This document shows positions 1-64,000 of a DNA stretch of 64,000 nt, piece by piece. The notes below the pieces were generated by a model. That model was not told where the DNA came from, made no database searches, and worked only from the letters and a program-made list of their open reading frames with translations. The stretch is from contig NZ_CP090095.1 in NCBI RefSeq assembly GCF_021391675.1, forward strand, positions 4,005,001 to 4,069,000. Reading direction: 5' to 3'. The position numbers and the translations under genes were made by a program. Positions within the stretch are counted from its first letter, which is position 1; the number at the start of each line of letters is the position of its first letter. The stretch comes from Neorhizobium galegae (GTDB lineage Bacteria > Pseudomonadota > Alphaproteobacteria > Rhizobiales > Rhizobiaceae).

Positions 1-420
1 ATGCATACCGGCACCGACTGGGCCGCCCCGCGCGGCACGCCTATCATCGCCACGGGCAACGGCGTCGTCGAAAAGGCCGGCTGGGATTCAGGCGGCTATG
101 GCAACCAGACGCTCATCCGTCACGCCAACGGCTACGTCTCCTCCTACAATCACCAGAGCGCCATCGCGCCAGGTGTTCGCGAAGGTGCCAAGGTGACCCA
201 GGGCCAAGTGATCGGTTACGTCGGCTCCACCGGCCAATCGACCGGCGCCCACCTTCATTACGAGCTGATCGTCAACGGCACCAAGGTCGATGCGATGAAG
301 ATCCGCCTGCCGGGTGGCAATTCGCTGACCGGCAAGGCGCTCGCCCGTTTCGAAGAGGAACGCAAGCGGATCGATACGATCCTCAACACCCAGTCCGCCG
401 ACGAGGTCGCCAGCCGCTGA
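1..420 (+). CDS. M23 family peptidoglycan metallopeptidase, C-terminal fragment
   Basis: This is the 3' end of a gene that begins before the window; the ATG at position 1 is probably internal. The 139 residues visible hold a LytM/M23 endopeptidase core: the first zinc-ligand pair in HTGTD (residues 2-6) and the HLHYEL motif (about 85-90) with the third zinc-binding His. M23 enzymes cut peptide cross-links of murein in the periplasm. The Gly-rich beta-strand repeats between the motifs are typical of the fold. After the domain comes a short charged helix rich in Arg and Glu. The N-terminal part, where coiled coils or LysM domains usually sit, is not visible, so substrate and role (hydrolase or EnvC-like activator) cannot be fixed. 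Confidence 0.85.
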   Translation: MHTGTDWAAPRGTPIIATGNGVVEKAGWDSGGYGNQTLIRHANGYVSSYNHQSAIAPGVREGAKVTQGQVIGYVGSTGQSTGAHLHYELIVNGTKVDAMKIRLPGGNSLTGKALARFEEERKRIDTILNTQSADEVASR

Positions 421-452
421 GGCCTTTCCCGGACCAGTTGGGAACGAGCAAA

Positions 453-485
453 AATGGCGGCCGAAGCCGCCATTCTGCTTTTTAA
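453..485. terminator. Bidirectional terminator between the M23 gene and clpB
   Basis: A perfect 9-bp stem (AATGGCGGC at 453-461 with GCCGCCATT at 466-474, loop CGAA) lies between two converging genes. A T-rich run follows on the plus strand (479-483) and an A run precedes it (450-454), so it can serve both directions. Confidence 0.75.
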
Positions 486-498
486 CGTTCAGCTCGGC

Positions 499-3099
499 TT
501 ACGCAGCCTCGCTCACTGCCCGTTTGACGCGGAAGAGCAGCCGGTCGGAACCGGCACTCACCGCAACGGCCGATCCATCCGGGATCTGGCCGCCGAGGAT
601 CTGCTCGGCGAGCGGATCCTGCATGAACTTCTGGATCACCCGCTTCAGCGGACGCGCGCCATAGACCGGATCGTAACCCTTGTCGGCCAGCCATTCGCGG
701 GCGTCTGGACCGAGATCGATGCTGATCTTGCGCTCCGCCAGCAGCGACAGCAGCCGCTTCATCTGGATATCGACGATCGCCCCCATCTCGTTGCGCTTCA
801 GGCGATGGAACAGGATGATCTCGTCGACGCGGTTCAGAAATTCAGGCCGGAACGAGGCCTTCACGACGTCCATCACCTGCTCGCGCACGCTTTCGGAATC
901 CTCGCCCTCGCGAAGGGCGGTCAGGTATTCCGCCCCGAGATTGGAGGTCATGATGATCATCGTGTTCTTGAAGTCGACCGTGCGGCCCTGCCCGTCCGTC
1001 AGGCGCCCGTCGTCGAGCACCTGCAGAAGAACGTTGAACACATCAGGATGCGCCTTCTCGATCTCGTCGAACAGCACGATCTGGTAGGGCTTGCGCCGCA
1101 CCGCCTCGGTCAGCGCCCCGCCTTCCTCGTAACCGACGTAACCCGGAGGTGCACCGATCAGCCGCGCGACAGAATGCTTCTCCATGTATTCGGACATGTC
1201 GAGGCGAACCATCGCACTCTCGTCGTCGAACAGGAAGCGGGCCAGCGACTTGGTCAGCTCCGTCTTACCGACGCCGGTCGGACCGAGGAAGATGAACGAG
1301 CCGATCGGCCGGTTCGGATCCTGCAGCCCGGCGCGCGAACGGCGAACCGCACGCGAGACAGCCTGGACCGCATCGCCCTGGCCGACGACGGACTTTGCCA
1401 GCTCGTCTTCCATCCGCAGCAGCTTGTCGCGCTCGCCTTCCAGCATCTTGTCGACCGGAATGCCGGTCCAGCGCGACACCACATGGGCGATCGCGTCCGG
1501 GTTCACGACTTCCTGGACCATGGCATTGGTCGAGCTGTCCTGGGCTTCGGCCTCCACCAGGCGCTTTTCCAGTTCGGGGATCACGCCATAGGTAAGCTCG
1601 CCGGCACGCTGGAATTCGCCCTTGCGCTGGGCAGTCGCCAGTTCGTTGCGCGCCTCGTCGAGCTGCTTCTTGAGGTCGGCGGCAAGTCCGAGCTTCTGCT
1701 TTTCCGCCTGCCAGCGGGCCGTCAGTGCATCCGCCTGCTCTTCCAACGAAGTGACTTCGCCCTCGAGCCTCGCCAGCCGGTCGACCGAGGCACTGTCGGT
1801 TTCCCGCTTCAGTGCTTCGCGCTCGATCTTCAGCTGCATGATGCGGCGGTCGAGTTCGTCGAGTTCCTCGGGCTTGGAATCCACCTGCATGCGCAACCGC
1901 GCTGCGGCTTCGTCCATTAGGTCGATCGCCTTGTCGGGCAGGAACCGGTCGGTGATGTAGCGGTTGGAAAGCGTCGCCGCCGCCACCAGGGCCGAATCCG
2001 AGATGCGGACCTTGTGGTGCTGCTCGTATTTTTCCTTGAGGCCGCGCAGGATCGAGATCGTGTCCTCGACCGTCGGCTCGTCGACCACAACCGGCTGGAA
2101 ACGGCGGGCAAGCGCCGGGTCTTTTTCCACATGCTTGCGGTATTCGTCGAGCGTGGTCGCGCCGACGCAGTGAAGTTCGCCGCGGGCAAGTGCCGGCTTC
2201 AACAGGTTCGATGCATCCATGGCGCCGTCGGATTTACCGGCACCGACCAGCGTGTGCATTTCGTCGATGAACAGGATGATCTGGCCGTTTTCCGACTGCA
2301 CCTCGTTGAGCACACTCTTCAGGCGCTCCTCGAACTCGCCGCGATATTTCGCGCCGGCGATCAGGGCACCCATGTCGAGCGCCATCAGCTTCTTCTCCTT
2401 GAGGCTTTCCGGCACGTCGCCATTGATGATGCGAAGGGCCAGGCCTTCGGCGATCGCCGTCTTGCCGACGCCGGGCTCGCCGATCAGTACCGGGTTGTTC
2501 TTGGTGCGGCGGGAGAGAACCTGGATCGTGCGGCGGATTTCATCATCGCGGCCGATCACCGGATCGAGCCTGCCGTCGCGGGCTTCCGCCGTCAGGTCCC
2601 GGGCATATTTCTTCAGGGCCTCGAAGCCGGCTTCGGCATTGGCGCCATCGGCCGTGCGACCCTTGCGGATGTCATTGATGACCTGGTTGAGGCCCTGCGC
2701 CGTCAGGCCGGCCTTTTTCAATGTCGCGGACGTCGAGGCCGAGGTCTCGATGACAAGCGCCAGAAGCAGGCGTTCGACGGTGACGAAACTGTCGCCGGCC
2801 TTCTTGGCTGCCTCTTCCGCGGTCGAAAAAACCTTGGCGAGCGGCTGGGAGAGATAGATCTCGCCATTGCCGCCGGAAACCTTGGGAAGTTTGGCGAGTG
2901 CGGCGTCATTGGCGATGCGCGCTTCCTTGGCACTGCCGCCGGCGCGGTCGATGAGCGAGGACGCCATGCCCTGGTCGTCGTCGAGCAGAACCTTCAGCAC
3001 ATGTTCGGGCGTGAACTGCTGGTGACCCAAGGCCAAGGCCTGCGTCTGAGCCGACTGCAGGAAACCGCGGACGCGCTCGGAGTATTTTTCGATGTTCAT
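499..3099 (-). CDS. clpB: ATP-dependent chaperone ClpB
   Basis: ClpB is the hexameric AAA+ disaggregase that, with DnaK, pulls polypeptides out of heat-damaged aggregates in the cytoplasm. The 866-residue length is normal. Visible in order: the Clp N-domain repeats (residues about 1-150), AAA-1 with Walker A GEPGVGKT (about 206-213) and Walker [10 protein letters not shown], the coiled-coil middle domain rich in Glu/Arg/Leu (about 410-530) that separates ClpB from ClpA and ClpC, and AAA-2 with GPTGVGKTE (about 605) and the sensor segment [10 protein letters not shown]. The start at 3099 has a strong GGAGGT Shine-Dalgarno 8 bases upstream. It is transcribed towards the M23 gene and shares a terminator with it. 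Heat-shock control is expected for the family; I did not identify a convincing RpoH promoter. Confidence 0.97.
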
Positions 3100-3316
3100 T
3101 ATGGTACCTCCAGTGATCGACCCGCCCTTTATAAGGCACGGACCGATGATTGAGATTGAGCTCCCTCAAAGGCGAGCCCTGCCGAAGCCTCGGCGTTGCT
3201 GGAGATATGGTAAGCGGATTCTCGTGTTTAAAGTGTTCAGACGGTCAAAATCTGCGAGCGGAAACCTCACAAATTTTCCGCGTGACAATCCACAATCGAG
3301 CGAATACAGAAACCCC

Positions 3317-3391
3317 ATGTCTTTCACGTCCGCCTACGCCTCGCGATTTTATAGCTACCGCTTTTCCCAGCGGATGCGGGTCCGTGCGTAG
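3317..3391 (+). CDS. Phe/Tyr-rich leader peptide upstream of the DAHP synthase gene
   Basis: A 24-codon ORF ends 92 bases before the DAHP synthase start. Six of its residues are aromatic: Phe3, Tyr7, Phe11, Tyr12, Tyr14 and Phe16, with no Trp. That is far above expectation and matches the end products, Phe and Tyr, of the pathway the next gene opens. The Tyr14-Phe16 codons sit on the first arm of a chain of mutually exclusive hairpins ending in an intrinsic terminator (see the attenuator entry). The arrangement is that of pheA/trp-type leader peptides. The Shine-Dalgarno is weak (GAGCG about 14 bases upstream). I infer ribosome-mediated attenuation; I do not recall this leader being described for a rhizobial DAHP synthase. 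Confidence 0.72.
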   Translation: MSFTSAYASRFYSYRFSQRMRVRA

Positions 3392-3443
3392 CTGATTTCG
3401 ACGCAACGACATTCCCTCAAGCCGCTAGTCTACCTGGCGGCTT
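3358..3443 (+). promoter_or_regulatory. Predicted transcription attenuator of the DAHP synthase gene
   Basis: Four segments can pair in the classical 1:2, 2:3, 3:4 pattern. Segment 1 is CCGCT (3358-3362, inside leader codons 14-16), segment 2 is AGCGG (3369-3373), segment 3 is AAGCCGCT (3419-3426) and segment 4 is GCGGCTT (3437-3443). Pairing 3:4 makes the terminator; 2:3 would prevent it. A ribosome stalled at the Tyr/Phe codons would cover segment 1 and favour 2:3, which means read-through when aromatic amino acids are scarce. Pairings were found by eye and no folding energies were computed. Confidence 0.65.
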
Positions 3444-3447
3444 TTTC
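3419..3447 (+). terminator. Intrinsic terminator in the DAHP synthase leader
   Basis: A 7-bp stem, AAGCCGC (3419-3425) with GCGGCTT (3437-3443), has an 11-base loop and is followed by a T run continuing to 3446. It lies 37 bases before the GTG start of the DAHP synthase gene and after the leader peptide stop, where an attenuator terminator is expected. Confidence 0.72.
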
Positions 3448-3483
3448 AATTCCGCACGGTAGGATCAAACAGGAGCCATACCC

Positions 3484-4560
3484 GTGCTGAATGCCACTCC
3501 CGCCAATACTGTCGACGATCGCCGCATCGTCGAGATCACGCCGCTGACTATCCCCGCCGACATCATCGCCGAAATTCCGCGCAACGAGGCGGTCACCGAG
3601 ACCGTGACCCGGACGCGCGACACGGTCCACCGCATCCTGCATGGCGAGGACGACCGGCTGATCGTCGTCATCGGCCCCTGCTCCATCCATGACCCGATTG
3701 CCGCGCGGGACTATGCGGCCCGGCTGGAAGAGCAGCGACGACGTTTCGGTGGCGATCTCGAAATCATCATGCGCGTCTATTTCGAAAAGCCGCGCACCAC
3801 CGTCGGCTGGAAGGGCCTGATGAACGACCCGCATCTCGACGGCAGCTACCGGATCGAAGAGGGTTTGAGGATCGCCCGGCAGCTTCTTCTGGATATCAAT
3901 GCGACGGGCCTTCCGGCCGGCTGCGAATTCCTCGATACGATCACCCCGCAATACATTGCCGACCTCGTCAGCTGGGGCGCGATCGGCGCGCGGACGACCG
4001 AAAGCCAGGTACATCGCCAGCTGGCATCCGGCCTCTCCTGCCCGATCGGCTTCAAGAACGGCACCGATGGCGGCGTCGCGGTTGCGCTCGACGCCATACT
4101 GGCCGCCTCGCAGACGCACCATTTTCCGGCGGTGACCAAGGACGGCCGGGCCGCGATCGCCACGACGACCGGCAACGAGGATTGTCACGTCATCCTTCGC
4201 GGCGGAAGACAGCCGAACTACGAGGCGGCCGATGTCGAGGCCGTTTCCAGGGATGCCGCAAAACGCGGTTTGGAGCCGCGCATCCTCATCGATGCCAGCC
4301 ATGCCAACAGCGGCAAGGATCCGATGAACCAGCCGCTGGTCGTCAAAAACGTCGCGACGCAGATTGCGGCCGGCAACATGGCCATCAAGGGCATGATGAT
4401 CGAGAGCAATATCGTCGGCGGCCGCCAGGATCTGGTGCCCGGCAGACCTCTCGTCTACGGCCAGAGCATCACCGACGGCTGCATAGATTGGGAGACATCG
4501 GTCCTGACGCTCGAAGAGCTTGCCCGCTCCGTCCGCGATCGGCGCCAAACTCGGGCCTGA
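3484..4560 (+). CDS. aroG: Class I 3-deoxy-7-phosphoheptulonate (DAHP) synthase
   Basis: It catalyses the first step of the shikimate pathway: phosphoenolpyruvate plus erythrose 4-phosphate gives DAHP. The 358 residues match the AroF/G/H class I family, with the metal/substrate motifs IGPCSIHDP (about 62-70), KNGTDG (about 196-201) and the late IDASHANSGKDP (about 265-276). The start is GTG at 3484, supported by AGGAG at 3471-3475 with 8-base spacing. The upstream region holds a Phe/Tyr-rich leader peptide and an attenuator, so expression probably responds to aromatic amino-acid supply. Class I synthases are usually feedback-inhibited by Phe, Tyr or Trp; the leader suggests Phe/Tyr, but the effector cannot be read from sequence alone. 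It is followed by a bidirectional terminator. Confidence 0.95.
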   Translation: MLNATPANTVDDRRIVEITPLTIPADIIAEIPRNEAVTETVTRTRDTVHRILHGEDDRLIVVIGPCSIHDPIAARDYAARLEEQRRRFGGDLEIIMRVYFEKPRTTVGWKGLMNDPHLDGSYRIEEGLRIARQLLLDINATGLPAGCEFLDTITPQYIADLVSWGAIGARTTESQVHRQLASGLSCPIGFKNGTDGGVAVALDAILAASQTHHFPAVTKDGRAAIATTTGNEDCHVILRGGRQPNYEAADVEAVSRDAAKRGLEPRILIDASHANSGKDPMNQPLVVKNVATQIAAGNMAIKGMMIESNIVGGRQDLVPGRPLVYGQSITDGCIDWETSVLTLEELARSVRDRRQTRA

Positions 4561-4585
4561 AGCAGAAGGGCTTTGCTCACGGAAA

Positions 4586-4617
4586 AAGGCCGCCCGGTTT
4601 CCCGAGCGGCCTTCTTG
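4586..4617. terminator. Bidirectional terminator between DAHP synthase and DUF4167 genes
   Basis: An 8-bp stem, AAGGCCGC (4586-4593) with GCGGCCTT (4606-4613), carries a T-rich tail on the plus strand and an A5 run before it, which becomes a T run for the minus strand. It lies between two converging genes. Confidence 0.8.
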
Positions 4618-4642
4618 ATCTCGTTATACCAGCCCGTGGGGC

Positions 4643-5513
4643 TTATTCGGAAGCGGCATCAGCCAGGGCCGGCTGCGAGCCGTCGCCCGAGGCTTCGCCT
4701 TCGGAACCACCCTCTTCACCGGCGCCTTCGCCACGACGCGGACGACGCGGGCGGCTGCCGGCAGCGCGGCGGCGGCGCGGAGCGGCTTCTGCCTGTGCCT
4801 CTTCCTCGACCGCCACTTCGGCAGGCGTGCCTTCGATCACCGGCTGCGGACCGGAACCATCGACGACCGGAGCGACTGGCTGAGGTGCTGCGACCTGGGC
4901 CGGAACCGCTGCAACGGCCGGCTGTTCCGGACGATTTTCCCGGCGGGGGCGTTCACGCTGCTGGTCACGTTGTTCGCGGGGCTCGCGTTGTTCACGGGGT
5001 TCCCGCTGCTCGCGAGGCTCGCGTTGCTCCCGGGGCTGTTCCCGGCGGGGCTGCTGTTGCTGGACCTGCGGCTGGGGGAGCCTCGTCCATGGACGGCTGC
5101 TGCGAGTAACCATTGTCCTCGCCATCGCCATTGTCCATGTCGTCCTGATCCTGGACGTTGCCGTCCCGATCCTGATAGTCGCCACGGTTGTCGTGCTGGA
5201 ACCTGTCCTGCATCTGCGCCTGTGCGGCGGCAATGATGCGGTTATAGTGTTCGGCGTGCTGGAGATAGTTCTCCGCCATCACGCGGTCGCCAGAGCTCTG
5301 GGCGTCGCGGCCGAGTTGGCTATATTTTTCGGCGATATGCTGGGCGGTCCCGCGGATCTTCACATCCGGGCCGGAGCTGTCGTAGGTGCGGCTAAGAGGA
5401 TTGCCGCCCTTGCGGTTGAAGTTGTTATTTCCACCACCGCCGCCGCCGCCACTATTGTTATTGTTGTTACTGCCGCGACCTCGACCGCGTTTGTTCTGCT
5501 GTCCTGGCCTCAT
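4643..5513 (-). pseudogene. DUF4167 family protein, frame broken near 5080
   Basis: The N-terminal half (from the start at 5513) shows the conserved DUF4167 core: a Gly/Asn-rich basic leader, then the segment around TYDSSGPDVKIRGTAQHIAEK and the helix with AENYLQHAEHYNRI. These are hallmarks of a small alphaproteobacterial family. The frame then drifts into a Pro/Ala stretch and stops at 4992. The second half, with REQREPREQR repeats, an acidic/Ala segment and an RRRRAAGSRPRRPRR basic patch, lies in another frame ending at 4643. Dropping one C from a C5 run near 5080 joins both into one protein of about 290 residues, the length I expect. The Gly- and Arg-rich tails suggest RNA binding, an inference. 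A sequencing error is more likely than a true pseudogene. Confidence 0.8.
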
Positions 5514-5814
5514 CTATCGTTCACCAATTCTCTGTCTTCGCTGATAAGGGGCCACGCGGTCTGTCGGACAGAGCCGAACAAGACTTCGCATGCCGCGCAC
5601 AGGCCGATCAAAGCGTCCTGCCGCTTGTGAAAGTCAAATTAACTGATTCACGCACCGGGAATTGTTCAACCTTCGCAACTCTTCGAAAAGAGAAGGATCA
5701 AAGGGTTGCCCTGTAACCCGAACGAATCGCTGTTCATTCCCAGCCGTCCCAGTGCGTAATTGCAAGCTATCCCGCTTCCTCCGGAAATCCAAGCCTTTTC
5801 TTTTGCCTGCAAAA
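5514..5814. other. Intergenic stretch with no gene recognised
   Basis: About 300 bases separate the start of the DUF4167 gene and the end of prmC. It must carry the DUF4167 promoter. The plus-strand frames show no family similarity, and I see no RNA gene or clear terminator. Confidence 0.5.
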
Positions 5815-6674
5815 TCAAGGATGATTCACGGTAAATACGAGAACCCGATCATTGTCGCCGTAGTCGCGCACCGCCTCCGCCAGCGTAAAGCCGGCGACGC
5901 GGAAAATCGCGGTCACGGTTTCCTTTTGATCGAACCCGATCTCGACGCCGATAACGCCGTCCTTTTCGAGGAAATCTCCTGCACCCGCTGCAATCGCGCG
6001 ATATGCTTCGAGCCCATCCGGACCTCCATCTAGCGCTGTCAGCGGATCGAAATCCCGGACTTCCGGGTCCAATGCGGGGATAACATCGCTACGTATATAG
6101 GGCGGATTTGACACGATTATGTCGAACCGGCCGGAAATTGCGTCGAACCAATCGCTGCGGATCGCTTGAAATCTTTCCGACATTCCCAACCGCGCCGCAT
6201 TCCGCGTCGCTGTCTGGAGAGCATCCTCCGAAATATCGCTGCCGATCCCTTGAGCCCTCGGGCTTTCCTTCAGGAGCGCCAGAACGATCGCGCCGGTCCC
6301 GGTACCAAGATCGAGGATACGTGCCGAACCCTTGACTGCGACAATCTGCCTCACATGGGCAAGCATCGAATCCACCAGGATTTCCGTGTCCGGGCGCGGC
6401 TCCAGCGTTTCCTTGGAAATCAGGAGCTCCATGCCGTGGAATTCACGTGACCCTAATATGCGGTGCACCGGCTCCCGTTTCAAGCGCCGCGCGACCGCTT
6501 TCTCGACGAGGGACAGTTCCTGGTCCGTCAGGACACGGTCGCCGCCGGTAAAAACGTCCGTCGAGGAAAGGCCGAGCAGGCCGCCGATCAGCAGCCGCGC
6601 TTCGATCGCCGCATCCGGCAGGCCCGCCGCCGAAAACCGCGATCTGGCATCCGCGACGGCTGCGCCAAGCGTCG

Positions 6675-6678
<4 letters not shown>
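5815..6678 (-). CDS. prmC: Peptide chain release factor N(5)-glutamine methyltransferase
   Basis: PrmC (HemK) methylates the Gln of the GGQ motif in release factors, using S-adenosylmethionine. The 287-residue protein has the N-terminal helical substrate-binding domain, the SAM-binding motif [11 protein letters not shown] (about 121-131) and the catalytic NPPY (about 190), which places the target Gln side-chain amide. Its start overlaps the end of prfA, its substrate gene, by four bases (ATGA type), so the two are translationally coupled in an operon read leftward. This pairing is common in bacteria. Confidence 0.95.
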
Positions 6679-7757
<1,079 letters not shown>

Positions 7758-7781
7758 CTATAAAACTCCAACTATGCCATT

Positions 7782-7859
7782 CGTCATCCTCGGGCTTGTC
7801 CCGAGGATCTATCCACGCCTACGGGTTAGCAGATCCTCGGGACAAGCCCGAGGATGACG
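7782..7859. repeat. Large palindromic intergenic repeat between prfA and ptsP
   Basis: A perfect 29-base inverted repeat, with arms at 7782-7810 and 7831-7859 and a 20-base centre, fills the gap. Each arm is itself palindromic around ATCCTCGGG-CTTG-TCCCGAGGAT, so the element can fold as a cruciform or as two hairpins. The same core (ATCCTCGGG...CCCGAGGAT) recurs at 24782-24804. It resembles the short palindromic repeats dispersed in rhizobial intergenic regions. In RNA it could terminate or stabilise transcripts leaving ptsP. Confidence 0.85.
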
Positions 7860-7899
7860 GTGAGAGCACATAGCTCGACCAGTGGCCGTCATTCAATCA

Positions 7900-10167
7900 T
7901 CAAACCGGAATATTATTGGCCTCGGCGAACCGCAGAAGCAGCCCGCGGATCGGCTCCGGCGACCTTATATCGTCGAGCGCCGCGTTCAATTCGGCGGACA
8001 GCTTGTCGATGTCAAGCCCGAGCAGCATCGCCTTGACCGGCCCGATCGAGGTCGGGGACATGGAAACCGAGCGGAAACCGACCCCCAGCAGAGCCATGGC
8101 CGACAGCGGCTTGCCCGCCATCTCACCGCACAGCGTCACCACCGTCTTGTTCCGTTCGCCGGCCCGCGCGATGTCGCGCAGAATGCGCAGGAACGGCTTG
8201 CCGAGATTGTCGAAGCGATCGGAAACCCGGGCATTGCCGCGATCGGCCGCCATGGTGAACTGGAACAGGTCGTTGGAGCCGACCGAGACGAAATCCACTT
8301 CCGCCATCAGTTCGTCGAGCTGCCACATCAGCGCCGGCACTTCGAGCATTGCCCCGAACTGCAGCTTGCGCGGCAGGCTGTGGCCGAATTTCGAAAGATG
8401 CTGCACTTCCTTCTGCATCAGTTCTCGCACCGCGTGGATTTCCGAAACCTCGGTCACCATCGGCAGCATCATCTTGAGCTCGGCGCCGGCGGAGGCCCTG
8501 AGCAGCGCCCGAAGTTGGGTGCGCAGAAGTCCGGGCCGGTCCAGCGACAGGCGGATCGCCCGCCAGCCGAGCGCCGGGTTTTCTTCTTCCTGGGCACGGA
8601 AATAGGAGACGACCTTGTCGCCGCCGATATCGAGGGTCCGGAACGTCACCGGCCGCCCGGCCGCCTGCTTGATGACGTTGCGGTAGAAACTCTCCTGCTC
8701 CTCGAGCTTCGGCATTGTCGAGGCGATCATGAACTGCAGTTCGGTGCGGAACAGGCCGATGCCGTCGGCGCCGGACTCGGCGAGCTGCGGCAGATCCACC
8801 AGCAGGCCGGCATTCATCTGCAGGCTGATGCGCTTGCCGTCCTTGGTAACCGGCTCGACGTCTCTGAGCGCCTTGAACTGCTCCTGCCGACGGGCCCGCA
8901 GGCGTACCTTTTCCTCGTAGGCCTTCTGCAGGTCGAGAACCGGCCGCAGGTGGATCTGGCCGTCGTCGCCGTCGATGATGATCGGATCGCCGTTTTCGGC
9001 GAGCGCCACGACACCTGCCGCCTGGCCGACGACCGGAATGCCCATGGCGCGTGCGACGATCACCACATGGCTGGTCACCGCTCCGTCTTCCAGCACGAGG
9101 CCGCGCAGGCTGGCGCGGGGATAGTCGAGCAGTTCGGCGGCCCCCATGGCACGGGCGAGAATGATGGCGTCCGTCGGGAAACCTTCGTCGAAGGCGCGGC
9201 CGGAAAACCCCGTCAGCTGGCGCAGAAGCCGATTGGCCAGGTCGTCGAAATCATGCATCCGCTCGCGCAGATAGGGATCGGTCAGGCGCATCATCCGCGC
9301 CTTGGTATCGCTCTGGACCTTCTCGACCGCGGCTTCCGCCGTCAGGCCGTTGTGGATCGCCTCTTCCATGCGGCGGACCCAGCCCTGGTCGTGAGCGAAC
9401 ATCCGATAGGTTTCAAGCACCTCGCGATGCTCGCCTTCCTGGGATACTTCGCGGCGCGACAGCATGTCGTCGATGGAGATGCGCAAGGACCCGAGCGATT
9501 CCGCCAGCCGGGTCACTTCCTTCTCTGCATCTTCGTTGAGGAGATTGGTGACGACGATGCGCGGCTCGTGCAGCACCACATGACCAAGGCCGATGCCTTC
9601 GTTATAGGCGTCGGCATCGATGGTGATGGCCCGCGTGAGGTCCAGTTCGAGGCCCGGCCGGGTGATCTTCTTGAGCTCGCCGGTGGCGATCATCTCGGCG
9701 ATCACCATCGCGGTGGTTTCGAGCGCCTCGACCTCGTCCTCGCGATAGTTGCGGCTCGCCTTGTTCTGGACGACGAGAACGCCAAGCGTGCGGCCGGCCC
9801 GGAGAATCGGCACGCCGAGGAAGGAATGGTAGATCTCTTCGCCGGTTTCGGGGAGATACCGGAAGGCCGGATGCGCCTGAGCATCGGAAAGGTTGAGTGG
9901 CTGCGCGGAGGCGGCGATCGTGCCGACGAGGCCCTGGCCCATCTTCAGCTGCGAAGTGTGGACGGCTTCCTTGTTGAGGCCTTCGGTGGCGTAGAGTTCG
10001 AGAACGCCGTCGGAGCGGAGCACATAGACCGAGCAGACCTCGGCCACCATGTTGCTGGCGATCTGGCGGACGATCCGGTCAAGGCGCTCCTGTGGCTCGA
10101 GCGGCTCCGCCATCAACTCGCGTAGCCGCTTCAACAGAACGCGCGGACCTGCCGACAGGTCTCTCAT
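7900..10167 (-). CDS. ptsP: Phosphoenolpyruvate-protein phosphotransferase, nitrogen PTS enzyme I
   Basis: EI-Ntr passes phosphate from PEP to NPr and on to EIIA-Ntr, a regulatory cascade linking nitrogen and carbon status. The 755-residue length and an N-terminal GAF domain (about 20-160, the glutamine/2-oxoglutarate sensing part) separate it from the sugar enzyme EI. The phosphorylated His lies in VTSHVVIVARAMGIP. PEP-binding signatures GADGIGLFRTEL, SVGSNDLFQF and LCGEMAGKP follow in order. It lies directly downstream of lysC on the same strand, an order common in rhizobia. Confidence 0.95.
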   Translation of the reverse strand: MRDLSAGPRVLLKRLRELMAEPLEPQERLDRIVRQIASNMVAEVCSVYVLRSDGVLELYATEGLNKEAVHTSQLKMGQGLVGTIAASAQPLNLSDAQAHPAFRYLPETGEEIYHSFLGVPILRAGRTLGVLVVQNKASRNYREDEVEALETTAMVIAEMIATGELKKITRPGLELDLTRAITIDADAYNEGIGLGHVVLHEPRIVVTNLLNEDAEKEVTRLAESLGSLRISIDDMLSRREVSQEGEHREVLETYRMFAHDQGWVRRMEEAIHNGLTAEAAVEKVQSDTKARMMRLTDPYLRERMHDFDDLANRLLRQLTGFSGRAFDEGFPTDAIILARAMGAAELLDYPRASLRGLVLEDGAVTSHVVIVARAMGIPVVGQAAGVVALAENGDPIIIDGDDGQIHLRPVLDLQKAYEEKVRLRARRQEQFKALRDVEPVTKDGKRISLQMNAGLLVDLPQLAESGADGIGLFRTELQFMIASTMPKLEEQESFYRNVIKQAAGRPVTFRTLDIGGDKVVSYFRAQEEENPALGWRAIRLSLDRPGLLRTQLRALLRASAGAELKMMLPMVTEVSEIHAVRELMQKEVQHLSKFGHSLPRKLQFGAMLEVPALMWQLDELMAEVDFVSVGSNDLFQFTMAADRGNARVSDRFDNLGKPFLRILRDIARAGERNKTVVTLCGEMAGKPLSAMALLGVGFRSVSMSPTSIGPVKAMLLGLDIDKLSAELNAALDDIRSPEPIRGLLLRFAEANNIPV

Positions 10168-10247
10168 CGCCTATGCTCTCCCGAAACGAGGTCACCCCAA
10201 CCGAAAGACCGCGCGCCCAACGGCCAGCGCGTCCAAACGGTTCGTTC

Positions 10248-11522
10248 TCAACTCTTATCGAGACCGTACGCGGAATGCAAAGTCCGAACAGCGAGTTCGG
10301 AATAAGCACCATCGATCAGGATCGAAATCTTGATTTCCGAGGTGGTGATCGCCTTGATGTTGATGGATTTTTCGGCAAGTGCCTTGAAAGCATGCGCGGC
10401 AACGCCCGCATGGCTGCGCATGCCGATGCCGATGACCGAGACTTTCGCCAAACCTGATTCGGTCTGGACAACGTCGAAGCCGATTTTTTCCTTGTTGTCG
10501 TCGAGCACCTTCATGGCCTTCTGCACGTCACCCGAAGGTACGGTGAAGGTCATGTCGGTGCGCGAGCCGTCTTCCGACGTGTTCTGCACGATCATGTCGA
10601 CATTGATATGCGCTTCGGCGAGCGGGCCGAAAATCGCAGCCGACACGCCCGGCCGGTCGGCAAGACGCCGGAGCGAAATCTGCGCTTCATCCTTGGCATA
10701 GGCGATGCCGGTGACGACTTCCTGTTCCACGATTTCTTCCTCGTCGCAAATCAAAGTACCGGGCGGGTTCAAAAGGTCACCCATGCCCGGCGCATCGGGA
10801 TCCTCGAAACTGGAACGCACGAAAGTGCGGACCTTGTGGACCATGGCGAGCTCGACCGAGCGCACCTGCAGAACCTTCGAGCCGAGCGAGGCCATTTCGA
10901 GCATTTCCTCGAAGGAGACCTTCTTCATGCGGCGCGCCTGGGGCACGATGCGCGGGTCGGTCGTATAGACGCCGTCGACATCCGTATAGATGTCGCAGCG
11001 GTCGGCCTTGACCGCGGCCGCGATCGCCACCGCCGACGTATCGGAACCGCCGCGGCCGAGCGTGGCGATCCGGTTGTCGGGGCCGAGCCCCTGGAATCCG
11101 GCGACGACGGCCACCTGGCCCTCGCCCATCCGCTTGACGATCTCGGAACCGTCGATCTCCATGATCCGCGCCGCGCCATGGGCACTGTCGGTGCGGATCG
11201 GGATCTGCCAGCCCTGCCAGGACCGGGCGTTGATGCCCATCGACTGCAGCGCGATGGCGAGGATGCCGGACGTCACCTGTTCGCCGGATGCCACGACCGC
11301 ATCATATTCGCGCGCATCGTAGAAAGGCGAATTGGCGCCGGAGACCTTCGGCATGTCCTGAACCCAGCCGACAAGCTCGTTGGTCTTGCCCGACATCGCC
11401 GAGACGACCACCGCGACCTCGTGTCCGGCTTCGACCTCCCGTTTCACATGGCGCGCGACATTGTGAATGCGTTCGAGATTGGCGACCGAAGTGCCGCCGA
11501 ACTTCATGACGATGCGAGCCAT
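10248..11522 (-). CDS. lysC: Aspartate kinase
   Basis: It phosphorylates aspartate, the committed step to lysine, methionine and threonine. The kinase domain has MKFGGTSVA near the N-terminus, AVVVSAMSGKTN and TLGRGGSDTSAVA (nucleotide binding, about 165-180). Two ACT domains follow from about residue 265 and bind the inhibitor. I chose the ATG at 11522 (MARIVMKFGG), the usual family start. A GTG at 11537, five codons upstream, has the better Shine-Dalgarno (GAGG, 7-base spacing) and may be the true start. The tandem ACT region implies allosteric control by lysine and/or threonine. Confidence 0.95.
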   Translation of the reverse strand: MARIVMKFGGTSVANLERIHNVARHVKREVEAGHEVAVVVSAMSGKTNELVGWVQDMPKVSGANSPFYDAREYDAVVASGEQVTSGILAIALQSMGINARSWQGWQIPIRTDSAHGAARIMEIDGSEIVKRMGEGQVAVVAGFQGLGPDNRIATLGRGGSDTSAVAIAAAVKADRCDIYTDVDGVYTTDPRIVPQARRMKKVSFEEMLEMASLGSKVLQVRSVELAMVHKVRTFVRSSFEDPDAPGMGDLLNPPGTLICDEEEIVEQEVVTGIAYAKDEAQISLRRLADRPGVSAAIFGPLAEAHINVDMIVQNTSEDGSRTDMTFTVPSGDVQKAMKVLDDNKEKIGFDVVQTESGLAKVSVIGIGMRSHAGVAAHAFKALAEKSINIKAITTSEIKISILIDGAYSELAVRTLHSAYGLDKS

Positions 11523-11714
11523 ACCGACCAAAACCACTGTTTCGCCTCAAGGCTTGGGGAGCCTTGGGCGTCTGCTTTCAAACCGCCTCGAAATCCCATC
11601 GTTTATGACAGGATCATCAAGTTGCGGGGTCTCTTATCGAAAAGGCTGAAAAGGCGCAATGGTCAGAACATAGGCGAACGGTACGCTCCGTATAAAGGTG
11701 TCGCAATGCCGGAC

Positions 11715-11742
11715 GTAAAAAGGCCACCCGGTGGTGGCCTTT
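11715..11742 (-). terminator. Terminator of the SH3-domain protein gene
   Basis: A 10-bp perfect stem, AAAGGCCACC (11719-11728) with GGTGGCCTTT (11733-11742), has a CGGT loop. Read on the minus strand it ends in TTTTTACG, and it lies 17 bases past the stop of the leftward gene. Confidence 0.85.
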
Positions 11743-11758
11743 CGAGATCATCGATGGG

Positions 11759-12550
11759 TTAGCGGTTCGGGTTGCAGCCCGCACCGAGGCATGGCCGCCT
11801 GGGAGCATCGGGCTGCACCGCGGGATTGGCATCGGGCTGTTGAGCCTGCTGCTCCTCCCGGGGGTCAGGGCGCAGCGGCCCACGGCGATCGTCTCTGCGC
11901 TCGACACGCTGCGGCCGGGCTTGCTGGTTCTCATCGCGACGGTCGAAACGCGGCGGCGGCGGGCTGCGATCAACCCGGTCACGGTAAAGGTCGAAACGGT
12001 CGCGATCTCCCTGCCAGACTGGCGGACGCGGCGGCTGCCGGTCGCCCGGGCTCCAGCTGCGATCCCGGTCCCACCGTGGGGCTCCGTCACGATCCCAGCG
12101 CGGCGGCGGGGGCGGAGGCGGCGGAAGACGCGATTCCCGTCTCCAGTCGTAGCGGTCCCAGCGATCGCGATCGCGGTAGAAGTCGCGGTTGCGATAGTAG
12201 CGGCCCCAATAGTTGCCGACGTCGAACGTGACCATCGGAATGCCGAGGCCCTCGTAATAGTCGGGAGCGACATAGACGCGGTTGGAACGATAGCTCGCCT
12301 GCACGTAATTGCCCGATACCCAGCCGCGTCCGCCGACGAAGGCGACGTCGCACCAGTTGACGCTGCTCATGCAGCCGTAGATCGTTACCGCCGCACCGAC
12401 CGGTATGACGTCGACGGCCGGATAGCCAGTGCTCGGCCCGGACCGCATGTTGACATTGGCCGTGGCAACGCCGCGCACAGCCGCATCCGCAATCGACGGC
12501 GCCACAAACAGGGCGCAAAGTGCCGCAACGGACATCAGAATTTTCTTCAC
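11759..12550 (-). CDS. Exported SH3-domain protein with Arg/Asp/Pro-rich tail
   Basis: A clear signal peptide (basic start, hydrophobic VAALCALFVAPSIADAA, cleavage near residue 24) precedes a bacterial SH3 domain (about 25-80). The latter shows the typical ANVNMRSGPSTGYPAVDVIP and GWVSGNYVQA segments. The rest is low-complexity, built from Arg, Asp, Pro and Tyr with a poly-Pro run, ending in PCLGAGCNPNR. SH3b proteins of this kind are usually periplasmic or envelope-associated and may bind murein; the function here is unknown. The GTG start at 12550 is supported by AGGAGG with 6-base spacing; a longer frame upstream lacks both signal peptide and ribosome site. Confidence 0.85.
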   Translation of the reverse strand: MKKILMSVAALCALFVAPSIADAAVRGVATANVNMRSGPSTGYPAVDVIPVGAAVTIYGCMSSVNWCDVAFVGGRGWVSGNYVQASYRSNRVYVAPDYYEGLGIPMVTFDVGNYWGRYYRNRDFYRDRDRWDRYDWRRESRLPPPPPPPPRWDRDGAPRWDRDRSWSPGDRQPPRPPVWQGDRDRFDLYRDRVDRSPPPPRFDRRDENQQARPQRVERRDDRRGPLRPDPREEQQAQQPDANPAVQPDAPRRPCLGAGCNPNR

Positions 12551-12692
12551 GGGCTTCCTCCTGAGAAACCGAATAACGCGCGAACCGGACTGACCAACTG
12601 CCGAACGGATTTCGCCGGATATCAATGTTCGAGACATTCCCATTGTTCCAGCACGGCTCTGAATGGCGCATGAATAAACGTCTTGGCCGGGG

Positions 12693-13742
12693 TTAGCCTT
12701 TGGCCGGCCCGGTCGACTGCCGCTCAGCAATGTGACAAGCAAGTTCCACCCGCCGCGCCGGATTTGCAAATCCGGTCATCCCGTCCCGCAAAAGATCGAG
12801 TGCCACGGCCCCGAGTTCGCGCATCGGAATATGCACGGTGGTCAGCGGCGGGTTGAGGAAGGCGGCCTGCGGCAGGTCGTCCATGCCCATCACCGAAACG
12901 TCGCCCGGCACGGTATAACCCATCTGCTGGACCCCCATCATCGCGCCGACGGCGAGACTGTCGCCCGCCGTCAGCACGGCCGTAAAATCAGGCCCGTTCC
13001 TGCGCAACCGCTCGCTGATCGCCTGGGCGGCGAGCTCCGGCAGCCAGTCCTCGACCGGCACGACGAGATCCGGGGGACAAGGCAAACCGTGATGCTGGAA
13101 GGCATCCTGCCAGCCTTCGCGGCGCCGGTCGATCGTCCGCCGGCCCGGACGCATCAGGAAGAGGATGCGTTTGTGGCCCAGCCGGATGAGATAGTCGGTG
13201 GCCATATGCGCCGCCGACCGATTGCAGGGGGTCACGCTCGACAGCCGCATCATCGGATCGTCACCGTTGATCAGCACGACCGGCTTGCCGAAGCCGCGGG
13301 TGGCCTCGAGCATTCCTTCGTCGTCGACGGTCAGAAACAGCAGTCCCGCAACGTCCGGATCGACCCGCGCCTCTTCCAGCACCACCTTTTCCTCCGACTG
13401 ATCAGCGACGGCGCGGGTGACGATGTCGAGCCCGAGAGCCTGGGCGCGGTCCCGCAACCCTTCCAGGACGTAGAGCGTGAACTGGTTGCGGACGTAATCG
13501 ATCATCGCCGCGCTCGAAGCTGCCAGAATTACCTTCTTGCCGGCGACCGGCGTCGGCATCGCGTAATTGGCGTCCTTCGCCGCCTCCATGATCCGCTGGC
13601 GGATGTCCGCGCGCACGCCCTTCTCGCCGGCCAGTGCCCGTGACACGGTGCTCAGCGACACGCCCACCTTTCCCGCAATATCCTCCAGCCGCACCCGCCG
13701 GCTTTTCTTGCCGCGCTTGCCCGGCACGATCGTCGTCGCCAT
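12693..13742 (-). CDS. LacI-family transcriptional regulator of the adjacent sugar locus
   Basis: A helix-turn-helix at about residues 19-45 (RLEDIAGKVGVSLSTVSRALAG) is followed by a periplasmic-binding-protein-like sensor domain with the usual GDDPMMRLSSV and VMGMDDLPQAAFLNPPLTTV segments. The ATG at 13742 has GGAGG five bases upstream; the in-frame GTG one codon earlier does not fit. It is divergent from the GH105-kduI-transporter operon, with a palindromic site in between, so it most likely represses that operon and itself until a pectin-derived sugar binds. The ligand is inferred from context only. Confidence 0.92.
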   Translation of the reverse strand: MATTIVPGKRGKKSRRVRLEDIAGKVGVSLSTVSRALAGEKGVRADIRQRIMEAAKDANYAMPTPVAGKKVILAASSAAMIDYVRNQFTLYVLEGLRDRAQALGLDIVTRAVADQSEEKVVLEEARVDPDVAGLLFLTVDDEGMLEATRGFGKPVVLINGDDPMMRLSSVTPCNRSAAHMATDYLIRLGHKRILFLMRPGRRTIDRRREGWQDAFQHHGLPCPPDLVVPVEDWLPELAAQAISERLRRNGPDFTAVLTAGDSLAVGAMMGVQQMGYTVPGDVSVMGMDDLPQAAFLNPPLTTVHIPMRELGAVALDLLRDGMTGFANPARRVELACHIAERQSTGPAKG

Positions 13743-13770
13743 CACGTCCTCCCATCACCGATGCGCACAC

Positions 13771-13820
13771 TGCAAAAAATTTTCAGATTGCGCAATCAAT
13801 TTTCAGATGTTTTCATGGGG
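13771..13820. promoter_or_regulatory. Operator/promoter region of the pectin-sugar operon
   Basis: The divergent gap holds a perfect 12-bp palindrome GATTGCGCAATC (13786-13797), with the central CpG layout typical of LacI-family operators. It is flanked by two copies of TTTTCAGAT (about 13780-13788 and 13800-13808). It lies 39-50 bases from the regulator start and about 90 bases from the GH105 start, where it could control both. Confidence 0.6.
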
Positions 13821-13889
13821 CCATCGCTCGGGAGAAGCGGATCGAAAATGCTGCGCAGCAAATGCTGCAGCAAAGGGAGGAATTGAGAC

Positions 13890-14990
13890 ATGGGCCTTTC
13901 AGCCCGGGACATCCGTGAAAAGCTTGACCGCCTCGTGACCGGCATGACCGGGCTTCGCGACGATGGCCGTTTCCACGAACCCAATCTCGACGGGACCGCT
14001 GGCGACTATATCTCTTTCGAAAGCTGGGAATGGCCGCAGGGCGTCGGCCTCTACGGCCTGATCCGTCTGTGGCTGTTCACCGGTCGCGAAGATTTGAAGA
14101 CGCTGATCGAGAACTGGTACGCGTCCCGCATCGAAGCCGGGCTCCCGACGCTCAACGTCAACACCACGGCACCGATGCTCGGCCTTTCCGTCCTCTGGCG
14201 CGAAACCCGCGACCCGCGCTGGAAGCCGGTTCTCGACGCCTGGGCAGACCGCGTCATGGCGCAAATGGGCCGCACCGAGGAAGGCGCCTTCGAGCACCAC
14301 GTCTCCGACAAGGTCAATGACGACGAGCTCTGGGACGATACGCTTTATATGGTCGCCCTCTTCCTCGCCTCCTACGGCGAGGCGAGCGGTCGCCGCGAGC
14401 TGGTCGATGAGGCATCAAAGCAGTTCCTCGTCCATTCCCGTTACCTCGCCGACACGAAGACCGGCCTCTGGTTCCACGGCTGGACGTTCCAGGGCCGTCA
14501 TAATTTTGCGGAAGCCCGCTGGGCGCGCGGCAATGCCTGGATCACCGCCGGCATGCTCGACCTATTCGATCTCGCCGAGGTTTCGAAGCCGGTAAAGGAT
14601 TTCCTGCTCGGCGTGCTGACGGCGCAGGTCAATGCACTGCTGCCGCTGCAGGCCGCTTCCGGCGCCTGGCGCACCCTGCTCGACGACCCGTCCTCCTACG
14701 AGGAGATTTCGGCGACGGCGGGTTTTGGTTACGGCCTGCTCAAGGGTTACCGCCTCGGCCTCGGCACCCATGAATGGCGCGTCGCCGGCCTCAAGGCCGT
14801 TGAAGCGGTGCTCGCCAATATCGACGAAACAGGCACCGTGCTCAACGTCTCCTATGGGACGCGCATGGGCCATGATCTGCAATTCTATCGGGATATCCCG
14901 ATCCAGCCGACCGGCTACGGACAGGCGCTTTCGATCCTCTGCCTCTCCGAAGCCATCCGGCATGTGGAACCGGGAGACGAGGCGGCATGA
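13890..14990 (+). CDS. GH105 unsaturated rhamnogalacturonyl/glucuronyl hydrolase
   Basis: GH88/GH105 enzymes remove the 4,5-unsaturated uronic acid left by polysaccharide lyases, freeing 5-keto-4-deoxyuronate. The 366 residues match the YteR/YesR type (alpha/alpha)6 barrel. Conserved aromatic and acidic segments include SWEWPQGVGLYGL (about 48-60), DDTLYMVALFL (about 148-158) with the catalytic-type Asp, and LWFHGWTFQGRH...WARGNAW (about 193-218). No signal peptide is present, so it acts in the cytoplasm on imported oligomers. GGAGG lies 9 bases before the start. It overlaps kduI by four bases, whose product handles the released sugar. Confidence 0.9.
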   Translation: MGLSARDIREKLDRLVTGMTGLRDDGRFHEPNLDGTAGDYISFESWEWPQGVGLYGLIRLWLFTGREDLKTLIENWYASRIEAGLPTLNVNTTAPMLGLSVLWRETRDPRWKPVLDAWADRVMAQMGRTEEGAFEHHVSDKVNDDELWDDTLYMVALFLASYGEASGRRELVDEASKQFLVHSRYLADTKTGLWFHGWTFQGRHNFAEARWARGNAWITAGMLDLFDLAEVSKPVKDFLLGVLTAQVNALLPLQAASGAWRTLLDDPSSYEEISATAGFGYGLLKGYRLGLGTHEWRVAGLKAVEAVLANIDETGTVLNVSYGTRMGHDLQFYRDIPIQPTGYGQALSILCLSEAIRHVEPGDEAA

Positions 14991-15823
14991 CGATGAAGGT
15001 TCTCTACGGGGCTGGCCCCAACGACATCAAGACCTACGACACCGCGCGCCTGCGCGCCGAATTCCTGATGGAAGACCTTTTCCAGGCGAACAAGGTCAGC
15101 TTCACCTATACCCATGTCGACCGGCTGATCCTCGGCGGCGCGGTTCCGACATCGTCCACCCTGAGCTTCGGTTCGGGCGAAGAGATCGGCACGCCCTTCC
15201 TGCTGTCGGCCCGTGAAATGGGCATAGCCAATCTCGGCGGCACCGGCGTCGTCTCGATCGACGGCAAGAGTTTCACCCTGGAAAACCGCGACGTGCTCTA
15301 TGTCGGCCGCGGCGCCCAGGAAATCTCCGTCGCCAGCGCCTCGGCCGAAAAGCCGGCCCGCTTCTACATGAACTCCGTTCCTGCAGGCGCCGACATTCCG
15401 CACCGCCTCATCAAGCGGGCGGAATCCAAGATGCTGACATTCGGCGATCCCAAGCGCGCCAATCTGCGGAACCTGCGCATGTACATCCATCCGGAAGTCA
15501 CGCCGTCCTGCCTGCTTCTGCTCGGCATCACCGATCTTGCCGACGGCAGCATCTGGAACACCATGCCGCCTCATCTGCATGAGCGCCGCATGGAGGCCTA
15601 TTGCTATTTCGACCTGCCGGAAGAGGAACGGGTCATCCACCTGATGGGTCGCCCGGAAGAGACGCGCCATCTCGTGGTCAAGAACCTTGACGCGGTTCTC
15701 TCGCCCGCCTGGTCAATCCATATGGGCGCCGGCACCGCACAATACGCCTTCGTCTGGGGCATGACCGGCGAAAACCAGGAATACAACGACGTGGCCCCCG
15801 TGGCCCTGAGCGAGCTGAGATAA
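14987..15823 (+). CDS. kduI: 5-dehydro-4-deoxy-D-glucuronate isomerase (KduI)
   Basis: KduI converts 5-keto-4-deoxyuronate to 2,5-diketo-3-deoxygluconate, the step after unsaturated galacturonate release. The 278-residue cupin protein carries the metal-binding cluster in PPHLHERRMEAYCYF (about 192-206: His, His, Glu) and the GRGAQEI and FYMNSVPAG segments of the family. The start overlaps the GH105 stop (ATGA). Next in the pathway would be KduD and KdgK, which are not in this window. Confidence 0.95.
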   Translation: MTMKVLYGAGPNDIKTYDTARLRAEFLMEDLFQANKVSFTYTHVDRLILGGAVPTSSTLSFGSGEEIGTPFLLSAREMGIANLGGTGVVSIDGKSFTLENRDVLYVGRGAQEISVASASAEKPARFYMNSVPAGADIPHRLIKRAESKMLTFGDPKRANLRNLRMYIHPEVTPSCLLLLGITDLADGSIWNTMPPHLHERRMEAYCYFDLPEEERVIHLMGRPEETRHLVVKNLDAVLSPAWSIHMGAGTAQYAFVWGMTGENQEYNDVAPVALSELR

Positions 15824-15830
15824 GACTGCC

Positions 15831-18314
15831 ATGAATCCCGAAGCAAACTGGATGCGAAAGACGTTAAAGCCGGGCGAAGCCGTCCGGTACTGGCAGCTCG
15901 GCGGCATCGCCGAAGAGCGTTTCGACGTGCCCGATGCCCCGATGAAGGGCGAGATGGACCCGTTCTTCTTCCTGACCAAGGTCAAGAACTTCATTCCGCA
16001 CGAATATCCCTGCCGCACCATCTTTGCCGAGACCTATCGCGGCAAGCGCCCGGATGTCCGCGGCTCCTTCGATGCCACCCGCTGGTGGCTGCCTTTCGGT
16101 TCGCCGCGGCTCGATCTCTCCGGCTTCTGGTTTCGCCCGACCCGGCTTGCCAGCTGGACCCGCACCTATATCGAAGCAGAAACCGCCGGCACCGCAAAGA
16201 TTCGCCTCGGCACCTGCGGCGGCGCGGTCATCTGGGTCAACGGCGAGGAAGCCGGCTGGATGGCGCCCTACAGCCGCAATCTCGAAGCCAAGCAGGAATT
16301 CGAACTGCCGCTGGTCGCCGGCCTCAACGAGATCACGCTGTTCTTCGATGATCTTGCCGAGCGTGACGCCCGCTATTTCTATCAGTTCGACTACGTCTCC
16401 GGCCCGGCCGCCAGTGTCGCCCTGCCGGTTCCTGTCACGAGCCCCGTCGCCGCAAGCCTCGAAAAGGCGCTCGACACCATGTATTTCGACCGCCAGCACT
16501 ATTTCGGCGGCGATATCACCCTGCTTCTCTCCGCGCCCCTGCCGGTCGAGGTGAAGGTCAATGTCGCGGTCGAAGGCGATTTCATGTCGCGCGAGCGCTT
16601 CGATTTCGACTTCACCCTGGCCGCCGGCGCCACCAGCCTCAATATCGGCCCGTCGGAAAAGGCGCCCGCCGACTTCCGCCACTTCCGCATCACCCTCAAT
16701 GCCGGCGGCTTCGTCGTGTCCCGTTCGCTCGGCGTCGAGATCTGCCACGCCGAAAGCCAGGGACAGGCTCCTGCATCGCTGAGCGATCGTATCACCGAGA
16801 CCCTGACGCAGATTTCCGAGAATTCCGAACGCGATACAGTGCGCGCCTTCGCCCGTCTCGCGAGCGGCCGTTCCGGGCCCGATACGGATGCGATGATCGA
16901 GGAAATCCTGCCCTCGATCGAGGATTGCCACGACTGCGCCGACTTCTCGCTGGTGCCGCTCATCTGGTCGCGCACCGTCTGGGGCAAGGACATCAACGAG
17001 AAGACCCGTGCCCGCATCGACGGCGCCATCCTCAACTACCGCTACTGGATGGATGAGCCGGGTAACGATGTGCAGTGGTATTTCTCCGAAAACCACGCGC
17101 TGCTGTTCCACACCTCGGCCTATCTCGGCGGCAGTCTCTTGCCCGACGCCACCTTCGTCCGCTCCGGCCGCAAGGGTTCGGAGCAGGCAAAGGTCGGTGC
17201 CGCCCGCGTCCGCGCCTGGCTCGACCATTTCGAGCACTGGGAAATGGCCGAGTTCAACTCCGCCCCCTATTTCCCGATCGATCTCAAGGGCCTGACGGCG
17301 CTTGCAGCCCTTTCGCCTGACAGGGATATCGCCGACCGCGCCAAGGCCGGCATCGTCCGCCTCTGCGAAATCATGGCCCGCTCCGCCCATCACGGCATGG
17401 TGACGGCAGCGCAGGGCCGCTCCTACGAGCACACGCTCTGTGCCGGCCGCTCGCTGGAACTGTCCGGCGTCGCCCGCCTGCTCTGGGGCAAGGGCTGGTA
17501 TGGCCGCCGCGTCCACTGCCTGCCGCAGATGGCCGTCTGCCTGCGCGACCATGGTCTCGAAATCCCGGCCGAGTTCGCCGCGATTGCCGATCACCGCGGG
17601 AGCCAGCACCAGGAATGGCGTTTCGCCCAGGGCGAAAACTCCTTTGCCGCTCTCTATCACTACAAGGGCGAGCACTTCGCCATGGGCTCGACGGTTCATT
17701 ACCGCTGGGACGAATGGGGTTACCAGGAAACCATCCTGCACCTGCGTCTCGGCGATAAACCGGAAGCGGCGATCTGGATCAACCATCCAGGCGAAACCAT
17801 CCAGTTCGGCTACGGCCGACCATCCTATTGGGGCGGCTGCGGCACCATTCCGCGCGCCCAGCAGTATCGCGGCCTCGCCGTCCTCGAATTCACCACCTAT
17901 GAGGAACAGCCGGATTTCACCCATGCCTGGTTCCCCAAGGCCGAGTTCGACGAAACGCTTGTTTCCGGCGGCGTGGCGCTTGCCCGCTCCGGCAAGGGCG
18001 CCGTCATGCTGCGCACCGCCTCGAAGCTGGAGGCCGTCACCGAAGGCCCGTCGGCAGGGGCTGAACTGCGCCAGTACGGCCAGAAGACCCGCTGGATCGT
18101 CCGCGTCTGCGAAGCGGACAATCTCACTGCCGTCGAGTACCGCTTCAGCGGACTCGCCCCAAGACAGGAATCCGATGGCACCGTCGTTGTCGAGGACCCG
18201 GAATATGGTACCGTCCGCTTCAGGAAAGACGGCTCCGTGGAAGCCGAAGGCCGCGTCATCGCGCGGGCGGATTACACAGTAAAAGGCGAAGCAACGATGC
18301 TGAGCGCTTCGTGA
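15831..18314 (+). CDS. Large protein of unknown family, probable polysaccharide-active enzyme
   Basis: An 827-residue cytoplasmic protein (no signal peptide) sits 8 bases after kduI. Visible regions: an N-terminal beta-sandwich-like part with a carbohydrate-binding style segment (GGAVIWVNGEEAGWM, about 125-140). A helical middle follows (about 330-560), with WYFSENHALLFHTSAYLGG (about 418-436) and EMAEFNSAPYFPIDLKGL. The C-terminal part is beta-rich with GYGRPSYWGGCGTIPRAQQ. The helical core with Asn-His and Tyr clusters recalls the (alpha/alpha) toroids of polysaccharide lyases and heparinases. Other possibilities are a new glycoside hydrolase family or a transferase. I do not recognise a named family. 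Context places it in degradation of imported pectin or rhamnogalacturonan oligomers. Confidence 0.75.
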   Translation: MNPEANWMRKTLKPGEAVRYWQLGGIAEERFDVPDAPMKGEMDPFFFLTKVKNFIPHEYPCRTIFAETYRGKRPDVRGSFDATRWWLPFGSPRLDLSGFWFRPTRLASWTRTYIEAETAGTAKIRLGTCGGAVIWVNGEEAGWMAPYSRNLEAKQEFELPLVAGLNEITLFFDDLAERDARYFYQFDYVSGPAASVALPVPVTSPVAASLEKALDTMYFDRQHYFGGDITLLLSAPLPVEVKVNVAVEGDFMSRERFDFDFTLAAGATSLNIGPSEKAPADFRHFRITLNAGGFVVSRSLGVEICHAESQGQAPASLSDRITETLTQISENSERDTVRAFARLASGRSGPDTDAMIEEILPSIEDCHDCADFSLVPLIWSRTVWGKDINEKTRARIDGAILNYRYWMDEPGNDVQWYFSENHALLFHTSAYLGGSLLPDATFVRSGRKGSEQAKVGAARVRAWLDHFEHWEMAEFNSAPYFPIDLKGLTALAALSPDRDIADRAKAGIVRLCEIMARSAHHGMVTAAQGRSYEHTLCAGRSLELSGVARLLWGKGWYGRRVHCLPQMAVCLRDHGLEIPAEFAAIADHRGSQHQEWRFAQGENSFAALYHYKGEHFAMGSTVHYRWDEWGYQETILHLRLGDKPEAAIWINHPGETIQFGYGRPSYWGGCGTIPRAQQYRGLAVLEFTTYEEQPDFTHAWFPKAEFDETLVSGGVALARSGKGAVMLRTASKLEAVTEGPSAGAELRQYGQKTRWIVRVCEADNLTAVEYRFSGLAPRQESDGTVVVEDPEYGTVRFRKDGSVEAEGRVIARADYTVKGEATMLSAS

Positions 18315-18324
18315 TCTAAAAACC

Positions 18325-18344
18325 GGACGGGTGGAGGCCCGTCC
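18325..18344 (+). other. Intercistronic hairpin before the binding-protein gene
   Basis: A 7-bp stem, GGACGGG (18325-18331) with CCCGTCC (18338-18344), has a 6-base loop and no T run. It lies between the unknown enzyme and the solute-binding protein. Such hairpins often protect or separate the highly expressed binding-protein part of ABC-transporter messages; that role is inferred. Confidence 0.5.
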
Positions 18345-18364
18345 ATTCAGAGGAGGAAATGAGC

Positions 18365-19633
18365 ATGAAAACCAAATCGCTTCTGGCGGGCGCTGCGCTC
18401 GCCCTTCTCATGTCGACGGCAGCACATGCCGGCGACGTGCGGATCATGTGGTATTCGGACGGCGTCGAAGGCGACGTCATGAAGGACCTCGTCGGCCGTT
18501 TCATGAAGGAAAACCCGGGCATCAACGTCATCCTCGACAACGTTGCCTACAGCGTCATCAAGGACCAGCTGCCCGTGCAGCTCGAAGCCGGCAACGGCCC
18601 GGACATCGCCCGCGTCACGGCGATCAAGGACCTCTCCAGGCACTGGCTCGACCTGCGCCCGCTGGTCAAGGACGCCAAGTACTGGGACGATAATTTCGGC
18701 GCCCAGGCCGACTGGATGCGTCCGGACGGCTCCAAGCAGATCTCCGGCTTCATGACGCAGATCACCCTGACCGGCGGTTATGCCAACAAGACCCTGTTCG
18801 ACCAGGCGGGCGTTCCGCTTCCAGGCCCCAAGGCCACCTGGGAAGAATGGGCGGCTGCTTCCAAAAAGGTCAAGGATAGCCAGAAGCTTCCGTTCGCCAT
18901 GGCGATCGACCGCTCCGGCCACCGCCTGACTGCTCCGCTCCTGTCCTACGGCGCCAACTATGTCGGCAAGGACGGCAAGCCGGCTCCGCTCGACAAGGGC
19001 GCCAAGGACTTCCTGACCAAGTTCGTCGGTTGGGTCGGCGAAGGCTCCTTTGCCAAGGACGTCTGGGTCTCGGCTGCCGGCTCGACCTACCGTGCCGCGG
19101 CCGAAGATTTCATCAACGGCCAGCTCGCCTTCTATTATTCCGGTTCCTGGCAGGTGGCGAACCTCACCACCAAGATCGGCAACAGCTTTGACTGGGTGGC
19201 GACCGGCAGCCCCTGCGGCCCGGCAGCCTGCACCGGCATGCCCGGCGGCGCGGCACTCGTCGCCGTGAAATATACCAAGAACCCGAAGGACGTCGCCGCC
19301 GTCATGGACTGGTTCGCCCAGGAGAAAGTCGTCAAGGAATTCTCCGAGCGCACCCTCTTCCTGCCTGGCCACAAGGGCGTCGTCGACAAGGGCGGCCTCG
19401 ATTTCAAGACCGACAACGCCTTCGCCAAGGCTGCCCTGACCAAATATGTCGAGGCATCCAAGACCACGGCCGATACCGCCCTGAAGCTGCCCGGCTGGCG
19501 CTGGTCCGACACGGTCTATGCCGCGATCGTCACCCGCGTCGGTCAGACGCTGGCCGGCGAACTGAAACTCGATGACGCTTTCACGCGCATCGACGCCGAC
19601 ATCGCCCAGAAGGTCAAGGACAGCGGCCTTTGA
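18365..19633 (+). CDS. Sugar ABC transporter, periplasmic binding protein
   Basis: Family 1 extracellular solute-binding protein (CUT1 class), about 422 residues. The signal peptide (MKTKSLLAGAALALLMSTA) ends with AHA before GDVRIMWYSDG. The start at 18365 is preferred over ATG 18359 because AGGAGG (18351-18356) then has 8-base spacing. Typical features are the FMKENPGINV strand, the GNGPDIARV loop and the late GWRWSDTVYAA helix. With the permeases and ATPase that follow and the GH105/kduI genes upstream, the ligand is probably an unsaturated pectin or rhamnogalacturonan oligosaccharide, comparable to TogB of the oligogalacturonide importer; this is inference. Confidence 0.93.
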   Translation: MKTKSLLAGAALALLMSTAAHAGDVRIMWYSDGVEGDVMKDLVGRFMKENPGINVILDNVAYSVIKDQLPVQLEAGNGPDIARVTAIKDLSRHWLDLRPLVKDAKYWDDNFGAQADWMRPDGSKQISGFMTQITLTGGYANKTLFDQAGVPLPGPKATWEEWAAASKKVKDSQKLPFAMAIDRSGHRLTAPLLSYGANYVGKDGKPAPLDKGAKDFLTKFVGWVGEGSFAKDVWVSAAGSTYRAAAEDFINGQLAFYYSGSWQVANLTTKIGNSFDWVATGSPCGPAACTGMPGGAALVAVKYTKNPKDVAAVMDWFAQEKVVKEFSERTLFLPGHKGVVDKGGLDFKTDNAFAKAALTKYVEASKTTADTALKLPGWRWSDTVYAAIVTRVGQTLAGELKLDDAFTRIDADIAQKVKDSGL

Positions 19634-19644
19634 TGACAGCATTG

Positions 19645-19800
19645 GGGTGAGCCCCTCACCCCGCCTCCGCTCCGCTCGGCGCACCCTCTACCCGCAAGCG
19701 GGGCGAGGGGGACCGGCGACGGCGCGGCATATCCCTTCTCCCCGCCCGCGGGGAGAAGGTGCCGGCAGGCGGATGAGGGGCGAGCCTCGCCATCCGGACA
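19645..19800. repeat. Rhizobial palindromic intergenic repeat inside the ABC operon
   Basis: The 195-base gap between binding-protein and permease genes is filled by GC-rich palindromes. The clearest is a 12-bp perfect stem, CCTTCTCCCCGC (19734-19745) with GCGGGGAGAAGG (19748-19759). It is followed by GTGCCGGCAGGCGGATGAGGGG, and a related degenerate copy precedes it at about 19650-19710. This matches the style of the mosaic palindromic elements (RIME-like) scattered through rhizobial genomes. In the transcript it could lower expression of the permeases relative to the binding protein. Confidence 0.8.
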
Positions 19801-19828
19801 AGAAGACAAGGAGGGATGGAATACGAAC

Positions 19829-20845
19829 ATGAGCACGACGTCTCTCACAGACCGTCTCGGCAGCCTTCTCATGGCGCCCGTGCATCTCCTGATGCGCATC
19901 ATCGACATACCGCTCCGCGCCGTCCAGAAAGCGGCCGGCATCGGCGGCATGGCGGCCGTGTTCCTCGCCCCGAACATGCTGATCTTCGGCATTTTCGTGC
20001 TCCTGCCCCTCGTCATCAACTTCGTCTATTCGATGACCGGCGGCACAGCCTTCTTCCTTTCCGAGCGCAATTTCGTCGGCGCCGAGCAGTATCAGCGCCT
20101 CTTCACCTGCACGAACTACCTCGACCCGATGTCCTGCCAGGAGGATGCCTTCTGGGCCGCCGTCGGCAACACGTTCTGGTTCGTGATCCTGCAGGTGGCG
20201 CTGATGATCGGCCTGTCGCTGATTACGGCATTGATCCTCAACCGCGATCTCGCCGCCCGCTCCTTCTGGCGCGCCGTGTTCTTTTTCCCGGTCCTCCTGT
20301 CGCCCGTCGTGGTCGGCCTGATCTGGAAGTGGATCCTGCAGCGCCAGGGCCTCCTGAATTTCGGCCTCTACCAGTTCGGCATCGAGCCCTATACCTGGCT
20401 TACCGACCGCAACTGGACCTTCATCGCCACGATCGGCGTCTCGATCTGGGCGCATATGGGCCTCTACACTCTGATCCTGCTCGCCGGCCTGCAGGCGATC
20501 CCGAAGGATCTCTATGAAGCTGCCGAGATGGACGGCACCAAGCCGGCGCGCGTCTTCCGGCGCATCACGCTGCCGCTTCTCGCGCCGAACCTTCTGGTCG
20601 TCGTGGTCCTCGCCCTGATCAAGGCCGTGCAGATCTTCGACGAGGTCTACGTGCTGACCGGCGGCGGTCCGGGCACCAGCACGCTCTATCTGACCCAGTA
20701 CATCTACGAGACCGGCTTTGCCTCGACGCTCCGCAATCCGGGCCTTGCCGCAGCCGCCTCGATCCTGATGGGCCTCGTGCTCGTCGTCCTGACACTGATC
20801 CAGCTCGGCATAGGCCAGCGTGGCGAAAAGAAGGGGAAACGCTGA
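19829..20845 (+). CDS. Sugar ABC transporter permease, MalF type
   Basis: A 338-residue inner-membrane subunit with six or more hydrophobic segments and the ATPase-contact EAA loop EAAEMDGTKPARVFRRITLP (about 230-249). There is an extra cytoplasmic N-terminal stretch of about 40 residues and a Cys-containing periplasmic loop (LFTCTNYLDPMSCQEDAFW). It is the first of two CUT1 permeases; its stop overlaps the start of the second by one base (TGATG). Confidence 0.94.
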   Translation: MSTTSLTDRLGSLLMAPVHLLMRIIDIPLRAVQKAAGIGGMAAVFLAPNMLIFGIFVLLPLVINFVYSMTGGTAFFLSERNFVGAEQYQRLFTCTNYLDPMSCQEDAFWAAVGNTFWFVILQVALMIGLSLITALILNRDLAARSFWRAVFFFPVLLSPVVVGLIWKWILQRQGLLNFGLYQFGIEPYTWLTDRNWTFIATIGVSIWAHMGLYTLILLAGLQAIPKDLYEAAEMDGTKPARVFRRITLPLLAPNLLVVVVLALIKAVQIFDEVYVLTGGGPGTSTLYLTQYIYETGFASTLRNPGLAAAASILMGLVLVVLTLIQLGIGQRGEKKGKR

Positions 20846-21897
20846 TGGGTGTCGCCTCTCGCTTCATTCTGCGCCGCCGCGGCGGCAAAAGCTGGCACTG
20901 GACGGATATCGTCACCTGGGTCTGGCTCGTCGGCGGCCTGATCATCATGTTCGGCCCGGCCGTCTGGCTCGCCTTCTCGTCCTTCAAGACGCCGGCAGCC
21001 CTTGCCGAATTCCCGCCGTCGATCCTGCCCTACGTCACCAGCCAGGCGACAGTCCAGGGTTACGACAAGCCGTTGCAGCTCTTCGAAGCCAAGATGCCGG
21101 ACGGTTCGACCAAGGTGCTGGCCGAGGTGCGCCGCATCGGTCTCGTCGCCCAGATGGTCGATCCGACGACGCCCGGAGAAATCGTCCGCGTCAACATCAA
21201 CGACCGCACCCCGGTACGTTCGGTCTCGTTCGCCACGGAAAACTACACGACGCCCTTCACCCAGTTCGATTTCCTGCGCTACCTGTGGAACTCGGTCTTC
21301 GTGACGGTGACGGCGACGCTGATCACCCTGATCGTCAATTCCATGGCCGCCTTCGCGCTGTCGAAATACGAGTTCCGCGGCCGCTCGCTCGCCATGCTGA
21401 TCATCCTTGCGACGCTGATGGTGCCGCTCTCGGTGATCATGGTGCCGCTCTATTCGATCATCTCGTCGCTCGGCCTGTTCAACAACCTCTGGGGCGTCAT
21501 CCTGCCGACGGTCGCGACACCGACCGGCGTGTTCATCCTGCGTCAGTACATGCTGACCATCCCCGACGAGCTGATCGACGCCGCGCGCATGGACAAGGCG
21601 TCCGAATGGCAGATCTACTGGCGTATCGTCCTGCCGCTGACGGCACCGGCGCTCGCGGTTCTGGCGATCTTCTCGGTCGTCTGGCGCTGGAACGACTTCC
21701 TGTGGCCGCTGATCGTATTGTCGCGGCGCGAACTCTATACCCTTCAAGTGGGGCTGAGCATCTATTCCGGCGAACTGAACGTCCAGTGGCACTTCATCCT
21801 GGCGATGACGGTCGTGACCATGATCCCGGTCGTGCTTGTCTTCATCTTCCTGCAGCGTTTCATCACCACCGGCATTGCCGGCACCGGCCTGAAGTAA
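20845..21897 (+). CDS. Sugar ABC transporter permease, MalG type, with enlarged periplasmic loop
   Basis: A 350-residue partner permease. The EAA loop is DAARMDKASEWQIYWRIVLP (about 246-265). The protein is about 70 residues longer than the usual MalG-type permease of 275-285. The extra length falls between the first and second membrane segments (about residues 55-145, from PPSILPYV to FDFLRYLWNS) and should face the periplasm, where it could contact the binding protein. It is translationally coupled to the permease upstream. Confidence 0.94.
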   Translation: MGVASRFILRRRGGKSWHWTDIVTWVWLVGGLIIMFGPAVWLAFSSFKTPAALAEFPPSILPYVTSQATVQGYDKPLQLFEAKMPDGSTKVLAEVRRIGLVAQMVDPTTPGEIVRVNINDRTPVRSVSFATENYTTPFTQFDFLRYLWNSVFVTVTATLITLIVNSMAAFALSKYEFRGRSLAMLIILATLMVPLSVIMVPLYSIISSLGLFNNLWGVILPTVATPTGVFILRQYMLTIPDELIDAARMDKASEWQIYWRIVLPLTAPALAVLAIFSVVWRWNDFLWPLIVLSRRELYTLQVGLSIYSGELNVQWHFILAMTVVTMIPVVLVFIFLQRFITTGIAGTGLK

Positions 21898-21906
21898 GGA
21901 TCACCG

Positions 21907-22989
21907 ATGGGCGAGATCACCCTCACCAAAATCAAGAAGTCCTTCGGCGCAGTCGACGTCCTGAAGGACATCGACCTCGATATCAAGGACGGCGAGTTCA
22001 TCGTTTTCGTCGGCCCGTCCGGCTGCGGAAAATCGACCTTGCTGCGCACCATCGCCGGCCTTGAAAAGGTCACCGGCGGCGAGATCGAGATCGACGGCAA
22101 GCGCGTCAACGAAGTGTCAGCCGCCGACCGCGGCCTTGCCATGGTCTTCCAGTCCTATGCGCTCTATCCCCACATGAGCGTGCGCCAGAACCTCGCCTTT
22201 GGCCTTGAAAATTCCAACATGCCCAAGGCCGAGGTGGCCGAGCGCATCACCGAAGCCGCCCGCATGCTGGAGATCGAGCCCTATCTCGAACGCCGGCCCG
22301 GCCAGCTTTCCGGCGGCCAGCGCCAGCGCGTCGCGATCGGCCGCGCCATCGTGCGCCGCCCGACCGCCTTCCTGCTCGACGAGCCGCTGTCGAACCTCGA
22401 CGCCGAACTGCGCGTCTCGACCCGTGCGGAACTCGCCGCTCTCCACGCCCGCCTCGGCTCGACGATGATCTACGTTACCCACGACCAGGTTGAGGCGATG
22501 ACATTGGCCCACCGCATCGTGGTCATGCGCGCCGGCAAGATCGAACAGGTCGGCACCCCGCTCGACCTCTACAACACGCCCGCCAACCGCTTCGTCGCCG
22601 GCTTCATCGGCGCACCCCACATGAACTTCCTGGCCGGCGAGGTCGCCGAGCTGGAAACCGGCACGGCGACGCTTACGACCGCGGGCGGCCACCGCCTGCT
22701 CGTGCCGTTCTCGGGCCATTCCCTGTCCGTCGGCGACAAGCTGACGATCGGCATCCGCCCACAGCACATCACGCTCGCCAATGATCCGGGAAGCCTTAAG
22801 GTGAAGGTGCGCCTCGTCGAAGCGCTCGGCTCGGAAACGGTCATCCACGCGGATCTACAAGGCGAAAAGCTCCTCGCCGTCGTTCCCGGCCAGAAGCTCA
22901 TTTCCCCGGGCGACGAAGCTTACCTCTCCGTCGCCGGCGCTCCGCTGCACCTGTTCGATCGGAATGGATTGAGGGTGAAGGGGACATGA
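21907..22989 (+). CDS. Sugar ABC transporter ATP-binding protein (UgpC/MsmK type)
   Basis: A 360-residue ATPase of the CUT1 importer. Walker A is GPSGCGKST (about 37-45), the Q-loop region VFQSYALYPHM, signature LSGGQRQRVAIGRA (about 135-148), Walker B AFLLDEPLSNLDA (about 155-167), and H-loop His in YVTHDQVEAM. A C-terminal TOBE/regulatory domain follows from about residue 235. Proteins of this subfamily often energise several sugar importers. It is the last gene of the operon. Confidence 0.96.
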   Translation: MGEITLTKIKKSFGAVDVLKDIDLDIKDGEFIVFVGPSGCGKSTLLRTIAGLEKVTGGEIEIDGKRVNEVSAADRGLAMVFQSYALYPHMSVRQNLAFGLENSNMPKAEVAERITEAARMLEIEPYLERRPGQLSGGQRQRVAIGRAIVRRPTAFLLDEPLSNLDAELRVSTRAELAALHARLGSTMIYVTHDQVEAMTLAHRIVVMRAGKIEQVGTPLDLYNTPANRFVAGFIGAPHMNFLAGEVAELETGTATLTTAGGHRLLVPFSGHSLSVGDKLTIGIRPQHITLANDPGSLKVKVRLVEALGSETVIHADLQGEKLLAVVPGQKLISPGDEAYLSVAGAPLHLFDRNGLRVKGT

Positions 22990-23011
22990 ACCGCCGCCTT
23001 GCGGCGGTTCA
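22987..23011 (+). terminator. Hairpin ending the sugar operon
   Basis: An 11-bp perfect stem, TGAACCGCCGC (22987-22997) with GCGGCGGTTCA (23001-23011), has a CTT loop and starts in the stop codon of the ATPase gene. There is no T run, so it may act as a 3' stabiliser or a Rho-assisted terminator. Confidence 0.6.
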
Positions 23012-23092
23012 TTAGGGCAAGCTGATAACCCGATGATAAGAAAATGAACGCTAATATGCCCCTGGGGCTAAGCGTCATCATCGGGAAAGATC

Positions 23093-23407
23093 ATGGGCGA
23101 GTATCAGAACAGAGCTGTCGCACTGGTAACGGCAAGCGTGGGTGAAAATTTCACCTTCGACCAGGAGCAGCGTAGCCAGGCCTGTCTCGTGGCCGCGATA
23201 GAACTTTTTTACGTTCTTGGCGGTTCTGCCGAAGGGCTTGCAACTGCCGCGGCCGCTGCTGCCGCTAGGCCCGCCCCCGCCATCGATACCGCAATTGGCG
23301 AGCTGATGAAGGAGATTGCCGCGATCGGCGCCATGAAGGATCTCGACATTATACAGGCAGCGTACAATACGCTCGACCGGCAGATGCGAGCGATCAAGGC
23401 AGGTTGA
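23093..23407 (+). CDS. Small Ala-rich protein of unknown function
   Basis: A 104-residue predicted helical cytoplasmic protein. It has a central run of Ala (about 49-60) and helices with hydrophobic spacing on both sides (QACLVAAIELFYVLGG and DLDIIQAAYNTLDRQMRA). There is no signal peptide or recognised domain. Upstream, an inverted repeat (CCCGATGAT at 23029-23037 with ATCATCGGG at 23077-23085) covers the likely promoter. It stands alone between two converging units. Confidence 0.6.
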   Translation: MGEYQNRAVALVTASVGENFTFDQEQRSQACLVAAIELFYVLGGSAEGLATAAAAAAARPAPAIDTAIGELMKEIAAIGAMKDLDIIQAAYNTLDRQMRAIKAG

Positions 23408-23452
23408 GCAAGCCGCAGCCTCTACGACCGCTTTTGACCTGCGCGTCCCCCT

Positions 23453-24346
23453 TTACAGATAGCCCTTGAAGAAGGCCAACGTTGCCCTCCGCATTGCCTC
23501 CGTCTCGCGGTGCCCGACACCCACCTCTGGCAGGAATACCAGCGCACCGATCGCTTGCGCCTTGAGATAGGCGGCCTCCGTCTCGGCGAATGCACAGTCC
23601 ACCGCCGCCGGCGGTGTCAGTGGGTCGTCGCAGCCGATGCAGATCAGCTGCGGCCGCGGCGCCACCAGACCGGCAATTTCGCCGATCGAGGTCTCCTTGA
23701 GCAGCCCCGGCACGGTCAGGTAATGCCCGTGCAGATCATGGGCGCCGATTTTGACCAGCGTCGCGAAATCCGCATAACAACACAGATGCGCCGTCGCCTT
23801 CACCCTCGGATCGATCGCCGCCAGGAAATAGGCAAGCGTCGCCCCCATCGACAGCCCCGAGACGCCGATCCTTTGCGGATCGACCTCCGGCCGGCCGGCG
23901 AGCCAGGTCAGCGCCGCCGCCTGTTCGGAAAGCATCTGCCCGAACAGCGTTTTGCCGTGCCAGAGCGCCGCCTTGGTCGCCGCTTCCTCGGTCACCCCGG
24001 CGCGCTCGCCAAACGTCGGCATGTCGATGCAGAGCGCCACATATCCCTCGCGCGCCAGAACCGGCCCGGGGGCATCGAGCAGGGCCGGTCGGCCGTCGAT
24101 CAGTTCGGATGCGCCGATATCCCAGCGGGCGCCATGTGCATGCGCATAGACGATCGCCGGGCCGCGGGTGAGAAACCCTTCGCTCGGCCGGGTGAGGAAG
24201 CCCCGGACCTCCGCGCCATCCTCTAGCCGAAAACGCAACCTTTCGAGAATATAGCCGTCGTGGATCTCCGCCGAACTGTCCGCCAGCGTCATGGAGACCT
24301 CCTCGAAGGCAAGCAGCTCCTTCAATCGCTCAACCGTGATCGCCAT
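23453..24346 (-). CDS. Alpha/beta hydrolase, dienelactone-hydrolase/acetyl-esterase-like
   Basis: A 297-residue cytoplasmic hydrolase. The nucleophile elbow GLSMG (Ser at about 165) lies in RIGVSGLSMGATLAYFLA. The acid is likely the Asp in CIGCDDPLTPP and the base the His in GVGHRETEA. The oxyanion side has YAHAHGARWDIG. The start at 24346 has GGAGGG upstream. Members of this superfamily include cephalosporin-C deacetylase and acetyl xylan esterase relatives. Lying beside the pectin-sugar operon it might deacetylate sugars, but it is on the opposite strand and the link is only positional. Confidence 0.85.
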   Translation of the reverse strand: MAITVERLKELLAFEEVSMTLADSSAEIHDGYILERLRFRLEDGAEVRGFLTRPSEGFLTRGPAIVYAHAHGARWDIGASELIDGRPALLDAPGPVLAREGYVALCIDMPTFGERAGVTEEAATKAALWHGKTLFGQMLSEQAAALTWLAGRPEVDPQRIGVSGLSMGATLAYFLAAIDPRVKATAHLCCYADFATLVKIGAHDLHGHYLTVPGLLKETSIGEIAGLVAPRPQLICIGCDDPLTPPAAVDCAFAETEAAYLKAQAIGALVFLPEVGVGHRETEAMRRATLAFFKGYL

Positions 24347-24858
24347 CTTGCCCTCCTCCCGGCTTTCCACCCTTGCCCCGCCCTCCTTGTCCCGAAGCGA
24401 GGACGACTGCCTTCTGTGCCCTGCACCTTTTCAAAGACATAGACGAAAACTCATCCCCTCGCATCCCCGCCTTACGATCCATGCCTAAAATCCCTTCGTC
24501 CCGTTTCGGCTACACCGGCCCGCATAACCGGCGAGATGGGACCGGTGCCTTGGTGGTCTGCCGTCATGCAGGCGGGTTGTCAGGGGCTGCGCAGAAAATG
24601 GTCTCCCTCTCGCCTTATGGCGGGGCGTGCGTGTGTCGCACACAACCCGGTATGGCATCCGCAAGGAAATAAGCCCATGCCGCCGCAGAGGGACCGGAGT
24701 TGCGCGGAAAAATACACCGAACGGGACACGTCGCGTGTCACCTAACTAATTTCATACGAGGCACACGACGTGTCCCGGCCGATCCTCGGGTTTAACCCGA
24801 GGATGAAACGCAAAAGCACCAAGGGATGAGTACGCCTTGAGATTAGGCAAGGAAGAAC
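24347..24858. other. 512-base intergenic region with repeat elements and no gene recognised
   Basis: It holds the promoter of the leftward hydrolase and of the rightward unit that begins at 24859. Small plus-strand frames here show no family features. The right part is occupied by the palindromic repeat annotated at 24722-24804. Confidence 0.5.
24722..24804. repeat. Composite palindromic repeat
   Basis: A 12-base inverted repeat, CGGGACACGTCG (24722-24733) with CGACGTGTCCCG (24766-24777), is immediately followed by the palindrome ATCCTCGGGTT-T-AACCCGAGGAT (24782-24804). The latter shares its core with the element at 7782-7859, so the two loci carry related rhizobial repeats. Confidence 0.75.
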
Positions 24859-25296
24859 ATGGATAAGCCAGACCTTAGCGATTACGAAAAGCTTCGCGCC
24901 GAACAGCATGAGGAATTATGCCGCGCCACGGCGTCGATCTGCTTTCTGGACAGCGGCTTCTGCCGTTTGCGCGCCTGCCGCCGCCGGCGTGTCTGCAGCG
25001 GCCCGATGCTGCCATCGATGCATCAGAACTGGAAAGTTCGCGCCCAGCAGGAAATCGGTTTGAGCGGCAAGGCATGCGCCGATCTTCCGCATTGCATCGC
25101 CAATCGCGAACCGCAACATTATGAACTCTTCAGACAGACCATGCAGAAGCTTCAGCAGCTAGCCATCGATGAACCGAATCTCGACGTGCTCCGCGCCTGC
25201 ATCTTCGTTGCGGCAAGGCGGCGCGCCAAGAAACATCTCTTGACTTCTCGTCCGCTGCATCCGACTTCAACATCGGAACAAGGAGTCGAGCCATGA
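24859..25296 (+). CDS. Conserved-looking Cys-rich protein upstream of ubiG
   Basis: 145 residues with five Cys and a basic patch in the segment [19 protein letters not shown] (about 28-46), a further Cys pair near the middle (CADLPHC), and a helical C-terminal half. The stop overlaps the ubiG start (ATGA), so it is translationally coupled to ubiG. No family is recognised; Cys spacing could suit metal binding. The coupling suggests a real gene. Confidence 0.6.
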
Positions 25297-26057
25297 CCGA
25301 AGCCGCCCGCAGCACGATCGATCCCCGTACTACGATTGACCAAAGCGAAGTCGACCGGTTTTCCGCCATGGCCGCGGAGTGGTGGGACCCGACCGGCAAG
25401 TTCAAGCCGCTCCACAAGTTCAACCCCGTGCGCCTCGCCTATCTCCGCGACCGCATCTGCGAAAATTTCGGCCGGGATCCGAAGAGCCACCTGCCGCTTT
25501 CCGGCCTGCGCATCCTCGATATCGGCTGCGGCGGCGGGCTGCTCTCCGAGCCGATCGCCCGCATGGGCGCGACTGTCGTCGGCGCCGACCCGTCGGAAAA
25601 GAACATCGGCATCGCCTCCACCCATGCGGCGGAAACCGGAACCTCGGTGGACTACCGCGCCGTTACCGCCGAGCAGCTCGCCGAAGCCGGCGAGACGTTC
25701 GACGTCGTGCTGAACATGGAGGTCGTGGAGCACGTTTCGGACGTGAATTTCTTCATCACCACCTGCGCCAACATGGTCCGCCCCGGCGGCCTGATGTTCG
25801 TCGCCACCATTAATCGCACCTTCAAGGCCGGAGCGCTGGCGATTTTTGCCGCCGAGAACATCCTGCGCTGGCTGCCCCGCGGCACCCATCAATACGAAAA
25901 GCTGGTCCGCCCGGAAGAGCTCGAAAGACCGATCTCCTCAGCCGGCATGGACATCATCCATCGCACCGGCGTCTTCTTCAACCCCCTCCAGGATCGCTGG
26001 AATCTGTCGCCGGATATGGACGTCAACTACATGATGCTGGCCAAGCGGCCGGCGTGA
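25293..26057 (+). CDS. ubiG: Ubiquinone biosynthesis O-methyltransferase
   Basis: UbiG methylates the two ring hydroxyls during ubiquinone synthesis. The 254-residue protein has the UbiG N-terminal signature [15 protein letters not shown] (about 19-33) and [17 protein letters not shown] motif [21 protein letters not shown] (about 71-90) and NMEVVEHV (about 140-147). A C-terminal [16 protein letters not shown] segment closes the fold. It overlaps the small upstream gene by four bases. Confidence 0.95.
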
Positions 26058-26155
26058 TTTTGAGAAAGCTGATCCGCGGTAGTATTGCAGCCGCGATAGG
26101 GGCGTGAGTATGCGCTCGCTCCACCAGAGCACCAACGCCGGCCATTGCCGCTCGT

Positions 26156-26584
26156 TCAGTTCGCGTCTTCGGGAATGATCGGCAGCGGCGCGATCTCAAT
26201 GCCCTCGTCGAGCAGTTCGCGCACCTCGCCGAGGCTCGCCTGGCCGATGATGCCGCGGGCATCCGCCTCGCCATAGTGAATCTTGCGGGCTTCCTCGGGA
26301 AACTTTTCGCCGACGTCCTCGGCATTGGCCCTGATCGCCGCAACCGCTTCCTTGAGCTTGGCGATAGCCTCCTGGCGGGCGAGATCCATCACCATCGCCT
26401 GCTTCTCTTCCTTCTTTCGGGCGGTCGAAACAGAGGGCGCCATCAGCGTCTTGGAGATCGAGGCGGAATTGCAGACCGGACAGGTGAGGAACCCGCTCGC
26501 CACCTGCCGGTCGAAATCGGCGCTTTCCGAGAACCAGCCTTCGAACGTGTGGGCATTGTCGCAGGAGAGGGAATACTTGATCAA
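26156..26584 (-). CDS. DUF1178 family zinc-ribbon protein
   Basis: The 142-residue protein has an N-terminal ribbon (Cys in SLSCDNAHTFEGWF and CPVCNS, about 8-40) typical of the proteobacterial DUF1178 family, then a long basic/acidic helix and a C-terminal IHYGEADARGIIGQA segment. Its start overlaps the nitrilase stop by four bases. This pairing with the nitrilase and glutaredoxin genes is common in alphaproteobacteria, but the function is unknown. Confidence 0.9.
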   Translation of the reverse strand: MIKYSLSCDNAHTFEGWFSESADFDRQVASGFLTCPVCNSASISKTLMAPSVSTARKKEEKQAMVMDLARQEAIAKLKEAVAAIRANAEDVGEKFPEEARKIHYGEADARGIIGQASLGEVRELLDEGIEIAPLPIIPEDAN

Positions 26585-27435
26585 GCGGCCACCTCTCCCG
26601 CCGCGTCCGTAACCGCATCGAGCGAGAACTCGCGGGCGTTCTTGAGGTTCGGGATCTTCCCCCGCGCCGCAGCAACGGCGGCAATATCGATCTCGGCCAG
26701 CACGACGCCCTCGCCGCTGCCGCCGGCGGATGCCAGCACCCTGCCCCAGGGATCGACGATCATCGAATGGCCAAATGTCTCGCGGCCGTCTTCATGCACG
26801 CCGGCCTGAGCGGCGGCGATCACGAAGGCACCGTTCTCGATCGCACGGGCACGCAGCAGGATTTCCCAATGGGCCTCGCCGGTCTGGCGGGTGAAGGCGG
26901 CCGGCACGGTCAGGATTTCGGCCCCGGCCAAGGCTTCTGTCCGGAAAAGCTGCGGAAAACGGACGTCGTAGCAGATCGCAAAACCGAGCTTGCCGAACGG
27001 CAGGTCGACGACGCGCGCTTCGCTGCCGGGCTCGTAGGCCGAGCTTTCGCGCCAGCTCTCGCCATTGTCCAGATCGACATCGAACATATGAATCTTGTCA
27101 TAGGTGCAGACCTGCCGGCCGCTGGGCGCAAAGAGGAAGGCGCGGTTGGCGATCTTGCCGCCATCGACCGCAATCGCCGTCGAGCCGACATGCAGATGGA
27201 TGCCGAGTTCGCTCGCGAGGCTGCGGGCGGTCGAAACGATGATATCGCCTGCCTCGTCGCGCAGCACGGCACGCATGGCCTTGCGGTCCCGCCGCAGGAA
27301 GCCGGTCATCTCCGGGGTCTGGATATAGATCGCGCCGTGAGCCGCAGCTTCCCGCACCAGCCGCGCCATGTCGGCAGCGTTCTTTTCCGGATCGACGCCG
27401 GAGCACATCTGGATGGCGGCAGCTTTGAAAGCCAT
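26581..27435 (-). CDS. Carbon-nitrogen hydrolase (nitrilase superfamily, Nit1/Nit2 type)
   Basis: The 284-residue amidase has the Glu-Lys-Cys triad: Glu in QTPEMTGF (about 40), Lys in YDKIHMFDVDL (about 110) and Cys in GFAICYDVRFPQLFR (about 152). Close relatives of Nit1/Nit2 remove deaminated glutathione or omega-amido acids as metabolite repair. The neighbouring glutaredoxin gene is compatible with a glutathione-related role. It is coupled to the DUF1178 gene downstream. Confidence 0.92.
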   Translation of the reverse strand: MAFKAAAIQMCSGVDPEKNAADMARLVREAAAHGAIYIQTPEMTGFLRRDRKAMRAVLRDEAGDIIVSTARSLASELGIHLHVGSTAIAVDGGKIANRAFLFAPSGRQVCTYDKIHMFDVDLDNGESWRESSAYEPGSEARVVDLPFGKLGFAICYDVRFPQLFRTEALAGAEILTVPAAFTRQTGEAHWEILLRARAIENGAFVIAAAQAGVHEDGRETFGHSMIVDPWGRVLASAGGSGEGVVLAEIDIAAVAAARGKIPNLKNAREFSLDAVTDAAGEVAA

Positions 27436-27447
27436 GGTAGATACCTC

Positions 27448-27705
27448 TCAGTGCGCCAGCATCGGGTCCAGCTTGCCGGCCCGGTCGAGTGCGTGCAGAT
27501 CGTCGCAGCCGCCGACATGTGTGCCGTCGATAAAGATCTGCGGGAAGGTCGAGCGACCGTTCGCCTTGCCGATCATCTCCTGACGCAGTTCCTGCGAATA
27601 GGTGGCGTCATGCTCGGTATAGGCCACACCCTTGGTGTCCAGCAAAGCTTTTGCGCGCGCGCAGTAACCGCAATATTCGCGGGTATAGATAGTGACCTCT
27701 GCCAT
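27448..27705 (-). CDS. grxC: Glutaredoxin 3
   Basis: The 85-residue dithiol glutaredoxin has the active site CGYC (residues about 12-15) and the TFPQIFIDGTHVGGCDDL segment with the cis-Pro and glutathione-binding GG. It reduces protein disulfides with glutathione. I chose the start at 27705 (MAEVTIYTR); an in-frame extension of 21 codons upstream lacks similarity to the family. Confidence 0.95.
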   Translation of the reverse strand: MAEVTIYTREYCGYCARAKALLDTKGVAYTEHDATYSQELRQEMIGKANGRSTFPQIFIDGTHVGGCDDLHALDRAGKLDPMLAH

Positions 27706-27764
27706 GATCGTCTCCGGGCGCGGCCGGGCGGGAAAAAGGCCGCGCGCAATAGTGTCTTCTTCTG

Positions 27765-28541
27765 TCATATAGGCCCGGCAATAGCCATTGCAAAGGTCAA
27801 AACCGTGACCTCGGCGGCGCCCGCTCGCCTCAATGCGCGAGTGGCGGATGAAACCGTCGCCCCGGTCGTATAGACGTCGTCGACCAGCACCAGCCGCTTG
27901 CCGAAGACGCGATCCTCATGGCCCGGCGCGATCTCGAAGGCCGCCCGCATATTGTCCTCCCGGGCCCGCACCGAAAGCCCCACCTGCCGGTTCGTGCGTT
28001 TGACGCGGATGAGCGTGGACGGCAGGAACGGCTGGCCGGATTTTCGCGACAGATGCCGGGCAAGCTCTGCCGCCTGATTGAATTTCCGCGAGGCGAAACG
28101 CGAGCGATGCAGCGGCACCGGCAGGATGCCGTCGCAGTTAGAGACGTAACCATCGGAGGCGCGCAGCATCCAGCCGGCCATCATGCGCGCGAGATCGGTG
28201 CGGTCGCGGTATTTCAGCGAATGGACGAGGTCGCGGGCCGCGCCCTCGAAGATTGCCGCGGAGCGCAGGCGGTCGAAGACGGGCGGTTCGGCAATCGCCT
28301 GCGCCGACAGAATGCCAGGCCCCGGATCGTAGGAGAACGGCAGGCCGAGCGTCTCGCAATAGGGCCGCTCGATGAACCGGATCTCCCGCCAGCAGGCGGG
28401 GCAGAAGCCCTGATGCGCGCCCGTTCGCACACCGCAGCCGGGGCAGGTCGGAGGATAGACGAGATCGCCCACCCATTTCGTCCACCCCACGGCAAACGAT
28501 CCTAAAAGTCGCAGCGCATTGACGTTGGGCTCGGCGGACAT
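27765..28541 (-). CDS. ComF family protein (amidophosphoribosyltransferase-like)
   Basis: About 258 residues. An N-terminal four-Cys zinc site (CPGCG and CPACW, about 30-50) is followed by the phosphoribosyltransferase fold with the PRPP-binding motif LVLVDDVYTTGAT (about 212-224). ComF proteins are linked to DNA uptake in naturally competent bacteria; in rhizobia the role is not known. The start at 28541 (MSAEPNVNAL) is preferred over a longer frame without family similarity. Confidence 0.9.
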   Translation of the reverse strand: MSAEPNVNALRLLGSFAVGWTKWVGDLVYPPTCPGCGVRTGAHQGFCPACWREIRFIERPYCETLGLPFSYDPGPGILSAQAIAEPPVFDRLRSAAIFEGAARDLVHSLKYRDRTDLARMMAGWMLRASDGYVSNCDGILPVPLHRSRFASRKFNQAAELARHLSRKSGQPFLPSTLIRVKRTNRQVGLSVRAREDNMRAAFEIAPGHEDRVFGKRLVLVDDVYTTGATVSSATRALRRAGAAEVTVLTFAMAIAGPI

Positions 28542-28599
28542 GACTTGACAATAGCGGACGGAGCGCGCTTTTGCGACGCCAGAATACGAGTGGACGGCC

Positions 28600-29472
28600 A
28601 TGGAAATTCTTTTCGACGAACAGCTGGTGAGTGCACGGCGCAGACGCGCGATAGCCGCCAAGGACAGCAATGCCGCCTTCCTTCTGGACATTGCCGGCCG
28701 CGAGCTTGCAGACCGGCTGGCGGTCGTCGAACGGAAGTTCGAGACCGCGGTCGAACTTCATGGCGGAACCGGCATCGCCGCTCGCGAAGCGCTGGCCACC
28801 GGCAAGGTCGGCACCTTGAGCCGCGTCGAGACCGATGCCACCTTCGCAAGGCCCGGAGACGCCTTCACCACGGCTCCATTCGAAGACGTCCCCCTGGAAC
28901 CCGAATCCGTCAATCTGGTCCTGTCGCCGCTCTCGCTGCACCTGGTCAACGACATGCCCGGCACGCTGATCCGCATCCGCCGGGCGCTGAAGCCCGACGG
29001 GCTTTTTCTGGCGGCGATCCCCGGCTCGGGCACGCTGCAGGAAATGCGCGACGTCCTTCTCTCTGCCGAGGCGGAACTGACCGGTGGCGCGAGCCCCCGC
29101 GTCATTCCGTTTGCCGATGTCCGCGATGTCGGCGCCCTGCTGCAGCGGGCCGGCTTCTCGCTGCCGGTCGTCGATGCCGAGACCTACACGGTGCGTTACG
29201 ACTCGCTCTTCCCGCTGATGCGCGATTTACGCGCCATGGGCATGACCAACCCCCTCGCAGGCCGCAGCCGCGTGCCGGTCACGAGGCGTTTCTTCGTAAG
29301 GGCTGCAGAGCTTTATGCGGAACGTTATTCCGATCCGGACGGCCGCATCCGCGCCACGTTCTCGATCATCTACGCATCCGGCTGGGCCCCGCACGAAAGC
29401 CAGCAGAAGCCGTTGAAGCCGGGTTCGGCCAAGATGCGGCTGGCCGATGCGTTGCGCAGGGAAACGGAATAG
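28600..29472 (+). CDS. SAM-dependent methyltransferase, BioC/NDUFAF5-like
   Basis: The 290 residues begin with the FDEQLVSARRRRA motif shared by this subgroup (NDUFAF5 homologues start with a very similar FDR-R-K-RA segment). The SAM fold is recognisable from LSPLSLHLVNDMPGTLIRIRRALKPDGLFLAAIPG (Asp/Asn strand and post-motif), while the motif I glycines in ELHGGTGIA are reduced. NDUFAF5 hydroxylates a complex I subunit rather than methylating, so the reaction here is uncertain. It is divergent from comF. Confidence 0.85.
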   Translation: MEILFDEQLVSARRRRAIAAKDSNAAFLLDIAGRELADRLAVVERKFETAVELHGGTGIAAREALATGKVGTLSRVETDATFARPGDAFTTAPFEDVPLEPESVNLVLSPLSLHLVNDMPGTLIRIRRALKPDGLFLAAIPGSGTLQEMRDVLLSAEAELTGGASPRVIPFADVRDVGALLQRAGFSLPVVDAETYTVRYDSLFPLMRDLRAMGMTNPLAGRSRVPVTRRFFVRAAELYAERYSDPDGRIRATFSIIYASGWAPHESQQKPLKPGSAKMRLADALRRETE

Positions 29473-29477
29473 GAGCG

Positions 29478-29651
29478 TTAGCGGGTAGCGTCCTCGTATA
29501 TATTCGCGATGCCGCCGAACATGTTGTTCATGAGGTCGTAATAACTGCCGAGCGCGATAAACAGCGTTACCGCCAGAATTGAAGCGATGAGGCCATATTC
29601 CACGGCCGTTGCGCCGCTGTTATTCTTCAGAAGAAACCTGAAAAGGCGCAT
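29478..29651 (-). CDS. Flp family type IVb pilin
   Basis: The 57-residue prepilin has a short basic leader, the prepilin peptidase site SGATAVEYGLI (cleavage after Gly at about residue 13, Glu at +5) and a hydrophobic helix ASILAVTLFIAL. Flp pilins form tight-adherence (Tad) fibres. No cpa/tad genes are visible here, so it would have to use machinery encoded elsewhere. The start is the ATG at 29651; an upstream in-frame ATG would add a non-pilin leader. Confidence 0.92.
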   Translation of the reverse strand: MRLFRFLLKNNSGATAVEYGLIASILAVTLFIALGSYYDLMNNMFGGIANIYEDATR

Positions 29652-29697
29652 GGAATATCCTTCAATCAACATGAGCGGGGCCAAAAAGCCCCTGGCG

Positions 29698-30018
29698 TCA
29701 GCAGTCGCTGCCGACGCCATAGCCCTGCACGATGCAGACCGAGCCGGGCGTTTCCTGCAGCACGCTGCGCCGGATCGTATAATGCCTTGCGCCCTTTTCG
29801 CCGGGCTTGATGGAGCCCGTGCTGATCAGGTCGAAATCCTCCTGGACATGCGCCAGTCGGCGCTCATCATTGCGGCCAGCGAGCATCGGCGTCACGATCA
29901 GCGAAAGAGCGATCGCGGCCGTCCCGAACAGAAGAGCGATATTGAGCGCGCCGGTTTTGCCGGAGCCATGCGTCGCCCGCTGACGGACCCGCACAGTTTT
30001 CCAGAATTCCTCGTCCAT
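29698..30018 (-). CDS. Small membrane-anchored protein beside the Flp pilin
   Basis: 106 residues with a basic cytoplasmic N-terminus, one membrane segment (IALLFGTAAIALSLIVTPML, about 27-46) and a periplasmic part holding two Cys near the end (SVCIVQGYGVGSDC). It lies 47 bases upstream of the pilin gene on the same strand and may be co-transcribed. No family is recognised. Confidence 0.7.
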   Translation of the reverse strand: MDEEFWKTVRVRQRATHGSGKTGALNIALLFGTAAIALSLIVTPMLAGRNDERRLAHVQEDFDLISTGSIKPGEKGARHYTIRRSVLQETPGSVCIVQGYGVGSDC

Positions 30019-30125
30019 GCCTTCTAAAGCCTCATCAACGCGTTACCGGATAAGCCATGAAGGTGCCACAATCGGCTAAACGATCCCTTAACGCCGTATG
30101 AATTCGGCCGCTCTAATTTTATCGA

Positions 30126-30539
30126 TCAGAGCAGATCCTGCAGGATCGGGATCAGCGGCTCGTCGGCCGGTGGCATCGGGTAGTCCCTGAGCGCGTTCGG
30201 CCGCACCCATTTGATCGCCTGCCCTTCCCTTCCCGTCGGAATACCTTCGAAGCGACGGCAGACATAGAGCGGCATTAGCAGGTGGAAGGTCTCGTAGGTG
30301 TGGCTGGCGAAGGTGAGCGGCGCAAGGCACGGGATCTTGGTCTGGATGCCCAGTTCTTCCTCGAGCTCGCGCACCAGCGTCTCCTCGGGCGTCTCACCGG
30401 GCTCGACCTTGCCGCCGGGAAACTCCCAGAGACCGGCCAGCGACTTGCCTTCCGGACGCTGCGCCAGAAGGACGCGACCGTCGGTATCGATCAGCGCGCA
30501 GGCGGCGACGAGCAGGATCTTGCGGGGGGCGTCGCTCAT
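30126..30539 (-). CDS. mutT: MutT-like Nudix hydrolase (8-oxo-dGTP diphosphatase)
   Basis: The 137-residue protein carries a complete Nudix box: GGKVEPGETPEETLVRELEE then ELGI (about residues 37-60). Its length and the FPGGKVEPGE context suit MutT, which clears oxidised dGTP from the nucleotide pool. The start ATG at 30539 overlaps the stop of the acetyltransferase gene by four bases. The operon is argJ-GNAT-mutT read leftward. Confidence 0.92.
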   Translation of the reverse strand: MSDAPRKILLVAACALIDTDGRVLLAQRPEGKSLAGLWEFPGGKVEPGETPEETLVRELEEELGIQTKIPCLAPLTFASHTYETFHLLMPLYVCRRFEGIPTGREGQAIKWVRPNALRDYPMPPADEPLIPILQDLL

Positions 30540-31318
30540 GCCCGGCTTTCCTGCCGCCAGTAACGGTATTCGTAGGCCTTGCGGAAGCCGAATTTTCGAT
30601 AAAGCGCCATCGCCGGTTCGTTGGTCGAGACCACCTGCAGCCAAGCCGAACGCGCACCGCTGATACGAGCCCAGCGCAGCGCCGAAGACAGGATTTCGGT
30701 GCCGATGCCCTCGCGCCGATGCGCTTTGGCCACGGCAAAGGAGATGATGCCGGCAAGATCGTTGTCCTGGACGCAGAGCGCCACGGCCGCGGCTCCTTCC
30801 TGCGGATTCTCCTTGATGAAGAAGCCGGAGATCGGCTTGATCGAACTCAGGATCTCGGCAAGCGCCGGCTTCAGCGCCGGGTCCTCGCTATCGACCGCAA
30901 GGCTCGCATCGCAGAACCGGCCGATATCGTGGCTCGGCAGGTGATCGAGCGTGTCCGGCAATTCCAGTTCGGTAAGGTTGACGGTCAGAACGTCGACAGT
31001 CTCGAACACCCGCCAGCCGGCGGCATCGAGATGGTCGATGAGCTTGGGAGGGGCGAGCGGCGTCTCCCGGACGACCAACTGACGGCCATAATTCTCGAAC
31101 CGCTTGCGCGCCTTCTCGAGCCGCATCGCCATGTCGCGGTGATCCGACGGGTCGAGCGGCACTATGCAGTTCAGGCGCTTGGAAGGATGGCCGCCGGTCA
31201 GCCGCACCTGCCAGCTTCCGTCATAAACGACAGACGCCGCCGGCCAGGCCCGAAAGCCCACGGCTTCGAGCCGCCTGACCAATGGCAGATCGTTCTGAGG
31301 AGAAGATGCTTCGTTCAA
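30536..31318 (-). CDS. GNAT family N-acetyltransferase
   Basis: 260 residues: a long N-terminal domain of unknown kind and a C-terminal GNAT fold with the acetyl-CoA loop in AVAKAHRREGIGTEIL (about 195-210) and the closing LYRKFGFRKAYEYRYW. It lies 6 bases after argJ and overlaps mutT by four. The substrate is unknown. Confidence 0.9.
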   Translation of the reverse strand: MNEASSPQNDLPLVRRLEAVGFRAWPAASVVYDGSWQVRLTGGHPSKRLNCIVPLDPSDHRDMAMRLEKARKRFENYGRQLVVRETPLAPPKLIDHLDAAGWRVFETVDVLTVNLTELELPDTLDHLPSHDIGRFCDASLAVDSEDPALKPALAEILSSIKPISGFFIKENPQEGAAAVALCVQDNDLAGIISFAVAKAHRREGIGTEILSSALRWARISGARSAWLQVVSTNEPAMALYRKFGFRKAYEYRYWRQESRA

Positions 31319-31324
31319 TTCCTG

Positions 31325-32566
31325 TCAGCTCCGATAGTCGCCGTTGATGGCAACATATTCCTTGGTGAGGTCGCAGGTCCAGACGGTCGCCCGGCCGTTG
31401 CCGAGACCGATATCGACCTTCACCGGAATGTCTTGTTCCTTCATGACAGCGGTGGTCGCGGCTTCGGAATAGGCCGGATCGCGCTCGCCGTCGACGGCAA
31501 CGCGCACATCGCCGAACCAGATCGCCAGCCGGTCGCGGTCAGCCATCTCGCCCGACTTGCCAACGGCCATCACGATACGGCCCCAATTGGCGTCTTCGCC
31601 GGCGATCGCGGTCTTGACCAGCGGCGAGTTGGCGATCGAAAGAGCGATCGCCTTGGCTGCGGCATCGCTCTCGGCACCGGTGACGGTGATTTCGACCATC
31701 TTGCGGGCACCTTCACCGTCGCGAACGACCTGCAGGGCCAGATCCTTGAGCAGGTCGTTGAGCGCCGCGCGGAAGCTCGTCAGGCGTGGATCGTCGGCGG
31801 TCTCGACGCGGGCTTGCCCATCGTCGGCGGCGGCACCGGTGGCAAACAGCATCAGCGTATCGGAGGTCGAGGTATCGCTATCGACGGTGACCGAATTGAA
31901 GGTCGGGCCGACGCCGGCGGAAAGCAGGCTCTGCAGCGCCGGCGACGCGATGTCCGCATCGGTCGCCACGAAGGACAGCATCGTCGCCATGTCCGGCGCG
32001 ATCATGCCGGCGCCCTTGGCGATGCCGTTGATCGTCACCTTGACGCCGCCGATTTCGGCAATGCGGGTCGCGACCTTCGGATAGGTGTCGGTGGTCATGA
32101 TCGCCTTGGCAGCTTCGAGCCAGAAGTTGCCGGTGGCGCCGGTGTTCATGTCGCCGAGCACGCCTGCGAATTTCGTCGCGTCGAGCGGCTCGCCGATCAC
32201 GCCGGTCGAAGCCAGATAGACCTCGTTCTCGCCGCAGCCGACAGCCTCGGAGGCCGATTTGGCAGTGAGTTCAGTCGCGGCTTTGCCCCTGATGCCGGTA
32301 AAGGCATTGGCATTGCCGGAATTGACGACCACGGCACGCGCCACCCCATGCGACAGATTGGCGCGGCAGAAATCGACCGGCGCCGAAGGGCACTTGGAGC
32401 GGGTGAAGACGCCCGCGACGGTCGCCGGCTCGTCGAACACCATCAGCAGCACGTCGGTGCGGTTCTTGTACTTGATCCCGGCGGCGGCAGTCGCCATGCG
32501 CACGCCGCGGATCGCCGGCATGTCGGGATAGGATTTCGGAGCGAGCGGCGAAACGGAATCGGACAT
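31325..32566 (-). CDS. argJ: Bifunctional glutamate N-acetyltransferase/amino-acid acetyltransferase
   Basis: ArgJ transfers acetyl from N-acetylornithine to glutamate in cyclic arginine synthesis and can also start the pathway from acetyl-CoA. The 413-residue precursor cuts itself at the Ala-Thr bond in [20 protein letters not shown] (around residue 195-198), where Thr becomes the N-terminal nucleophile of the beta chain. Other signatures are [13 protein letters not shown] and GRDANWGRI-like [14 protein letters not shown]. It is first in an operon with the GNAT and mutT genes. Confidence 0.96.
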
Positions 32567-32590
32567 CGGAAATTACCTGGCTCAAATAGG

Positions 32591-32615
32591 AAAAGGGCCC
32601 GGAAGATCCGGGCCC
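32591..32615 (-). terminator. Terminator of the peptidyl-prolyl isomerase gene
   Basis: An 8-bp stem, GGGCCCGG (32595-32602) with CCGGGCCC (32608-32615), reads into TTTTCC on the minus strand, 13 bases past the stop of the leftward gene. Confidence 0.85.
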
Positions 32616-32627
32616 GTCGTCAAAAGA

Positions 32628-33497
32628 TTACTGCTGGGCCGGGACGGCACCGTCCTGCATCTTGCTGACGTCGTCATAGCCCTTCTTGAGGGCCGCATCC
32701 TTGATGTCGATCTTTTGCTCGCTCTTGGCCTTGGTGATGAGAGCGACGTACTTGTCGCGCATCACAAGCTGCTTGACCTGGTCCTCGACCTGGTCGAAAG
32801 CCGGCGCCGGAGCATCGCGCGTGTCTTCCAGCTTGATGACGTGATAGCCGAACTGCGACTTGACCGGCGTCTTGGAATATTCGCCCTTCTTCAGCGTGAA
32901 AGCGACTTCTTCGAATTCCGGGACCATGCGGCCGCGGCCGAACCAGCCAAGGTCGCCGCCTTCATCCTTGTTGGAATCCTGGGACTTTTCCTTGGCGATC
33001 GCGGCGAAATCCTTGCCCTTGTCGAGATCGGCGATGATCGCCTTGGCCTCGTCCTCGGTCTTCACCAGGATGTGACGGGCATGCACTTCTTCCTGCTTCG
33101 GCAGGGAGGCGATTTCCTTGTCGTAACGAGCCTTGACCTCTGCCGGGGTGGTGGCGTCGATCACATGCTTGCGGAAGTAGGCGTTATGCAGCTCGCGGTC
33201 GGCAATATAGTCCATCCGCTTCTTGAAGTCCGGCGTATCCTTGATGCCTTCGGCGAGAGCGCCCTTGGCGAGCAGCTTGACGTCGATGGCGCCGGAAAGG
33301 GCTGCGACCTTCTTCTGGTCGTCCGGAAGCTGGGCGAGCTGCGGGTCGAGGTTCTGAACCGCAATATCCAGTTCCGACTGGTGAATTTCCAGGTCACCGA
33401 CCTTGGCAACGACCGTATCCTCCGCCGCAAAGGCGGGAGCCTGGCAGAGGATCGCGGCGGCCAGCGCGGCCGTCATGAGAAATTTGTGGCGCAACAT
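32628..33497 (-). CDS. Periplasmic parvulin-type peptidyl-prolyl isomerase
   Basis: 289 residues with a signal peptide (FLMTAALAAAILCQAPAFAA), a SurA-like N-terminal helical domain and a PpiC domain (about 130-240). The isomerase core shows VHARHILVKTEDEAKAI, GGDLGWFGRGRMVPEFEEVAF and PVKSQFGYHVIKLED. It should fold outer-membrane or periplasmic proteins after export. The start is the ATG at 33497; a longer frame upstream would bury the signal peptide. It is divergent from secA, a logical pairing of export and periplasmic folding. Confidence 0.94.
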   Translation of the reverse strand: MLRHKFLMTAALAAAILCQAPAFAAEDTVVAKVGDLEIHQSELDIAVQNLDPQLAQLPDDQKKVAALSGAIDVKLLAKGALAEGIKDTPDFKKRMDYIADRELHNAYFRKHVIDATTPAEVKARYDKEIASLPKQEEVHARHILVKTEDEAKAIIADLDKGKDFAAIAKEKSQDSNKDEGGDLGWFGRGRMVPEFEEVAFTLKKGEYSKTPVKSQFGYHVIKLEDTRDAPAPAFDQVEDQVKQLVMRDKYVALITKAKSEQKIDIKDAALKKGYDDVSKMQDGAVPAQQ

Positions 33498-33751
33498 CGA
33501 TAAAGACCTTTCGATAAGGATGCCGGTTTCAGAACGTCTGATTCCGGCCAGAAAACCTTCACAAACACCGGATTGTGGCCATTCTGTATCGGCCGCCACC
33601 GTTGACATCATTCGACCCCCCTCTTATCTGTCACGCAACTTGGCGTCCAGCAGAGTTTCCGGGCGTGACGGGTCATTTTATCGGCATCAGAAACCGATGG
33701 TTCGACCGGTCCCGCGCCCCCATGGGACAGATTTCAGAAAGGACCATTCGT

Positions 33752-36463
33752 ATGGTCAGCCTTGGCGGCATCGCCCGCAAATTGTTCGGTTCGGCAAACG
33801 ATCGCCGCGTGCGCAGCTACCAGCCGACCATCGACGCCATCAATGCAATCGAGGAGAAGACCAAGGCTCTCTCCGACGAACAGCTCGCAGCCCAGACGGT
33901 GGAGTTCAGGAAACTGCTCGCCGAGGGCAAGACGCTCGACGACATCCTGATCCCCGCCTTTGCGGTGGTGCGCGAGGCGTCCCGCCGCGTACTCGGCATG
34001 CGCCCGTTCGACGTGCAGCTGACCGGCGGCATGATCCTTCACGATGGCGCGATCGCCGAGATGAAGACCGGCGAAGGCAAGACGCTGGTGGCGACGCTGC
34101 CCGTCTACCTCAACGCGCTCGCCGGCAAGGGCGTCCATGTGGTCACCGTCAACGACTACCTGGCCCAGCGCGACGCCCACACGATGGGTAAACTCTACGG
34201 CTTCCTCGGGCTGACCACGGGCGTCATCGTCCATGGCCTCAGCGACGAAGAGCGCCACGCCAACTATGCCTGCGACATCACCTACGCCACCAACAACGAA
34301 CTGGGCTTCGATTATCTGCGCGACAACATGAAGTACGAGCGCAGCCAGATGGTCCAGCGCGGACACAACTACGCGATCGTCGACGAAGTGGACTCGATCC
34401 TGGTCGACGAGGCGCGCACGCCGCTGATCATCTCCGGCCCGCTCGACGACCGTTCGGAACTCTACAACACGATCGACGCCTTCATCCCGGTCCTGACGCC
34501 GGAAGACTACGAGATCGACGAGAAGCAGCGCTCTGCAAACTTCTCCGAGGTCGGCACCGAAAAGCTCGAGAACCTGCTGCGTCAGGCCGGCCTGCTGAAG
34601 GGCGAATCCCTCTACGACGTCGAGAACGTCGCGATCGTCCACCACATCAACAACGCGCTGAAGGCCCACAAGCTCTTCACCCGCGACAAGGATTATATCG
34701 TCCGCAACGACGAGATCGTCATCATCGACGAATTCACGGGCCGCATGATGCCCGGCCGCCGTTATTCGGAAGGCCAGCACCAGGCGCTCGAAGCCAAGGA
34801 AAAGGTGCAGATCCAGCCGGAGAACCAGACGCTCTCCTCGATCACCTTCCAGAACTATTTCCGCATGTACGGAAAGCTCGCCGGCATGACCGGTACGGCC
34901 CAGACCGAAGCGGAAGAGTTCGGCAATATCTACAAGCTCGAAGTGATCGAAGTGCCGACCAACCTGCCGATCCAGCGTATCGACGAGGACGACGAGGTCT
35001 ACCGGACCTTCGACGAGAAGTTCAAGGCGATCATCGAAGAGATCAAACAAGCCCATGAACGCGGCCAGCCGGTCCTGGTCGGCACGACCTCGATCGAAAA
35101 ATCCGAACTGCTGGCGACCATGCTGCGCCAGTCGGGCTTCAACAATTTCCAGGTCCTGAACGCCCGTTACCACGAGCAGGAAGCCTATATCGTGTCGCAG
35201 GCCGGTGTGCCGGGCGCAGTGACGATCGCCACCAACATGGCCGGCCGCGGCACCGACATCCAGCTCGGCGGCAATATCGACATGCGCCTCGAACGCGAGC
35301 TCGAAGGCATGGAGCCGGGTCCGGAGCGCGATGCACTGGAAGCGGCAAGCCGCGAGGAAGTGAAGCAGCTCAAGGAAAAGGCGCTTGCCGCCGGCGGCCT
35401 CTACGTCATCGCCACCGAACGCCACGAAAGCCGCCGCATCGACAACCAGCTGCGCGGCCGTTCCGGTCGTCAGGGCGACCCGGGCCGTTCGAAGTTCTAC
35501 CTGTCGCTCCAGGACGACCTGATGCGCATCTTCGGCTCCGACCGCATGGACAGCATGCTGCAGAAGCTCGGCCTCAAGGAAGGCGAAGCGATCGTCCATC
35601 CCTGGATCAACAAGGCGCTCGAACGCGCCCAGAAGAAGGTCGAAGCCCGCAACTTCGACATCCGCAAGAACCTTCTGAAATACGACGACGTCACCAACGA
35701 CCAGCGCAAGGTGATCTTCGAGCAGCGCATCGAGATGATGGACTCGGAAGACGTATCCGAGACCGTCGAGGACATGCGCAACGAGGTGATCGAAGTTCTC
35801 GTCGCCAAGCACATTCCCGAACGCGCCTATGCCGAGCAATGGAATGCCGCAGGCCTTCGCGAAGACGCCGACCGGATGCTCAACCTCGACCTGCCGATCG
35901 AGGACTGGGTCAAGGAAGAAGGCATCGGCGAGACCGACATCCGGGAGCGCATCACCGAGGCTGCCGACAAGGCCGCGGCCGATCGCAAGGAACGCTTCGG
36001 CGCCGATATCATGACCTATGTGGAGCGCTCCGTGCTGCTCCAGACGCTCGACCACCTGTGGCGCGAGCATATCGTCAACCTCGACCACCTGCGCTCGGTC
36101 ATCGGCTTCCGCGGTTATGCCCAGCGCGATCCGCTGCAGGAATACAAGGCGGAAGCCTTCGAGCTGTTCCAGGCCCTGCTTGCCAACCTGCGCGAGGCGG
36201 TCACCGCACAGCTGATGCGCGTCGAGCTGGTGCAGAACCCGGAACCGCCGCAGCCGCCGGCGATCTACGACGAACAGCATGTCGATCCGACGACCGGCCT
36301 CAACCAGGTCACCGGTTTCGATAGCGAGAACTTCATCGCTGCACCGGAAGACCGTCGTCCGGAAGATCCCTCCACCTGGGGCAAGATCGGCCGCAACGAG
36401 GCCTGCCCCTGCGGGTCCGGAAAGAAATACAAGCATTGCCACGGCGCCTTCGAGCAGGCCTGA
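33752..36463 (+). CDS. secA: Preprotein translocase ATPase SecA
   Basis: SecA drives proteins through SecYEG with ATP. About 903 residues. Nucleotide-binding domain 1 has Walker [14 protein letters not shown] (about 104-116) and DEAD-type [13 protein letters not shown] (about 209-221). The preprotein cross-linking domain follows, then domain 2 with [19 protein letters not shown] and the helical scaffold. The C-terminal zinc motif [14 protein letters not shown] binds SecB and phospholipid. I chose ATG 33752 ([13 protein letters not shown]) with AAGGA upstream; an in-frame extension of 59 codons has no similarity. Confidence 0.97.
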
Positions 36464-36488
36464 GGCTTCCGCGAAACCTGATGATGCG

Positions 36489-36513
36489 AACGCCGCCCTT
36501 GGGCGGCGTTTTC
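36489..36513 (+). terminator. Terminator after secA
   Basis: AACGCCGCCC (36489-36498) pairs with GGGCGGCGTT (36501-36510), followed by TTC. It lies 25 bases past the secA stop. Confidence 0.8.
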
Positions 36514-36538
36514 GTGTCCGCCTTCCGGAAAGATCGCA

Positions 36539-37444
36539 TCAGCCTTCGGCTGGAGACCCGGCGCAGATTTCCCGAACACATGTCCGCAGCCACCGGTGAG
36601 CCGGATCGGCATCCAGCCGCGGATGCCAGAGCAATGACACGGTAATCTCGGGCACCTGGACCGGCAGGGCGAAACTGAACATTCCGGCACGCAGGTTGCC
36701 GCTGTGCCGCTCGGGAATGCTGGCGATCAGATCCGAAGACCTGGCGAGAACCAGCGCCGTGGCGAAACCGTCTACGATCGTCACGATCCGCCGTTCCAGC
36801 CCCGACGCTGCCAGGACCTCGTCGACCGCCCCTCTTTCAAGCCCACGTCGTGAGACCAGGATATGGTCGCCCGCCGCGTATCGCCGAGCCGATATCTCGC
36901 CCTCGGCCAGCGGATGCCCGCTGCGCACGACGCCGATGAAACGGTCCCGGAACAATGCCTGGGCCCGCACTTCCGGACCGATCGCCGTGCCGACGACCCC
37001 GGTTTCCAGATCGACGCTTCCATCGCGAAGCGAGGCGCTGTCCTTGTCCGGCTTGCGGATGAAACGCAGCCGGACGCCGGACGCCTGAGCGCTGACACGA
37101 GCGATGAGGCCAGGCCCGAAATTCTCGACGAAACCCTCGCTGGTGCGCAGCGTGAATGTGCGGACGAGCTTACCGAGATCGAGCATCTCGACTGGCCGCA
37201 AGACCGCTTCCGCGTCCTGCACGAGGCCGCCGACCCGTTCGCGCAGTTCGATCGCCCGTGGCGTTGGCACAAGCCCACGGCCGGCCCTCACCAGCAGCGG
37301 ATCACCCGTCGTCTCGCGCAATCGCGCCAAGGCCCGGCTCATGGCCGACTGGCTGAGCCGCAGCCGTTTGGCCGCCCGCGCCACGCTGCCTTCGGCCAGA
37401 AGAACGTCGAGGGTGAAAAGCAGGTTGAGATCGGGTCTGGACAT
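36539..37444 (-). CDS. LysR-family transcriptional regulator
   Basis: 301 residues with an N-terminal winged helix (LFTLDVLLAEGSVARAAKRL then SQSAMSRALARLR, about 9-45) and a PBP-like effector domain. It is divergent from the DUF2798-MFS exporter pair with a 128-base gap, so it most likely controls those genes in response to a compound the exporter handles. The start at 37444 is standard for the family (MSRPDLNLLFTLDVL). Confidence 0.93.
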   Translation of the reverse strand: MSRPDLNLLFTLDVLLAEGSVARAAKRLRLSQSAMSRALARLRETTGDPLLVRAGRGLVPTPRAIELRERVGGLVQDAEAVLRPVEMLDLGKLVRTFTLRTSEGFVENFGPGLIARVSAQASGVRLRFIRKPDKDSASLRDGSVDLETGVVGTAIGPEVRAQALFRDRFIGVVRSGHPLAEGEISARRYAAGDHILVSRRGLERGAVDEVLAASGLERRIVTIVDGFATALVLARSSDLIASIPERHSGNLRAGMFSFALPVQVPEITVSLLWHPRLDADPAHRWLRTCVREICAGSPAEG

Positions 37445-37572
37445 GCGCGCAGCATAACACAGGCGCTTCGATATGACATGGCGCCCGACGCATTGAATTG
37501 ATGCAAACGATGCGCCTTCCGCCATGACTGCCCTTGAGATAGCCATCGGACAACAGTTTCTGGAGGTCCCCC

Positions 37573-37815
37573 ATGATACCCGTACGACTGATACCCGTCG
37601 TTTTCGGCCTTGTTCTTTCCTGCCTGATGTCCCTGCTGGTCTCCGGCGTTTCCACGCTCCGCAGCACAGGACCGATCGACGGCTTCCTCGGGATCTGGAT
37701 GGGAGCATGGCTTCCCTCCTGGATCATCGCTTTTCCGGTCGTGCTGGTTGTCGCGCCGCTTGCGCGCCGGATCGTGAGCAACCTCGCGAAACCGGCGGAG
37801 GGCAAAAAGCGATGA
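37573..37815 (+). CDS. DUF2798 family small membrane protein
   Basis: 80 residues with two membrane segments (VVFGLVLSCLMSLLVSGVST and IIAFPVVLVVAPLARRIV) and the GFLGIWMGAWLPSWIIAFP motif characteristic of DUF2798. Its TGA overlaps the MFS start (ATGA), so the two are coupled. DUF2798 proteins are often found beside exporters; the role is unknown. Confidence 0.88.
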   Translation: MIPVRLIPVVFGLVLSCLMSLLVSGVSTLRSTGPIDGFLGIWMGAWLPSWIIAFPVVLVVAPLARRIVSNLAKPAEGKKR

Positions 37816-39272
37816 CCTCTGCCGCCCACGATCCGGTTCCGCAACCGGCAGAACGGGCGAGTGCCTTCCGTGGGGCGCTCGCCGGTCTTTCGCTCTCGAT
37901 GTTGCTCTCTTCGCTCGGCACCAGCGTCGCCAATGTCGGCCTGCCGACATTGGCGCAGGCGTTCGACGCCTCCTTCCAGCAGGTCCAATGGGTGGTCCTT
38001 GCCTATCTTCTCGCAATCACCACACTGATCGTCAGCGTCGGGCGGCTTGGCGACATTTCGGGACGTCGGCGGCTCCTGCTCGCCGGGATTACCCTTTTCA
38101 CGGTGGCCTCGATCGCCTGCGGGATTGCTCCGACGCTGGGTATCCTGATCGCCGCAAGAGCCGCACAAGGTCTCGGAGCCGCCGCCATGATGGCGCTCAC
38201 CATGACTTTTGTCGCTGACATATTTCCAAAGACACGCACCGGCGCGGCCATGGGATTGCTCGGAACCATGTCGGCAATCGGCACCGCGCTCGGCCCTTCC
38301 CTGGGCGGCCTGCTGATCGCCGGCGCCGGCTGGCGGGCGATCTTCCTGATCAACGTGCCTTTGGGCCTGCTGGCGCTCCTCCTTGCCTTTCGCTACCTGC
38401 CTGCCGATCTTCGCCGCGAAAGACCGGACCAAAGACCGGGCTTCGACGTCTCTGGCACGCTGCTGCTTGCCCTGGTGCTTGCAGCTTATGCACTCGCCAT
38501 GACGATCGGCCGCGGCAATCCTGGTCCAGTCAACGCCGCCCTGCTGCTGCTGGCTGCCGTCGGAGCCGGCCTGTTTGTTCTTGTCGAAGCGAAAGCGACG
38601 TCACCCCTGATCCGACTATCGATGTTGCGCAATCCGGCCTTGAGCACGGGGTTGATAACCAGTGCGCTTGTCTCGGCGGTGATGATGTCGACGCTGGTGG
38701 TCGGGCCGTTCTATCTTTCGCGTTCGCTCGGTCTCGACGCGGCTTTCGTCGGGCTCGTCATGTCGATCGGCCCGATTGTTTCCACATTCAGCGGCGTGCC
38801 GGCCGGCCGGCTCGTTGACCGCATGGGCGCGGGGACGGCGGCCGTCATCGGTCTCGTCGGAATGGTGGCCGGCTCGCTTGCCCTCACCCTGCTTCCCGGA
38901 ACGTTCGGCATTGGCGGTTACGTCGCCGCCATCGCGGTGCTGACGCCCGGCTATCAACTGTTCCAGGCAGCCAACAATACCGCGGTCATGGCGGACGTCG
39001 GCGCGCAGCAGCGCGGCGTCGTTTCCGGCCTGCTCAATCTGTCGCGCAATCTCGGCCTCATCACCGGCGCTTCGCTGATGGGCGCGGTGTTCGCAATGGC
39101 CTCGGGAACGGGCGATGTCGCGACGGCACCTCCCGAAGCCGTGGCCGCCGGCATGTCGTTCACCTTTGCAATTGCCGTGGGGATGACTGCCGTCGCACTC
39201 GCGATTGCGGCCCTTCACCACGTTGTTCCGGCGATCCGCAAGCTTTTGGCCGGGTCTTCCAGGGAGCCTTGA
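37812..39272 (+). CDS. MFS drug exporter, DHA2 (EmrB/QacA) family
   Basis: 486 residues with about 14 predicted membrane segments. MFS motif A-like GRLGDISGRRRLLLAG (about 77-92) and motif C-like GTALGPSLGGLLIAGAGWRAIF (about 156-177) are present. DHA2 pumps export drugs or metabolites with protons. It is translationally coupled to DUF2798 and divergent from a LysR regulator. The start ATG at 37812 overlaps the DUF2798 stop; a longer frame beginning at 37524 is not supported. Confidence 0.93.
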   Translation: MTSAAHDPVPQPAERASAFRGALAGLSLSMLLSSLGTSVANVGLPTLAQAFDASFQQVQWVVLAYLLAITTLIVSVGRLGDISGRRRLLLAGITLFTVASIACGIAPTLGILIAARAAQGLGAAAMMALTMTFVADIFPKTRTGAAMGLLGTMSAIGTALGPSLGGLLIAGAGWRAIFLINVPLGLLALLLAFRYLPADLRRERPDQRPGFDVSGTLLLALVLAAYALAMTIGRGNPGPVNAALLLLAAVGAGLFVLVEAKATSPLIRLSMLRNPALSTGLITSALVSAVMMSTLVVGPFYLSRSLGLDAAFVGLVMSIGPIVSTFSGVPAGRLVDRMGAGTAAVIGLVGMVAGSLALTLLPGTFGIGGYVAAIAVLTPGYQLFQAANNTAVMADVGAQQRGVVSGLLNLSRNLGLITGASLMGAVFAMASGTGDVATAPPEAVAAGMSFTFAIAVGMTAVALAIAALHHVVPAIRKLLAGSSREP

Positions 39273-39374
39273 AGTTCGCAGTTCGTGAAGCCATCGACGC
39301 CCGGGCGAACCCTTTCTTAACCCTGCTGTGGCAACACTTTTGCCCATTGTTCCCGTCGTCGTTACGAGTATTGC

Positions 39375-40796
39375 GTGCCCATCATGGCGGTTATCGAAAC
39401 AGCGGAAAGATTGCTTCCGCCTGGTCTTAGGACCCGGCTGGCACCGCTGACCCGCAAGCTCGAATCGATCCTCACCGACGACGACGAGACAGCCCGCGCC
39501 CAGCGTCGAGCGCTGACCGCCTTCGTGATCCGTGTTGCAAGCGCGGCCATCGCCTTCGTGTCGCAGATCGTGCTCGCTCGCCTGATGGGCGAATTCGAAT
39601 ACGGCATCTTCGCATTCGTCTGGGTTCTGGTCGTGCTCGCCGGCAATCTCTCCTGCCTCGGCTTCCACACGTCCGTCATCCGCTTCCTGCACCAGCACAA
39701 GGCACGCGACGAGGTGGCGACCGTGCGCGGGCTCAATCTCGCCGTCCGTCTGGTGGCGCTCATCTCGGCAAGCACGGTGGCCGGCCTCGGCTTCCTGTTC
39801 CTGCATGTCTACGGCCACACGGTCGAGGCCTATTACCTCGTGCCGGTGTCACTGGCCTTCTTCACCATACCGATGATCGCGCTCGGAGACGTGCTCGACG
39901 GCACCGCGCGCTCGAACGGCTGGACGGTGACGGCGCTCTCGCCCACCTACCTGATCCGCCCGACCCTGATCCTCGCCTTTATGCTGGCCGCCCTCTGGTT
40001 CGGGGCGCCGCATACCGCCGTCACCGCCATGGAGGCGGCGCTTGCCGCAACCTATGTCACGACGCTCCTGCAGCTGCTGCGCCTGACGCTGCGCCTGCGC
40101 CGGCTCTACGGCCCGGGCCCGATGCAGTTCGAGATCGGCGCCTGGTTCCGTTATTCGCTGCCGCTCTTCCTCGTCGACGGCATCGGCTTCCTGCTGACCA
40201 ATGCCGACGTGGTCGTCGTCGGCCTCTACCTGCCGCCGGACCAGGTCGGCATCTATTACGCTGCTGCAAAGACGATCGTGCTGGTGCAGTTCGTCTACTT
40301 CTCGATCAAGGCTGCCGCCGGACCCCGCTTCTCCGCCATCATGGCGGAGAACGACATGACGGCGCTCGCCTCCTTTGCCGGACAGACCGCACGCTGGAGT
40401 TTTTGGCCGTCGCTTGCCGTCGGGCTCATGGCGCTGGCATCCGGCGAACTGCTCCTGTCGCTGTTCGGCAGCGCGTTTACGGCCGGGTACTGGCTGATGG
40501 CGATCCTGTTTTGCGGCATCCTCGCCAAATCCATGGTCGGCCCCGGCGAGGTGCTGCTCAGCATGGCCGGTCGCCAGAAGCTCTGCGTCCTGCTTTACGC
40601 CGTGACGCTGTTGGCGAGCATCGCTCTCAACATCGCGCTGATCCCCCGCTTCGGCCTGACCGGGGCCGCGATGGCGACGGCGGCGGCGATGATGATCGAG
40701 GCAATCCTGCTGCATATCGCAGTCCGCCGCACGCTCGGCATCGTGCTCTTTGCCTTTGCCGATCCGACGCCCTCTGCTCCTTCAAAGGCTTCCTGA
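39375..40796 (+). CDS. Polysaccharide flippase (Wzx/MATE-like)
   Basis: 473 residues with 12-14 hydrophobic segments and the usual LARLMGEFEYGIFAFVWVLV opening of oligosaccharide flippases. Its neighbour is a GNAT/FemAB-like protein 2 bases downstream, and together they suggest assembly of an exopolysaccharide or glycolipid. No glycosyltransferases lie nearby. The start may be GTG 39375 or ATG 39384; neither has a strong ribosome site. Confidence 0.9.
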   Translation: MPIMAVIETAERLLPPGLRTRLAPLTRKLESILTDDDETARAQRRALTAFVIRVASAAIAFVSQIVLARLMGEFEYGIFAFVWVLVVLAGNLSCLGFHTSVIRFLHQHKARDEVATVRGLNLAVRLVALISASTVAGLGFLFLHVYGHTVEAYYLVPVSLAFFTIPMIALGDVLDGTARSNGWTVTALSPTYLIRPTLILAFMLAALWFGAPHTAVTAMEAALAATYVTTLLQLLRLTLRLRRLYGPGPMQFEIGAWFRYSLPLFLVDGIGFLLTNADVVVVGLYLPPDQVGIYYAAAKTIVLVQFVYFSIKAAAGPRFSAIMAENDMTALASFAGQTARWSFWPSLAVGLMALASGELLLSLFGSAFTAGYWLMAILFCGILAKSMVGPGEVLLSMAGRQKLCVLLYAVTLLASIALNIALIPRFGLTGAAMATAAAMMIEAILLHIAVRRTLGIVLFAFADPTPSAPSKAS

Positions 40797-40798
40797 CC

Positions 40799-42076
40799 AT
40801 GGCGCAACCTCCATTCAGCAGCGAATTCGAGGGCAATGGCGGCGGCCGGATGAGCATGCTCCAGACGCTCCGCGCCGAGCGGCCGGATGCCGACACCCAT
40901 CTCCAGGTCGGCCGGCCGGGCCGCGAGCTCTGCCTTTATCCCGCCGCGTTCGGCTACGACCTGCAGGAAGAACTCGAATTCCTCTCCAACCGTGCGCTGG
41001 AGCCGAACATCTTCTTTTCGGCCCGGCTGCTCGCCCCCGCCATGCCGCGGGTCGAGGACAAGCAGGTCCGCCTGGCGCTGATCCGCGACGAGACCGGCAC
41101 GCGCAGCCGCATGCGGCTGCTGATGCCGTTCACGGTCGAAAAGCCAGGCTTTTCCGTCGGCGCCTCGATCATCCGCGCCTGGGCCAACCCCTTCGGGCCG
41201 ATCGGCACGCCGCTCGTCGACGCGGAAGATTCAGCCGAGACGATCGACAACCTTTTCGAGGCGCTCAGCATGCGCGAAGCCCGCCTCCCCTCCGTGCTGG
41301 TCATGCCGGACGTCAGGCTCTCCGGTCCGTTCGCGCAGCTCGCCAAGGCCGTCGCGATCGGCCGCAACCTGCCGGTCACCGTCACCGATCCCCAACAGCG
41401 GCCGATGCTGGAAAGCCTGCTCGACGGCGAGGCCTATCTCAAGCACGCGATCTCGTCGCATCACTACCGCGAAATGCGCCGCATCTGGCGCAAGCTCGGC
41501 AACAAGGGCTCGCTCAGCTATTCGGTTGCCCGCCAGCCGGAAGAAATCCGCCTGCGGATGGAGGAATTCCTCGCACTCGAAGCCCAAGGCTGGAAGGGCC
41601 GCAAACGCTCGGCCCTGATCAACGACCGCTACCGCGCCGCCTTCGCCCGCGAGGCAATCACCAACCTGGCGGAAGTCGATGCGGTCCGCATCCACACCAT
41701 CGATTTCGACGGCCGCGCGATCGCTTCGCTCATCGTCTTCATCATGGCCGGCGAGGCCTATACGTGGAAGACAGCCTACGACGAAAGCTTTTCCCAGTTC
41801 TCGCCCGGCAAGCTGCTGATGGTGAAGCTGACCGAATGGCATCTCGACGACGCCAATATCATGCGCACCGACAGCTGCGCGGTTCCCGATCACCCGATCA
41901 TGAGCCGTTTCTGGGAAGAGCGCGAGGAGATGGGGACGCTGGTGATCGGCCTGAGGCAGAACGGCGACCGCGATGTGCGCCAGGTGGCAGCCCAGCTCCA
42001 CCTCTACCGCAACACCCGCAACATGGCCCGCATGCTCCGGGAAAAGATCATGTCGCTCGCCGGCCGTTCGGAATAA
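40799..42076 (+). CDS. GNAT/FemAB-like acyltransferase (CelD-type domain)
   Basis: 425 residues. The C-terminal half has the duplicated-GNAT style of proteins linked to extracellular polysaccharide: HYREMRRIWRKLGNKG, FLALEAQGWKGRKRSAL (about 260-277), SLIVFIMAGEAYTWKTAYDE and FSPGKLLMVKLTEWHLDD. It starts 2 bases after the flippase stop and should be co-expressed with it. An acyl group on a surface glycan is the likely product, by inference. Confidence 0.88.
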   Translation: MAQPPFSSEFEGNGGGRMSMLQTLRAERPDADTHLQVGRPGRELCLYPAAFGYDLQEELEFLSNRALEPNIFFSARLLAPAMPRVEDKQVRLALIRDETGTRSRMRLLMPFTVEKPGFSVGASIIRAWANPFGPIGTPLVDAEDSAETIDNLFEALSMREARLPSVLVMPDVRLSGPFAQLAKAVAIGRNLPVTVTDPQQRPMLESLLDGEAYLKHAISSHHYREMRRIWRKLGNKGSLSYSVARQPEEIRLRMEEFLALEAQGWKGRKRSALINDRYRAAFAREAITNLAEVDAVRIHTIDFDGRAIASLIVFIMAGEAYTWKTAYDESFSQFSPGKLLMVKLTEWHLDDANIMRTDSCAVPDHPIMSRFWEEREEMGTLVIGLRQNGDRDVRQVAAQLHLYRNTRNMARMLREKIMSLAGRSE

Positions 42077-43516
42077 TCACTCCGGAATGATCACTCGGCG
42101 GCCGCCTTGTCCCGCAGCAGCCGGCGGATGACCTTGCCGCTGGTCGTCAGCGGAATATCGTCGACGAAGGCGACCTCGCGCGGATATTCGTGCATCGACA
42201 GCCGCGTCTTCACCCAGTCGCTGACTTCCGCCGCAAGCTCGTCGCTGGGAAGATAGCCTGGTGCCAGCGCGATATAGGCCTTGACGATCTCGGTGCGGAT
42301 CGGGTCCGGCTTGCCGACCACGGCCGCCAGCCGCACCGCCGGATGGCCGGTCAGGCAGTCCTCGATCTCGCTCGGCCCGATGCGGTAACCGGACGAGGTG
42401 ATGACGTCGTCATCCCGCCCGATGAACTCCACATAACCGTCGCGATCTTGGCGGCCGAGATCGCCGGTGATCAGCCAGTCGCCGACGAATTTTGCTTCCG
42501 TCGCAGCCTCGTCGTTCCAGTAGCCGAGAAACATCACCGGATCCGGACGGCGGATGGCGATCTGCCCCATCTTGCCGGCCGGCAGCTCGATGCCCTTGCC
42601 GTCGACCACCGCCACGTGATGGCCGGGCACCGCCCGCCCGATCGCCCCGCCGCGCGACACGCCGAGATTGGCGGCCGAGGACAGCACGAAATTGCACTCG
42701 GTCTGGCCGTAGAATTCGTTGACCGTCAGCCCCAATGCCGCCTTCGCCCAGTCATAGGTCTCGCGGCCGAGCGCCTCGCCGGCCGAGGCGATCGTCCGCA
42801 ACTTGAGATCGTATTTTTCAAGCGGCTTTTCGACCGACTTCAGGAGCCGGAGCGCCGTCGGCGGAATGAAGGCATTGCGCACATCCATCTCGCTCATGAT
42901 CCGGAAAGCCATGTCCGCATCGAATTTCTGGGCCGGCGAGGAGACGACCGGAATGCCGAGCATCAGCGCCGGCAGCAGCACGTTGAGCAGGCCGCCTGCC
43001 CAGGCCCAGTCCGACGGCGTCCAGATCCTGTCGCCTTCCTGCGGCGCGAATTCATGCGCCAGCTGAAAACCCGGAATGTGGCCGGCCAGCACCCGGTGAC
43101 CGTGCAGCGCCGCCTTCGGCGGGCCGGTCGTGCCGGAGGTGAAGATCATCAGCGCCGGATCGTTAGGCCCCATCGAAAACCTCGAAAACGGGGGGATGGG
43201 GGGGAATAAGCGCGTGGAGCCCCAGAAGGCCCGCTATCGACAACCTCGAACACGGGCGGATGGGCGGCAATCAGCGCGTCGAGCCCCAGAAGGCCCCCCC
43301 GGCGGGGGGCGCCTCGCCGGTGACGATGACATGCCGCAACTCCGGCAGCTTTTCGCGCAGATCCGCCAGCCGCGACAGACCGAAGGGGTTGGTGACGATC
43401 GCCGTCGCGCCCGATGCCTTCAGCTAAGGTATTCGAGCGCTTCCGCCCCGAACAGGAGCGCCAGCGGCAGGGCGATGCCGCCCATTTTGTAGATCGCCAC
43501 ATGCGCGATCCCCGTC

Positions 43517-44146
<630 letters not shown>

Positions 44147-44159
44147 ACGGGGCACCACA

Positions 44160-45267
44160 TCACTTTCCGGCCTTTGATTTCCTTGTGCTATTTTGAATTT
44201 TCCCCGCACTCGGATTTAGGTGCGGGGAAAGTTCGATCTCAATTTGTTCTGCAACCAGCTTCGACGCCTTGATCCCGAGACGCTTGCGGTCCGCCTGCTT
44301 CGTGTAGGTTTCTGCTTGCCTGGAGGTCGCCCAGCCATATTGCGCCATCAATTCATGGGAGGTGGCGCCGGCATTGGCGGCCAGTGTTGCCGATAATTTT
44401 CGGACGCCATGGGCGCTCTTGCTCACGCCCGCCTTGGTGCAATGTTTGCGGAACCAGTTTCCGAATGATTCGGTGGTGAAGGGCCGACCGTTTTCGCCAA
44501 CGATAAACGCGAGATCGCCGGTCTTCGTCTCAGCTATGGCCTTCATAAGCCTTGCGGGAAACTCGACGGTTATTTCCGCGCCGGTCTTCTTTCGTCCTCA
44601 TAGAGAACGTGTTCCCGGTCATGTGTTGGCGTCCGGCCTTGACGATGTCTGAGCGGCGCAGTCCAGAGCAAAGCAGCAGTTCGAACGCCAGGCGCTGCGT
44701 TGTGCCCTCTTTCCACTTCCTGCAGAACTTGTTCACGTCCTCGGCAGTCCAGGGCTCAAAACCATCCGACTTGTATGCGACGTTCTCGACGCCATGCGTC
44801 GGATCAAAGAGGCATATGTCATTCTTGACGCCCCACTCGAATAGACCTCGCAGAGCTTTCAGCAGCGCGTTGGCCTGCGCCGGCGTGCCGACACGGGCGT
44901 CGAGGGCGGCCTCTATATCCTTCTTCGAGATGTCTCCGAAGAAGGCATCATCAGCGTTTCTCAGCATTTGGAGGAAAAGATTCCCCCTCGCCCGCCGGGT
45001 CGAAACCGACAGAGCCGCCCACTTGCGGCTCTCCATGTATCGCTCAACCAACCACTTCAGTGATCGGCTATCGGCAGTCTGCCGGCGTTCCACTATAGGG
45101 GTTCCCGCAACCGCCGCCTTGTAGGCTGCCTGAAACTCTTCAGTCCCAGGTTCGCCGCGCAGGCGGGTACGCGGTCCCTTGCCAACGCGATAGTAGAAGA
45201 CCCACGTTTGGTGTCGGGTCTTCTCTTTGATCACGTTGAGGGGCAACTTGCGCGGCATGAGTTCCAT
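44160..45267 (-). pseudogene. int: Phage tyrosine recombinase (integrase), frame broken near 44590
   Basis: The N-terminal part (from ATG 45267, to about 44590) holds the SAM-like core-binding domain and the first catalytic Arg in LLCSGLRRSDIVK. The C-terminal part, in another frame (44160-44590), holds the second box HGVRKLSAT (His and Arg) and the nucleophile Tyr in QAETYTKQAD. Removing one A from an AAA run (minus strand, near 44591) joins them as ...TKKTGAEITVEFPARLMKAI... giving about 369 residues with the full R-HxxR-Y set. So this is either a sequencing slip or a recently inactivated integrase. It is the last gene of the leftward operon, next to the presumed attachment site, as expected. 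TTG 45270 and ATG 45258 are alternative starts. Confidence 0.88.
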
Positions 45268-45443
45268 CAAAGCCGAACTCCACCTCTAGGCGCAAGCGGA
45301 TTCCGTTCGGGCTGCGCTGGTGGGGCCGGAGAAACCCGGATGGTCCTGCCGCCTTCAACGATCTCGACCGTCACATTCTTCGCATTCGCCACGTCGGCCA
45401 TCCGATCAAGGTCGGACTTTTTGACGATCGCCGTTGCGGTCAT
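45267..45443 (-). CDS. Small protein upstream of the integrase
   Basis: 58 residues, beginning TATAIVKKSDLDRMADVA and ending with VSPAPPAQPERNPLAPRG. The TGA overlaps the integrase ATG (TGATG) and the start overlaps the stop of the upstream gene by four bases, so it is embedded in a chain of coupled genes. The size, basic N-terminal helix and position suggest an excisionase or regulator of integration, a weak inference. It carries a Ser-Pro-Ala-Pro linker like its neighbours. Confidence 0.65.
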   Translation of the reverse strand: MTATAIVKKSDLDRMADVANAKNVTVEIVEGGRTIRVSPAPPAQPERNPLAPRGGVRL

Positions 45444-46915
45444 GGCTGGTCGCCTTTCGATTGGGGCGGGAGATTCAGTGCCTCCCGCTTCTGCTCTGGT
45501 GTTCCGTGCAGGAGCATGACAGCGGCCATTTGATCCGCGGTCGCCTTCGACCCATGCGCAGGGTTGAAAGCCTCCACATCCGTCGAGGGTGAAGTGGTTG
45601 CAGCCGCTCCCAGAATGGGTTCATATGCACCGGGGGTACTATGTCTTTTTTGCTCGTCTTCGCCGTTGTTTGCGCTGTGTACATCATGCTCTTTTCGCGT
45701 GAAGGTCGCGGTTGCCTCGGACGCATCCTTATGGTGGTCGGCCTCATTGCGATCGCACTGGTATTCGGACTTTGGGCGCTCATGGCAGCGTAACTGGTCC
45801 ACCACATCGGGAGCGGGCGGGCTGAACAGAGGTTGCAAAATCTCGCGCAGGACTTCTGGATTAGGCACGCCGTCCCAGTCCAGAAGCTTGTCGCGGATCT
45901 GGTCGATCGCCTCATCCGTCAGAACATGAGACGAAACCACATTTGGTGGGGGCGATGGCGAGAACCCGGATCGAATACTGGAGTTATGGTCCATTGGCTC
46001 TATGGAGGCCGCATGCCTAGGTACTACTTCCATGTCCGAGAGGGCGGTGTCCTCGGGAAAGATCCTAAGGGAACTAAGTTTGCCAACCTCGACGACGCCT
46101 ACAATTATGCCGTCAAGGCCGCGCGGGAGGTAATTGCGGAGGTGGGTCTGGCCAACGACGTTATTGACGTGACCCGTTTCGAAATCACCGCCGAGGACGG
46201 GACTGTGCTTCGGGAGGTGCTGTTCCGATCCGCAGTTCAGCTCGACTAGTCCGCCCGGTTGTTTCTCGGGGGCTGGCGCCACAATGGAGGCCGGGAACGT
46301 GTCGCGGAAGGTCCTTGCGGATTTGATCTCGGCGAAGTGCAGCGTGATCGAGTTCCCGCCATCATGGACAGAAAAAACATCCGGCGGCAAATTCGGTTGG
46401 GGCGCTGGTGATAGAGCCTGATGATTGCGGAACGCTACCGCGAGCGCTCGCAGCTCCTCGGCCATCGTGTTGCCGCAGGTGCCTTCGTCCATCTTGCTGC
46501 AGTTGAAGGCGTTGGTGTCCCACTCGACATCGCCATGATCGCAACCCGGCTCGCAGTCGACGAGATCGGCGGCCTGGTCGAGTAGATCGATGTTGCCCGG
46601 AACGCATGCGTCGCCAAGATGATAGGCAATCTCCCGGATTTTCCGGTCTTCTTCCCATGTCGCATTCTGTCGGGCGCGAAGACGCTCCCGAAATTCGTGG
46701 ATCTGGGACGGAAGCTCGCCGATGGCCTTTTCGCCGATCGCACGGTTTCGATTGTGGTTGTTGTCCAGAAGCCAGCGAAGCGTATCGGCAGCATCAGGAT
46801 ATCCGCCAAGCCAGTGATATGCATCGGCAGCTTCGGCCTTCATGCGCAGATGGGACCGTTGATCGGCGAAAGCCTGCGGGTAGAGTTTTTCGGCAATCCA
46901 GCTTCGCATGGTCAT
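45440..46915 (-). CDS. Mosaic early-operon ORF of 491 codons, partly antisense to other genes
   Basis: The N-terminal third looks genuinely coding: MRSWIAEKLYPQAFADQ, then helices and a Cys cluster (DCEPGCDHGD and NCSKMDEGTCGN, about 117-148). A Pro linker (SPAPQPN) and the module VFSVHDGGNSITLHFAEI follow. Residues of about 222-300 are the exact antisense of a DUF6894 gene (46013-46249) and about 374-424 are antisense to a small membrane protein (45641-45793); these parts look unlike real protein. Between them the module LTDEAIDQIRDKLLDWDG is again protein-like. The reading frame stays open throughout, so a fusion product is possible. It is coupled at both ends to its neighbours (ATGA overlaps). 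Modular early-left proteins joined by Pro-rich linkers are known in lambdoid phages (Ea22-like). Confidence 0.55.
   Translation of the reverse strand: MTMRSWIAEKLYPQAFADQRSHLRMKAEAADAYHWLGGYPDAADTLRWLLDNNHNRNRAIGEKAIGELPSQIHEFRERLRARQNATWEEDRKIREIAYHLGDACVPGNIDLLDQAADLVDCEPGCDHGDVEWDTNAFNCSKMDEGTCGNTMAEELRALAVAFRNHQALSPAPQPNLPPDVFSVHDGGNSITLHFAEIKSARTFRDTFPASIVAPAPEKQPGGLVELNCGSEQHLPKHSPVLGGDFETGHVNNVVGQTHLRNYLPRGLDGIIVGVVEVGKLSSLRIFPEDTALSDMEVVPRHAASIEPMDHNSSIRSGFSPSPPPNVVSSHVLTDEAIDQIRDKLLDWDGVPNPEVLREILQPLFSPPAPDVVDQLRCHERPKSEYQCDRNEADHHKDASEATATFTRKEHDVHSANNGEDEQKRHSTPGAYEPILGAAATTSPSTDVEAFNPAHGSKATADQMAAVMLLHGTPEQKREALNLPPQSKGDQP
45641..45793 (+). CDS. Small two-helix membrane protein, antisense within the mosaic ORF
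   Basis: 50 residues: helix 1 SFLLVFAVVCAVYIMLF, a short basic loop SREGRGCLGR, and helix 2 ILMVVGLIAIALVFGLWALM. Two clean membrane spans with a positive loop are unlikely by chance, and the antisense frame over the same bases is oddly rich in His, Asp, Glu and Lys. The upstream GGGGG is a weak ribosome site. The gene ends 13 bases before a Pro-linker repeat. Function unknown. Confidence 0.55.
   Translation: MSFLLVFAVVCAVYIMLFSREGRGCLGRILMVVGLIAIALVFGLWALMAA
46013..46249 (+). CDS. DUF6894 family protein, antisense within the mosaic ORF
   Basis: 78 residues starting MPRYYFHVREGG, with GTKFANLDDAYNYAVKAARE in the middle. This is the DUF6894 pattern (YYFHV, then an Asp-rich turn, then an Ala-rich helix) widespread in Rhizobiales. 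The start has GGAGG four bases upstream (46004-46008). It sits, reversed, exactly between two Pro-linker repeats (45942-45961 and 46262-46282) of the leftward operon, like a cassette inserted in opposite orientation. Function unknown; probably a lysogenic (moron-like) gene. Confidence 0.85.
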   Translation: MPRYYFHVREGGVLGKDPKGTKFANLDDAYNYAVKAAREVIAEVGLANDVIDVTRFEITAEDGTVLREVLFRSAVQLD

Positions 46916-48015
46916 CGGCCGGCCTCCGGCGCGGTGACGGCAAGGGCGCGGCGAAGATCTTCAACGTAGACGAACATCGTCTTATGGTGTGGGTGCGCTG
47001 CTTCGAGGGCGGCTTGCAATCTAGCGATCGCTTCCCGATCTTCACCAGCCATATTGGTTTCGGGCGCTGGCGAGTGCGAAGCATGGTTGATGCCTCGTCC
47101 GCAGAAGAGGCAACCGTTGTCGCCGGGCTCATAAGCGTGGAGAGCCAGACTCGTTTCCGGCGGCGGGGTGACAATCGGATAGTCTTCGCCTGCCTCGTTC
47201 TCGCCCACCATGGCCGTGCCGTGGCTCTTGTTGACACAGTCGCAATAGAGAACGGAGCCAGAGCAGCAGTGTGCGTAGGCTACCGTGACCCTCGGTTGGG
47301 GCCCTGGTGACACCTGCATGGCGTCGTGGATCATGTATCCGATGACCTCAGCCATAGCCGGGGGATTGCTGTCGCCAAGAGCCTCTATGGCTTCTCGACG
47401 TTCCAGCACGTCTTCGGAGCGCCAAGTATCCAGATCGAAAGCGGGGATGGTATCCGGGTTCCAATCACCTCGGGCAGCTGCTGCCCTCTTGGCGCGGTCA
47501 ATCGCGGATGGTCCCGCCTGCCAGGCGATCTCCAGTCTCGGCAGGCTGGTGCAGGCAATAAGGTACACTCGCCGCCTTGGATATGGCGCACCAACGTCTT
47601 CAGCGCCGAAGACAAATCGGGCGACGTGGTAGCCAGATCGCGAAAGCTGTCGATTGACCTGGGCTTCCCACGCCGCGTTGCCGGGCGGCTGCTCCACGAC
47701 AATCCATTCTGCTCCGGCGTCGATCCCGGCGCATAACATGTAGGGCCAGAGAGAATGCCCGTCGCGGTATCCGTGGATAGCGGCAGCAACGCTGGTTCGC
47801 TGGCAGGGAGGCCCGCCGAAGACGACGTCAGCTTCGATGACAGGAAGGGTGCGGACATCGTCATATACGGGAACTCCGTGGTGCATGTTTTCGAGAACGC
47901 GGCGGCGACGCTCGTTGGCTTCGCATAGAGCGACCAACTGGAAATCGATCGAGGCGCGCTGCAGACCGATCGAGTGGAAGCCGACGCAGGAGAAGAGATC
48001 GAGGACGCGGATCAT
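46912..48015 (-). CDS. DNA (cytosine-5) methyltransferase with modular C-terminal tail
   Basis: 367 residues. Motif I VLDLFSCVGFHSIGL (about 4-18, altered from the usual DLFAGIGG), motif IV GGPPCQRTSVA with the catalytic Cys (about 68-78), motif VI as EQPPGN instead of ENV, motif VIII RRRVYLIA and motif X DSNPPAMAEVIGYMI (about 213-228) fit a short phage C5 enzyme. After residue 235 come modules separated by Pro linkers (SPGPQPR, TPPPETS, SPAPETN), one with a C-x2-C-x5-H-x2-H pattern (CLFCGRGINHASH). The start overlaps the gene upstream by four bases. It could protect phage DNA from restriction; activity is uncertain given the altered motifs. Confidence 0.85.
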   Translation of the reverse strand: MIRVLDLFSCVGFHSIGLQRASIDFQLVALCEANERRRRVLENMHHGVPVYDDVRTLPVIEADVVFGGPPCQRTSVAAAIHGYRDGHSLWPYMLCAGIDAGAEWIVVEQPPGNAAWEAQVNRQLSRSGYHVARFVFGAEDVGAPYPRRRVYLIACTSLPRLEIAWQAGPSAIDRAKRAAAARGDWNPDTIPAFDLDTWRSEDVLERREAIEALGDSNPPAMAEVIGYMIHDAMQVSPGPQPRVTVAYAHCCSGSVLYCDCVNKSHGTAMVGENEAGEDYPIVTPPPETSLALHAYEPGDNGCLFCGRGINHASHSPAPETNMAGEDREAIARLQAALEAAHPHHKTMFVYVEDLRRALAVTAPEAGR

Positions 48016-48629
48016 TCGGCCGAGCCCTCCGTCGCGGTGGCGGCAAGGGCGGCGTGCAGCGTGGCGAAGTGCCGGATCCGCTTATTCTTGGCGATCGTGA
48101 ATTCCTCGATGCCCACAGCGAAGACAGGGACACCGCATGCGAGCGCAGCGCCGAGCTCCACCCATCCACCCTTCAAGACATCGGCCGGCTCACGATAGAG
48201 GACCAGCGCGGAGGCGGTCGAAGCTTCGAGAATGCAACGCCGCCATAGATCGGACAGATCGCCGCTCTCGCCTGCGCCTGCCTCGTCGATCCATGTCGAG
48301 ATGATCGGAAATCCTGCCTCCCGAAGCCGGCGCCAGCGATCGGCGTGTTTCGTCTTGCTGGCGATGTAGATCCCACGCCTATGTGATTGGGGTGGTGGGG
48401 CCGTGCCAAATGGCTGGCTCGGCAGGGGTTTGCCATACATCAAGTTCAGGGCATGACCGGTCTCCCGTTCGTGCCGGTGGCCGAGGTCCATGTCGAGGCT
48501 CATGTGGATGCAACCGGTGCTGTCCTGGTACCACCATCCAATCGGCTCTGAATCTACTGCCGGAGAGAACGGGGCTAGAGATTCGGCGAAGTTTTCGTGG
48601 ACCCCTGGCACGGGCTGACGATCGGTCAT
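48012..48629 (-). CDS. Nucleoside 2-deoxyribosyltransferase-like protein with N-terminal module
   Basis: 205 residues. The C-terminal part (about 85-195) resembles the nucleoside 2-deoxyribosyltransferase fold: GIYIASKTKHADRWRRLRE, FPIISTWIDE, ASALVLYREPADVLKGGWVELGAAL with the substrate-type Glu, and VPVFAVG. The N-terminal part (EPIGWWYQDSTGCIHMSLD) is a separate module joined through a Pro-rich stretch (TAPPPQS). Phages use such enzymes in nucleotide supply, and the neighbour is a DNA methyltransferase; a role in base modification or salvage is inference. Confidence 0.7.
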   Translation of the reverse strand: MTDRQPVPGVHENFAESLAPFSPAVDSEPIGWWYQDSTGCIHMSLDMDLGHRHERETGHALNLMYGKPLPSQPFGTAPPPQSHRRGIYIASKTKHADRWRRLREAGFPIISTWIDEAGAGESGDLSDLWRRCILEASTASALVLYREPADVLKGGWVELGAALACGVPVFAVGIEEFTIAKNKRIRHFATLHAALAATATEGSAE

Positions 48630-48961
48630 TGCTGCGCCTCCTGCATGGCGGCGATGTGCATCGAGACGCGCGGGAGGCTGATCTTCATGAATCGGGACCG
48701 GCCCATCTCGTCTTCGTAGATGCAGCGCTCGACGACAATCTTCTTGTCGTTCGGCATGCGGCGCAGCTTCAGGCGTTCGCGCAGCCAGACGTCTCGATGC
48801 ATTGCGATGAAGCCGATGATGGCCGCATAGTGCGCCTTGTCTGGTGCCCGGCTGGCGATCGTCGAAGGCGCGTCACCGGCAAGGTAGGCGGCGCGGATCG
48901 CCGGCTCGTCGAGCTCGATTGTCGTGACCCGTTTCTCAATTCTGTTCGTCTGTTTGCCCAT
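48626..48961 (-). CDS. Phage early protein of unknown function
   Basis: 111 residues, basic, beginning MGKQTNRIEKRVTTIELDE; helical with a C-terminal RFMKISLPRVSMHIAAMQEAQ. The ATG at 48961 has GGAGG five bases upstream. Its stop overlaps the start of the next gene by four bases. The first part (AIRAAYLAGDAPSTIASRA) hints at a helix-turn-helix but is not decisive. Confidence 0.65.
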   Translation of the reverse strand: MGKQTNRIEKRVTTIELDEPAIRAAYLAGDAPSTIASRAPDKAHYAAIIGFIAMHRDVWLRERLKLRRMPNDKKIVVERCIYEDEMGRSRFMKISLPRVSMHIAAMQEAQQ

Positions 48962-49027
48962 CATAGCCTCCAAAGCCGGTTTTGGATGCCGTCGCCTCTC
49001 TGACAGGCGGCGGTCACCAAAGCTGGC

Positions 49028-49993
49028 TTACATGGACGATGAGCCGGACATTTCCGGCGTGCCCTGGTAGGCGGGAAGGCCCGTCGCGCTGGCGGCGCGG
49101 GCAAGATCGCGCATCACCTGCTCGGTGATGTACTGGTCGGGCCGGTAAAGCTGGTAGAACCAGGTGATGCCTTCCTTGGCACGATAGCGGAGGCGGACCG
49201 GAACGCGGGTCGGCTCTCCCTGGAAGAACGGCGGAAGCTGGATGATGAAGAGAGACGGAATGGTGAGCTTGTCGCCCTTCATGTCCCGGTGTTCTTCCTC
49301 GAAGCTGATCTCGCCCTCGCCGCTCGACAGGGTGACGATGTTGGAGACCTTGGTCTGCGCATGGATTTTCAGACCGCGGGACAGGAGCTGCAGCTCGTTG
49401 GGGTATGCCATCTTGCCGCCAAGTTTCGCTTCCCAGAAGGTGATCTCGTCCTCGTGCGGAGCGGCAAGCTCGCCGATGCGGTCTTCGATGAACTCGGCAA
49501 AATCGACCTGATTCATCGGCTTCTTGTTGCCGGCAACCCAAGCCTGCCATTCTTCGGACAGCGGGAACGGGTAGTGGATGCGGTGGTGCCCTTTATCCGG
49601 GCTTCCGAGGGTGGTGAAGGTGTCCTTGCTGCCCTCGACAACATTCGCGATGTTCATCTGGTGGTAGTCGATGACAGTAGTGAAGGACGGCTTCGGCCAG
49701 TTGGTGTCGGCGAAGATCACCGAGTGATCGGTCATGTGGCGCTCTGTCAGCTCAATGAAGCTGTCGAGCGTGGTGGCCTTTGCGGTGCCCGTCTTGCGCT
49801 CGGGCGTATCGCGCCAGCTGTCGAAATGGCTCTTGATGCCAGCGGCGGTGCCATCCTTCGGATTGAGCAGAAGGGGAATGCTGGTCGGGACGCCCTTGGC
49901 ACCGGGTGGCGCTGTGACGCTGACGATCTGGAAGCCCTTCTCCCTGACGAGATCGGCAACGGCATTGACGGCAGTTTCGGACAGCTGGTCCAT
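49028..49993 (-). CDS. DUF2303 family phage protein
   Basis: 321 residues with the DUF2303 pattern: LDSFIELTERHM (about 76-87), VIFAD, TVIDYHQ, GHHRIHYPFPLSEEWQAW (about 135-152), MNQVDFAEFIEDRIGEL and a C-terminal PVRLRYRAKEGITWFYQL. DUF2303 proteins are frequent in early or recombination regions of temperate phages of proteobacteria. The function is not established. GGAG lies about 10 bases before the start. Confidence 0.88.
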   Translation of the reverse strand: MDQLSETAVNAVADLVREKGFQIVSVTAPPGAKGVPTSIPLLLNPKDGTAAGIKSHFDSWRDTPERKTGTAKATTLDSFIELTERHMTDHSVIFADTNWPKPSFTTVIDYHQMNIANVVEGSKDTFTTLGSPDKGHHRIHYPFPLSEEWQAWVAGNKKPMNQVDFAEFIEDRIGELAAPHEDEITFWEAKLGGKMAYPNELQLLSRGLKIHAQTKVSNIVTLSSGEGEISFEEEHRDMKGDKLTIPSLFIIQLPPFFQGEPTRVPVRLRYRAKEGITWFYQLYRPDQYITEQVMRDLARAASATGLPAYQGTPEMSGSSSM

Positions 49994-50055
49994 GGTTCAA
50001 ATTCTCCATTAATAAGATGAGGGTGCCGATTCGTCAGACGACGAGCAGGCGGTGA

Positions 50056-50418
50056 TCAGGACGGGCGGGTGAGGCCCTTGCGGTTGTGGTCGATCTCGAA
50101 GGGGCCGCCGATCATGTCCATCTGCTGGGGGTGCTCGGTGGAAATGTTGCCGTCGTCGAGGGCGAAATAAACGGTCGAGCGGCGCGGAAGCTTCGGCAGC
50201 TTCACCGGTGGGATGTCGCAGTTGAACTCGATCGTATCGCCGGCCGCCGTCAGCTTCATCTCAAGCTTGACGGTGGCGGAGAACTTGCGATTCGGCTGCG
50301 CGGCGACCAGATCGACCAGGGCCTTCTGGGTCTCTTGCAGAACGTCTGTCAGTTCCTTGTTCAGCTCGCCCCGTTCGAGCAGGCCGAGCAGCAGTTTTGC
50401 ATCGCGTATGATTTTCAT
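50056..50418 (-). CDS. Phage early protein of unknown function
   Basis: 120 residues from MKIIRDAKLLLGLLERG. A helical N-terminus with VLQETQKALVDLVAAQP is followed by beta strands (KFSATVKLEMKLTAAGDTIEF) and a C-terminal DMIGGPFEIDHNRKGLTRP. It lies just upstream of the DUF2303 gene; this pairing suggests a partner in the same process. The start at 50418 follows GGGGAGAA. Confidence 0.7.
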   Translation of the reverse strand: MKIIRDAKLLLGLLERGELNKELTDVLQETQKALVDLVAAQPNRKFSATVKLEMKLTAAGDTIEFNCDIPPVKLPKLPRRSTVYFALDDGNISTEHPQQMDMIGGPFEIDHNRKGLTRPS

Positions 50419-50482
50419 GGGTGTTCTCCCCGGTTTCCCATCGGGACCGCCCCGAGGGTGACGAACGTTTGCCGGTCGCCCT

Positions 50483-50656
50483 TCAGAGGCGGCGGGCGAT
50501 CTCGAAGCCAAGCCAGAAGACGATCACGCTCAGGCACAGGAATTCGACCGCGCGAGCGCGCCAGAAGTTGGCGGTAGCAAGGATGTCGAGGAACTCGCGG
50601 CGGCTCTGCTCGCGACGAGATTCTATAGCGAAGGGGATGACGCGGATGGTGTTCAT
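50483..50656 (-). CDS. Small single-span membrane protein
   Basis: 57 residues: a basic N-terminal helix (NTIRVIPFAIESRREQSRRE) and one hydrophobic segment VEFLCLSVIVFWLGFEIARRL at the end. The start overlaps the stop of the upstream gene by four bases (ATGA), which supports it as real. Function unknown. Confidence 0.65.
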   Translation of the reverse strand: MNTIRVIPFAIESRREQSRREFLDILATANFWRARAVEFLCLSVIVFWLGFEIARRL

Positions 50657-50883
50657 GCCGGCGTCCTCGGGGCAGCACGCTTAGTCTTGGTAACCTTGAT
50701 GCCGGGAAACAGCTTCTCGACATGCTTGTTCGCGTCAGCCGACGAGGCAGCGAGAACGTCGTGCTTGGAGCCGTCCGCGAGATGGACGCGGAAATGCGTT
50801 TGAGGGGCTGTCTTAGCCGCAGCCGCGGGCGGGCGCTTCAGATTGAGCCCGCGCTGGTCGAAGATGTGGTCGGTCGCCGGCAT
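50653..50883 (-). CDS. Small basic phage protein
   Basis: 76 residues, Lys/Ala/Pro-rich at both ends, with a central THFRVHLADGSKHDVLAASS and EKLFPGIKVTKTKR. The beta-rich core with a basic tail could bind nucleic acid. It is coupled to the small membrane protein downstream. No family recognised. Confidence 0.6.
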   Translation of the reverse strand: MPATDHIFDQRGLNLKRPPAAAAKTAPQTHFRVHLADGSKHDVLAASSADANKHVEKLFPGIKVTKTKRAAPRTPA

Positions 50884-50888
50884 CGCGA

Positions 50889-51152
50889 TTAGATCCGGTT
50901 TTCGAACATGCCGGTGGCGCGATTAGCCGGCACTGAGACGCGGGTCTGATAGGTGCTGAGCGTAACAGCACGGGCACGGGCATCGTCCGCGATGTCCATT
51001 AGCTGAGCCTGGGTGATGCCAAGGCACGCCTTCAGGTCGTCGGCGGTGCAGCCTTCGCCGAAGCGGCGCATTGCTTCGGCAAGGCAAGCAACCTGCTCGT
51101 CGCGATTTCGGCAAAGTGGAAAAGCGTTATGGTTCTGGATCTGCTGGCGCAT
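50889..51152 (-). CDS. First gene of the leftward early operon, unknown function
   Basis: 87 residues from MRQQIQNHNAFPLCRNRDE. The middle (GCTADDLKACLGITQAQLMDIADDARARA) could fold as a small helix-turn-helix. GGAGAG lies just before the start. It begins the operon that runs through DUF2303 and the methyltransferase to the integrase and lies below the operator-like repeats at 51265-51322. Confidence 0.6.
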   Translation of the reverse strand: MRQQIQNHNAFPLCRNRDEQVACLAEAMRRFGEGCTADDLKACLGITQAQLMDIADDARARAVTLSTYQTRVSVPANRATGMFENRI

Positions 51153-51264
51153 GGTTCTCTCCATCTTGAAGGGGACCCCGCTGGACCGGCGCGTGATTGG
51201 CGGTGGCGCGCCGGTCCCTCTCGTTGCGGGGAGGTCCTCGCCGCGGTGCGGCTTGGATGAAATG

Positions 51265-51322
51265 GAAATTAAATCCAATTTATGGAAACGTCAATCGGGA
51301 AGTTGGATTAATTTTCCAACTT
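51265..51322. promoter_or_regulatory. Early-left promoter region with operator-like repeats
   Basis: An AT-rich stretch in otherwise GC-rich DNA holds a perfect inverted repeat AAGTTGGA (51300-51307) and TCCAACTT (51315-51322) with a 7-base spacer TTAATTT. A second half-site pattern, AAATCCAATTTATGGA, lies at about 51271-51286. The GGATT...AATCC type half-sites match those at 52376-52390, suggesting that one repressor acts at both places, as CI does at OL and OR of lambda. Confidence 0.65.
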
Positions 51323-51383
51323 GCTGATTCGCCTAGACTCTCGGTTGCACTTATGGATTCAGTAAGAACCAAAGGAGAACAAA

Positions 51384-51617
51384 ATGCAGATGGAGATGAG
51401 CCGAGAGGTGCGGATTTTTGATCTGCACATTCGATGTGAGAACTGCCTTAGGGAATATTTGCGGGCTGTCGAAGTTCCGAATGTGGATGACGCGCCGTCT
51501 GACGAGGACGAGTTGATGGAAAGCGGCTTCCTAGGATCGCTGCGGTTCTCCTGTCGCCGTTGTGAAGGAACGATTGGGCGCCTGTTCGGCGTGTCACGCC
51601 GGCGACCTGAGGCTTAA
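51384..51617 (+). CDS. Small zinc-ribbon-like protein
   Basis: 77 residues with two CxxC pairs, CENC (about 18-21) and CRRC (about 57-60), and an acidic segment between. AAGGAGAA precedes the start. It is transcribed towards the repressor gene and overlaps its end by four bases. It lies between the two operator regions, where lambda keeps rex/ren-type accessory genes. Function unknown. Confidence 0.7.
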   Translation: MQMEMSREVRIFDLHIRCENCLREYLRAVEVPNVDDAPSDEDELMESGFLGSLRFSCRRCEGTIGRLFGVSRRRPEA

Positions 51618-52330
51618 AGAGGAACCTCGTTCTGTATCTTCCTCACCAGCGCAATGACTTCAACGGTGGTTCCTTCGTCGGCCGCCATGTCCCGCTGCAC
51701 CACAATGGGCTTATGTTTCGGGTTGGTTGACCTCGGGTGAAACTCGGTCCGGTCCTGGTATATTTCAACCTGTTTGACCGACCATTCGCGGATATGCCCG
51801 CCGTCTCTTGTGCGCTCAACCACCACAACCATTCGATCCCGCAAAGGAACCTCGTGTGCAACATCCTCATATGCGACACATACGACGCGGTCACCAGGCA
51901 GGATTGCTCGGGGCCGGAGATCGTTCATTGAATCTCCGCCGACATTGAAGATAAGTAAGCGCGCGTTCGGGAATCGTTCGTCGGGCGACAAGGTCATGTA
52001 CTCACTCTCGGACTGATCGAATTGATCCACCTCCCGAAAGGTTCCGGCCTCTACCGTTCCGACAATTGCTGCCGATGTCATGCGCTCGCGCACAGGGAAT
52101 GCATCTGCATCCGCGGCGTCCAGTCCATCCCGTAGCCAAAGGAGCGGCTTGCTCACTGTGTCTGCGAGCTTCTGCATGACGTCACCGCGAGGTTGATCAA
52201 TGTCCCCCCGGAGGTATTTGTTGATGTTGTCATAAGGCACGCCTGAACGGCGAGCCAACTCAGCCTTATTCCAGCCAAGTTCCTTACGGGCTTGATCAAG
52301 TCGTTTCCACCATTCCATATCAAGCATCAT
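51614..52330 (-). CDS. Phage CI-like repressor (HTH plus S24/LexA-like domain)
   Basis: About 238 residues. The N-terminal HTH shows RKELGWNKAELARRSGVPYDNINKYLRG (about 14-41). The C-terminal half resembles the S24 peptidase fold of LexA and CI: a likely cleavage-region AIVGTVEAGTFREVD (about 87-101), catalytic Ser in FNVGGDSMNDLRPRAI and possible Lys partner further on. Such repressors are inactivated by RecA during the SOS response. The start at 52330 follows the operator repeats that separate it from the rightward Cro-like gene. Confidence 0.88.
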   Translation of the reverse strand: MMLDMEWWKRLDQARKELGWNKAELARRSGVPYDNINKYLRGDIDQPRGDVMQKLADTVSKPLLWLRDGLDAADADAFPVRERMTSAAIVGTVEAGTFREVDQFDQSESEYMTLSPDERFPNARLLIFNVGGDSMNDLRPRAILPGDRVVCVAYEDVAHEVPLRDRMVVVVERTRDGGHIREWSVKQVEIYQDRTEFHPRSTNPKHKPIVVQRDMAADEGTTVEVIALVRKIQNEVPL

Positions 52331-52332
52331 AG

Positions 52333-52390
52333 TTCCGGATAAAAATTCCGGATTGGATTTCCAGTGCCTTGTAATTGGATTTATAATCCA
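52333..52390. promoter_or_regulatory. Operator region between repressor and Cro-like genes
   Basis: A 15-base site TGGATTTATAATCCA (52376-52390: TGGATT, 3-base spacer, AATCCA) lies 13 bases before the Cro-like start. Upstream are two direct copies of TTCCGGAT (52333-52340 and 52346-52353), each containing the palindrome TCCGGA, and GGATTGGATTTCC (52351-52363). These sites would allow competition between repressor and Cro-like protein for the divergent promoters. Confidence 0.65.
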
Positions 52391-52403
52391 GTATTTGTTC
52401 AGC

Positions 52404-52649
52404 ATGAGTGAAGCTCTTTCGATCAGGGACGTCATCAAGGTAGCTGGAGGGCCGGCGGCTGTTCAGGCCGAACTGGAGAGGCGAGGCCACGACCTCACGC
52501 GCGACGCGATCTACAAGTGGCCGAAAACCGGCGTCCCGGATCGCTATTGGGATGCCTTGATTCAGCTTACCGACCTTGGCCCCAAAGAACTCTATCGTGC
52601 CAACTGCGCGGCTCGCGAACAAACAGTGCTTCAGGAGGCCGTCGAATGA
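52404..52649 (+). CDS. Cro-like regulator (carph-isopro domain)
   Basis: 81 residues beginning MSEALSIRDVIKVAGGPAAV, with ELERRGHDLTRDAIYKWPKTG and VPDRYWDALIQL. The GGPAAVQAEL...AIYKW pattern with a helix-turn-helix is the carph-isopro type found at the Cro position of many alphaproteobacterial prophages. It is divergent from the repressor. The stop overlaps the next small ORF by four bases. Confidence 0.85.
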   Translation: MSEALSIRDVIKVAGGPAAVQAELERRGHDLTRDAIYKWPKTGVPDRYWDALIQLTDLGPKELYRANCAAREQTVLQEAVE

Positions 52650-52777
52650 GGCGCTTCCACCTAAAGTTCCTCCAGCGCTGCCTCTCGGGTACGGGTTGCG
52701 CCAACTGTCGCCGGAGTGGCGGACCTCAATGCTCCGGCGACTTTCTTTTTCTGCAGATGGCATGCGGTCCCCCGTGA
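52646..52777 (+). CDS. Possible small Cys-rich protein
   Basis: 43 residues starting MRRFHLKFLQRCLSGTGC, with five Cys (CANC and a later Cys pair). The start overlaps the Cro-like stop (ATGA) and has AGGAGG ten bases upstream. It is short and without known relatives to me, so it may be only an open frame. Confidence 0.35.
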   Translation: MRRFHLKFLQRCLSGTGCANCRRSGGPQCSGDFLFLQMACGPP

Positions 52778-52869
52778 TTTGACAGGCGGACCTTAAGCCG
52801 CCTCCCGGCGGCATTCACGGAATCAAACCATCCACCTTTTTTCCTTGACCGATTTTCAGGGGTATTTTC

Positions 52870-53313
52870 GTGCGCCCACTCGACGCCAAAGAACAGGAAG
52901 CTCTCAAGGCCGCGACGGCTGCGAGCTATGACGCCATCGGCGGTGTCACTCGCGCCGCCGATGCGATCGGGGTCGCGTCGTCGACCCTTACGAAATATGC
53001 CTCTACCGGCTCGGAATGGGTTTCGAGCTACATCCGTCTCGACCTTGCTGTGGCACTGGATCGGCGGACGTCGCATCCCTTCTTCCTCGATGCCATGAGC
53101 CGCCTGGTTCGCAACGAACCGATCGCGCCGGCAACGTCGCTCACGCCAACCGCAGTCCTGAAACTCGATGGGGTGCTCGACGACGTCGTGCGTGAGGTCG
53201 TGCGCGCAATCGAGGACGGCAGAATCGACGCTGCGGAGCGGGCCGCCGTGCGCAGCCGCATCGTCGCCGCCCAGCAGGATCTCGCGCGGCTCTTTTCAAT
53301 GATGGGAGGATGA
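52870..53313 (+). CDS. CII-like phage regulator
   Basis: 147 residues with a GTG start at 52870. The N-terminal half (ATAASYDAIGGVTRAADAIG, then VASSTLTKYAS, about 15-48) is a helix-turn-helix of the phage CII/CP76 style, and SSYIRLDLAVALD follows. A C-terminal helix ends VRSRIVAAQQDLARLF. It lies second in the rightward operon, where lambda has cII. Confidence 0.7.
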   Translation: MRPLDAKEQEALKAATAASYDAIGGVTRAADAIGVASSTLTKYASTGSEWVSSYIRLDLAVALDRRTSHPFFLDAMSRLVRNEPIAPATSLTPTAVLKLDGVLDDVVREVVRAIEDGRIDAAERAAVRSRIVAAQQDLARLFSMMGG

Positions 53314-53314
53314 G

Positions 53315-53530
53315 ATGGGAAATGTCTCCGACAAGGCGCGGGCATTCGTCAACCTTGTGGCGAGCAATCTGCCCGAAGGCGACGACGAAGCGCTTGGCGC
53401 GGCCGCCACGGCTTGCGCCTACGCCTGCATCAAGCGTGGCCACGACGACGTCGACGCGCATGTCGCGCTGCAGGCGGCGCTGGATGGGTTGCGCCACAGG
53501 ATGAATGACGACGGCGGGGTGCTCCAATGA
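53315..53530 (+). CDS. Small phage protein of unknown function
   Basis: 71 residues starting GNVSDKARAFVNLVASNLPE, helical, with ACAYACIKRGHDDVDAHVAL. It follows the CII-like gene by one base and overlaps the next by four, so it is part of the coupled operon. Confidence 0.6.
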   Translation: MGNVSDKARAFVNLVASNLPEGDDEALGAAATACAYACIKRGHDDVDAHVALQAALDGLRHRMNDDGGVLQ

Positions 53531-53751
53531 CCGCCACGATCATCCAGCCGATCGGCGGCCATGCACGTGCCTTCATGCGGCAGGTGGTTATGAACTCGGG
53601 CGTGATTTGCGTCACGGGTGCCGATGAATTGGCGCTGGCCGGAGAATGTTTCTCCGCCGGATATCTCGATCATGATGCCGGCGACCGCTTCACCTTCGTC
53701 ATCACCGAAAAGGGCAAGGATTATCTCCGGCGCCTCGCGAGGTGCGAGTGA
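53527..53751 (+). CDS. Small phage protein, possible winged helix
   Basis: 74 residues. The end FTFVITEKGKDYLRRLAR looks like the last helix of a winged-helix fold. Both ends overlap the neighbouring genes (ATGA before, TGATG after). Function unknown. Confidence 0.6.
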   Translation: MTATIIQPIGGHARAFMRQVVMNSGVICVTGADELALAGECFSAGYLDHDAGDRFTFVITEKGKDYLRRLARCE

Positions 53752-55160
53752 TGACTTATTCCGGGAAAAAGCCCTTTACGGTCCCAGGCATTCGCGGCCT
53801 CGAAATCATCCGCACCGCGGTGGCGGGCGGCATTTTCGACGATGGCAAACGGCAATCGGACCGGCAGGCGGCGGCGAAAGCCAACGGGAACGGCTATCTC
53901 GACCGCGATCCGAAGGACGGGGCGAAGTGGTATCCGACCGAAAAGGCTCGGGAGATGCTGGCCTGGCTGGAAACTCAGATCGCAGGTGGTATCGCCGTTC
54001 CGGTTGCGTCTGTTGGCGAGCCGGCCGGAACGGGTGTCGCGGCGATGGAAGCCAAACTGGGCACGGCCCGGTCATTGCTCGCCCATGGCGACGTGATGGC
54101 GGCGCGGGAACTCGCCGAGGGCATATATGAGCAGGCGAAGGCCGGCGGTCGGTTCTCGGCGCGGTTCCGGCTGAAGGAAAGCCTTGAGGCCTGTCACCGT
54201 ATCCAGGCGGATGCGCTCAGCATCGAAGTCCGGACCAAAATGCGGATTGCCGAGGAGTGGGAGAAGGCGAAGGCGGAAGGCAAGACCTTGAAAGGGCGCC
54301 CGAAAAGCGTTCCAGACGAGAACGCTTTCACGGCCGAAGAAGCTGGCCTGACCCGCAAGGATCTCCACTACGCGAAACAGCTTCTTGAGGCCGACCGGCG
54401 GGAGCCGGGTATTGCTGAACGGGCCATTGCCGCGCGGCTGCAGGCTGGACTGGAGCCATCGCGGTCCAACCTGCGCGTCTCGATAGGCACTAAGACGGCG
54501 ACCAAGGAAGAGCGCGGCGACAATCTCTACCAGACCGGCCCGGAAGCAATGTTCACCCTTCTGGGATTGGAAAGCTTCTGCTCGACGATCTTCGAGCCGG
54601 CGTGCGGCAAGGGCGCGATCGTGCGGCATCTGGAGGCAGCGGGTTGGGATGATCTCATCCTCGCCGACCTCATTGACTACGGCACGGCTGACCAGTTCGG
54701 CGAGGTCCAGAAGGTCGAGGACTTCCTCACCTCGGCGCCGCTGGAGGTAGACGGCGATTTCGATATCGTCACCAATCCGCCCTACGGGGCGGCGCTGAAC
54801 GCTTTCGTAGCCCACGCGCTGCGTGTCCACCGGCCGCGCAAAATGGCGCTACTGCTGAACGTCAACTTCTTCGGCGGGTTCGACGACGACGACCGCAATT
54901 TCACGCTCGACGAATGCTCGCCCGCGCGGATCTGGTGGTTCTCGCGCCGGCTGCCGATGATGCACCGGGAAGGCTGGGAAGGGAACAAGGCCAACAGCAG
55001 CATGAACACGGCGTGGTTTATCTGGGAGCTGCAGCCGGACGGCACCTATGCGACCCCGACCGTTATCCGGCGGGTCGACTGGAAGGATTACGTGCCGGCG
55101 GAACTGGCGGCGGTGGTCAATGACGAGGCCGAGACCGATGCGGATGAGGTGGCGGCATGA
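53751..55160 (+). CDS. Phage N6-adenine-type DNA methyltransferase
   Basis: 469 residues. The C-terminal half holds a SAM-dependent MTase: motif [21 protein letters not shown] (about 284-303) and catalytic NPPYG (in [13 protein letters not shown], about 345-357), the amino-methyltransferase type. The N-terminal half has a possible winged helix ([17 protein letters not shown] and a basic HTH-like part at about 190-215, [19 protein letters not shown]). The start at 53751 overlaps the preceding stop. It could mark phage DNA against host restriction or regulate expression; the target site cannot be read. Confidence 0.82.
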
Positions 55161-55902
55161 ACGCGCTTCCCTATCGCCGCAAGGAAGTGATCGGCGATTG
55201 CACGCTGTACCTCGGTGATTGCCTGGAGATCATGCCGACCCTTGGAAAAGTCGATGCAATCGTTAGCGACCCTCCTTACGGCATAGCGTTTTCCCATGGT
55301 TCTGGTGGCGATGGTATTGGGGGGGGCGCTACGTGTCCAAGTTCAATAACGTCGCGATCCATGGCGATGACAAGCCGTTCGACCCGAGGCACATGGTTTC
55401 CGCCGCTCCTGTCGTAGTTCTGTGGGGCGCCAATCACTTCGCCGACAAGCTCCCGGCTTCATCCAAATGGCTGATCTGGGACAAGAGAAAGGGTTTTACG
55501 CGAAATGATTTTGCAGACTGTGAGATAGCCTGGACGAACCAGAAGGGCGTTGCGCGCCTGATAGCCCATTACTGGAACGGGATGATGCGCGACTCCGAGA
55601 AGGGGGTCCCAAGGGTACATCCGACGCAAAAGCCGATTGTTGTCATGGAGTGGGCACTCCGTGAAGTGTCCACGGTAGGGCAACTGATCCTTGATCCATA
55701 TATGGGCTCTGGCACGACGGGGGTAGCCTGCGTCAAGTCCGGCCGTCCCTTTGTCGGCATAGAGATCGATAATGGGTACTTCGAGATCGCTTGCGAGCGC
55801 ATCCGCAAGGCCTACGCGCAGCCGGATATGTTCGTGGCGGCGCCGGAAAAGCCGGCTGTAGCGGAACAGTTCGGCCTTTCGCTGGAAGGCGGTGAGGCAT
55901 GA
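55157..55902 (+). pseudogene. Phage DNA methyltransferase (DPPY type), frame broken in a G8 tract
   Basis: The first frame starts at 55157 and shows [20 protein letters not shown] then SDPPYGIAF, the catalytic motif IV. The frame breaks in a run of eight G (55319-55326). The second frame continues with [46 protein letters not shown] and the SAM motif DPYMGSGTTGVACVKSGRPF to 55902. With six or nine G the two join into one protein of about 248 residues with motif order IV-VIII-I (beta class). A sequencing slip, a decayed gene, or slipped-strand phase variation are all possible. The start overlaps the upstream methyltransferase by four bases. Confidence 0.85.
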
Positions 55903-56453
55903 CCGACGCGACCACGCCTGCCGATCGGGAAAAGGAAAAGCTCAAGCTCATCAAGCTGCGCGACATTGCTGCGCGCGTGGCCGGCGACGTCTGGGACATG
56001 GAGGCAGATCAGGACGGCATCCATGTGATTTCCCGCCGGGCGACGGGGGAGCAGGTCAAGATCCTGACGATCCACCATGAAGCGTTGCCGGATGAGCAGG
56101 ATCTGGTTGCTGGCGCGCTCGACCACCTGTTCTTCTTCCTGGGGTTCGTCGGCCGCGCCGTTCAGCGCGTGCGGGAATTGCAGGCCGAACTGGACCGATT
56201 GATCGGCCGCAAGCGTGCCGAGAACTACGGCTTCATCGCAAAATCGCTCTGCGAGAAGACCTCATTCTGGCGCTTCCTTGAAACGCGAGGGATCGACGGC
56301 GTGATCACCTCCCGCATCGCGGCCGAAACCCGAATGAAGGGCCTGCTCAACATTTCCTCGAAAGCGGAACTGAACAGCGACGAGGCTGCGCGTAAGCGCT
56401 TCTTCCATCTGCGCGCCGATTACTACACCTGGCAGAGGGGTGGCTTGGCATGA
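55899..56453 (+). CDS. Phage protein of unknown function
   Basis: 184 residues, mainly helical: an acidic/basic N-terminus (ADREKEKLKLIKLRDIAARV), a middle with FFFLGFVGRAVQRVRELQAELDRLIG and a C-terminal SLCEKTSFWRFLETRG. Overlaps of four bases with both neighbours place it firmly in the operon. No family recognised. Confidence 0.65.
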   Translation: MTDATTPADREKEKLKLIKLRDIAARVAGDVWDMEADQDGIHVISRRATGEQVKILTIHHEALPDEQDLVAGALDHLFFFLGFVGRAVQRVRELQAELDRLIGRKRAENYGFIAKSLCEKTSFWRFLETRGIDGVITSRIAAETRMKGLLNISSKAELNSDEAARKRFFHLRADYYTWQRGGLA

Positions 56454-57100
56454 TCGACCGCGTCTTTCCTGAAGAGAGAATCGAGTCCGGAGGCGTTTCA
56501 GCCGTCGCTTACCGCATCGAATGCTCGGCTTGTCCGGCGGTCGGATTCTATCCCCAGAAACGCGGTGGCGTGCCTCGTCCGCCGCCCGCCATCATGGAAC
56601 ATTTCCGCGGGATGCAGTGGGTGGTCGGCAGCGTCCATCGCAAAGACCTTTGCCCCGCCTGCGCTAAGCGCCGCAAACCAAAACTGGAGAAACCCATGGA
56701 TAACACCGTGGCGGCGAAACAGCCGCTGGCGGAGCCGCCGCGTGAATGCTCGCGCGAGGATCGCCGCATCATCATGGATAAACTCGACGAGGCCTATGGC
56801 AAGGATTCCTATAAGGCGCCCTGGACGGACAATGCGGTTGCCAAGGACCTCGGCGTTCCTCGTGACTGGGTATCGAAACTGCGCGAGGAATTCTTCGGGC
56901 CGGCGGGCTCTAACCCGATGTTCGACGAGTATCTGGAAAAGCAGGCGGCGCTTGCAGCGCAGGCCGCGACGGTCTGCGACCTCGCCAAGCAGGCGGATTC
57001 AGCAGCCTCTGACTGCCGCAAGGCGTGGGAGGCCATGGTACCGAAGCTTGACGAGCTGCGCATGTTGTCCAAGCGCATCGAGCGGGAGATCGGCCGGTGA
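56450..57100 (+). CDS. Phage protein with N-terminal zinc site and C-terminal coiled coil
   Basis: 216 residues. Four Cys (ECSACP, about 24-29, and CPACAKR, about 68-74) suggest a zinc ribbon. The segment AVAKDLGVPRDWVSKLREEFFG (about 128-149) resembles a helix-turn-helix, and a heptad-like helix from about 160 to the end suggests oligomerisation. This combination fits a DNA-binding regulator, by inference. Confidence 0.65.
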   Translation: MIDRVFPEERIESGGVSAVAYRIECSACPAVGFYPQKRGGVPRPPPAIMEHFRGMQWVVGSVHRKDLCPACAKRRKPKLEKPMDNTVAAKQPLAEPPRECSREDRRIIMDKLDEAYGKDSYKAPWTDNAVAKDLGVPRDWVSKLREEFFGPAGSNPMFDEYLEKQAALAAQAATVCDLAKQADSAASDCRKAWEAMVPKLDELRMLSKRIEREIGR

Positions 57101-57396
57101 AAGACCGTCTGCTCCGCCCCGATATCGTCGACTGCAACGGGCCTCGCGAGATGGCCTCTTGGCTGCTGACCTGCCCGTTCTCGACGATGATTTCCGAGGA
57201 GGCATTCATCCGCCGCTGGCTTCAGATGGCGGGCTTCCGCGAGGGGCTAGGATACCTCGACACCATTCTTTCCATCATGCGCGAGGACCGGCGCGAGGAT
57301 GGGAATCTTCTTCACATCATGAGCTTTTCCGCTGCGAACGGGCGTCTTTGGCGCGTGGCGGATGGCGTGACGACGGACGATGAGGGGCGCGGATGA
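57097..57396 (+). CDS. Phage protein of unknown function
   Basis: 99 residues, with REMASWLLTCPFSTMISEEA and GYLDTILSIMREDRREDG. Both ends overlap neighbours by four bases. It lies directly before the replication gene. No family recognised. Confidence 0.6.
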   Translation: MKDRLLRPDIVDCNGPREMASWLLTCPFSTMISEEAFIRRWLQMAGFREGLGYLDTILSIMREDRREDGNLLHIMSFSAANGRLWRVADGVTTDDEGRG

Positions 57397-57656
57397 GCCA
57401 CAAAGCGACCATGTGGGCCGTCACGGTGCGCGGCATCACTTGTGCGGAAGCGCGGGTGCTGTGGCATCTCGCCGACTGCCATAATCCCGTCGAGGGATGC
57501 TTCCCTTCCCAAGATTACCTTGCTGAAGCATGCGAGATTGACGAGCGGACGGTGCGCCGGCTGCTGGCGAATCTGCGAGGAAAGAGCCTCATAAATTGGA
57601 CCGAGCAGCGCGACGGGAAGTATCGCAAAAACAACCGGTATGCCCTTGCCTTCTGA
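57393..57656 (+). CDS. Replication-initiator-like helix-turn-helix protein
   Basis: 87 residues forming a winged helix of the phage replication type: ARVLWHLADCHNPVEGCFPS (about 20-39), QDYLAEACEIDERTVRRLLANL and a wing ending NNRYALAF. It starts MSHKATMWAV, like the N-terminal domains of many alphaproteobacterial phage replication proteins, which normally continue for 250 or more residues. Here the frame stops at 57656, 17 bases after the start of the next ORF in another frame. Removing one T at 57653 would fuse the two (AF then EDGFRAAP). So this may be a split lambda-O-like initiator or a slip. Confidence 0.75.
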   Translation: MSHKATMWAVTVRGITCAEARVLWHLADCHNPVEGCFPSQDYLAEACEIDERTVRRLLANLRGKSLINWTEQRDGKYRKNNRYALAF

Positions 57657-58551
57657 AGATGGGTTCCGTGCCGCGCCGACAGAAGATCAACCGGACAATT
57701 TGCCCGGTTCAAATTCGGCTTCAACCGGACAAATCGAGCAGTTTGAACCGGACATTTCTGACAGTTTGAACCGGACACTGGAGTCCTCTAAAGAGAAACC
57801 TGTAATAGAACCGGTAATATTAACCGAGAGAGAGGGCGCGTGCGCTGGCTCGGATGAAGATCCGAAAAAGATAGAGCGCAAGTTCAAGGCTTGGTACCCG
57901 ACGTGGCCGACCTATCTTTCGAGCAGCGAAGAAGCGGCACGGCGCGCGTTCCATGCCCTTTCACCTGAAGATCGGGCCGCATGCATCGAACGCACGCCAG
58001 CGTTCATCGCGGCAGTCAGGGCGACCAAGACCACCAAGTTCACATTCGCGGCCGTCTACCTCGCCGATCGTGCTTGGCGTCGTCTTGAAGACCCCAAAGA
58101 CGAAATCTCCCCGCCGACGATGCACAAGGCGTTCAGCCGGCCGTGGACGGCGCTTTTCCTCGCCGAGATCTCCAAGCCCATGTCGACGAACGGTTGGCCG
58201 GCGCTAACCCACTTCCAGAGAAATCAGATGCGTGATGCCGAAGAGGCTCGCAAGTTGGAGCGGGAGCGCAAAGCGAAATATGGGTGGCCTAAGGCCTCGG
58301 CAATGGTCACGGACGGCAAGGCGGTATCCGTCCCCCCAAGGCTGGTGTCGCTGTCAGAAAGCTTCGAGCGGATGCGCCGCGGTGACGAGCGATACCTGCG
58401 TTGGCAGGCGCTGCACGAACGCATGGGATGGCCGTGGTTCCAGGATGGCGATCACGAGTGGTTCTTCTTCCCGGCGGGCGAGCCGGAAGACGCGATGGCG
58501 GAATTTCAGGCACGGTTGAGCGAGGGCAAGGGCGATGTTGATGCAGCGTAG
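57640..58551 (+). CDS. Replication-associated protein containing the putative origin in its coding sequence
   Basis: 303 residues. Residues 1-65 are low-complexity and encode the iteron DNA repeats (QPDNLPGSNS, FEPDISDSLNRTLESS). The C-terminal part (from about 85: KFKAWYPTWPTYLSSSEEAA, FTFAAVYLADRAWRRLED, ALHERMGWPWFQDGDHEWFF) is typical of proteins paired with phage helix-turn-helix initiators. It is read with or fused to the HTH protein upstream, giving the layout DNA-binding domain, iteron-encoding linker, partner-binding domain, as in lambda O. No helicase gene is visible, so host helicase loading would be needed. Confidence 0.7.
   Translation: MPLPSEDGFRAAPTEDQPDNLPGSNSASTGQIEQFEPDISDSLNRTLESSKEKPVIEPVILTEREGACAGSDEDPKKIERKFKAWYPTWPTYLSSSEEAARRAFHALSPEDRAACIERTPAFIAAVRATKTTKFTFAAVYLADRAWRRLEDPKDEISPPTMHKAFSRPWTALFLAEISKPMSTNGWPALTHFQRNQMRDAEEARKLERERKAKYGWPKASAMVTDGKAVSVPPRLVSLSESFERMRRGDERYLRWQALHERMGWPWFQDGDHEWFFFPAGEPEDAMAEFQARLSEGKGDVDAA
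57689..57777 (+). repeat. Iterons of a putative phage replication origin
   Basis: Four direct copies of AACCGGACA lie at 57689, 57723, 57746 and 57769. The last three are spaced exactly 23 bases apart, about two helical turns, and the last two extend to GTTTGAACCGGACA. An inverted, near-identical copy (TGCCCGGTTCAAAT) lies at 57701-57714. An AT-richer stretch follows (57786-57825). Position inside the initiator gene, right after its DNA-binding domain, is that of the lambda ori. Confidence 0.68.
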
Positions 58552-58558
58552 GATCACG

Positions 58559-59227
58559 ATGATGCACGAAGGCAATGAAGTGGACGTGACGCGAGGCATG
58601 GAAAAGATTGCGAGGGATGTGCGGGAGATGGGTGAAGAGGCAACGAATCGGCATGCAGCATGCGTAGATCGCGTCTATGAAAATCTCTGGGAGGCGCGTT
58701 GGTATTGCCTGCAGATCAAAAAAGATTGCGAAACCTCTGTGGAAAATGCTCTGAGGCTTTCGCGCATCGAGGCATTTATGCCGCGTGAATTGCTGGTCGA
58801 GGTTCGTCGTGGCCGCAAGGTCGAGCGCAATATCCCTTGCTTTCCGGGCTACATGTTGGTGCGTGTCGTGCCATCTGCAGCGGCCTTTCTGGGGCTGAAA
58901 AGCCATCATGACGTCGTCGATATCGTCGGAAGCAAGACCGGATCGTATCACGTGATTCGGGATGCGGATGTTGATGTTTTCAGACGGTTTTGCGAACAGA
59001 CCGAGGCGCCGCGGCTGGCTGTCGACAAGACGATGAAAGACGGTGACAGGGCCGATATCGTGATGGGTCCATTCGCCGGGTTCATGTTCCGGTTGGTTAT
59101 GGGAAGCGCGGCAGGCCTCCGCATATCCCCACAAAGGAAAATCGCAACAAAGTCATACTGTTGCTGGCACAGGGTTGGACAGATCAGCGGATCGCCGGTG
59201 CAATGGGGATCACGATCCCGACTTTGA
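58559..59227 (+). CDS. NusG/RfaH-like antitermination protein with damaged KOW end
   Basis: The NusG N-terminal domain is clear: ARWYCLQIKKDCETSVENAL (about 46-65), IEAFMPRELL, and RNIPCFPGYMLVRVVPSAAA, followed by a KOW start DGDRADIVMGPFAGF (about 162-176). After that the frame leaves the expected KOW sequence at about 59080-59100 and runs into bases that in another frame encode the terminase small subunit. So about 35-40 residues of the KOW domain are missing or displaced. Phage NusG paralogues can act in late-gene antitermination, which fits the place just before the terminase. The start at 58559 has AGGA upstream. Confidence 0.75.
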   Translation: MMHEGNEVDVTRGMEKIARDVREMGEEATNRHAACVDRVYENLWEARWYCLQIKKDCETSVENALRLSRIEAFMPRELLVEVRRGRKVERNIPCFPGYMLVRVVPSAAAFLGLKSHHDVVDIVGSKTGSYHVIRDADVDVFRRFCEQTEAPRLAVDKTMKDGDRADIVMGPFAGFMFRLVMGSAAGLRISPQRKIATKSYCCWHRVGQISGSPVQWGSRSRL

Positions 59228-59499
59228 AGAAGCATTATTTTTCAGAACTGAAAGTTCGGGACACGGCGCGCGATCGGGTGGAAGGTATCGGCCTGCTGGC
59301 CCTTTGGAATATGGGTCGCGAGGGAAACGTCGCCGCCATGAAGGAATATTTCCGCCGTCATGATGCGGCGATCGGCGATGTGTTCGCGGATGAAGTGGAG
59401 CGCGAGCAACGCAAGCTCGGCAAGAAGGAACAGGCCCGCATCGAGGCGGAGAATCCGCCGGATGATTGGGAAAACGCAATCCCGCAAACGGCGCATTGA
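59161..59499 (+). CDS. Terminase small subunit-like protein, 5' end uncertain
   Basis: 112 residues from a TTG at 59161. The frame is open and clearly coding further upstream (KRGRPPHIPTKENRNKVILL from about 59104) but has no start codon there. One extra G in the ATGGG at 59099-59103 would give ATG GGG AAG CGC, the natural start of this family. The helix-turn-helix is in GWTDQRIAGAMGITIPTLKK, as in phage TerS proteins that bind the packaging site. The C-terminus is charged (EREQRKLGKKEQARIEAENP). The stop overlaps the terL start by one base (TGATG). Confidence 0.75.
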   Translation: MLAQGWTDQRIAGAMGITIPTLKKHYFSELKVRDTARDRVEGIGLLALWNMGREGNVAAMKEYFRRHDAAIGDVFADEVEREQRKLGKKEQARIEAENPPDDWENAIPQTAH

Positions 59500-61211
59500 T
59501 GGTCGTCGACCTTTCCTGCCGCAATTGGTTCGAGAAGCTGCAAGCCGGCAAGCCGCCATTGCCGGATGGTCTGCCGCTGGATGTCGCGGAAGCCAACGCC
59601 GCGATCAACGTTTTCGAGAAGCTGCGGCTTCCGGATGTACCAGGGCAGCCTTTGCTGCGAGACGTTGCGGGTCAATGGGCGCGAGACTTCGTAGGGGTAA
59701 TCTTCGGCCTCGTCGAGATGAACGACGCGAGAACCGTCGTCGTCAATCGGAAGGTCCGGAAGTTCTTCCAGCTCGTTCCGAAGAAAAACTCTAAGACGAC
59801 GAACGGCGCCGCGATCATGATGACGGCGCTTCTCCGCAATCGCCGGCCGAACGCCGAGTTCCTGCTGGTCGGTCCGACCCAGGCCACTGCCGAACTTGCT
59901 TATGACCAGGCGGCCGGCATGGTGATGGCGGACCCCTGGCTGAAAAAGCGGTTTCATACCAGGGATCATCAAAAGACGATCGAGGACAGGAAGCTCGGCG
60001 CCAAGCTGAAGATCAAGTCTTTCGACAACAAGGTCATGACCGGGGTCAAGCCGGTCGCTGTCTTGGTAGACGAGCTGCACGAGCTCGGGAAGATACCGTA
60101 CGCGCAGAAGGTTATGGCCCAGATCGAGGGGGGCATTATTGCCAACCCTGAAGGCTTCATCGTTATCATAACGACCCAGTCAGACGCGCCACCGGCCGGG
60201 GTATTCGAGACTGAACTGAAGCACGCACGAGCGGTTCGGGATGGAGAGTATGAGGGCGGGGAAACCCTCGCCATGCTTTACGAGTTTCCCCTCAAACTTC
60301 AGGCCGACGAAGCCAAACCATGGGAAGACCCGAAGCTCTGGCCTCTCGTTCTTCCTAACCTCAACAGGTCGGTTACCATCGATCGGCTGTTGCCGCTGTT
60401 TCGTGAGAACAAGGAAAAGGGGATCGAAGCTTTCTCGATCTGGGCTTCTCAGCATCTCAATGTTGAGATCGGGATCGCGATCAACGGCACGAGCTGGCGA
60501 GGGGCCGATTTCTGGCTGTCCTCGACAGACAAGAGCTTGACGCTCGACAGCTTGATCGAGCGTTGCGAGGTGTGCTGCGTCGGGATCGATGGCGGTGGAC
60601 TCGACGATCTGTTCGGGTTTGGGGTGATCGGGCGGGAAAAGGAAACCAAGCGCTGGCTCTGGTGGAGCAAGGCCTGGGCACATCGTGAGGTACTTGAGCG
60701 ACGGAAGGATATTTCCGAGCAGCTTCAATCCTTCGACGATGTGACGATCTGTGATGATGCGACGCAGGATATTCGCGAGGCCGCCGATCTGATCGAGCGC
60801 CTTTGGATTGAGGGCATCCTGCCGGAAACCGCCGGCGTGGGTCTTGACCCCTTCGCGATTGCGGCGCTGATCGACGAGTTGATGTCACGGGGCATACCGG
60901 AAGAGATGCTGGTCTCGATCCGCCAGGGTACAGCGCTTTCTCCAGCTACCTGGGGAATGGAGCGAAAGCTCAAAGATGGAACACTCGTTCACGCCGACCA
61001 GCCGCTTATGAAGTGGTGCGTGTCTAATGCAAAGGTCGAGGTTCGCGGGGGCGCGATCCTCATCACGAAGCAGACGGCCGGTCGCGCCAAGATTGACCCG
61101 CTGGTCGCGGGGTTCAACGCAGGCATGTTGATGTCGCGCAATCCTGAAGCTCAAGGGATCTCGGTCTACGAGAGCCGGGGTATTCTGGAAATCGAGGTAG
61201 ATTACCTGTGA
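59499..61211 (+). CDS. terL: Terminase large subunit
   Basis: 570 residues of the HK97-like TerL family. The ATPase has the deviant Walker A of this group, LVPKKNSKTTNGAA (about 92-105), and Walker B AVLVDELHELG (about 187-197), with the coupling motif VIITTQSD. The nuclease domain has the metal-binding Asp in CVGIDGGGLDDLFGF (about 354-368) and later DDATQDIREAADLIE. It cuts and pumps phage DNA into the procapsid through the portal. The start at 59499 follows the TerS stop. It appears intact. Confidence 0.94.
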   Translation: MVVDLSCRNWFEKLQAGKPPLPDGLPLDVAEANAAINVFEKLRLPDVPGQPLLRDVAGQWARDFVGVIFGLVEMNDARTVVVNRKVRKFFQLVPKKNSKTTNGAAIMMTALLRNRRPNAEFLLVGPTQATAELAYDQAAGMVMADPWLKKRFHTRDHQKTIEDRKLGAKLKIKSFDNKVMTGVKPVAVLVDELHELGKIPYAQKVMAQIEGGIIANPEGFIVIITTQSDAPPAGVFETELKHARAVRDGEYEGGETLAMLYEFPLKLQADEAKPWEDPKLWPLVLPNLNRSVTIDRLLPLFRENKEKGIEAFSIWASQHLNVEIGIAINGTSWRGADFWLSSTDKSLTLDSLIERCEVCCVGIDGGGLDDLFGFGVIGREKETKRWLWWSKAWAHREVLERRKDISEQLQSFDDVTICDDATQDIREAADLIERLWIEGILPETAGVGLDPFAIAALIDELMSRGIPEEMLVSIRQGTALSPATWGMERKLKDGTLVHADQPLMKWCVSNAKVEVRGGAILITKQTAGRAKIDPLVAGFNAGMLMSRNPEAQGISVYESRGILEIEVDYL

Positions 61212-61360
61212 GAAAGCTCACTCCTGATCTAACCGACTTCGCCGGCGTGCTCGGGCTTGGTCTGGTCTCCTATGGCGTCTGGAAAATTTATCCGCCGGCC
61301 GCGTTCATCGTTGTGGGCACTCTGATCATTGTCGCCGCCGTGGCGATGGCGAGGCGATAA
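61208..61360 (+). CDS. Small membrane protein between terminase and portal
   Basis: 50 residues, GTG start at 61208 overlapping the terL stop, TAA overlapping the portal ATG. Two hydrophobic segments (FAGVLGLGLVSYGVWKIY and AAFIVVGTLIIVAAVAMA) end in ARR. Small membrane proteins at this place are common in siphoviral packaging modules. Function unknown. Confidence 0.72.
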   Translation: MRKLTPDLTDFAGVLGLGLVSYGVWKIYPPAAFIVVGTLIIVAAVAMARR

Positions 61361-62715
61361 TGGGTTTGATGTCATCAATTTTCCGGCCGCCGACATACGA
61401 GGAAAGCGGCAGCTTCTCCTCACCCGGTGGATGGCTTGTGAGAGCCATCGGAGGCAGCAAGACCAAGGCCGGCACGCGCGTCAGCGAGTACAACGCGCTG
61501 CAGCTTCCTGTCGTCTATGCCTGCGTCAACCGGATCTGCAATCCCATAGCGCGTTTCCCGCTGAAAATGTATCGGGCAATGCCTGACGGAAGCCGCCGTC
61601 AGCTGACGGCCGACGATCACCCTTTTGCCGGTTTCCTGGGATTGCGGCCGAATGAGCTGATGAGCTCTCGCACCTTGCGCAAGACCACACAGGCGCACGC
61701 GCTGCTTTGGGGAAACGGATACGTCGAGATCGAGCGGAACGGCAGGAACCAGTCTGTCGGCCTTTACCCGCTCCTGCCTGACCGTACCGCACCGGTTCGT
61801 GAGAACGGCGACCACTGGTTCCGGACGCGGATCGACGGAAAGCAGGTCGATATCGACAGCGGTAACGTCATCCACATCATGGACCAGAGCCAGGACGGAT
61901 ACGTTGGCATTTCTCAGATATCCATGGCTCGCCAGGCTGTGGGCTGGGGTTTCGCTATGGAGGAGTTTGGCTCCAAGTTCTTCGCCAACGATGCGAAGTC
62001 TGGCGGCTTCCTGATGCATCCGGGCAGATTGAGCGGCGAGGCAAGGCGAAATATCCGCGGCAAGGATGGCGAGCAGAAGCCCAGCCCGGAAAATCCAAAA
62101 TCGGGGCTTGAACCTCAGGGCGGGCTTGAGAACGCCCATAGGGTGAAAGTCCTCGAAGAGGGCATGAAATTCATTCAGACCACCATCCCGCCGGAAGATG
62201 CGCAATTCCTCGGGTCTCGCGAGTTTCAGATTGCCGAAATCGCCCGGATTTATGATGTGCCTCTCATCCTGCTGCAAAGTCAGGAGAAGCAGACCAGTTT
62301 CGGCGCTGGCATCGAGCAGTTGATGATCGCGTTCGTGCGTCAGACGATCGACCCGTGGGTTAATGCCTGGGAGGAGGAGCTCAACTTCAAGCTCTTCACA
62401 GAGGAGGAGCGGGAAAAGGGCTATTACGTCAAATTCAACATGAACGCCCTTCTGCGCGGCGACATGAAGGCGAGAGCGGAATACTACAACCGCCTGTTCG
62501 GCGTCGGCGGGATGTCTCCAAACATGATCCTCGCCAAGGAAGACGAGGATGGCATCGGCGAGATGGGCGACCACCATTTTGTGCCGGCGAATTTCGTGAC
62601 GTTGAAGCGCGCCACGGACCCCAATTATCAGCCCAGCGGGGCGAAGAGCGCGGAACAGCCGCCGGCCGAAGAGCCTGCTGCTGACGCCTTCGAAAATGAG
62701 GATGATCCGGAATGA
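61360..62715 (+). CDS. HK97-family phage portal protein
   Basis: 451 residues. Portal signatures: YNALQLPVVYACVNRICNPI (about 46-65), LLWGNGYVEIERNG, NVIHIMDQSQDGYVGISQI, EFQIAEIARIYDVPLILLQ (about 288-306) and QTIDPWVNAWEEELNFKLF. Twelve copies form the ring at the capsid vertex through which DNA passes. The C-terminal tail is Pro/Glu/Ala-rich. The start overlaps the small membrane gene by one base and the stop overlaps the protease gene. Confidence 0.94.
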   Translation: MGLMSSIFRPPTYEESGSFSSPGGWLVRAIGGSKTKAGTRVSEYNALQLPVVYACVNRICNPIARFPLKMYRAMPDGSRRQLTADDHPFAGFLGLRPNELMSSRTLRKTTQAHALLWGNGYVEIERNGRNQSVGLYPLLPDRTAPVRENGDHWFRTRIDGKQVDIDSGNVIHIMDQSQDGYVGISQISMARQAVGWGFAMEEFGSKFFANDAKSGGFLMHPGRLSGEARRNIRGKDGEQKPSPENPKSGLEPQGGLENAHRVKVLEEGMKFIQTTIPPEDAQFLGSREFQIAEIARIYDVPLILLQSQEKQTSFGAGIEQLMIAFVRQTIDPWVNAWEEELNFKLFTEEEREKGYYVKFNMNALLRGDMKARAEYYNRLFGVGGMSPNMILAKEDEDGIGEMGDHHFVPANFVTLKRATDPNYQPSGAKSAEQPPAEEPAADAFENEDDPE

Positions 62716-63615
62716 AATACGCTCATATCCTGATGGCAGTCGCTTCCGAGATCTGGGCCATGCAGCCTGAGAAAATGGTAGCGATCATCGATTTCCTCGC
62801 GACGCAGGCGGACGGCATCAAGTTCTCCGCCAGAAGAGATCGAGGCAAAGATCGCACCGCAGACGGCGAAAGCGGTCGCTCGCCGGGAGGGAGCGGTGGC
62901 CATTATTCCGCTTCGGGGCGTCATTTCAAACCGGATGAACCTGATGGGAAACATCTCCGGCGGTGGCGGGACCAGTTCCGAAGCTTTCATTCAGCAGCTC
63001 CGAAACTCGCGAGACGACGAGGGCGTCAAAGCTGTCATCCTCGATGTCGATACGCCTGGCGGAGCGGTGTCTGGTACTGATGAGGCCGCAGGCGTCGTTC
63101 AGAGCTTCAAGGGTATCAAGCCCATCATCGCGCAGGTCAATGCGTCCGCTGCGAGCGCTGGGTACTGGATGATTGCAGGCGCCGACGAAATCGTAGTTAC
63201 CCCGAGCGGCCAGGTCGGATCAATCGGCGTCTATACCATTCACGATGATATCAGCGCTGCGCTCGAAAAGGCTGGCATCAAAAAGACCATCATCGGCGCA
63301 GGCCAGTTCAAGACCGAAACCAATCCGTTCGCGCCGTTGAGCGAGGAGGCACTCGATCACGTCCGTTCGCAGGTAACCGCCTACTACGACATGTTCGTTG
63401 AGCGGGTCGCGAGCGGCCGGGGCGTCGCGACGTCTGCGGTTCGGGATGGTTTCGGCAAGGGCCGCATGGTCATGGCCCGCCAAGCCGTGGCTGATGGCAT
63501 GGCGGACAGGATCGGCACGATGGAGGAAACCCTCCAGCGGTTCGGGGTTGAACCGCAGCCTGATCGCAAGCGGGCTCTGGCGCCTGAACGGATGAAGCGC
63601 GCCGCGTCGCTCTGA
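62712..63615 (+). pseudogene. Head maturation protease (S49/ClpP-like), frame broken near 62830
   Basis: The first frame (MKYAHILMAVASEIWAMQPE then AIIDFLATQADGIKFSA, from 62712) is followed after a one-base slip by EEIEAKIAPQTAKAVARREG and then by the protease in the frame ending at 63615. Dropping one A near 62832 joins them into about 300 residues. The core has IIPLRGVISNR, ILDVDTPGGAVSGTDEA, the nucleophile Ser in NASAASAGYWMIAGADEI and VGSIGVYTIHDD, as in SppA/S49 peptidases that process capsid scaffolds. A start at 62896 gives a 239-residue protein that keeps the core. It lies between portal and capsid genes, the standard order. Confidence 0.85.
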
Positions 63616-63710
63616 TCCACCACCCAATTTCTGAAATTCCACGTCCCGGTCGGTCGGCCGGGCGACGCCTGGACGTGTCCGACCGAACCTCAGCAAACAG
63701 GAGAATCCAC

Positions 63711-64000
63711 ATGCTGAAGCAGTTGCGTGAAAAGCGCGCCAAGCTTGTCGCCGATATGCGCGGCATGATTACCGCCGCCGAAACCGCAGATCGAGACTTT
63801 TCGGCTGAAGAGCAGGCGGCATACGACGCGCTGCAGGCCGAAAAGGATGGTCTGGATACCCGGATTGGACGCCTTGAAGGGCAGGAAGCAGCGGAAACGG
63901 CGCTCAACGTCGTCATTCCCGCCGCCTCCCGTCGCGGCGGCATCGAGCGTGCCGGCGGTCCGGAAGCAGCGAAGGAATTCGAGAGCATGGGCGAGTTCCT
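63711..64000 (+). CDS. Phage major capsid protein (HK97 gp5-like), N-terminal part
   Basis: The 96 codons visible encode the scaffold-like delta domain: a charged coiled coil starting MLKQLREKRAKLVADMRGMI, with FSAEEQAAYDALQAEKDGLD and IGRLEGQEAAET. The head protease removes this part during maturation. CAGGAGA lies about 8 bases before the start. The gene continues past the window edge. Confidence 0.85.
   Translation, partial: MLKQLREKRAKLVADMRGMITAAETADRDFSAEEQAAYDALQAEKDGLDTRIGRLEGQEAAETALNVVIPAASRRGGIERAGGPEAAKEFESMGEF

Follow-up and report, generated by a model that had tools for sequence, protein, structure and literature searches.

The window analyzed here is a stretch of 64,000 nucleotides from Neorhizobium galegae, corresponding to positions 4005001-4069000 of its contig. 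It contains a divergent intergenic region of 384 bp between a leftward gene, which we take from its own sequence to be clpB, and a rightward DAHP synthase gene (Table 1). Within this region a promoter-like pair of hexamers, a leader ORF, a terminator hairpin with a T run, a Shine-Dalgarno motif and a GTG start codon follow one another in that order. The product of the rightward gene scores 515.7 bits against TIGR00034 (cut-off 173.2) and 307 bits against PF00793, and the solved structure most like it is 5cks, a Phe-sensitive enzyme. The AroG equivalog model is not reached (516.9 vs. a cut-off of 568) and the model of the Trp-sensitive AroH subfamily is barely passed (465.2 vs. 463), so that these scores do not settle the feedback inhibitor. 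Named orthologues are found in N. vignae (97% identity), Neorhizobium sp. SHOUNA12A (95%), and N. galegae (93%). The host genome also has one class II DAHP synthase, located elsewhere than in the window, and no second class I gene was detected in it at E ≤ 0.001. In the genus-level loci (3092-5513 in the window) the DAHP synthase gene is flanked by what are presumably clpB and a DUF4167-type gene, neither of which was found within the flanks (mostly 1.5 to 3 kb) of the other loci. As the gene is present in just 11 of 57 genomes of the genus and these neighbors are absent from the flanks of other loci, the locus is patchy rather than syntenic.

Table 1. Features of the clpB-DAHP synthase intergenic region and its flanking genes (positions in the window)
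Feature	Position	Strand	Basis or remark
clpB (presumed)	499-3099	minus	upstream neighbor of the leader
Promoter-like pair: GTGACA (3282-3287), 17-bp spacer, TACAGA (3305-3310)	3282-3310	+	conserved relative to the leader ATG
Leader ORF, 24 codons and stop, MSFTSAYASRFYSYRFSQRMRVRA	3317-3391	+	ORF scan; coding-like variation in codons 2-9
Putative core sensing codons Phe11 (TTT), Tyr12 (TAT), Ser13, Tyr14 (TAC)	3347-3358	+	conservation in Rhizobium-type leaders
Segment 1 (CCGCT)	3358-3362	+	pairs with segment 2
Segment 2 (AGCGG), antiterminator 5' side, inside the leader ORF	3369-3373	+	covariation with segment 3
Segment 3, terminator 5' arm and antiterminator 3' side (3422-3426)	3419-3428	+	covariation
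Segment 4, terminator 3' arm (3434-3443) overlapping the T run (3442-3446)	3434-3446	+	hairpin and T run in 113/113
Shine-Dalgarno AGGAG of the DAHP synthase gene	3471-3475	+	beyond (3' of) the terminator
Class I DAHP synthase, AroFGH type, 358 aa, GTG start	3484-4560	+	TIGR00034, PF00793

A first-pass annotation of this DNA had described a 24-codon ORF with three Phe and three Tyr codons, and an independent scan found the same ORF at 3317-3391, with Phe at codons 3, 11, and 16 and Tyr at codons 7, 12, and 14. On both strands of the window there are two ATG-initiated ORFs of 12 to 30 codons that contain at least six Phe/Tyr codons, and this leader is the sole one followed, over the next 80 bases, by a terminator of -12 kcal/mol or stronger. 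No ORF of 12 to 30 codons with at least six Phe/Tyr codons appeared in ten 64-kb Markov sequences scanned on one strand as a chance control. The comparative evidence for the leader is stronger than this chance scan of the window.

Relatives of the DAHP synthase protein were gathered by tblastn (E ≤ 1e-30) at 131 loci, some of which duplicate other records (e.g., L017 and L098); counts of distinct sequences are used where stated. At 122 of the 131 loci, an automatic pick yielded a leader ORF that contains three or more Phe/Tyr/Trp codons and lies where it would be expected. No leader was seen at six betaproteobacterial loci (L070, L072, L083, L085, L087, and L088, the class of L070, L083, L087, and L088 being read from the genus or family name). 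At L058 a run of N covers the region after the aromatic stretch, and at L068, which appears to be the same contig as L154, the leader lies further upstream. L012 has an aromatic start, ATAYWYFSNG, immediately before the gene, with no leader stop or terminator visible, and this locus looks like a decayed or rebuilt attenuator. A hairpin with a T run was found in all 113 distinct leader regions, including L024, where the start had been picked at a later TTG. Aligning the upstream regions of orthologues, as had been suggested for checking the first-pass reading, thus shows that the aromatic codons and the stems are kept, with 122 leaders at 131 loci and covarying terminator and antiterminator pairs.

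The codons that are conserved within the leader were determined from 43 distinct Rhizobium-type leaders of 25 codons (stop counted). Codon 11 is Phe, encoded by TTT, in all 43, codon 12 is Tyr, encoded by TAT, in 42, and codon 14 is aromatic throughout (Tyr in 37, Phe in 6). Codon 13 is Ser in 20 leaders, Trp in 14, Tyr in 7, and Ala in 2. Codon 16 is aromatic in just 8 of the 43 and codon 3 is Phe in 11, and by this alignment Phe3, Tyr7, and Phe16 lie outside the conserved core of the leader. The first-pass annotation had noted that segment 1 overlaps the Tyr14-Arg15-Phe16 codons; codon 14 is conserved (Tyr or Phe in 43/43) and Phe16 is not. Phe11, Tyr12, and Tyr14 are more likely sensing codons than Tyr14-Arg15-Phe16. 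Mean column entropies at codon positions 1, 2, and 3 are 0.57, 0.45, and 1.08 bits over codons 2-9, 0.23, 0.41, and 0.24 bits over codons 10-14, and 0.41, 0.61, and 0.40 bits over codons 15-24 (43 leaders). Codons 2-9 are thus most variable at the wobble position and drift like coding sequence, and the core codons 10-14 vary little, codon 13 excepted. In codons 15-24 the amino acids drift and the wobble bases stay, as would be expected if the RNA (segment 2), not the peptide, were held.

Codon choice within the leaders is unusual for Phe. Over 98 distinct leaders, 161 of 217 Phe codons are TTT vs. 26 of 535 in the partner DAHP synthase genes, and in five genes of the window TTT accounts for 9 of 67 Phe codons. 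The contrast for Tyr is small, with TAT at 154/266 in leaders vs. 250/539 in the partner genes. The leu leader is a precedent for a slow or rare codon at a sensing position, and a slow or rare TTT at such a position here would fit that precedent. At 3344-3352 in the window, CGA directly precedes the TTT and TAT codons; it is present there in 42 of the 43 Rhizobium-type leaders, yet it makes up only 3 of 223 Arg codons in five genes of the window.

When the upstreams are aligned by their leader ATG, a common -35 hexamer resembling GTGACA or TCGACA and a common -10 hexamer resembling TATATN or TACATN become visible. The motif [GT][TC]GACA with a -10-like hexamer 16 to 18 bases downstream is present in 99 of 108 distinct upstreams, vs. 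0 of 2,440 random placements further upstream; this count leaves out L024, L067, and L073, whose start codons are uncertain. In the window the -10-like hexamer ends 6 bases before the leader ATG, a spacing that predicts a transcript start at or next to that ATG (A of ATG, 3317). A Shine-Dalgarno-like motif before the leader is absent in 106 of 110 distinct upstreams and present in 4. The leader transcript therefore probably starts at the ATG (3317) and is leaderless, as is that of Sinorhizobium meliloti trpL. A transcript start downstream of 3391 had been named as an observation that would speak against the first-pass reading; the conserved pair at 3282-3310 instead predicts a start at 3317.

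The terminator that had been claimed before the DAHP synthase gene was found at 3419-3446. It consists of a 10-bp stem (3419-3428/3434-3443) of -16.1 kcal/mol and a T run (3442-3446), begins 27 bases past the leader stop, and 40 bases separate its hairpin from the GTG at 3484. In the window and several close relatives the T run is short and interrupted (TTTTTCAAT) when compared with the majority of the other loci (e.g., TTTTTTGTT), and the terminator may leak for this reason. Four segments (3358-3362, 3369-3373, 3419-3426, and 3437-3443) had been proposed to pair as 1:2, 2:3, and 3:4, and their letters do pair in this way. The 1:2 hairpin is present in the consensus fold of 54 Rhizobium-type sequences, with one pair U-A in 44 and G-U in 8, and is missing from the consensus fold of the other 53 sequences.

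Covariation was assessed in an alignment of 38 representatives with 500 shuffles, without correction for relatedness. For the ten pairs of the terminator, standard pairing amounts to 88.9%, and 15 cells have changed on both sides (2.7 on average in shuffles; 0/500 shuffles as high). For the seven pairs of the antiterminator (2:3) the corresponding values are 88.0% and 12 cells (shuffled mean 4.9; 0/500 as high). The key antiterminator pair, 3369:3426, is G-C in 28 representatives, A-U in 7, and unpaired in 3, while the terminator partner of 3426 is an invariant G (C-G 28, U-G 10). Since this partner in segment 4 is always G, the change at 3426 tracks segment 2 rather than segment 4. L084 has an A-U exchange at a different antiterminator pair. 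Further pair types are not above shuffles (108/500 as high for the terminator, 337/500 for the antiterminator), and the number of antiterminator pairs changed on both sides is mildly above them (25/500 as high). The two outer antiterminator pairs are unpaired in 7 and 19 of the 38, the key pair is U-U in L060, L067, and L069, and another pair is an A-C mismatch in L071 and L078. When the antiterminator was slid by 3 columns, 9 cells changed on both sides were still counted, though with pairing at only 40%. The covariation signal in this alignment leans on few lineages or few evolutionary events. Segment 2 shows on average no pairing preference for its own segment 3 vs. those of other lineages. 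Neither this comparison nor mononucleotide shuffling of segment 2 clearly favored the antiterminator (mean z -0.5; p < 0.05 in 12.9% of 93). The covariation counts, made on a broader alignment, told more, although their outcome was mixed.

To follow the structure by ribosome position, the exposed RNA was folded up to, and excluding, the terminator 3' arm, with 12 bases shielded from the first base of the A-site codon. In the window, the predicted probability that segment 3 pairs upstream is 0.62, 0.60, 0.60, and 0.56 with the A site at codons 11-14, then 0.41 at codon 15, 0.32 at codon 16, and 0.01 at codon 17. It is 0.18 to 0.53 at codons 1-10, 0.02 to 0.53 at codons 18-24, and 0.14 at the stop. 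The predicted pairing of 0.56 to 0.62 at codons 11-14, against 0.01 at codon 17, agrees with the earlier proposal that stalling favors the antiterminator. Each of the 107 distinct regions that were scored shows more antiterminator pairing with the ribosome at the last core codon than at the stop codon; the stop value was set to 0 if segment 3 would be reached by a ribosome standing there. For the Rhizobium type the predicted antiterminator does not surpass dinucleotide shuffles (0.59 vs. 0.55; 0/46 at p ≤ 0.1), and in the other types the shuffles lend it partial support (0.61 vs. 0.51; 18/61 at p ≤ 0.1, 6 at p ≤ 0.05). As judged from these comparisons, the antiterminator is backed by covariation and placement, not by energy, and is the least secure feature of the proposed attenuator.

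Within the genus, the 11 genomes (of 57) that have class I DAHP synthase are also the ones that carry the element. The gene is found in 15 of 297 genomes of the family sample and 59 of 397 of the order sample. A covariance model of the element scores its own copy at 93.4 bits. The class- and phylum-wide searches with this model used strict filters and may miss weak elements. Class-wide, 14 of 385 genomes have full-length matches below E 1e-12. Of these matches, 13 stand before a class I DAHP synthase gene, and the remaining one (L147) is at the end of a contig. In the phylum (Pseudomonadota), 49 matches at E ≤ 1e-7 were obtained in 48 of 398 genomes, and 46 of them, L135 and L146 among them, precede class I DAHP synthase. 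The match at L253 precedes a chorismate mutase (pheA type) and that at L257 a Phe-tRNA synthetase (PheS type), while the partial match at L256 has neither DAHP synthase nor a pheA or PheS type gene downstream. Named carriers outside Alphaproteobacteria include three Dyella loci (L081, L091, and L094). Weak model matches (about 22 to 33 bits) in the host's own genome and in the class, many of which cover the terminator end alone, were not taken as elements unless their sequence had been inspected. Seven of the weak class matches were inspected (L156, L157, L158, L160, L161, L163, and L164), and an aromatic leader was found in L163 and L164 only; one further match was inspected from the remaining weak list, the place in genome G1001 that corresponds to L204.

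A class II DAHP synthase can also stand behind such a leader. In one alphaproteobacterial family (f108), 5 of 7 genomes have a class II copy that comes after a terminator-bearing leader region, the leader reading, for example, MRPAAGALYFARYFTRWYGPAA (L163/L172, L164/L202, L203, L204, and L205). The class II assignment rests on PF01474 at 697 bits, so the Pfam family differs from that of the usual partner, and the leader-bearing gene is a second copy. The combination of leader and terminator is absent from the other seven class II copies of f108. In a sister genome of this family (G785) the element is on a class I DAHP synthase gene (L144). A class-wide sample of 30 class II loci was taken from 112 genomes with a match, and the combination was absent from the 29 other loci. 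A few of the class II loci that lack it show a hairpin or a low-density ORF, and at L189 a short aromatic ORF (MRTIRYRDWPYWVIY) stands without a terminator. The class II DAHP synthase of the host (L001) was considered as a candidate for the same control and rejected, with no aromatic leader within 350 bases upstream and no terminator within 160 bases upstream.

The aroR-aroF system of Corynebacterium glutamicum, the closest known system, already provides a precedent for a DAHP synthase gene attenuated through a Phe/Tyr leader. As far as the accessible descriptions go, a leader peptide with Phe-Tyr-Phe precedes the DAHP synthase gene there (Neshat et al. 2014 per PMC11802643; PMC4046766), and expression goes up under Phe limitation, Tyr being without effect (PMC11802643). 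Both systems have a Phe/Tyr leader before a DAHP synthase gene; however, C. glutamicum belongs to another phylum and the leader here has a longer Phe/Tyr (often Trp) cluster. The likeness drawn here is one of leader and gene content. In S. meliloti trpL-trpE(G), the parts of the reports available to us describe a leaderless leader ORF that begins at the transcript's first base and attenuation by Trp supply (PMC7298713, PMC10117765). Like that system, the element in the window is a probable alphaproteobacterial attenuator leader, its leaderless start being predicted, but trpL senses Trp and controls trpE(G), whereas the window element would involve Phe/Tyr and DAHP synthase. The uORFC-13-1 motif upstream of Acholeplasma aroF, as summarized in the source, combines a predicted Phe-coding uORF that has at least one Phe residue with a terminator and a further base-paired substructure, in 24 unique sequences (PMC8632094). 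It likewise precedes a DAHP synthase gene, in another phylum. Attenuation has been proposed as a hypothesis for E. coli aroF(-tyrA), Shewanella aroF is listed as "Attenuator sensing tyr-tRNA," and a putative attenuator is given for Vibrio aroA-I-alpha(Y)-tyrA (PMC8632094, PMC2659441, PMC1173090). These gammaproteobacterial cases also concern class I DAHP synthase but are predictions or hypotheses, and the parts of their descriptions at hand mention no comparable leader peptide. Within the literature covered by our search, outside which most subscription journals lie, no alphaproteobacterial DAHP synthase attenuator was found described. Vitreschak et al. (2004) is said to be a comparative study of proteobacterial attenuators.

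The Rfam family Phe_leader (RF01859), of pheA and pheST types, likewise comprises a Phe-rich leader and a terminator. It differs in the regulated step, and the DAHP synthase leaders add Tyr and often Trp codons. At gathering score RF01859 matches neither the window nor L027, L146, L094, L240, and L164, while in the same scan Rfam called L253 and L257 Phe_leader. The DAHP synthase leaders at the five checked loci therefore lie outside Phe_leader at this score, and L253 and L257, found by a model built solely from DAHP synthase leaders, serve as an unplanned positive control. It is thus tempting to assume that the DAHP synthase, pheA-type, and pheST-type leader families may share more than a terminator. 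At a permissive threshold (E up to 5) the sole Rfam match in 3200-3500 was a CRISPR repeat at E 2.5, which we took as a chance match.

The ORF, the stems with their conservation and covariation, and the placement of the promoter are direct observations. From their arrangement we conclude that the element is very probably a ribosome-mediated transcription attenuator of the trp/pheA type placed before the DAHP synthase gene. As read from the DNA, the element has the sequence-level features of trp/pheA attenuators, the antiterminator being the least secure of them, and from these we infer its start site, stalling, termination, read-through, and response to amino acids through tRNA charging. Transcription would start at the leader ATG or no more than two bases from it, so that the leader would be translated without a ribosome-binding site. 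With charged tRNA-Phe and tRNA-Tyr plentiful, the ribosome would pass codons 11-14 and cover segment 2, the 3:4 hairpin would form, and transcription would end near 3446. If either charged tRNA were scarce, the ribosome would stall at Phe11, Tyr12, or Tyr14, covering segment 1; segment 2, once freed, would pair with segment 3, and the terminator would be blocked and the DAHP synthase gene transcribed.

Other explanations of the same features are far less probable. TnaC and SpeFL are leader peptides that arrest the ribosome when a metabolite is bound, and the peptide encoded here might itself arrest the ribosome on binding a free aromatic amino acid, so that the metabolite rather than uncharged tRNA would be sensed. 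The aromatic residues are indeed conserved as residues, and C-terminal motifs are recognizable in both the Rhizobium-type and the other leaders. However, codon 20 varies among Met, Lys, Arg, and Thr and codon 18 among Gln, Val, Lys, and Glu while their wobble bases are fixed, which fits RNA pairing, and arrest by excess product at the core codons would by our reasoning raise synthesis, the wrong sign; we consider peptide arrest very unlikely. An equally slim chance is given to the short transcript or peptide acting mainly in trans with cis control minor, as may be suggested by the predicted leaderless ORF and the predicted terminated RNA of roughly 130 nt, which recall rnTrpL/peTrpL as portrayed in the available parts of the S. 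meliloti reports (PMC7298713, PMC10117765). Against this, the position of 46 of the 49 phylum matches directly upstream of class I DAHP synthase and the occurrence of element and gene in the same 11 of 57 genus genomes are what cis control predicts. Action in trans could nevertheless occur in addition to cis control.

Still less probable is a hairpin switched by a protein or by a metabolite-binding RNA, the aromatic ORF being incidental. No Rfam family matches the window at gathering score, which leaves room for an undescribed aptamer, but the core aromatic codons are among the most conserved of the ORF, and no further structure appears in the consensus folds between the ORF and the terminator. 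The reading to which we give the least credence of all is that the hairpin, by its sequence a good intrinsic terminator, simply ends an upstream transcript; because the presumed clpB lies on the minus strand, no upstream transcript on the same strand is known that would need ending.

Aromatic amino acid synthesis begins with DAHP synthase, whose transcription in enteric bacteria is controlled by the TyrR and TrpR repressors. Our comparisons place the same device as in the window before the class I DAHP synthase gene of many other bacteria, and as far as we have seen this wide distribution is undescribed. A broader reading, which is attractive although we hold its full form slightly less probable than its negation, is that class I DAHP synthase would as a rule be controlled by one attenuator family that spans Pseudomonadota and is uncaught by Rfam at gathering score in the checked loci. 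With the mixed codon cluster of this family (typically Phe-Trp-Tyr-Phe-x-Tyr), one ribosome would integrate the supply of all three end products at the first step of the pathway, drift of the Trp codon would have made the Rhizobium type a Phe/Tyr sensor, and one alphaproteobacterial genus would carry the leader on a second, class II copy. Close relatives differ at codon 13 (Trp, Ser, Tyr, or Ala) and hence offer a clean test of how one leader weighs charged tRNAs. Rhizobia are predicted to make an RNA only some 130 nt long and a peptide of 24 residues, both of which annotation could easily miss. A conserved attenuator that accompanies class I DAHP synthase in alphaproteobacteria and in other proteobacteria would make sensing by ribosome stalling a common solution outside enteric bacteria.
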